IMG/VR virus record: IMGVR_UViG_3300003323_000173
Span: 1 to 23,386 of that record
DNA length: 23,386 bases
Strand: one strand, 5' to 3'
Source: a virus
Under the pieces are notes generated by a model. It was not told where the DNA came from and searched no databases. It was given only the letters and a program-made list of their open reading frames with translations. Position 1 is the first letter of the stretch. Every line of letters begins with the position of its first letter. Shown here one piece after another: positions 1-23,386 of this stretch. The translations under genes were made by a program, and so were the position numbers.

Positions 1-3000
1 TTGGTCAGAGGACTTATAGGAAAAGGAGTTACACCTGATCAGATAGCATTAACCCTGAATACTGCATCAAATTTTAAAGCCCAGATGGATGCTGACCCAT
101 CATTTGAAAATGTTCCATTAGAAGAAAAGATATTAATGTCAGCGGCATATGGAATTGTATCGGGTAAATTAGAGAAATATGGTTTAACCAAATCGCTATC
201 CAAGTCACCTTTAGGCAGAAATCTCAATGCCTACATACTCAAGTCGGTATTCTCTCAACTTCCTAAAGGAGCCTCAGCAGAAGCAGTCGAAACAGCTGTT
301 GAGTCCACTGTAAAAGGCTTAATAGCAAAAGGAATCCTAAATACCGCCTCAGCAAGTTTTATTGAAGGGTCAACCGAAGCAGCACAGGAAATAGCTGACA
401 TGACTCTGAAGGAGGCTTATAACGAGATCAAAGGCAAAGACTATTTCGATAACCCTAAGACATTCACTGAGGCACTTGGAAGAGCAAGTGAAAGCTTCCA
501 GTTAGGAATGATTGGTGGTGCTATGATGAATGGAACCACTCATATTTTGCAAACTCCCAGAAACTTAAGATCAGTATCTCAATTAAAGCATCTGGAATCC
601 ATCGTTGAAAATCCTGATGCGAAGGCTATATTCGAAAACAATCTCAAGGCCAAGGTTATCAGCCGGGAAATTACACCAGCACAGGCTAAATCTCAAATCC
701 AAGAGATGAACGAGTCTCAAGCGTTATTTGATAAGATTCCAAAGCATGTAAGCGATAAATACGAGTCATTTAACCTCTTATCCGAAAAACAAGAATTAGA
801 GCAGCAGATCGCAGGAAAAGACCCTGTATTGGCAGCTCCTCAAAAAGAAAGAATTGCAGAAATAGATCAACAACTTTATAACATTTCACAAGATGCCCTT
901 CAAAAGCAAAAGTCAGCAGGCATTTCTGTACAGCCAGAAACCAAAAGTAGCGGAACAGTTCAGGAAACACAGTCCGAACCAGAACTTAAAAGCCCTACCG
1001 AACAAAGTACAGAAGAAACAATCGTCCAAGAAGAAGTAAAGCCTTCAGAAATAGATACGCTTATTGAGGCTGAAACTATACCTGAACGTAGATCAACGCT
1101 TCAGGCGGTAAAGAACGTAGAGACTGCATTAGGTGATACTAAAGTCATTGTACATCAGAATTCGGAAGACTATGCAAGCGCGATAAATGAATTTGTTGCA
1201 GATAAAGAGTCTGATAATAACAGGACTTCTGCTCGATTCATACCATCTCGTAACGAAATCCATATCGACCTTGATACAGCCGAACCATTGTCCGCTTATC
1301 ACGAAGCATTTCACGCTAAAATCCGGAACATTGATAAATCTACTTTATCTGGAATGGTCTCAGACTTACGCAATGTTGTTAAAGACGATGAAAATTTACT
1401 TGAGCAGGCCAACCAGTTTGCGCTGAACTATGGTGATAGTGAAATATCAGAAGAGACTTTGGCTGAGCTTACTGGACTCATGGCTAATACTGCTACGAAA
1501 CTGGATAAGACAAATCTCCAGAAGTTCATCGAATTCATTAATAAGATTGCGACTAAGATCGGACTCCCTTCAATTCTTAACAAAGCCGCATCAAAAGGTG
1601 AAGTAGTTAACTTTGTTAACGATTTATCTGCTTCGTTTAGAGAGGGCCGAACTACAGAGGATGTAGCAAATAGCGACACCCCTATCGTAAGTCAAGATTC
1701 TTCTCGTAAAATCACCCCAGATCGTCTTGCTCAAATGCAGTTATTTGATGAATCATATAATAAACTCATTGAAGAAGGATCATCACCAACTGATGCGTTT
1801 GACAAGTCAATGGAGTCGGTTGAAGCTATTCAGGATGACATTAAGCGAGAGGAAGCAATTCGAGACATTAACCGCAGATACGGCAAGAAAGTTAAAGCCG
1901 CTCCAAAAGCCGAGAAGGTAATTGGTAAGAAAAAACCTAAAATGGTTTTGGTTGATGATGCTAAAGCACTTGTATCTCAGATCAAACTCGAAGCAAAGGC
2001 AGCGCAACAAAAGAAGAAGCAGATTCAGGAAACTCTGGCAACTATTTCTGATACTGTAAAGGCAATGGAGTCCAATGGAAAAATCTCCGTTCGCCAAATG
2101 AAGTCTATCCTCAGTGCCATGAAAGGACTAAACATGGATAACAAAGTTGCGGTAGACAGATTTATCGACTACGTTGGCAAGGCAATTTCAGACGCTCAGT
2201 ACGTCGAAAAAGTAGGTAATGCTATTAGTATACGTAAAACCATCAAACGTTCATTTAAAGGCAAATCTAACCCATTTGTGGCTGTAGCTAAAGGGTTCTC
2301 AGAAATTAACCCTAAATGGGTTGAGAATATTGACGAGTATCTTGATATTGCAGGCAAGGTTAAGGAATCGCTTAGACCTACACGTATTCAGAATGGCGAG
2401 ATTAAATTCAAGCAGGAAGCAGATATTCAGGAAGTTGGGAAGTACACTGCAAGAGAACAGGAGCGCCAGAATAAAGTAACGGAAGAAAACATCCGTAACA
2501 ACTATGAGCGTATCACTGGCAAAAAAGCAGACGGAAGACCAGCAGGTGAATTGCTTGCTGAAATGAATAGTGAAGAGTTTATTGATAAGCCAGATTACAC
2601 AGATGAGGTTCGTCAGGTTCTGCGCGATACTATTGACCAGTTCTATCAAGTCATAACATCAGAAGATCCTAAAGAAGTTCAGGATGCAGTGAAGATAAAC
2701 GTCGATATTCTGGATAACAGAACGGCCATCAAAATCATTGATGCACTTGACTCTTATATTGCTAATGGTTCTACTGCTGGGCTTCGCGCTCAGATGGCTT
2801 CTTACAAAGGAATTGAGAAAGCAAAGAATAGTACACTCAAATCTGCCAAACTCAGGCTCGCCGGTAATGCAAAACTTGGCCGGTTCCAAAATGAACAATT
2901 CACTAACCTGAATATCATGACTGAACGGATATTCAGAGGCGCAAGAGCAGGATTGCAATTCAGAGAGGAATCAGGGCTACAAGGGGTCATAAATGGCTCG

Positions 3001-5334
3001 GCTAAGGCAGAAACAAACACTGTAAACAAACAAAATGAATACCTGAAGAAGTTTGGTAAGATTAAAAACTTCAACAGTGCTGAGAATATCTTCGAACGTA
3101 ATATCATCGCTTTCCTTCGCCGGAACACAACCAATGGCGATCAGCAATCAGAGTTTAACCGTCGTAAAAAACTGTTGGAGGATTCCGTAGCTGTACTGAA
3201 GAAAGGCAACAAGGATGAAAGAAATAAAGCGGACTTCTATCGTAAAGCTATTGACAAGCTGAATGCTACGTCAGAAGAGACTACAATACAGGACATTGAG
3301 AGAAAGGCATCTAAAAGCAATGTGGAGGCCGTCGATTTTGTGACCAACATGTGGTCTGAATTATATCCAGAGCTTTCTGATTTTGCATTAGGCGTACACA
3401 ACATCATGCTACCAAGAGACAGCAACTATACTCCGGATAGATACGCTACACTATCTAACAAACTGACCGTAGAAGAAACGATCGATCAAAAGTCATTTGG
3501 ACTCGGGGCATTCAGTAATTTTGTTCTGGATAAAAATGAAGCTGGTGTATTAGTAGAATCCACAAGACCTAAGACCTTACCAAAAGGAAGATACGTTGAT
3601 CTGGATTTCGATACAAACATGTTTAGAGCTTACAAATTGGCTCTTACTGATATGTACACCGCAGAATCTATTGAGCAGGCTTATAGCTACCTTAAGTCGC
3701 CTGAATTCGATGAAATGGTTGATGTAGATGATGCTAATATTTTGAAGGCCGCAATATCTGATTACGTATCATCTAAGAAAGGTGGCAAGTATAGCGACAA
3801 AGACACGTTTGATTACTTCCGAAAAACCATGAACTATATTGGCGCATTGGGGGCCGGTAGAGCTTTGGCTGGATTCGGTCAGGCAATTAACCAATATTCA
3901 ACTGCCACAATGAACACCTTCATAAACGCTGGCGTAAATCTGCATCCGTGGGATATAGCCAATAAGGAGGCGATGGAATTTGTTAGTAAGTCAGGTAGAG
4001 GAATCGCTAATCGCGGACTTGAGTCTGTTACAACAATTGAGAATGCTGACAACGTAATGAAAAAGGCGTTCACCGGAAGTAAGGTTGTAAATGCTGTTCC
4101 GAAATTTATTGCTAAAGTAAACGAGATCGAGCTTCGGTGGCTCCTTTCAAAACCAGATGTTGCAGCAGCTAGAACAGCATGGCTTGCGTACTACCGAAAA
4201 TCCATGAAAGAACAAGGCTTGGAGGTGAGCTACAATCCAAAAGACCTGAACGACAAAGCTGCTGATTATGCTCAGGCCATGGTTGACCGAAATATGGATG
4301 TTTCAGATACTGAACTGAGGGGTAAATTCTTTAAGGATAAAGCTGGTTACAAAGTATTTATGAAGCAGATATTTTTCCCGTTTGCAACATTCGCTCTGAA
4401 TCAGAAAAACAGGATGTATAGTGATTTTTCTACCGTATTTTCTCCAACGGCCTCAAATAAGGATCGATTTGGCTCAATGCGATCTCTGTCTGCCTTGACA
4501 ATGGAGGCTATCACATATAATTACATAGGTTATTCAATAGGAAAAATGATACTTGATGCTGCGATGGAGTCCTTCGATTTGGATGATGAGGAAAAAAAGG
4601 CAATGAAAGATAAATATATCGAAAACATGAAGCGAAATCAGATCTCGAAAGCGGTAAAGGATTTTGTTAGCCCGTCGCCAGTGTTTGATAATTGGACGCT
4701 TATCGGCGTAAACAAGCTGATCAAGTACTCAGGATTCGGAAAAGAAGATGAGAAAGAATTCGACGAGATGATTAAAGCTGAGAATGAGAAACGTTTCAAT
4801 GAGTACAAAGAACCATTAACTGAAGAAGAAATAGAAAAGAAGAGACTAGCTTTTCATGAGAAAGAAGATTTTCAGTTCTTTGTAGATGATGCAGGTTCTA
4901 TGGGTATATACGCCATCCAATACGAGAAAGTAAAGGAAACTATGGATATGTATAGAGCTTGGAATTCAGGAGAATATACTCAGGAAACTAAGTACGGTGA
5001 ACAGGAAAAGAAACTAACCAAGGAAGGCCAAGAAAAAATGCTCTTACCATTCTTATTGAAATTCGGAGGAGCTTCTGTTTTGCCACGCGAAGCTGATCAG
5101 GCTGCAAACCGGATGTTCAAGATCGTGAAAGACAAATATGGAATCACAGAAACTCAGGCTGAAAAAATCGAAGAGCTTAAGAAACTTGGTTACAAAGAAG
5201 ATGAAGCAATGGTGAAGCTAGTTAAAGCAAAATCCGGCGCTCCGAGGACAGTTGAGGGGCTTGCGGAACATCTTGAATACATTAAGACACTTTCCGAATC
5301 TGAACTTAAGGAGTATTGGAAAGGGGTTGAATAA
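1..5334 (+). CDS. Giant polyvalent phage protein with zincin-type peptidase motif (5' end cut by window)
   Basis: An open frame runs from the first base to a TAA at 5332-5334, giving 1777 residues. The first codon is TTG and the frame is open at the edge, so the real start probably lies upstream. Residue numbers here count from the window edge. Residues 434-438 are HEAFH, a match to the HExxH zinc-protease motif, and Glu residues at 484-489 could supply the third ligand. Most of the rest is charged and helical, with a Gln/Lys-rich segment at 655-690. A more hydrophobic stretch around 1275-1560 resembles the conserved core of large polyvalent proteins in phages. Such proteins are thought to be packaged and injected with the DNA; the peptidase could cleave itself, host proteins or cell wall. 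It is the only plus-strand gene here, as expected for a late gene meeting the early block. The exact function is inferred; that it is one large phage protein is clear. Confidence 0.85.
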   Translation: MVRGLIGKGVTPDQIALTLNTASNFKAQMDADPSFENVPLEEKILMSAAYGIVSGKLEKYGLTKSLSKSPLGRNLNAYILKSVFSQLPKGASAEAVETAVESTVKGLIAKGILNTASASFIEGSTEAAQEIADMTLKEAYNEIKGKDYFDNPKTFTEALGRASESFQLGMIGGAMMNGTTHILQTPRNLRSVSQLKHLESIVENPDAKAIFENNLKAKVISREITPAQAKSQIQEMNESQALFDKIPKHVSDKYESFNLLSEKQELEQQIAGKDPVLAAPQKERIAEIDQQLYNISQDALQKQKSAGISVQPETKSSGTVQETQSEPELKSPTEQSTEETIVQEEVKPSEIDTLIEAETIPERRSTLQAVKNVETALGDTKVIVHQNSEDYASAINEFVADKESDNNRTSARFIPSRNEIHIDLDTAEPLSAYHEAFHAKIRNIDKSTLSGMVSDLRNVVKDDENLLEQANQFALNYGDSEISEETLAELTGLMANTATKLDKTNLQKFIEFINKIATKIGLPSILNKAASKGEVVNFVNDLSASFREGRTTEDVANSDTPIVSQDSSRKITPDRLAQMQLFDESYNKLIEEGSSPTDAFDKSMESVEAIQDDIKREEAIRDINRRYGKKVKAAPKAEKVIGKKKPKMVLVDDAKALVSQIKLEAKAAQQKKKQIQETLATISDTVKAMESNGKISVRQMKSILSAMKGLNMDNKVAVDRFIDYVGKAISDAQYVEKVGNAISIRKTIKRSFKGKSNPFVAVAKGFSEINPKWVENIDEYLDIAGKVKESLRPTRIQNGEIKFKQEADIQEVGKYTAREQERQNKVTEENIRNNYERITGKKADGRPAGELLAEMNSEEFIDKPDYTDEVRQVLRDTIDQFYQVITSEDPKEVQDAVKINVDILDNRTAIKIIDALDSYIANGSTAGLRAQMASYKGIEKAKNSTLKSAKLRLAGNAKLGRFQNEQFTNLNIMTERIFRGARAGLQFREESGLQGVINGSAKAETNTVNKQNEYLKKFGKIKNFNSAENIFERNIIAFLRRNTTNGDQQSEFNRRKKLLEDSVAVLKKGNKDERNKADFYRKAIDKLNATSEETTIQDIERKASKSNVEAVDFVTNMWSELYPELSDFALGVHNIMLPRDSNYTPDRYATLSNKLTVEETIDQKSFGLGAFSNFVLDKNEAGVLVESTRPKTLPKGRYVDLDFDTNMFRAYKLALTDMYTAESIEQAYSYLKSPEFDEMVDVDDANILKAAISDYVSSKKGGKYSDKDTFDYFRKTMNYIGALGAGRALAGFGQAINQYSTATMNTFINAGVNLHPWDIANKEAMEFVSKSGRGIANRGLESVTTIENADNVMKKAFTGSKVVNAVPKFIAKVNEIELRWLLSKPDVAAARTAWLAYYRKSMKEQGLEVSYNPKDLNDKAADYAQAMVDRNMDVSDTELRGKFFKDKAGYKVFMKQIFFPFATFALNQKNRMYSDFSTVFSPTASNKDRFGSMRSLSALTMEAITYNYIGYSIGKMILDAAMESFDLDDEEKKAMKDKYIENMKRNQISKAVKDFVSPSPVFDNWTLIGVNKLIKYSGFGKEDEKEFDEMIKAENEKRFNEYKEPLTEEEIEKKRLAFHEKEDFQFFVDDAGSMGIYAIQYEKVKETMDMYRAWNSGEYTQETKYGEQEKKLTKEGQEKMLLPFLLKFGGASVLPREADQAANRMFKIVKDKYGITETQAEKIEELKKLGYKEDEAMVKLVKAKSGAPRTVEGLAEHLEYIKTLSESELKEYWKGVE

Positions 5335-5335
5335 A

Positions 5336-5363
5336 AAGAGACCCAACTGCAATCAGGTCTCTT
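5336..5363 (-). terminator. Hairpin terminator at the very end of the leftward block
   Basis: An 8-bp perfect stem pairs 5336-5343 (AAGAGACC) with 5356-5363 (GGTCTCTT) around a 12-nt loop. Read on the minus strand, the stem is followed by a run of T, as in an intrinsic terminator. On the plus strand no T run follows, so it is a poor terminator for the giant gene, whose stop codon lies only 2 bases away. It is probably a second, backup terminator for leftward transcripts. Confidence 0.6.
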
Positions 5364-5433
5364 GAGCATGAAAAGTATTTGTACCACCAAACAGCTTTCA
5401 AGCAAATATAATTCTTTTTACTCAAAAGAAAAG

Positions 5434-5460
5434 GGGGCTGGCACATAAACACCCAACCCC
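5434..5460 (-). terminator. Hairpin terminator downstream of the last minus-strand gene
   Basis: GC-rich arms at 5434-5441 and 5453-5460 form an 8-bp stem with an 11-nt loop. On the minus strand the only imperfect pair is a G-U wobble and the hairpin is followed by CTTTTCTTTT. On the plus strand the same pair becomes a C-A mismatch and there is no T run. The asymmetry says it acts on leftward transcripts. It lies 32 bases past the stop of the gene ending at 5493. Confidence 0.7.
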
Positions 5461-5492
5461 ATGACACTTTACCTAACGCTCTTATATGGAAA

Positions 5493-5669
5493 TTATTGCA
5501 ATGTAGTAATTTTACTTTTAAGCAAATGCATACGTCTGTGAGAATTATCCAATAGTTCCAAAAGGTTCCTTGGCGCATTCTCAAACATCTCGACTTTTCT
5601 TGGATTAGTGTACTTCAGGAAATGAATGTACTGCTTCCTACTTTTGATGTACAGCTCTTCGATTGTCAT
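5493..5669 (-). CDS. Small basic protein of unknown function (58 aa)
   Basis: I do not recognise this protein. It starts MTIEELYIKSRKQYIHFLKY and is Lys/Arg-rich and probably helical throughout, without Cys or membrane segments. The frame stays open upstream to an ATG at 5768, but that part lies inside the neighbouring gene. The start at 5669 is preferred because it comes one base after the upstream stop (TGA A ATG), with AAGGCG just ahead. It is the last gene of the leftward block and is followed by two terminators. A nucleic-acid-binding or host-interacting role would fit its charge but is only a guess. Confidence 0.6.
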   Translation of the reverse strand: MTIEELYIKSRKQYIHFLKYTNPRKVEMFENAPRNLLELLDNSHRRMHLLKSKITTLQ

Positions 5670-5670
5670 T

Positions 5671-5865
5671 TCACGCCTTATTATTGTTACTTGCATACAT
5701 CTCCCATGCTTTGCTCTGATGTAGTCTACCCACAGCATCAACGACCACATCGAATGCTGATTTATCATCTACACCATCGCTTCTGACGATTATTTCTATA
5801 ATAACTTTACGACCTTTCACATAGTCAGACGCTATATAGTTCCTCTCAGTCTTACTCATAAGCAT
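5671..5865 (-). CDS. Hypothetical protein (64 aa)
   Basis: No family is recognised. The protein is short, soluble and mixed in charge; its middle (GRKVIIEIIVRSDG) looks like beta strands and its C-terminal part (FDVVVDAVGRLHQSK) like a helix. Two in-frame ATG codons are possible, at 5865 and at 5859. The second gives MSKTERN and is as plausible as the first. The gene lies 6 bases from the HNH gene upstream and is followed at once by the 58-aa gene, so it is probably co-transcribed and translated with both. Confidence 0.6.
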   Translation of the reverse strand: MLMSKTERNYIASDYVKGRKVIIEIIVRSDGVDDKSAFDVVVDAVGRLHQSKAWEMYASNNNKA

Positions 5866-5871
5866 TATTTT

Positions 5872-6282
5872 TTAAAACGGATCACCCGTTTGCCGTTCAA
5901 CATTTATCTTGGCTGTCCTCATGTGAAACTCCATTCTATTGCCACCCCATTTGTAGTCAAGGTATTTAGCTACATTAACACAGTTTGGTAAAGCTTGGAT
6001 GTTCCATTTGTGATAACCCTTATCTTCCTCTCGTCTATCCATGTGCAACGAAAACTTGTAGCGTCCTTTTTTGGCTATATAACCAGTTCTGATAGCGAAT
6101 TCACGATACTCATCAAGAGTCAGTGTGGTCTCAATATTCCGGCGTTTGCAGTTCTTTTTATGGTTCTGCCAACAATACTTGGCTAAATCAGATTCACGCT
6201 CTTTAATAGTCCGACATGGTCTACAAATAGATCGGCCTTTCTGAGCCTTTCTTCGGCAGTTAGGGGTTGAGCAGTTTCGCAT
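5872..6282 (-). CDS. HNH-type endonuclease with N-terminal zinc ribbon
   Basis: The 136-aa protein begins with a four-Cys cluster, C4, C9, C20 and C23 (CSTPNC and CRPC), typical of a small zinc ribbon. The C-terminal half has the HNH pattern seen in phage enzymes: LHMDRREEDKGYHKWNIQAL, with H80 and D82 followed by N94 and N103. In homing-type HNH proteins this region binds a metal and nicks or cuts DNA. Free-standing HNH genes are common in phages as selfish homing elements or as packaging helpers; this one is small and not next to packaging genes, so a homing or recombination role is more likely. Its first 23 bases overlap the end of the methyltransferase gene and resemble that gene's own start, which may bear on how the methyltransferase arrived. 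Confidence 0.75.
   Translation of the reverse strand: MRNCSTPNCRRKAQKGRSICRPCRTIKERESDLAKYCWQNHKKNCKRRNIETTLTLDEYREFAIRTGYIAKKGRYKFSLHMDRREEDKGYHKWNIQALPNCVNVAKYLDYKWGGNRMEFHMRTAKINVERQTGDPF
6260..6282 (-). repeat. Gene-junction direct repeat, copy 1
   Basis: This 23-base overlap holds the ATG of the HNH gene at one end and the stop of the methyltransferase gene at the other. It matches 7029-7051 at 18 of 23 positions, and at 14 of 15 across the core CTGCTCAAC[C/T]CCTAA. Both copies are read the same way: LLN-P or LLN-S then stop in one frame, CSTPN in the other. Confidence 0.65.
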
Positions 6283-7051
6283 TATTCCTTCTTTTTAATC
6301 CATCTTCAAAAATAATAGGATCAGACTCTATGCCTATGTATAACCTGTTAAGTCTATCGCAAACAACACCAGTAGTGTTAGAGCCTCTAACCGGATCAAG
6401 AACTACATCACCTTCATCAGTATACGTACGTATGAAGTAATCAAGAAGTGCTTCTGGTTTTTGAGTTTTATGTATAGCCAATTTCTGCTTGTCAGACGCT
6501 ATAACTTGCACACTTAAGGGGAATCTATCTGTGGAATCATAGCCATTTACTTTATCAGCATATTCATTCCCGTATATTTTGTCGGCCCCAATATTGCGCT
6601 GAATTATTCTTGATCGACACTCTGCAGAACTCACCTTTCTCTTATGCCCATGAGTTTTAATTGGGTTATATTTAGGTAGCTTGTTATAGAAGACTAATAC
6701 ATTCTCATGTGCCTTCATCGGCATCTTCTTAGAATTCAAGAAACCAGTTGGGCTAGTTTTCTGCCAAACCCAATCGTATCTAAGGTTCTTTAAATTACTC
6801 ATAGCCAGAATTGCTGTAAACGGGAATTGGCATGTGCAAATAACTACGCCGTTTGATTTCAGAACTCTGTTTGCTTCTTTCCAGAACACATTCAAATCAA
6901 TGACACTTTTGTCCCACGAAACATTTGTAGTATTGTAGGGGAAGTCAGAAAATATCATCTGTATAGAATCACTTTCAATATTTGGCATTATTTCTTCAAG
7001 CTTACCTAGGTACTCCATATTGTTCAAATTAGGAGTTGAGCAGGGTTTCAT
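6260..7051 (-). CDS. Beta-class DNA methyltransferase (N6-adenine or N4-cytosine), divergent motifs
   Basis: The 263-aa protein has the layout of phage beta-class methyltransferases. The catalytic motif IV comes first (DFPY, 36-39, in SDFPYNTTNVSWD). It is followed by a conserved middle (WQKTSPTGFLNSKKMPMKAH), then motif X (HKTQKPEALL, 194-203) and the AdoMet-binding motif I near the end (DPVRGSNTTG, 219-228). The family usually has DPPY or DLPYGTT and DxxxGSGTTG, so Gly is replaced by Asn in both places. It would methylate phage DNA, perhaps against host restriction; no partner nuclease of a restriction system is seen. The ATG at 7051 overlaps the upstream gene by 23 bases; an ATG at 7018 (MEYLGKLEE) matches the usual family start and may be the true one. 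Activity is uncertain because of the substitutions. Confidence 0.85.
   Translation of the reverse strand: MKPCSTPNLNNMEYLGKLEEIMPNIESDSIQMIFSDFPYNTTNVSWDKSVIDLNVFWKEANRVLKSNGVVICTCQFPFTAILAMSNLKNLRYDWVWQKTSPTGFLNSKKMPMKAHENVLVFYNKLPKYNPIKTHGHKRKVSSAECRSRIIQRNIGADKIYGNEYADKVNGYDSTDRFPLSVQVIASDKQKLAIHKTQKPEALLDYFIRTYTDEGDVVLDPVRGSNTTGVVCDRLNRLYIGIESDPIIFEDGLKRRNNAKLLNP
7029..7051 (-). repeat. Gene-junction direct repeat, copy 2
   Basis: Second copy of the junction sequence, here joining the stop of the 112-aa gene (LLNS then TAA) to the ATG of the methyltransferase (MKPCSTPN). With copy 1 it brackets the methyltransferase gene; from the start of one copy to the start of the other is 769 bases. 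Confidence 0.65.
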
Positions 7052-7367
7052 ATCCGATCATTTTGATGATTAGTTTAATTTCCTCAATGCTCTTTATGTA
7101 ACCAGCGAACAAAGTTGTTCCAGTGATATCCATTTTATCTTCAGGCAGAGTCATAATATAGCCACCATTCATATAGATTAAAACATAGTCTTTAGGACAA
7201 AGAAGTATATACATTGTCGTCCTGTCCTTTGATCTAAAGTCAACAACATCTCTTTGATATAGATACCTCGCGAAGTCTGCTAATTTTTTATCTAGAGAAA
7301 ATCCTATTGTTTCCAGAAATGAAGGGATTCCTGTGCCTTTAATTGAGAAATCTTTCATAACATTCAT
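7029..7367 (-). CDS. Hypothetical protein (112 aa)
   Basis: No family recognised. The sequence alternates helical and beta-like parts, with a hydrophobic stretch TTMYILLCPKDYVLIYMNGG near the middle that looks like core strands rather than a membrane segment. The C-terminal part (SIEEIKLIIKMIGYETLLN) looks helical. The start ATG at 7367 overlaps the stop of the upstream small membrane gene by ATGA, which supports translational coupling. Its last codons fall in the repeated junction sequence shared with the methyltransferase/HNH boundary, suggesting that it once lay directly before the HNH gene. Confidence 0.65.
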   Translation of the reverse strand: MNVMKDFSIKGTGIPSFLETIGFSLDKKLADFARYLYQRDVVDFRSKDRTTMYILLCPKDYVLIYMNGGYIMTLPEDKMDITGTTLFAGYIKSIEEIKLIIKMIGYETLLNS

Positions 7368-7498
7368 TTGTCGTAGATTACTTTGATTACCTCATAAATA
7401 GTAGTACAAACTATCCATATAATAATTATCAGGCCGCATCCTATAGGCGACTTAATCGTAATGTTAGCCTTTTTCTTGTCTTCGTTTTCCTCTTCCAT
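7364..7498 (-). CDS. Small single-pass membrane protein (44 aa)
   Basis: This short frame begins MEEENEDKKKANITIKSPIG and then has one hydrophobic segment (GLIIIIWIVCTTIYEVIKVI) before the TGA at 7364-7366. The acidic and basic head followed by one membrane span suggests a small inner-membrane protein. It fills the gap between two larger genes: the upstream stop is 4 bases away and its own stop overlaps the next ATG (ATGA). The spacing and the clean membrane segment are the evidence that it is real; no function can be assigned. Confidence 0.6.
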   Translation of the reverse strand: MEEENEDKKKANITIKSPIGCGLIIIIWIVCTTIYEVIKVIYDK

Positions 7499-7502
7499 TG
7501 TA

Positions 7503-7835
7503 TCAATCTTTAAATTCATAATGCAGCCGACTACTGAACTTCACATTGCTCAGTTCGACTTTGTAATCAAAATTGCCTTTCGGTATCTCTGTGAAATGAT
7601 TGGCAATGTATTTCATTTTGTAGGTTTCAGATGGAATATTCACTCCATCTTCCAAAATCACAGGTCGCTTTAGTAATGTTTGCTGATATTCACGAACCTG
7701 AGTTTTGCCCGTTTCATCTACCTTGCGCTTTTTCGCATAGGCTTCTTTTTGCTTTTGAGTCATTTGCGTTATGTCGATATTAGATCGAGTGATTGCAGTG
7801 ACTTTTATGTCTGCTATGTAGAGGGCGATCATCAT
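7503..7835 (-). CDS. Hypothetical protein (110 aa)
   Basis: No family recognised. The first 20 residues are mildly hydrophobic (MMIALYIADIKVTAIT), followed by a Lys/Gln-rich helical part (MTQKQKEAYAKKRKVDE) and a C-terminal half that looks beta-rich with positive charge. Two adjacent ATGs (7835 and 7832) are possible starts; the first overlaps the upstream TGA. The gene sits in a run of small coupled reading frames with no functional clue beyond its membership of the early block. Confidence 0.6.
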   Translation of the reverse strand: MMIALYIADIKVTAITRSNIDITQMTQKQKEAYAKKRKVDETGKTQVREYQQTLLKRPVILEDGVNIPSETYKMKYIANHFTEIPKGNFDYKVELSNVKFSSRLHYEFKD

Positions 7836-8086
7836 GATATGATCTGACAGTCCATAAAATCTTCTAAATCATTACCAAACAAGTGGTAAATACTATCGTA
7901 ATCCAATCCATTATGTATGGATGGGGCCGTTTCTTGAACATCATACAATCCATTGTATCGTTCAAAATACCCTTCAATTAGCTCGATCTCTTCTCCTGAA
8001 TCAAATCTGCCAATTTCAGCGGCATACTTTTCTCCGATTTTGATCCGCGTACCTACTACAAGATCGTCTTCTGTTACCTTTTTCAT
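7832..8086 (-). CDS. Small acidic phage protein (84 aa)
   Basis: The protein starts MKKVTEDDLVVGTRIKIGEK and continues with an acidic part containing IELIEGYFERYNGLYDVQ and SIYHLF. I recall similar short proteins from Bacteroides phages with the same GLY...TAPS...SIYHLF pattern, but no function is known to me. No Cys pairs or membrane segments are seen. It starts one base after the stop of the gene at 8088 (TGA G ATG), behind an A-rich purine stretch that ends that gene, and it overlaps the next start by ATGA. Confidence 0.65.
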   Translation of the reverse strand: MKKVTEDDLVVGTRIKIGEKYAAEIGRFDSGEEIELIEGYFERYNGLYDVQETAPSIHNGLDYDSIYHLFGNDLEDFMDCQIIS

Positions 8087-8087
8087 C

Positions 8088-8348
8088 TCACTTCTTTTTA
8101 AACGTAAAACTAAACATATGCATATTATCCTTCAACACAGAAAGATCAGCTTTCTTAATGAACTTACCTTCAGTGTCGTAAATGTCGATTGATCCTATAA
8201 TTATGTTCGGAACCTTATTTCCATTAGCTAATTCGAAAGTCTCATACTCCCACTTAGTAACCACACCTCTATACCCGATTGGCTGTTCAAGACTAAACCT
8301 ATCAGTAAGCTCCTGAACTTTTGGATTGTCTGTTAATGCTGTGCTCAT
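8088..8348 (-). CDS. Hypothetical protein (86 aa)
   Basis: No family recognised. The pattern of short hydrophobic strands (YRGVVTKWEYETFEL, VPNIIIGSIDIYD) suggests a small beta-rich fold such as an OB or SH3-like barrel, which is only an inference. The last codons read TTT AAA AAG AAG TGA, and this purine-rich end doubles as the leader for the next gene's ATG. A very similar end occurs at 14928 and 15595. The start overlaps the stop of the putative dioxygenase gene by ATGA. Confidence 0.6.
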   Translation of the reverse strand: MSTALTDNPKVQELTDRFSLEQPIGYRGVVTKWEYETFELANGNKVPNIIIGSIDIYDTEGKFIKKADLSVLKDNMHMFSFTFKKK

Positions 8349-8983
8349 TCTTTAATGTTTTGCGGAACATTCCTTTCGATACTTCTAGGTCTCATCTGCC
8401 AATCATAATCCATCAGATAATTATGTGAATTACCTTCGAGATCATACTTTTCCTTGCTGAAGGAGACTTTGACGAATAGCCTCATTCCTGAATAATCTGT
8501 ATTGACTTTATGGATATTGAACTGATCCAATCTAAGCAAATGTTTTTCAGGAAAAACTACATCATTTTCAGGTAATGCCTGTTCGTCCATTTCCTTCATA
8601 GAAAGGATATCGTCTTGAGTTAAATTAAACTTAGACGTATTAAATATCGTTGGAGCTGAATCATACCAAATGTAGTTAATATCATCCGTCATAAACCCAT
8701 CAGAATGCCAACCACTGCGGTTAAATGAACATCCACCAATCTGGTACATGTATTTTATGGTTAAATACATGTAGTTCCAACGATATCTTATAAGTCCTTT
8801 TATATCGGAAAAATCCCACATAACTACGTTTAATATGGGTTCAATGAATTTCAGTCTCTGCTCTATCGTAGTTGTCAGGTCGCCAGCCATTTTAATAGGC
8901 AGATATTGATAGAACATCATTTCGGTCGGAAAGACATTTACTTCTCCAATATCCACAGGTAGCATTCCATAATATTTTTCCAT
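8345..8983 (-). CDS. Putative 2-oxoglutarate/Fe(II)-dependent dioxygenase (212 aa)
   Basis: The protein contains the residue pattern of the Fe(II)/2OG oxygenase fold. H93 and D95 (GWHSDGF) form an HxD pair, H158 (FNIHKV) could be the distal iron ligand, and R168, ten residues later (GMRLFVKVSF), sits where the 2-oxoglutarate carboxylate is bound. The last part (GNSHNYLMDYDW) resembles a family I have seen in other phage genomes without a named function. Known phage members of this superfamily hydroxylate bases or act on proteins or small molecules. The methyltransferase 1.3 kb downstream on the same strand makes DNA modification a tempting idea, but nothing in the sequence proves it. Its stop overlaps the next start by ATGA. 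The protein is real; the enzyme class is moderately supported. Confidence 0.6.
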   Translation of the reverse strand: MEKYYGMLPVDIGEVNVFPTEMMFYQYLPIKMAGDLTTTIEQRLKFIEPILNVVMWDFSDIKGLIRYRWNYMYLTIKYMYQIGGCSFNRSGWHSDGFMTDDINYIWYDSAPTIFNTSKFNLTQDDILSMKEMDEQALPENDVVFPEKHLLRLDQFNIHKVNTDYSGMRLFVKVSFSKEKYDLEGNSHNYLMDYDWQMRPRSIERNVPQNIKE

Positions 8984-8984
8984 A

Positions 8985-9224
8985 TCAAAAACTTAAATTT
9001 AATTGCCCGGGAAGCTGATCGTCAATCTCTTTCACCATCTGATCAATTCCATCTATTCGTTTCTTCAAAGCCAATATCTCTTTCTCAGCTTTGGTCTTTT
9101 CCTCCACTAATTTACGTCTTCTGAATTTGAGTTGCGCAGATTGTGGTGTTCCATCGCAGTCTACGATGTGTCGTAAATACTGGTCTGGTGGAATCGAGTC
9201 TTTGCAGTATGGGCAGGTTCTCAT
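8985..9224 (-). CDS. Zinc-finger plus coiled-coil protein (79 aa)
   Basis: The frame is open up to a TTG at 9230, but the ATG at 9224 is the better start because it overlaps the upstream stop as ATGA. The protein then begins MRTCPYCKDSIPPDQYLRHI. C4, C7, H19 and C23 (CPYC, then H and DC) form a likely zinc knuckle of the C2HC type. The remainder, with many Lys and Glu (VEEKTKAEKEILALKKRIDG), is predicted to be a coiled coil. A small DNA- or protein-binding adaptor is a reasonable reading. No specific partner is known. Confidence 0.65.
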   Translation of the reverse strand: MRTCPYCKDSIPPDQYLRHIVDCDGTPQSAQLKFRRRKLVEEKTKAEKEILALKKRIDGIDQMVKEIDDQLPGQLNLSF

Positions 9225-9472
9225 TTCCAAAGATTAAAGTAATTCATAACAAACTCACCGATTCTCATTACATCTGAGTCTTCTTCATCAACACGCTCTT
9301 CCAGTTTGCTGTGGAATTCGTGATAAAATTCGACTGCTTTAGTTACTTCTGATTGAGCGTATTCGTCCATGGCTGCGACAGCATACTTAAGATGATCCAA
9401 AATAGCGTCATCACATTTCTTTCCTGATGATTCTTCAAATTTTTCTGCTAAAATTTCCTTCGCTGTTTTCAT
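9221..9472 (-). CDS. Small helical phage protein with MDEYA motif (83 aa)
   Basis: The protein starts MKTAKEILAEKFEESSGKKC and contains AAMDEYAQSEVTKAVEFYHEF, the kind of amphipathic helix found in many short Bacteroides phage proteins and at the front of DUF551-type proteins. The gene at 16711 has a related N-terminal layout (MKSKEEILDDKI... VMEYYADQF) followed by a DUF551 tail, which is missing here. This may therefore be the head of such a protein without its tail. It is acidic and soluble. The ATG at 9472 overlaps the stop of the tiny membrane gene upstream by two bases (TAA/ATG). Confidence 0.6.
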   Translation of the reverse strand: MKTAKEILAEKFEESSGKKCDDAILDHLKYAVAAMDEYAQSEVTKAVEFYHEFHSKLEERVDEEDSDVMRIGEFVMNYFNLWK

Positions 9473-9565
9473 TTATCTACGATTAATCATTTGACCACAT
9501 ATAAATCCAGACAAAAGTCCGAATACACACCTTATAATAAGCTCTATAATATCTACAGCATCCAT
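9473..9565 (-). CDS. Tiny membrane protein candidate (30 aa)
   Basis: The frame encodes MDAVDIIELIIRCVFGLLSG followed by a short Cys- and Arg-containing tail. It is almost entirely one hydrophobic helix with a positively charged end. It occupies the gap between the genes at 9569 and 9221: its ATG is 3 bases after the upstream TGA and its stop abuts the next ATG. The fit to the gap and the helix support it; at this length the call is tentative. Confidence 0.4.
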   Translation of the reverse strand: MDAVDIIELIIRCVFGLLSGFICGQMINRR

Positions 9566-9568
9566 TCT

Positions 9569-9796
9569 TCACATATTTGATTTATAATAATGCACTTCTT
9601 TTCCGTCTTCTATGACGATTCTTGGTTCTGTAAATGGAGTTGGATGAGTCAATCTGCCTTTCAGTACAGCACCACCTTTCTTTAGTGTCACATCTCCTTC
9701 CATCATGTATCGCATTCTGATTCCTTGCAACAGATCGTCTAGCTGTTCCTTGTAGAAATAATCTATTTCAAGAGAGAGTCGTTTGAGTTTTGGCAT
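9569..9796 (-). CDS. Hypothetical basic protein (75 aa)
   Basis: No family recognised. It begins MPKLKRLSLEIDYFYKEQLD and continues with short strands around GDVTLKKGGAVLKGRL and EPRIVIEDGKEVHYYK, so a compact alpha/beta fold is likely. No metal-binding or membrane features are seen. It follows the Cys-rich membrane gene by 6 bases on the same transcript. It could belong to that membrane module, but it does not look membrane bound. Confidence 0.6.
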   Translation of the reverse strand: MPKLKRLSLEIDYFYKEQLDDLLQGIRMRYMMEGDVTLKKGGAVLKGRLTHPTPFTEPRIVIEDGKEVHYYKSNM

Positions 9797-9802
9797 GGTG
9801 GT

Positions 9803-11032
9803 TTATTTTAAACGGATTGTCTTGAACTTAATCCAGATATGGCTCAACAAGTCCTTTAACTTAGAGTATAGGCTATGGTTGGCATTCGATAGAACATTCC
9901 CATATTCATTTCTGACCACCCATACAGATATACATACGTTATAAACCATAACAGCCATCATGACCAACCACAATTGAGTCTCAGTTAATTCAATTTGCAG
10001 GTACTTAAAGTCTTCAAAATTCTTTCGCTTCCAGCTTGACTGTATTTGACTAGGCATCCAGTCCGAAAAGTTAGATAGAGATACATCTTTAGTTGAATTA
10101 AAGTAATCCTCTACCTCCACCTCTAATTTAGGCTTATCCATCCATGAGAAAGCATCGCACCATTGGTACGCTCCTTTTGAATCAATACCTATACATACAA
10201 CAAACTCGTTTTTATTTCCTCCTTCCCAATAAGACTTTTGTTTTTGGGCAACTTCAAGGCTTTGATCCGTGAAGAATAGAATGAATATTCTGAATTGTTT
10301 ATGAGGGCCATAATATCCATTTATGTATTGTAATTTTCGTTCAGTATAACCAGAGACTTTCTTACCAAGCACAACCGATTGATGTCCGCCGGATACTAAT
10401 GGGTAGTCATACAACTTCCACCTTTTCTTATCCTTATCCGTAATGTTCTGGAATTTGAAAATAGAATGAGATGCACATATCTTGTTCTCGTAATAGCCTT
10501 CTTCGGTTACAGTGGATGATTTTAGCGGGTCTTTATCCCAATCTACAGAATACATATCTCCATCAATTGTATGGTAATCGCGGTTAAGCTCAGTGAAATA
10601 CTCTTTAGTAGAGAACCTATTCTTTAGGACTTCATACTGCGATCTTGAAATATCAAATTCCTTTTTGAAGTTATTGGCCTTTGTCCAATATTCTGGATGG
10701 AAATCAACATCATAGGTGTGAACATGCCCACAGACATAAGTCCTACAAGTGCGACTTTTCCCACTTCCTGTGCAATTTGTGCAATAAATAGGATGCCTGC
10801 ATGGAACTCTTTCATTCCACGCCTCATAGTAATTAACGCTGGTTATATATGAACCTAAATATTCAGTATCAGAAGTATTGTATTTCACCATTATCGTGTT
10901 CATTAAAAGAATGATAAGGGAACTAGGGATGAGAAGCAATGCTATCTCCCACCAAACAACACTTTTGGTCCAGAATACCAGCAGCAATACAGCGACCACC
11001 ACTGGTATTAATAGGAATATCCATGTAATCAT
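9803..11032 (-). CDS. Cys-rich phage membrane protein, partner of LemA-like protein (409 aa)
   Basis: Two membrane segments occupy about 2-20 and 27-47. They are followed by DTEYLG and a Cys/His-rich region (C78, C84, C87, C96, C101, H103, H105) containing CTNCTGSGKSRTC, then HTYDVDFHPEYW. A third hydrophobic segment lies near 355-376 before a short basic tail. I recall the same order (DTE, Cys/Gly/Ser cluster, YDVDW) in membrane proteins of unrelated large phages, where they also stand beside a LemA-like gene. The Cys cluster probably binds zinc or forms disulphides on the outer face. The start overlaps the LemA-like stop by ATGA. The function is unknown; changing the host membrane or blocking other phages are possible roles. 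Confidence 0.7.
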   Translation of the reverse strand: MITWIFLLIPVVVAVLLLVFWTKSVVWWEIALLLIPSSLIILLMNTIMVKYNTSDTEYLGSYITSVNYYEAWNERVPCRHPIYCTNCTGSGKSRTCRTYVCGHVHTYDVDFHPEYWTKANNFKKEFDISRSQYEVLKNRFSTKEYFTELNRDYHTIDGDMYSVDWDKDPLKSSTVTEEGYYENKICASHSIFKFQNITDKDKKRWKLYDYPLVSGGHQSVVLGKKVSGYTERKLQYINGYYGPHKQFRIFILFFTDQSLEVAQKQKSYWEGGNKNEFVVCIGIDSKGAYQWCDAFSWMDKPKLEVEVEDYFNSTKDVSLSNFSDWMPSQIQSSWKRKNFEDFKYLQIELTETQLWLVMMAVMVYNVCISVWVVRNEYGNVLSNANHSLYSKLKDLLSHIWIKFKTIRLK

Positions 11033-11574
11033 TGGAACAGATCGATATTGTTTTCTTGACCAGTGGAATAAACCCTGTCTGTTTCAGCAGATGTGATGAC
11101 CTTGATTTCAACCGGCTTCAAGTTATCATCTAAAAACCATCTAGCCGGAGCCTTGTATAGGTATGTCTTGTGCTCACGTTGCATGTCAATAAGAGATGCT
11201 TGTTCGTTAAAAAAACCAGTTCTCTCTATCTCAATTGATTTCATTAAATCTTTATACAATGAAGCGTCAAAATCAGGATTACTTTCTTGAATCCATTTCA
11301 TAAGAGTGCCAGAGTCATTTGAATATCTACCCTCCACTAGCTTTGGATAAATTTCCTTGAAGGCTTCTTTGTACTGATCATTTACCCCAGCTTTCTGTTT
11401 GAGTATTTTCCACATCTTATCGAAGTAAGCTTCACACTTTTTGTTCTGGGCAATTGTTTGTTGGCGTAGGTCAATTTCCTTGTTGCCAATCGAAATATTC
11501 ATTACGAATATGATTAGTCCCATAAATAAAGCAACTCCAATGAGGCTTAAAGTAATTACTGTGTTCTTTTTCAT
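11029..11574 (-). CDS. LemA-like phage membrane protein (181 aa)
   Basis: One N-terminal membrane segment (VITLSLIGVALFMGLIIFVM) is followed by a helical domain. Its pattern matches LemA-like proteins of phages: FDKMWKILKQKAGVNDQYKE, KLVEGRY, LMKWIQESNPDFD, SIEIERTGFF, then LIDMQREHKTYL and WFLDD. Bacterial LemA proteins have the same design, an N-terminal anchor and a long helical bundle, and their role is still poorly understood. The gene is overlapped by the Cys-rich membrane gene, so the two products are probably made together and may form a complex. Upstream there are 65 bases without a gene before the primase-helicase stop. Confidence 0.7.
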   Translation of the reverse strand: MKKNTVITLSLIGVALFMGLIIFVMNISIGNKEIDLRQQTIAQNKKCEAYFDKMWKILKQKAGVNDQYKEAFKEIYPKLVEGRYSNDSGTLMKWIQESNPDFDASLYKDLMKSIEIERTGFFNEQASLIDMQREHKTYLYKAPARWFLDDNLKPVEIKVITSAETDRVYSTGQENNIDLFQ

Positions 11575-11639
11575 TTGTTTTTGAATATTTAATTTGTTGC
11601 GTTAAAGATGCGCATCCCCTGTGTTTATTCTTTATCTGT

Positions 11640-13466
11640 TCAGTATTTGGCATCACCATCTTGAGTGACCCGAGAACCTTTATCGAAGTCAGATTGTTCA
11701 AATCCATTCATAGGCTTAAAGGTCATTTCAACCTGCTCCATCTTGCCTTTCTTCATCTTCCGGTCATCGTCAATAAGTTTGAGTGGGGATAATCCTTGGA
11801 ATGAATACCGGTTCTGAAGACGATTAAACATTATTCCCCAAACATCTTGAGGCGTTCCTGTAAGCCTCTGCTTTCTGATCTTCTGAGATCCGAATATAAC
11901 TTCTGGGTTTGAGAAATCTAATGCTCTCTCTGGTCGCCAGACAAACAAGACGTTGTCAGCTTTATCTGGAAATGTACCGCCCCCTTTAATGTTGTTTAGG
12001 TCAGGCTTATAATACCTACCGTTAGAGTCTTTGACAGGTGTTTTTTGGTGAGCTACGAGATGAACTGAAACCTGATTCTCATTTGAGAATCTTTTAAGAT
12101 GACTCATGAATTTAGAAATATACAAGTCTTCTCTGGTATTACTTTCCATCTGATGTTCTATCGTATTGTACGGGTCAATTATTAGCGCCCTACACCCATA
12201 TTTACGGATGAGGTGCCTCGCCTTATCAAAGACAGTCTGGATACTGAAATTATCTTCTGGGTATATAATGAAGAAATGTTGGTTCACAAAATCAAATGCC
12301 TCTTTATATTCCGATCGGCTCATTTGTTGCGCCTTAAAATCAGGATCACAAGGTTTACCAATGTACGCTTCGATAAGATCGTCGTAGAATTCAGACACTG
12401 GTATATTTTCAGGGCTGAAAACAGCAAACTTCCACCCCTCCCAGTATGCTTTAATCAAACACAATTGGAGTAGGAATGTAGTCTTTCCTTCATTTTGGTA
12501 TCCAGTCCATAGGTTCAGATCATTCCTCCATTTCCATGCAGCATCGATTACTGGAATGTAGGTGGTTGTGCCCTTCGGTTTTCCATGCGTAAACGTGTCT
12601 TGCATTTCGTCCCATACATCTTCCGCTCTGAATATTCCAGAAACGGGCACTTCTTTTGCGTTCTCAAGCGTTTTACGTAGCTCAGTGACACCTTGATTCA
12701 TCAACACCTCATTAGCGTCCTTAAAAGGGCTAAAATCGACTAATAAACATCTTTCCGCGCCAAATCTCCTGATTAGCTCCTGCTGAAGTCTTCTACCATT
12801 AGCATCCATATCCACGGCCAAGTAAATTTTCTCAGCCGACTCAAACATTTCGTAGCAATTTGTAATACACTCAAGCTTCTTGTCAACATTCAGGTCTTTT
12901 TCATTTGGCGCACCCTGATTAACTGATGTTGCATAGCTGAAGCCAGCTGTATCGTAACTCATAGCATCGATCTCTCCCTCACAAACTATGATTTCTTTCT
13001 GACTAACACATCTGTCGTAATTGAACATTATTGGTTCGGCATCTTTACCTTGTCTGAAGTCCTTTCTGTCTAAAAATCGCTGTTTGTAGTTTACAAATTC
13101 GCCAAATCTGATGTACGGGAATATCACACTCATTCCGTCCTTGCTCATCACGATCTTGTTATTCATGATCGCTGGCTGAGATATTTTACGGCTTTGAAAG
13201 AATTTTAGACCAGCCTCTGTGAGATTGGTAAAGTTATCTTTAACAGGCAAAGAATATTTATTGGCGTATTCATCTTTTGGTTTAGCACACCCCTTCCATC
13301 CGCACTTGTGGCAATGGTATATTCCAGACTCAATATTCACAGAAAGAGGAGTATCCTTAAGATTCGTCTTGCCAATTTCAGCACAGTTAGGACACTGAAG
13401 CTTCTGTTCTATTTTGTTTCCTTTTGGCTTTATACCAAGGTTTTCAAGGTTTGAGAGAGTATCCAT
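11640..13466 (-). CDS. Bifunctional primase-helicase (T7 gp4-like)
   Basis: The 608-aa protein has all the parts of a replicative primase-helicase. A zinc ribbon comes first (C25, C28, C52, C55 in CPNC and CHKC). The Toprim primase core follows, with EGEID (163-167), DMDANG from 219 and KDANE at 249. The RecA/DnaB-type helicase comes last, with Walker A GYQNEGKTT (322-330), Walker B ending at D431 (ALIIDP) and the VAHQK motif around 471-475. It should unwind the fork and lay RNA primers for phage replication. The start overlaps the upstream DUF6291 gene by 23 bases. The Asn in the Walker A loop is usual for such phage enzymes, so the protein looks intact and active. No separate phage DNA polymerase is seen in the window. 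Confidence 0.92.
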   Translation of the reverse strand: MDTLSNLENLGIKPKGNKIEQKLQCPNCAEIGKTNLKDTPLSVNIESGIYHCHKCGWKGCAKPKDEYANKYSLPVKDNFTNLTEAGLKFFQSRKISQPAIMNNKIVMSKDGMSVIFPYIRFGEFVNYKQRFLDRKDFRQGKDAEPIMFNYDRCVSQKEIIVCEGEIDAMSYDTAGFSYATSVNQGAPNEKDLNVDKKLECITNCYEMFESAEKIYLAVDMDANGRRLQQELIRRFGAERCLLVDFSPFKDANEVLMNQGVTELRKTLENAKEVPVSGIFRAEDVWDEMQDTFTHGKPKGTTTYIPVIDAAWKWRNDLNLWTGYQNEGKTTFLLQLCLIKAYWEGWKFAVFSPENIPVSEFYDDLIEAYIGKPCDPDFKAQQMSRSEYKEAFDFVNQHFFIIYPEDNFSIQTVFDKARHLIRKYGCRALIIDPYNTIEHQMESNTREDLYISKFMSHLKRFSNENQVSVHLVAHQKTPVKDSNGRYYKPDLNNIKGGGTFPDKADNVLFVWRPERALDFSNPEVIFGSQKIRKQRLTGTPQDVWGIMFNRLQNRYSFQGLSPLKLIDDDRKMKKGKMEQVEMTFKPMNGFEQSDFDKGSRVTQDGDAKY

Positions 13467-14178
13467 ATTTCTTGGCTAGTTGAGCTTCCTGTTCGTCAAA
13501 TTGATTCGCTAGATCTTCGTATGTTATTGGCTTGCTGTATGTCATCGGTTCAGGTGTTGAATTTTTATTATCTGATATTTCGTCATTCCAGTGTTCGCCG
13601 TTCAACCAAGTCTCAGGGTTCTTGATAAACTTATCTTTTTCTCTGCAATGCCTGATATAAACTGGAACAGCGTTCAGTATTTTTGTAACATCAGCCTCAG
13701 ACAGTTTTGAGAATTTAGCTATGCATTTCTTTTTTCCAGTCTTATTCCCATACATATCCCAGAATAAATCAAACGCCTCACTTCGGCTCATTTCAATCCC
13801 ATCAATGGACAATATATCTTTTGTTTCTTTTTCTAAAAGAATATCAGTAACAGTAACAGGTTTTTCTGGGATAGTTTGGGTTTCTGAAAAACTCAATGGG
13901 TTTTCTTGGGATATAGTGGGATTCGACTTAGGACGACCACCTTTAGATCCGTTACCCTTATTAATCTGAGCCTTCTTTTCCCATTTTTCTTTATTCTGAT
14001 CCATGTGACGTTTAACTGGCGCAAATACGACTTTCACCATAGGGTCATTAGTGGGCCACAGGTTACCATTGGCGTACTCCAATATACATTCAAATAGTTC
14101 TCCGGCTTTGTCTTTAGGCATTTCTCTAACAACATCTATCAAGTCGTTGTAGAGTAGAAAAGAGTTCTTGCTGCTCAT
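13444..14178 (-). CDS. DUF6291-type replication organiser / helicase loader candidate
   Basis: Residues 1-85 (SFLLYNDLIDVVREMPKDKA, then LFECILEYANG, PVKRHMDQNKEKW and the GSKGGRPK linker) match DUF6291, common in Bacteroidetes phages and mobile elements. A variable Ser/Thr/Pro-rich linker follows. The C-terminal part (FDLFWDMYGNKTGKKKCIAKF, then NPETWLNGEHW) resembles the ends of phage replisome organisers and DnaT-like proteins. The position directly upstream of the primase-helicase, with the stop inside that gene, suggests it brings the helicase to the origin. No polymerase or nuclease motif is seen. Confidence 0.75.
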   Translation of the reverse strand: MSSKNSFLLYNDLIDVVREMPKDKAGELFECILEYANGNLWPTNDPMVKVVFAPVKRHMDQNKEKWEKKAQINKGNGSKGGRPKSNPTISQENPLSFSETQTIPEKPVTVTDILLEKETKDILSIDGIEMSRSEAFDLFWDMYGNKTGKKKCIAKFSKLSEADVTKILNAVPVYIRHCREKDKFIKNPETWLNGEHWNDEISDNKNSTPEPMTYSKPITYEDLANQFDEQEAQLAKKYGYSLKP

Positions 14179-14382
14179 TTAAATGGTAGTATTTCTGAGT
14201 GAGTATTCGTAGGCCTCTTTGAAATAGAGAGAATTGCACCAATCTTTTTCAGACATGTGCATAGTCCAATCTATGTGCTCTAATGTAGACCTATCAATTT
14301 CGTAGTTTCGGTCGAGACATATTAAATGCCCCTGATCGGATACGCTCCATTGCAAATTCCGATAGATGATTTGTGTGTTCAT
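14179..14382 (-). CDS. Hypothetical protein, first gene of replication operon (67 aa)
   Basis: No family recognised. The protein has a beta-like start (MNTQIIYRNLQWSVSDQGHL) and a helical acidic end, and contains three Trp. Its stop TAA is followed directly by the ATG of the DUF6291 gene. It is the first gene after the strong hairpin at 14397-14442, with only 14 bases between the stem and its ATG, so whatever controls that hairpin controls this gene and the replication genes behind it. Confidence 0.6.
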   Translation of the reverse strand: MNTQIIYRNLQWSVSDQGHLICLDRNYEIDRSTLEHIDWTMHMSEKDWCNSLYFKEAYEYSLRNTTI

Positions 14383-14396
14383 AGCCCTTTAATGTA

Positions 14397-14442
14397 AAAA
14401 TCCCCGTCAGCATCCAAGGGCAGAAGGATCGACGGGGATTTT
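14397..14442 (-). terminator. Strong hairpin terminator or attenuator before the replication operon
   Basis: Perfect 12-bp arms, AAAATCCCCGTC at 14397-14408 and its complement at 14431-14442, enclose a 22-nt loop that can form a further 4-bp inner stem. On the minus strand a T run follows immediately. The plus strand also carries T, so it could work both ways, but no plus-strand gene is near. It lies between the promoter-like box and the first ATG of the replication operon, an unusual place for a plain terminator. Confidence 0.8.
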
Positions 14443-14492
14443 ATTTATCCTAGAAGTTATGTTTTGCTATTCGTTTGCCCTTGAATGCAATA

Positions 14493-14526
14493 CAAACATA
14501 CAAAAACATTCCAGAATTATGAAAAA
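14493..14526 (-). promoter_or_regulatory. Bacteroidetes-type promoter candidate
   Basis: The minus strand reads TATGTTTG at 14500-14493, an exact match to the Bacteroidetes -7 consensus TAnnTTTG. About 20 bases upstream lies a run of five T (14526-14522), a weak version of the -33 TTTG element. The expected start of RNA is near 14487, which gives a leader of about 90 nt ending in the hairpin at 14397-14442. The box directly follows two tandem repeats that may be protein-binding sites. Confidence 0.5.
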
Positions 14527-14542
14527 CATTTCAAGAATTATG
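14502..14542 (-). repeat. Tandem 20/21-base repeat, possible operator
   Basis: On the plus strand AAAAACATTCCAGAATTATG (14502-14521) is followed directly by a 21-base near copy (14522-14542) that differs by one substitution and one extra A. Each copy has a small inverted core (ATTC-CA-GAAT in the first, TTC-AA-GAA in the second), as expected for a dimeric regulator. They overlap the upstream part of the promoter candidate. Beside them the sequence GTAACAAAAGTTAC (14542-14555) makes a further short inverted repeat. Confidence 0.6.
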
Positions 14543-14551
14543 TAACAAAAG

Positions 14552-14752
14552 TTACGAACAATACATCTCAAAATCCTTATACTTTTCACGAAATGCTTCA
14601 GGCCCAATAAGACGACCTTCAACTACATATCCGTAAACATCTTCCATCATGGACTGATTGCCTCTCATATGGTGACTCCATTTAAGCGTTTCATAATCCA
14701 GTCCTTTCTCAATCGCATAGCTAGCGACGAATATCATTTGTTGTTGGTTCAT
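14552..14752 (-). CDS. Hypothetical protein (66 aa)
   Basis: No family recognised. The protein begins MNQQQMIFVASYAIEKGLDY and is probably mostly helical, with a His/Met-rich middle (KWSHHMRGNQSMMEDVYGY). It is the last gene of the right-hand block before the control region, and its stop lies inside the short inverted repeat at 14542-14555. No DNA-binding helix-turn-helix is clear, so I do not call it a regulator, although it lies next to possible operators. Confidence 0.6.
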   Translation of the reverse strand: MNQQQMIFVASYAIEKGLDYETLKWSHHMRGNQSMMEDVYGYVVEGRLIGPEAFREKYKDFEMYCS

Positions 14753-14767
14753 CGTAATGTATATTGA

Positions 14768-14926
14768 TTACTCACTCTTCAACTTCCCTTCAATCACAAG
14801 CTGAATACCCCGCCATTGGTTAGGTGTTGTTGTACTTTCCGGCTTACAACCATAACCTGATTTATACTTCAAGGTCATTTTCAGCGTCGCCTCTTTTGCG
14901 TCGGCTTTACTCATTTCTTTTCCCAT
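14768..14926 (-). CDS. Small hypothetical protein (52 aa)
   Basis: The frame starts MGKEMSKADAKEATLKMTLK and ends VIEGKLKSE. It is Lys-rich, with a Thr-rich centre and one Trp, and has no membrane segment. The ATG is one base after the upstream TGA (TGA T ATG) and is preceded by the purine-rich stretch AAAAAGAAG, which should help initiation. Spacing and this leader are the main evidence; no function is recognised. Confidence 0.55.
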   Translation of the reverse strand: MGKEMSKADAKEATLKMTLKYKSGYGCKPESTTTPNQWRGIQLVIEGKLKSE

Positions 14927-14927
14927 A

Positions 14928-14946
14928 TCACTTCTTTTTACAGTTT
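14928..14946 (-). repeat. Repeated gene-end sequence (NCKKK-stop), copy 1
   Basis: The minus strand reads AAACTGTAAAAAGAAGTGA and differs at one of 19 positions from the gene end at 15595-15613. A third, shorter match (TTTAAAAAGAAGTGA) ends the gene at 8088. All three are purine-rich, encode Lys-Lys-Lys-stop and lie directly before the next ATG. Confidence 0.6.
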
Positions 14947-15371
14947 TTCTTTTTATAAACGCCCACTTCGATAATAGAAGGTATAAAGACGAGTATATTT
15001 TTAGGAAGTTGTTTCTTTATACCTGTCCTCAAGTCCTTATATTTTCCAGAAATAGGATGGACATCTATATATCCGTTAATTCGACAATGATGGGCACCGA
15101 ACCACCTTACCCTGTACCCTAATTCCTCCAATTCGAACAAGTCATTTAAAATGATCTCTGGAACTTTCTTTTCCTTCGCATTTTTGTCTTTCACATTAGA
15201 ACTGATGGTGGGTATAAAATATTTGACAATCTTATCCAATTCAACAACTTGGCCTGTACTAATCTCTTTGGCTAGTCCAGCACCATTCGGTGTAAAATTA
15301 TCCAATACATATTGCGCGAGTTTCGAAAAACCTTCCTGATATATGAATCTTAAATGATCTTTTGATTCCAT
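14928..15371 (-). CDS. Hypothetical protein (147 aa)
   Basis: No family recognised. The N-terminal half is helical (MESKDHLRFIYQEGFSKLAQ). The middle (DLFELEELGYRVRWFGAHHC) and the end (NILVFIPSIIEVGVYKKKNC) look beta-rich. It carries no signal peptide or clear catalytic motif. It starts 2 bases after the stop of the gene at 15374. Its last codons, AAC TGT AAA AAG AAG TGA, are nearly identical to the end of the gene at 15595 and serve as the leader of the next gene. Confidence 0.65.
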   Translation of the reverse strand: MESKDHLRFIYQEGFSKLAQYVLDNFTPNGAGLAKEISTGQVVELDKIVKYFIPTISSNVKDKNAKEKKVPEIILNDLFELEELGYRVRWFGAHHCRINGYIDVHPISGKYKDLRTGIKKQLPKNILVFIPSIIEVGVYKKKNCKKK

Positions 15372-15373
15372 AG

Positions 15374-15598
15374 CTATTCAATTAATCCGATTACTTCAAC
15401 ATGAATCTTTTCATCCATTGTACTTGAATGCACGATACCGCAAACCATTACCTCGTATGGCGGATAGTGACTACAATATCCTATTGATGGCTTGAGCATC
15501 CCGTCAAGTTTTTCTATAAAGAAACGGCTGCCGGGTTCTCGATACTCTTTCTGCTTCTTTACTGAAGATTTATTTTTGTTTGCAACTTTCACGCTCAT
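15374..15598 (-). CDS. Hypothetical protein (74 aa)
   Basis: No family recognised. The first 20 residues are very basic (MSVKVANKNKSSVKKQKEYR). The rest contains short strands and a Cys/His/Pro-rich turn (YCSHYPPYEVMVCGIVHSST) that might bind a metal but does not form a clear finger. It could be a nucleic-acid-binding protein by charge. The ATG at 15598 overlaps the stop of the preceding gene (ATGA). Confidence 0.6.
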   Translation of the reverse strand: MSVKVANKNKSSVKKQKEYREPGSRFFIEKLDGMLKPSIGYCSHYPPYEVMVCGIVHSSTMDEKIHVEVIGLIE

Positions 15599-15613
15599 TT
15601 CTTTTTACAGTTT
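15595..15613 (-). repeat. Repeated gene-end sequence (NCKKK-stop), copy 2
   Basis: Second copy of the gene end AAACTGTAAAAAGAAATGA. Here the single change G to A creates the ATG of the next gene inside the stop (ATGA), whereas in copy 1 the ATG follows one base after the stop. Confidence 0.6.
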
Positions 15614-16053
15614 AGTATCGTAATTACCTTATCCCGACTTCCAGTAAAGTGATGTATTTCTACTTTCTTAATAGGATGCATGCTCGTACAGATCAACGAA
15701 ACGAAATCAAAATGTTTAAACGTTAATCCATTTGGCTTCATTTTGTGTTCTCCTGCATCGTAAGACACTATTTCGAAGTCGTTGTAGTCTATGTCAGGCG
15801 AAAGACATTTCGTATCTCTATCAGCAAGTTTTTGATATTCCAGTCGATTCATATCCCAGCCTTCCTGTGATCTTGATGGGGTGAATGTAGGTTTGAGCAT
15901 TGGTTGCCTCTTTTCAGTCAATACATACGTCGATGATACGCCTGTATTTGTGTTGCAAATAAAGCATACACCGCGCATATCAGTGGTATGTAACGCACAA
16001 GGATCGGTAACCCCTATCTCCCTATTGCCTGCTTTGAAGTTTGTGTATTCCAT
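15595..16053 (-). CDS. Hypothetical protein (152 aa)
   Basis: No family recognised. The protein has scattered Cys and His (DPCALHTTDMRGVCFICNTN near the start, ICTSMHPIKKVEIHHF near the end) but no standard zinc pattern beyond CFIC. The middle is charged. It lies 5 bases after the zinc-ribbon gene and overlaps the next gene by ATGA, so it belongs to the same transcript. A metal-stabilised protein is possible. Confidence 0.65.
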   Translation of the reverse strand: MEYTNFKAGNREIGVTDPCALHTTDMRGVCFICNTNTGVSSTYVLTEKRQPMLKPTFTPSRSQEGWDMNRLEYQKLADRDTKCLSPDIDYNDFEIVSYDAGEHKMKPNGLTFKHFDFVSLICTSMHPIKKVEIHHFTGSRDKVITILNCKKK

Positions 16054-16058
16054 AGTTG

Positions 16059-16700
16059 TTATTTTAGTTTCAAATAATTCTTTGGCTGCGAGTTAATTGT
16101 CTTTCTTATTGAGAATGTATTGAATTGGAAACACTTTCCATTCGAATTATACCCGTAATTAACCAATGCGCCGCCTTTATACGTGATCTTCTCCTTGATC
16201 CCATATTTGGTAATTAGTAGATTATGGTATGCTTTCTTGCAAGCTTTTTTATATCTCCTTGGATGCTTTCGGTCTGTCCTCCAAAACCTACTTTCATTTG
16301 GGTCTTTTGGTGCCAATCTGCCATGCTTTTTGCACCAATACTTTCCCTTGAAATCTTTTCTCCAATTTGTAGGATCATTACAAACCTTACATTTATTAAG
16401 GATGGGTAATGCCCCAGATTTGCTTAATGAGCAGTTCTTGCAATATCCATAGCCATCGGTCCTTCCTCTGCCATCAAATTCATGACCACTGCAATTAATT
16501 ATAGACTGGTATCTAATCCATGCTTTTTCTTCTGCCTGTTCGATGTTGTCGCCTTCGCCTCTGATAAAACCACAATCTTTAGGGAATGCCTCAAAGAAAG
16601 CCGTTGTGTATGGCTTGCTACCCAATACAATTCCATAATCCCCATTTTGTGTAAAACAGTCTGAAGGCCATTCTTTTTTATTGATATAATCTGTTTTCAT
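16059..16700 (-). CDS. Zinc-ribbon phage protein (213 aa)
   Basis: The frame is open to an ATG at 16799, but that part lies inside the preceding DUF551 gene. The ATG at 16700 gives MKTDYINKKEWPSDC and starts right after that gene's stop, so it is preferred. Two Cys/His clusters follow: CSGHEF, then GYCKNC, and later CKVC, then YWCKKHGR. These look like two zinc ribbons. The C-terminal part is very basic (RTDRKHPRRYKKACKKAYHN). I know similar HEF...GYC..C proteins from Bacteroides phages without a known role. Nucleic-acid binding is likely. Confidence 0.65.
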   Translation of the reverse strand: MKTDYINKKEWPSDCFTQNGDYGIVLGSKPYTTAFFEAFPKDCGFIRGEGDNIEQAEEKAWIRYQSIINCSGHEFDGRGRTDGYGYCKNCSLSKSGALPILNKCKVCNDPTNWRKDFKGKYWCKKHGRLAPKDPNESRFWRTDRKHPRRYKKACKKAYHNLLITKYGIKEKITYKGGALVNYGYNSNGKCFQFNTFSIRKTINSQPKNYLKLK

Positions 16701-16710
16701 CGCTATAATT

Positions 16711-17076
16711 TTAAGGTTTTGGTGGTTCGATAATTTCCATCCAGTAAGCAACTTTGAACCATAAACCACTAGTACTTGACCACCCATGTTTTTCGCCATA
16801 GAAACTTGCTATTGTCGTTATCCATGTTTTAGGGCTAGATTTCATTAAAACAAGAACTTTCCTGTCGCTATCTGGAATTCGCTCTTCTACAGAAATCCAC
16901 TTCGGGCGGAACTGGTCGGCGTAATATTCCATTACTGAATGGATGAATTCTTTTTCATCATCAGCGAATCTAATCTTAAAAGATTCTACCGTGCTATTTG
17001 TTGGGAGCACTGAACTTGTGTATCTGCCGTTCTGCTCCTGTATTTTATCGTCTAAAATTTCCTCTTTACTTTTCAT
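16711..17076 (-). CDS. DUF551-domain protein (121 aa)
   Basis: The C-terminal half matches DUF551: WISVEERIPDSDRKVLVLM, then the tail VAYWMEIIEPPKP. This domain is frequent in phages of both Gram-negative and Gram-positive hosts and has no known function. The N-terminal half (MKSKEEILDDKIQEQN, then FIHSVMEYYADQF) is the helical head often found in front of it, and is related in layout to the gene at 9221. The gene starts 7 bases after the stop of the small membrane gene. Confidence 0.75.
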   Translation of the reverse strand: MKSKEEILDDKIQEQNGRYTSSVLPTNSTVESFKIRFADDEKEFIHSVMEYYADQFRPKWISVEERIPDSDRKVLVLMKSSPKTWITTIASFYGEKHGWSSTSGLWFKVAYWMEIIEPPKP

Positions 17077-17083
17077 TGTTCTG

Positions 17084-17305
17084 TTATTTTATATACTTAC
17101 AGGTAAAAAGTATCAATGAAATCGCGATAAGCATAAAAGCCGAAATAAATAGCCATTTTGTAATCTTTTCCATAATATTTTTATCAGACTTCCCTAACTG
17201 CTTTTCGTAGAATTCAATGTTTTTAATCATGACACTAAACACTTCGATGCACCACATCAAAATAAATATTGATATACTGAGCAGGATTGCTATAACATTA
17301 TTCAT
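17084..17305 (-). CDS. Small two-span membrane protein (73 aa)
   Basis: Two hydrophobic segments, VIAILLSISIFILMWCIEVF and WLFISAFMLIAISLILFTC, flank a charged loop of about 25 residues (KNIEFYEKQLGKSDKNIMEK). The design suggests a hairpin in the inner membrane with the loop and both ends on opposite sides. Such small phage membrane proteins can affect lysis timing or superinfection, but this one has no holin-like neighbours, so no role is assigned. The ATG overlaps the upstream stop by ATGA. Confidence 0.65.
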   Translation of the reverse strand: MNNVIAILLSISIFILMWCIEVFSVMIKNIEFYEKQLGKSDKNIMEKITKWLFISAFMLIAISLILFTCKYIK

Positions 17306-18024
17306 TCCCCTTCATTTTTGTTAAACAAATACTTGCTGATCCATTCGTGAAAAGCATCGTGCAGGCCACACGAGCCAATTGCATCATCTTCAAATTCAAT
17401 ATGCGTATAGAAGTCGTCAACAATGGCTGTCAGTCGTTCATATTCATCCAGCTTCTCATCAGCGAATACAATCTTCATATCAAGCTTTGAAGGTTCGGGG
17501 ATGTTGCGGATATTATTCCATATAATAAACGAATAATCGCTACACTGTGTCACAAACTTTCCTCTCGAATCAGTTCCAATGTAGCGACCTATACCATAGC
17601 ATTCATTATCCATAGCTACCCATGTTTTACCATCATCACTTACTTCCCATGGTTTCGACGGATCAAACTCCAGATCGTCTTTTGAAGTGATGTAGTCGTA
17701 TTGGTCTTGGGTGAACATAATTGTTGAAGATGTGAATTTTCTTTCACCTATTTTCTCCCAGCCTATAATACCCCAATCTTCAGGAAGCGCCTTCGTTACT
17801 ATGGCGGTGAATACTTCGATGGGGATGTAATTAACAGGTATTGCTTCACCTGCTAAAGGGGTCCATTGCTTAAAATGCCCAAACCATATTCCAATATTAT
17901 ATTCCTCAACTATCTTCCCAGAAATTTCGTACCCATTCTTAGAAAGAATATTTAAAAGGTTGTTTCCCGTTGATGGGCCACATTTAACCCCGTCATACAG
18001 CTTAAAATCATACAGCTTTTTCAT
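17302..18024 (-). CDS. Hypothetical protein (240 aa)
   Basis: No family recognised. The protein is acidic and rich in aromatics. A middle segment (PWEVSDDGKTWVAMDNECYG) followed by a WNNIR element near 170 resembles short modules seen in Bacteroides phage proteins. The C-terminal part (EYERLTAIVDDFYTHIEFED, then HDAFHEWISKYLF) is helical and acidic. There is no membrane segment or catalytic signature. It overlaps both neighbours by ATGA. It could be two modules joined, a small domain plus the acidic tail. Confidence 0.65.
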   Translation of the reverse strand: MKKLYDFKLYDGVKCGPSTGNNLLNILSKNGYEISGKIVEEYNIGIWFGHFKQWTPLAGEAIPVNYIPIEVFTAIVTKALPEDWGIIGWEKIGERKFTSSTIMFTQDQYDYITSKDDLEFDPSKPWEVSDDGKTWVAMDNECYGIGRYIGTDSRGKFVTQCSDYSFIIWNNIRNIPEPSKLDMKIVFADEKLDEYERLTAIVDDFYTHIEFEDDAIGSCGLHDAFHEWISKYLFNKNEGE

Positions 18025-18242
18025 TTCGCGTTCAGTTTAATTACTTCATCAATTGCATCACGAAGATGCGTCAATTCTTCTGTTGAAAGATTCATATAAC
18101 CGTCAGAATCTCCATCATCAAACTGAATTTGATATTTACCTTCTGACCAAAATTCGTCTGGCGTTTTATACACTTTAATTAAAAAATTCTGATCATTCGA
18201 TCGTCCAGCGATCTCAAAATAATGTTCTTTTTCTACTTTCAT
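18021..18242 (-). CDS. Small acidic protein (73 aa)
   Basis: No family recognised. A beta-rich front (FEIAGRSNDQNFLIKVY, then YQIQFDDGDSDGYMNLS) precedes a C-terminal helix (TEELTHLRDAIDEVIKLNAK). The acidic surface and small size resemble phage proteins that bind host factors, but that is only an impression. Start and stop are both coupled to the neighbours by ATGA overlaps. Confidence 0.6.
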   Translation of the reverse strand: MKVEKEHYFEIAGRSNDQNFLIKVYKTPDEFWSEGKYQIQFDDGDSDGYMNLSTEELTHLRDAIDEVIKLNAK

Positions 18243-18466
18243 TTGAACTCCATTTTAGTTAGTTTATCAATCTGTGCATCTCGCATCTTTTCTGCTTGAG
18301 CAATCGCTTCTTCTTTAGTGTGATGCCAATGTGGTTTATGGAAGCATTGAATACTTTGTTGAACAGACACCATCGATTCAACATGGCTCGACTCAACTTC
18401 TTGTTCATAAACACCCTTAGTCAAGGCATATTGACTAATCCACACTTTAAACACTTGTCTGTCCAT
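18239..18466 (-). CDS. YALTKG-type conserved phage protein (75 aa)
   Basis: The frame extends to a TTG at 18490, but the ATG at 18466 gives MDRQVFKVWISQYALTKGVY, which matches the usual start of a small family I know from Bacteroides phages and prophages. The middle (CFHKPHWHHTKEEAIAQAEK) and the helical Lys-rich end also fit that family. The His-rich CFHKPHWHH stretch could bind a metal. The gene overlaps the end of its upstream neighbour by 20 bases. The function of the family is unknown. Confidence 0.7.
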   Translation of the reverse strand: MDRQVFKVWISQYALTKGVYEQEVESSHVESMVSVQQSIQCFHKPHWHHTKEEAIAQAEKMRDAQIDKLTKMEFK

Positions 18467-18872
18467 CTCGTTTCTCTTTAGCAATTTCAATTAGTTTTTC
18501 AAGGCAGGCTTGACGGGCTTCGTGGAATGTTTCAAAGTCAACCCTATCACAAACGATCTCACCGTTTCTAAAAACCCAAAATGAATAAGTTTCATCTGGA
18601 ATATACACAGTTCCGGTTATTCTTTCACATGTGTATGGCTGAACCCACGCATCAATATTAAACTCTTCCCTGAAGAAGTCGAAGGCTTGTGAAAATAGAA
18701 CCGATCCGATAACATCTCTTGATTCATAAAGAATACTATTGTTAAGCTGCCATATATCAAAGTCCCCAAACCAAATCTTGTTGTAGTAAGCCAAACACTC
18801 TTCTTTAAATCCTAAATTGAGTATCTTTTCGGATTGATCCTTAGGACAAAACTGTTTCTCTAATTCTTTCAT
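18447..18872 (-). CDS. Conserved Bacteroidetes-phage protein (141 aa)
   Basis: The C-terminal half contains YSFWVFRNGEIVCDRVDFET followed by FHEARQACLEKLIEIAKE. That ending is common to a group of hypothetical proteins in Bacteroides phages, in which a helix in the centre (SQAFDFFREEFN) is also conserved. The protein is soluble and acidic. No enzymatic motif is seen. It precedes the YALTKG-type gene, an order that I think recurs in related phages. Confidence 0.65.
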   Translation of the reverse strand: MKELEKQFCPKDQSEKILNLGFKEECLAYYNKIWFGDFDIWQLNNSILYESRDVIGSVLFSQAFDFFREEFNIDAWVQPYTCERITGTVYIPDETYSFWVFRNGEIVCDRVDFETFHEARQACLEKLIEIAKEKRDGQTSV

Positions 18873-18911
18873 GCTATTTTACTTTTAATCGACTTCTTAA
18901 AATAAGACCTG

Positions 18912-19208
18912 TTATTGTTTTACTTTTGACTTCAATATAATAAATGGCCCTGTGCGAGATTCTCGATCAAACCACTTGAAGCTGTTTCCTGATTCATCGA
19001 TCGGGTTTTCTAAATACAGATCGTTTGCTTGGAGGAATGCATTTAAACCAGGGCACTGTTCCTCACTAAGCTGATGTTTTCTCGAATGAAAACCTATAAG
19101 ATCAAAATCATTTTTCATATTAAATCCTATAGATTTACAGAAGTCTATAATTTCAAAAAATTCAGGCAACTCATTCACAAGAACGAGGTTTTCTATTTCG
19201 TAGATCAT
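18912..19208 (-). CDS. Hypothetical protein (98 aa)
   Basis: No family recognised. It starts MIYEIENLVLVNELPEFFEI with a helical front. The second half has a PGLNAFLQANDLYLENP stretch and a basic end (GPFIILKSKVKQ). There are no Cys clusters or membrane segments. It starts 11 bases after the stop of the YqaJ-type nuclease gene and ends 39 bases before the next one, a slightly looser spacing than usual here. Confidence 0.6.
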   Translation of the reverse strand: MIYEIENLVLVNELPEFFEIIDFCKSIGFNMKNDFDLIGFHSRKHQLSEEQCPGLNAFLQANDLYLENPIDESGNSFKWFDRESRTGPFIILKSKVKQ

Positions 19209-19219
19209 AACTAATGATT

Positions 19220-19873
19220 TTAAAAAGTAATTTTCTGGACTTCCTTCTCCACATCCTTCTGCATCTGACCGATTCTTTCTTTGATCTGATTAACTCTGTC
19301 CTTCACAATCATCATTACAGGTCTTGCTGCGGTTCCAACGTTCAATTCAGAATCCAGTGTGATCTCCTTAATGAATAATGGAATAACAGACTCAGGGCGA
19401 TAAGAAACAAAATACAGTGCCTTGAGCTTATCATTAACAGTAAATGCATGGGTACACTGGCCTACGTATTCCAACGGCACAATGTCTTCACGAATGTATT
19501 GCGTGTGTTTATCTCTACCTGGACACTTTACTTCGAGCTGAATAGTCTCACATTCAGATATAGCATCTGGCGAAATACCAAGCATGGGAAATTTATCTGA
19601 CTGAATCCATCCACATGTCTTAAACTGAATACCAAGATGCATTGCTACTTGAAAGATAGCTTCGGGTTCATATTCCAGTCCCCGAAGCATAGCCTTATTT
19701 TTGTACTCATCCTCTTCCTCCCAATTGAAGTCTTCTAATCGGCAAGCAATGAGCTTGTTTTTAAGTGTCTCGTAACCAGAGAATAGCTTTTCAGAATTGG
19801 TCCCGGATATTTTACCATACCGTATTTCATGCCATTCAACTGTGCCCTGAATAATGTCGTATCTCGCTGTCAT
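19220..19873 (-). CDS. YqaJ-type phage exonuclease (recombination)
   Basis: The 217-aa protein shows the motifs of YqaJ/lambda-exo-type nucleases: a front element EWHEIRYGKISGTNSEK; RGLEYEPEA with E67/E69; D103 in GISPDA; E114 and K116 in LEVKCPG; and Q139 in YVGQC. These residues form the metal-binding site of the restriction-endonuclease fold. The enzyme should degrade one strand from double-strand ends to leave ssDNA for annealing. Its ATG overlaps the stop of the gene at 19870, whose product is a likely partner. The 217 residues are near the normal size for the family and no residue is missing. It is the recombination gene of the early block. Confidence 0.88.
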   Translation of the reverse strand: MTARYDIIQGTVEWHEIRYGKISGTNSEKLFSGYETLKNKLIACRLEDFNWEEEDEYKNKAMLRGLEYEPEAIFQVAMHLGIQFKTCGWIQSDKFPMLGISPDAISECETIQLEVKCPGRDKHTQYIREDIVPLEYVGQCTHAFTVNDKLKALYFVSYRPESVIPLFIKEITLDSELNVGTAARPVMMIVKDRVNQIKERIGQMQKDVEKEVQKITF

Positions 19874-20406
19874 GCCTCAAGCTTTGACTTTAATTCGTCT
19901 TTGAGAGACATTAGGATGCGCTGCTTATCCTTATCCAGCGACATGAAGTTGTTCTTCAGTTCATCCAGTGCCTTAGATGATTTTAAGAGTGCTGTTTCTT
20001 TTGTTACATCGATAGGCTTAATGTCTTTTGGCTTAATCACGATGATACCACCAACAGTTTTACCAGCCATTTTAACGTTAGGATCGAAACCGAATTCAAT
20101 CTTAAATCCAGCCCAGTTGCCAATGTTACGACTTTCTACTGCTGAACATCCGAGTGTAGCCTTAACGATGTCTGAAATGATTTTACGATTCGTCGAGTTA
20201 ACTACCATTGGCTTTACATCCGGCTCCATAAATTCAAGGAAGTAGCCATTTGTTTTATTGCCTGACACATCTACACCCGTTGCATAGTAAGCTTCTTTAA
20301 TGGTATATTCGCACTTTCCTTTCTCAGCGATTACCAATTCTACATCTACACCAGCTAAATGGGTAGACTTGCGATATTTCATCGCGTCAATGTTTGTTTC
20401 TTTCAT
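19870..20406 (-). CDS. Putative recombination partner / ssDNA-binding-type protein (178 aa)
   Basis: The middle carries YFLEFMEPDVKPMVVNSTN followed by IGNWAGFKIEFGFDP and VKMAGKTVGGIIVIKP. It is the counterpart of the phage pattern with KPLVLNKTN, DDWIGK, DPNVxFGGK and GGIRV, a family usually found beside phage exonucleases or ssDNA-annealing proteins. A small beta-barrel, OB-like fold is expected. The C-terminal 45 residues are a charged helix. It is coupled to the exonuclease by ATGA overlap. The likely job is binding ssDNA or assisting recombination. A separate RecT/Erf-type annealing protein is not seen in the window. Confidence 0.7.
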   Translation of the reverse strand: MKETNIDAMKYRKSTHLAGVDVELVIAEKGKCEYTIKEAYYATGVDVSGNKTNGYFLEFMEPDVKPMVVNSTNRKIISDIVKATLGCSAVESRNIGNWAGFKIEFGFDPNVKMAGKTVGGIIVIKPKDIKPIDVTKETALLKSSKALDELKNNFMSLDKDKQRILMSLKDELKSKLEA

Positions 20407-20418
20407 TTGGTTTTTTGT

Positions 20419-20874
20419 TTAATTATTTTCCATCTCGTCATCTACCAGATAATCTGTGTGATAATCTTCATTCAGCGTCTCTGAATATTCGTGCATTTCG
20501 ACTCTGTAATTATCATTGAGATATATCTCAAGCATATCAATCACTGGCTTTTCATTGAATGAAGACAAGGTGATTTCTTTTCGATCTGCATCAGTGAATT
20601 TGATCCATCTGATCTTACCACCATCATCTTCATCGTATGATATGCCGCCTTCGAATTCCAGATATTCGTTTTCATTGTAGCCATAAAGAAACGATCCTGA
20701 TATCCGATTATGCTTATACGACATATCAATTTCAAAATCATGCTGAATAGAGACTTCTGACGCACTGAAAGTTTCATTCTGGTCTACAAGTACATCTTTT
20801 GCAATTGAATGCATTAGAGGGCTTGAAACGGCGCTTATCTTGAATTGCGTTTGAGTGATGTAGATTGTTTTCAT
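20419..20874 (-). CDS. Acidic hypothetical protein (151 aa)
   Basis: No family recognised. The protein is strongly acidic with many Asp, Glu and Tyr. Alternating short strands (SIQHDFEIDMSYKHNRISGS, then YEGGISYDEDDGGKI-like segments) suggest a beta-rich fold. The end (EDYHTDYLVDDEMENN) is disordered and acidic. Acidic early phage proteins often mimic DNA or bind host proteins; this is a possibility, not a call. It is coupled to the preceding gene by a TAATG overlap. Confidence 0.6.
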   Translation of the reverse strand: MKTIYITQTQFKISAVSSPLMHSIAKDVLVDQNETFSASEVSIQHDFEIDMSYKHNRISGSFLYGYNENEYLEFEGGISYDEDDGGKIRWIKFTDADRKEITLSSFNEKPVIDMLEIYLNDNYRVEMHEYSETLNEDYHTDYLVDDEMENN

Positions 20875-21149
20875 TATTGCAGCCTTTCAAATAGATGAAA
20901 CACTAGTCCTCCTCCGTATAATTGGAATGTTCCAATATACTTTCTTTCAATACTTTCTTCAGGGAATGGGTTTCCTGTACCTATTATTTCAAAGTATCGA
21001 TTCTCTGGTTGCGATTCTGTTTCTACAATAGCCCAGATGCACGGTGTTTCGTATTGCATTTGTATGGTAAGTATTTCCGCGTCTATTGGAATAGCAATGG
21101 TAAATGTGTCAGTAATTATTTCGATTGGGTATTTATAAATTGTTTTCAT
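20874..21149 (-). CDS. Hypothetical beta-rich protein (91 aa)
   Basis: No family recognised. It begins MKTIYKYPIEIITDTFTIAI. The series of short hydrophobic strands (IEIITDTFTIAIPI, EILTIQMQYE, CIWAIVETESQ, YIGTFQLYGGGLVFHLF) indicates a small beta sheet protein. I recall short Bacteroides phage proteins of the same type (MKTIYKY start, HVQMQ-like strand, GTxQ...VFHLF end) without function. It ends at the start of the 151-aa gene (TAATG). Confidence 0.65.
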   Translation of the reverse strand: MKTIYKYPIEIITDTFTIAIPIDAEILTIQMQYETPCIWAIVETESQPENRYFEIIGTGNPFPEESIERKYIGTFQLYGGGLVFHLFERLQ

Positions 21150-21154
21150 TTTGA

Positions 21155-21511
21155 TTAAATCAGTTTCTCTTTATAATCATACTCTTCCATCACATCCTCA
21201 TACGTACTGATGCTCTTCCTGCCAAACCGAACACCAGACTCTTTCATTTCAGTAAGCGTTGGACATTCAGATAATCTAACTGGTATATAACTCGTCTCAA
21301 GGTCTAATGCTTGTCTGATAGATTGACACATGTGACGCGGTAATACATGGTCAATCTGCGGATCTTTTTTTCGTTTAAAATCAGGCTCTATTTCCACGTA
21401 CTTATCTGCTAATAGCCTGTAATCTCTTTTGATGCTGCTTTCTTTCGCATCACGCATAAAGTCGTCTAATAGATTCGCTTTCAATTCTGTTTTCTTTGCT
21501 CTTTTAATCAT
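21155..21511 (-). CDS. Hypothetical protein (118 aa)
   Basis: The protein starts with a basic helix (MIKRAKKTELKANLLDDFMR) and contains PQIDHVLPRHMCQSIRQALD in the middle. The DHVLPR element resembles the first half of an HNH site, but no matching downstream Asn/His is seen, so I do not call it a nuclease. The end (VRFGRKSISTYEDVMEEYDY) is mixed in charge. It overlaps the upstream gene by ATGA and lies 5 bases before the next. Its function remains open. Confidence 0.6.
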   Translation of the reverse strand: MIKRAKKTELKANLLDDFMRDAKESSIKRDYRLLADKYVEIEPDFKRKKDPQIDHVLPRHMCQSIRQALDLETSYIPVRLSECPTLTEMKESGVRFGRKSISTYEDVMEEYDYKEKLI

Positions 21512-21756
21512 GTGTTCTCATCTGTTAAAATGTTTTTGATTTTATCAGGAAAGCGGTCGGAGATGTAAGTGAGTCCACCACGCATTAGCCAACTTTTGTA
21601 ATGTGCATTAACCCAGCTTGCGTGATCTGTATCCAGCTTATTACACTCGTCGAAAGCTTTTATGCAAATGCTGTATGCAATATCTGGCTCAAGAGTTACT
21701 AGAGATTTATCTGCTGCATATACAAGGTGGCAGAAGTCGAAAAATGTTCTGTTCAT
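21508..21756 (-). CDS. Small helical protein (82 aa)
   Basis: No family recognised. It is rich in helical segments (FDFCHLVYAADKSLVTLEPD, then YSICIKAFDECNKLDTDHAS). It has several Cys, which do not form a finger pattern, and a Trp-containing centre (WVNAHYKSWLMRGG). The start is coupled to the tiny membrane gene by ATGA, and its own stop overlaps the next start. Confidence 0.6.
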   Translation of the reverse strand: MNRTFFDFCHLVYAADKSLVTLEPDIAYSICIKAFDECNKLDTDHASWVNAHYKSWLMRGGLTYISDRFPDKIKNILTDENT

Positions 21757-21923
21757 GACATTTCAATTAGTTCAAGGCTAACCCATGCGCCTGATGCAAA
21801 TACTCCAATGATAATCGGAACCATTGCGAGTTGGGTAAGCAAATTTACTTTAAAGCAAAAGATGATTGTGAACATCAGTGCAGTAAATGTGATGAACGAT
21901 GCGATTGCGGTTAAGAGTTCCAT
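21753..21923 (-). CDS. Small two-span membrane protein (56 aa)
   Basis: The frame encodes MELLTAIASFITFTALMFTI, a short polar turn, and a second hydrophobic segment (LAMVPIIIGVFASGAWVSL), ending in an acidic tail. Two membrane spans with a short loop are clear. It begins inside the end of the 36-aa frame and its TGA overlaps the next ATG, so it fits the coupled chain. It is too small to assign a role. Confidence 0.6.
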   Translation of the reverse strand: MELLTAIASFITFTALMFTIIFCFKVNLLTQLAMVPIIIGVFASGAWVSLELIEMS

Positions 21924-22021
21924 GACTGTTTAGTTTTGAGTTGTTCGATAATACGTTGTCTGAGTTTGTCTTTGGTGTCAGTTACTTTGACTCCTTTGAC
22001 TGTTGCTGTTATTATTTTCAT
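21911..22021 (-). CDS. Tiny basic peptide gene candidate (36 aa)
   Basis: The frame reads MKIITATVKGVKVTDTKDKL and ends in a basic helix with QSWNS. It has a beta-like front and a Lys/Arg-rich back. It starts 2 bases after the stop of the 40-aa frame and overlaps the next start by 13 bases. In a chain where almost every junction is coupled it fills the only space between two genes, which is why it is listed; otherwise the evidence is thin. Confidence 0.45.
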   Translation of the reverse strand: MKIITATVKGVKVTDTKDKLRQRIIEQLKTKQSWNS

Positions 22022-22023
22022 GA

Positions 22024-22146
22024 TTAAAAATCTATGTTTATAGCAAAGCACAACCATCCTGCGCTTATGAATTCTTTTGATACTAGGATGCTTGGTAGTA
22101 ATAAGAACTTCCTGTCCTTAAATACATTTTCTAATGTTACTTTCAT
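22024..22146 (-). CDS. Tiny hypothetical protein candidate (40 aa)
   Basis: The frame encodes MKVTLENVFKDRKFLLLPSI and ends SAGWLCFAINIDF. It is rather hydrophobic but has no continuous membrane segment. Its ATG overlaps the stop of the DYRGLI-type gene (ATGA), and the following tiny frame starts just after its TAA. The coupling supports it. No function is recognised. Confidence 0.45.
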   Translation of the reverse strand: MKVTLENVFKDRKFLLLPSILVSKEFISAGWLCFAINIDF

Positions 22147-22565
22147 GCATACGGATTTTTGTCAAGGGTTGTTACGTCGATGGCGAGGCCATTGGATATT
22201 AAACCCCGGTAATCTATGAACCATGAGTTGAGTTTTTCGATAACCCAATGAGGCCATAAGCTGATAGGTACGTTCTCAATTGATTTTGCTACGGCATTAA
22301 ACCCGTCAATGCAATTAGCAGCCAATTCTTTCATCGGGCAAAAAGTTTCGCCGTTGATTGTGATTTGTTGGGTGAGGTAGGAGATTGGCATCAGCATCGG
22401 CTTCCAATCCTCGCTGTCTAAAACAACAGACAGCCCTACGTCTTTAGTGGTGTATGTTTTGTGATCCAATGTTATTGTCAATGCATCAGGTTGGTTGCTA
22501 TGATATGCTTTCACTCCATACGGCAGATACCCGCACAAGGCGATAAGTAGTTCGTTGTTTTTCAT
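22143..22565 (-). CDS. DYRGLI-type conserved Bacteroidetes phage protein (140 aa)
   Basis: Residues 1-18 (MKNNELLIALCGYLPYGV) and the C-terminal part (EKLNSWFIDYRGLISNGLAI) match the start and end of a hypothetical protein very common in Bacteroides phages and prophages (LCxxLPYGVK near the start, WLNxxHFDYRGLIxKGLAL near the end). The central part (WKPMLMPISYLTQQ) also fits. Its role is unknown, but it is a good marker for the host group. Both ends are coupled by ATGA overlaps. Confidence 0.75.
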   Translation of the reverse strand: MKNNELLIALCGYLPYGVKAYHSNQPDALTITLDHKTYTTKDVGLSVVLDSEDWKPMLMPISYLTQQITINGETFCPMKELAANCIDGFNAVAKSIENVPISLWPHWVIEKLNSWFIDYRGLISNGLAIDVTTLDKNPYA

Positions 22566-22807
22566 AGACCCGTGATATTAATAAATTCTTCTTTGGTTAG
22601 TTCTTGCGACCATTCTCGCCATTTAGATATGCTAAACTTGTTTGCGTGTTTAACCACTTCTGATAATACAAAACGATCTGTTTTATTAGCGTTTATAGAC
22701 TGTATTTCTCCCAATTGTTCATCGTTTTCATCCCAGCAAAGTACCTGACCAGATGTTAATAGCATGAGCGTTCTTGCTGATTCTATTTGCTCTCTTAAAC
22801 TTTTCAT
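22562..22807 (-). CDS. Hypothetical protein (81 aa)
   Basis: No named family. It begins MKSLREQIESARTLMLLTSG with a helix. It continues with short strands around GQVLCWDENDEQLGEIQSIN and ends with FSISKWREWSQELTKEEF, a helical end that I think recurs in related phages. It is soluble and has no metal-binding pattern. It overlaps both neighbours by ATGA. Confidence 0.6.
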   Translation of the reverse strand: MKSLREQIESARTLMLLTSGQVLCWDENDEQLGEIQSINANKTDRFVLSEVVKHANKFSISKWREWSQELTKEEFINITGL

Positions 22808-22974
22808 TTTCGTGGATTATAAGTTATTGAATTCGTTGTTTGCACCTTAACCTGATGCCCTGTGTTTTTAGCATGGTTTCTAGAATTTCTGATAGCTGTT
22901 TTCGGATCGCCCCAATCTTTTTCGCAATCAACACAATATGCACCTATATGTACAATCAATTTTGTTATTTTCAT
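22804..22974 (-). CDS. Small C2H2 zinc-finger-like protein (56 aa)
   Basis: The frame reads MKITKLIVHIGAYCVDCEKD and contains CVDC (C14, C17), then HAKNTGHQV with H34 and H40. The CxxC...HAxxTGHxV pattern is a compact zinc-finger form seen in small bacterial, archaeal and phage proteins. It should bind one zinc and perhaps nucleic acid or a protein. The start overlaps the upstream stop by ATGA, and its own TGA overlaps the next start, so the reading frame is well placed. Confidence 0.65.
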   Translation of the reverse strand: MKITKLIVHIGAYCVDCEKDWGDPKTAIRNSRNHAKNTGHQVKVQTTNSITYNPRK

Positions 22975-23192
22975 TTCCCTTTGTTTTTAAGTGAGTTGTA
23001 GACATTTTCCCAATAGTCATACCCTTCTGATGTAAAAGCCCAGTTCATAGATCTATTGACGGCTTGACTTATCGATTCAACCTTAATATTGAATCTGTCA
23101 CGAGGGTTATCTCTTTTTTCAACATTACTAATCGCCTGACTTCTGTACGGTTCAGGCAGTTCTTCTAGGTGTTCGCGGATTGTTTTAATCAT
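22971..23192 (-). CDS. LPEPYR-type small phage protein (73 aa)
   Basis: The protein begins MIKTIREHLEELPEPYRSQA and ends with WAFTSEGYDYWENVYNSLK. The same head (LPEPYxxxAL) and tail (EGxxYWxxIYxxL) occur in many short proteins of phages from different hosts, without a known function. It is helical and soluble. The gene overlaps the partial gene upstream and the zinc-finger gene downstream by ATGA. Confidence 0.7.
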   Translation of the reverse strand: MIKTIREHLEELPEPYRSQAISNVEKRDNPRDRFNIKVESISQAVNRSMNWAFTSEGYDYWENVYNSLKNKGK

Positions 23193-23386
23193 TGTTTTGA
23201 ATACTTTAATTTCATTAATTCAACAAATCGCCTGACATTATTGTCAAATGATAATACACCGTCTTCTTCACCTTCTTGAATGAAAATCATTACTTGTTCT
23301 AAGAAGTATTTGAATGCCTCAATTGTCACATCCCAATCCTCTGATTGCTGATCAATTATTTTGATGAAGGATACAGCGTCATCATT
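23189..23386 (-). CDS. Partial hypothetical protein at the right edge (65 codons seen)
   Basis: The frame is open from the right edge to a TGA at 23189-23191. The visible part reads NDDAVSFIKIIDQQSEDWDV at the front and RRFVELMKLKYSKQ at the end. It is acidic and helical. The start lies beyond the window. The overlap of its stop with the next ATG (ATGA) continues the coupled series, which supports it as a real gene. Confidence 0.55.
   Translation of the reverse strand, partial: NDDAVSFIKIIDQQSEDWDVTIEAFKYFLEQVMIFIQEGEEDGVLSFDNNVRRFVELMKLKYSKQ

Follow-up and report, generated by a model that had tools for sequence, protein, structure and literature searches.

The DNA studied is a 23,386-base IMG/VR virus fragment, the whole of which we call the window. 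A DNA methyltransferase gene stands there between an orphan gene for a 112-residue protein and the gene of an HNH or endonuclease-VII-like nuclease, and the genes around the two junctions are all on the minus strand (Table 1). Each junction is a 23-nt overlap, with the ATG of the next gene at its front and the TAA of the previous gene at its end. Read on the minus strand, the upstream copy (7051-7029) is ATGAAACCCTGCTCAACTCCTAA and the downstream copy (6282-6260) is ATGCGAAACTGCTCAACCCCTAA; 18 of the 23 bases are identical, as are 14 of the 15 in the core CTGCTCAACYCCTAA, and the methyltransferase gene body fits exactly between them. These figures reproduce those of a first-pass annotation, which had the coordinates right and had described the next ATG as first and the previous stop as last in both copies, an arrangement that we confirm.

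The likeness is confined to eight codons counted from each ATG (18/24 over +1 to +24, the six mismatches including a silent C/T at +24). It begins exactly at the ATG and ends 1 nt beyond the stop, and the flanks are unrelated, with 10/30 identities in the 30 nt 5' of the ATG and 10/36 in the 36 nt 3'. All five mismatches of the 23-mer, and the sixth just beyond it, either fall in HNH codons 2-3, which vary within the HNH family, or are silent third-position changes in the codons for CSTPN. The base composition of the methyltransferase gene is not foreign-looking (GC 0.374 vs 0.339 and 0.418 for its neighbours).

Table 1. Features of the window discussed in the text
Feature	Position	Strand	Remarks
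HNH / endonuclease-VII-like nuclease, 136 aa	5872..6282	-	phrog_3322 7e-11 (endonuclease); phrog_1035 5e-7 (endonuclease VII)
Downstream junction copy	6260..6282	-	methyltransferase 3' end (...AKLLNP-stop) in one frame, intact HNH start MRNCSTPN in the other
DNA methyltransferase, 263 aa, beta-class N6-adenine/N4-cytosine fold	6260..7051	-	body = residues 9-258
ATG, Met12	7016..7018	-	alternative start; too short for family, poor start context
TTG codon, Leu9	7025..7027	-	homologous to start codon of most family members; one base after 112-aa TAA
Upstream junction copy	7029..7051	-	112-aa 3' end (...ETLLNS-stop) in one frame, MKPCSTPN, best read as a relic HNH-type start, in the other
112-aa gene, orphan	7029..7367	-	stop inside upstream junction copy
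YqaJ-type phage recombination exonuclease	19220..19873	-	Pfam YqaJ 3e-13; phrog_149 exonuclease; phrog_434 RecE-like

Register of the junction repeat

As a bare repeat, a 14/15 match is at chance level within 2.7 kb, and longer imperfect repeats occur in the same stretch. What makes the similarity remarkable is not the repeat as such but its register, anchored on two start codons. When the 38 minus-strand genes of the window were aligned at their start codons and the ATG itself was excluded, the methyltransferase/HNH pair was the best of all gene pairs (14/15; the next reached 13), and a score of 14/15 between any two genes was attained in none of 400 null sets built from random in-frame blocks of the same genes. 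The generalised pattern ATGN6TGCTCAACYCCTAAY had no other exact match among 2.9 million IMG/VR viral contigs. Since the register is unmatched in the null sets and the pattern is absent from the other contigs, homology is much more likely than coincidence, though the stretch is short.

Two other features of the window were noted in this connection. A third 23-nt overlap, at 13444-13466 between a DUF6291 gene and the primase/helicase gene, resembles the junctions at 13 of 23 positions, which we take as chance. Two non-adjacent small genes (9221-9472 and 16711-17076) have similar starts (MKTAKEIL and MKSKEEIL, 13/15 nt), while their remainders are apparently not alike.

The methyltransferase leader and the nuclease start

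The methyltransferase itself is an ordinary beta-class enzyme. It matches Pfam N6_N4_Mtase (6e-30, 105 bits against a gathering cut-off of 26.7) and phrog_67 (1e-55), and the best structural match found by Foldseek is M.BceJIV (E 3e-17, TM 0.70), with CcrM and MboIIA close behind; the fold and the Pfam domain are common to M.BceJIV, CcrM, MboIIA, M1.HpyAVI and the window enzyme. The catalytic D-P-P-Y-type motif reads DFPY, keeping D36, P38 and Y39. Motif I reads DPVRGSNTTG, with Asn where more than 90% of the family have Gly, and the protein deviates at 8 of 55 near-invariant family positions (C18L, D31Q, G40N, L72C, A107S, P195K, G225N and A230V). G225N in motif I and P195K are among its departures from the beta-class enzymes, and such substitutions may reflect an altered specificity or a function being lost.

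The N-terminus is a different matter. In a 40-sequence alignment, the start Met of most homologues falls opposite residues 8-10 of the window protein, about three residues before the family start at residue 12 (7018) that the first-pass annotation had suggested. In an AlphaFold model the pLDDT stays under 50 over residues 1-9 and averages 94 over residues 11-20; the first strand spans residues 12-15. Because the family start lies at residues 8-10 and residues 1-9 are predicted to be disordered, the first eight residues do not belong to the methyltransferase proper. A CSTPN start was also looked for in other methyltransferases, where the first-pass annotation had held that its presence would speak against insertion, and was found in 0 of about 80 viral homologues.

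The same residues are at home in the nuclease. The HNH gene product has no Pfam match at E<=0.001; its N-terminus is a C-X4-C-X10-C-X2-C zinc ribbon, and C4, C9, C20 and C23 are invariant in an alignment of a seven-sequence subclade. Its relatives start M-x-[KR]-C-[ST]-T-P-x-C, as in L091 (MGKCTTPYC), L100 (KICSTPGC) and L101 (KRCATPYC); listed at greater length, such starts are MGKCTTPYCRNE, MKCSTLHCRN, KICSTPGCSK and KRCATPYCRK. Since the relatives share this start and the four cysteines are invariant, CSTPNC is the first half of the zinc ribbon and native to the HNH family. The earlier proposal that MKPCSTPN is a zinc-ribbon remnant therefore gains support: CSTPN is native to the HNH family and foreign to this methyltransferase, and the leader is disordered in the AlphaFold model.

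We also asked which start codon the methyltransferase is likely to use. Several homologues (L011, L015, L018, L021, L047 and others) have ATG opposite the TTG at 7027-7025. Start contexts were scored with a position matrix built from the 20 bases that precede each of 32 further starts in this one window, a small training set whose own genes range from -8.5 to +6.2; the annotated starts, each left out in turn, have a median of 2.36. On this scale ATG 7051 scores 2.73, TTG 7027 -5.75 and ATG 7018 -3.94. Because its context scores like those of real genes, the relic ATG at 7051 is probably the working start, and the methyltransferase would then carry a useless MKPCSTPN leader from a captured nuclease start.

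Related loci and a parallel junction

The 112-aa protein had no match in Pfam, PHROG or NCBIfam, and no relatives of it were found in annotated phages, viral contigs or genome contigs, in scans that reach fairly close relatives of a single sequence. The HNH alignment likewise found no match in genome contigs. Close kin identified by the primase/helicase (80 loci, 35-61% identity) have in common the primase, its upstream gene and a few others, and the HNH and 112-aa genes are absent from all 80. No relative with the 112-aa gene or with the same gene order was found, hence no empty or filled site could be compared. An HNH relative adjoins a methyltransferase in only 2 of about 46 loci. In one (L094, 2089-3336) an N6/N4 methyltransferase of another branch lies directly upstream of the HNH relative, with a gap of 54 nt; in the other (L097) the methyltransferase is downstream.

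We scored shared starts in 2,591 adjacent gene pairs. The loci surveyed had been chosen mostly because they carry methyltransferase, HNH or primase genes, and the scope of the survey is gene neighbourhoods of that kind. Five pairs reached 14/15. Four are whole-gene paralogues, and the fifth is in L035 (IMGVR_UViG_3300037329_000049), where a phrog_757 DNA methyltransferase (1002-1697, within the region 1002-1710) lies between VapE and VRR-NUC genes. This methyltransferase begins MANKDIMSANR and the following VRR-NUC gene MAKRFIMSANR, and the repeat is identical at 30 of 35 nt, with 21 consecutive bases the same. The family start, MRILVACEE, comes after an 11-residue leader, and homologues match from residues 11-13, some from residue 7. 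The VapE helicase gene ends within the first copy; one base beyond this stop region stands the methyltransferase's own ATG. As in the window, then, a methyltransferase bears a non-family leader that copies the start of the next nuclease gene, and the upstream stop falls inside the first copy; the two cases differ in the methyltransferase family, the nuclease (VRR-NUC, not HNH), the upstream gene (VapE helicase) and the extent of the repeat. Because five phages of other hosts have the order primase/helicase - VRR-NUC - SNF2 without a methyltransferase, an empty site exists for L035 at the level of gene order. Two further methyltransferases precede the SNF2 helicase in L035.

In a second survey, gene ends were matched against the starts of genes lying two or three places ahead (4,789 pairs, with a backward control). 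A score of 16/16 was seen only in L035 and L088; the window scored 14/16, and the backward control at most 14/16. We rejected L088 as a third case, as its match comes from a block of leader plus gene start that is present three times, and the upstream ORF is spurious. The three L088 segments (1646-1752, 2217-2346 and 3697-3804) have some 110 nt in common, which take in the gene starts (PAPPLEALV) and a GC-rich leader containing a hairpin-like GCGGGCAGCGCCCG, and recall the start-associated repeats of cluster K mycobacteriophages.

Origin of the arrangement

Insertion of the methyltransferase into a former 112-aa/HNH junction is plausible and likely. On the best reading, the upstream copy is what remains of an HNH-type gene start, fused to an ordinary methyltransferase gene where that gene's original start codon stood. 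In full, we consider it probable that the methyltransferase was acquired between the overlapping 112-aa and HNH genes, with the overlap doubled and the HNH start captured. In the ancestral state, the start of the HNH gene would have overlapped the end of the 112-aa gene by 23 nt, and an ordinary phage DNA methyltransferase gene would have entered between the two. With the 112-aa gene ending within the HNH start, both neighbours could be spared only if the overlap was doubled: the 112-aa gene would keep its C-terminal codons and stop in the upstream copy, the HNH gene would keep its start in the downstream copy, and the orphaned HNH ATG and the seven codons after it would remain upstream, in frame with the methyltransferase. 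Selection for both intact genes would explain why the boundaries lie at the ATG and one base past the stop, which target duplication would not predict.

The likeliest route would be recombination with a relative that already had the methyltransferase ahead of a diverged HNH allele, with a homologous crossover within HNH and an illegitimate join right after the 112-aa stop. We favour this over a fresh duplication because the mismatches fit two HNH starts; their distribution over variable codons and silent sites, which involves few positions, is a weak sign that each copy still served as an HNH start during their divergence, as alleles or paralogues would. The YqaJ-type exonuclease of the phage is a candidate source of short-homology recombination. 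Phage recombinases accept short, diverged homology, and the minimal efficient pairing segment reported for Red beta is 23-27 bp (PMC3945230); the 15-24 bp available here do not exceed this limit or fall short of it, so that on the left an illegitimate join would be likelier than annealing. Against the account counts that the presumed donor arrangement is not common, given the 2 of about 46 loci described above, as do the shortness of the shared stretch (24 nt with six mismatches) and the orphan status of the 112-aa gene. The suggestion in the first-pass annotation that the HNH nuclease helped the insertion finds no support, as nothing links the copies to cleavage and a like scar stands beside a VRR-NUC gene.

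The main rival to acquisition into the overlap, which we judge unlikely, is that the order was once 112-aa, HNH1, methyltransferase, HNH2, and that HNH1 was deleted but for eight codons, fused in frame to the methyltransferase. Several HNH genes per phage are common, the differences between the copies, in codons 2-3 and at silent positions, are those expected of two HNH genes, and the homology begins exactly at the ATG. Such a history requires, however, a deletion that stopped precisely on the start codon of the methyltransferase and a 112-aa stop already placed inside the HNH1 start, and no HNH sequence is left between the leader and residue 9 (10/36 beyond +24).

Coincidence, which we hold to be quite improbable, would mean that the 112-aa/methyltransferase junction resembles the HNH start by chance; the methyltransferase might then start at TTG 7027 or ATG 7018, with the upstream reading untranslated. 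That 14/15 repeats are no rarity in a stretch of 2.7 kb, that the 9221/16711 gene pair shares 13/15 after the ATG, and that the family start falls on the TTG next to the stop are all in keeping with chance. It leaves unexplained, however, the start-anchored match that none of the 400 null sets reached and no other IMG/VR contig repeats, the identity of five out of five residues at equivalent places in two neighbouring genes, and the independent parallel in L035.

A mobile cassette, in which the methyltransferase and one junction copy moved as a unit with a 23-bp target duplication, perhaps after HNH cleavage, is very unlikely. Near-identical 23-mers do bound the gene body, but the insert consists of one methyltransferase ORF only, with no transposase domain; the copies have diverged by 22%; homing nucleases normally mobilise their own gene; the boundaries at ATG and stop are not those that target duplication predicts; and in the parallel case the adjoining nuclease is of another family. 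Hardly credible is the tandem re-use of short N-terminal start blocks, which would make the shared start a functional element and not an insertion scar: L088 has its three copies of a leader-plus-start block, and the pairs 9221/16711 and 20419/20874 share start residues in the window, but the junction repeat ends at codon 8 with no shared upstream leader (10/30), and the HNH segment encodes a zinc ligand pair and so has its own reason for being there.

The proposed acquisition of an extra gene into the junction has its closest described counterpart in gene 68 of the subcluster I1 mycobacteriophage Island3. In PMC3029335 this gene is described as absent from Brujita and as sharing 60 bp at its 3' end with the upstream gene, while Brujita has a single recombinant copy of the boundary stretch. 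On that description, both cases have an extra gene bounded by two copies of a short stretch of a neighbouring gene (about 50-60 bp in Island3). The Island3 copy is the 3' end of the upstream gene, whereas the present copy is a downstream start within an upstream end; an empty site is known for Island3 gene 68 (Brujita), whereas none was found for the present junction; and, unlike in the Island3 account, the duplicated overlap here would give the newcomer a start codon. Short conserved boundary sequences have been proposed as guides of phage modular exchange (work cited in PMC3029335). As there presented, such sequences share with the present junction a short homology exactly at a module border; the junction differs in being protein-coding and in that one gene family explains its homology, and it may be a product of exchange and not a guide. 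Searches of open-licence papers turned up no description of the variant with duplicated overlap and start capture. The arrangement appears to be ordinary phage gene shuffling with an unusually clear scar.

Many genes overlap in tightly packed phage genomes, and how a new gene enters without breaking its neighbours is a real question. A likely principle, now with two independent examples, is that a newcomer between overlapping genes can leave both neighbours unharmed only if the overlap ends up in duplicate; the doubled overlap is what a successful entry should leave behind, and it reveals the former neighbour genes directly. It is possible, and we put it forward tentatively, that insertion between overlapping phage genes regularly leaves a doubled overlap with start capture, that methyltransferases beside nucleases are a recurrent case, and that unexplained N-terminal leaders are scars of a former gene order. 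If such footprints are common, odd N-terminal extensions attached by gene callers would be explained, and recent gene gains would be detectable in single genomes without a relative for comparison.
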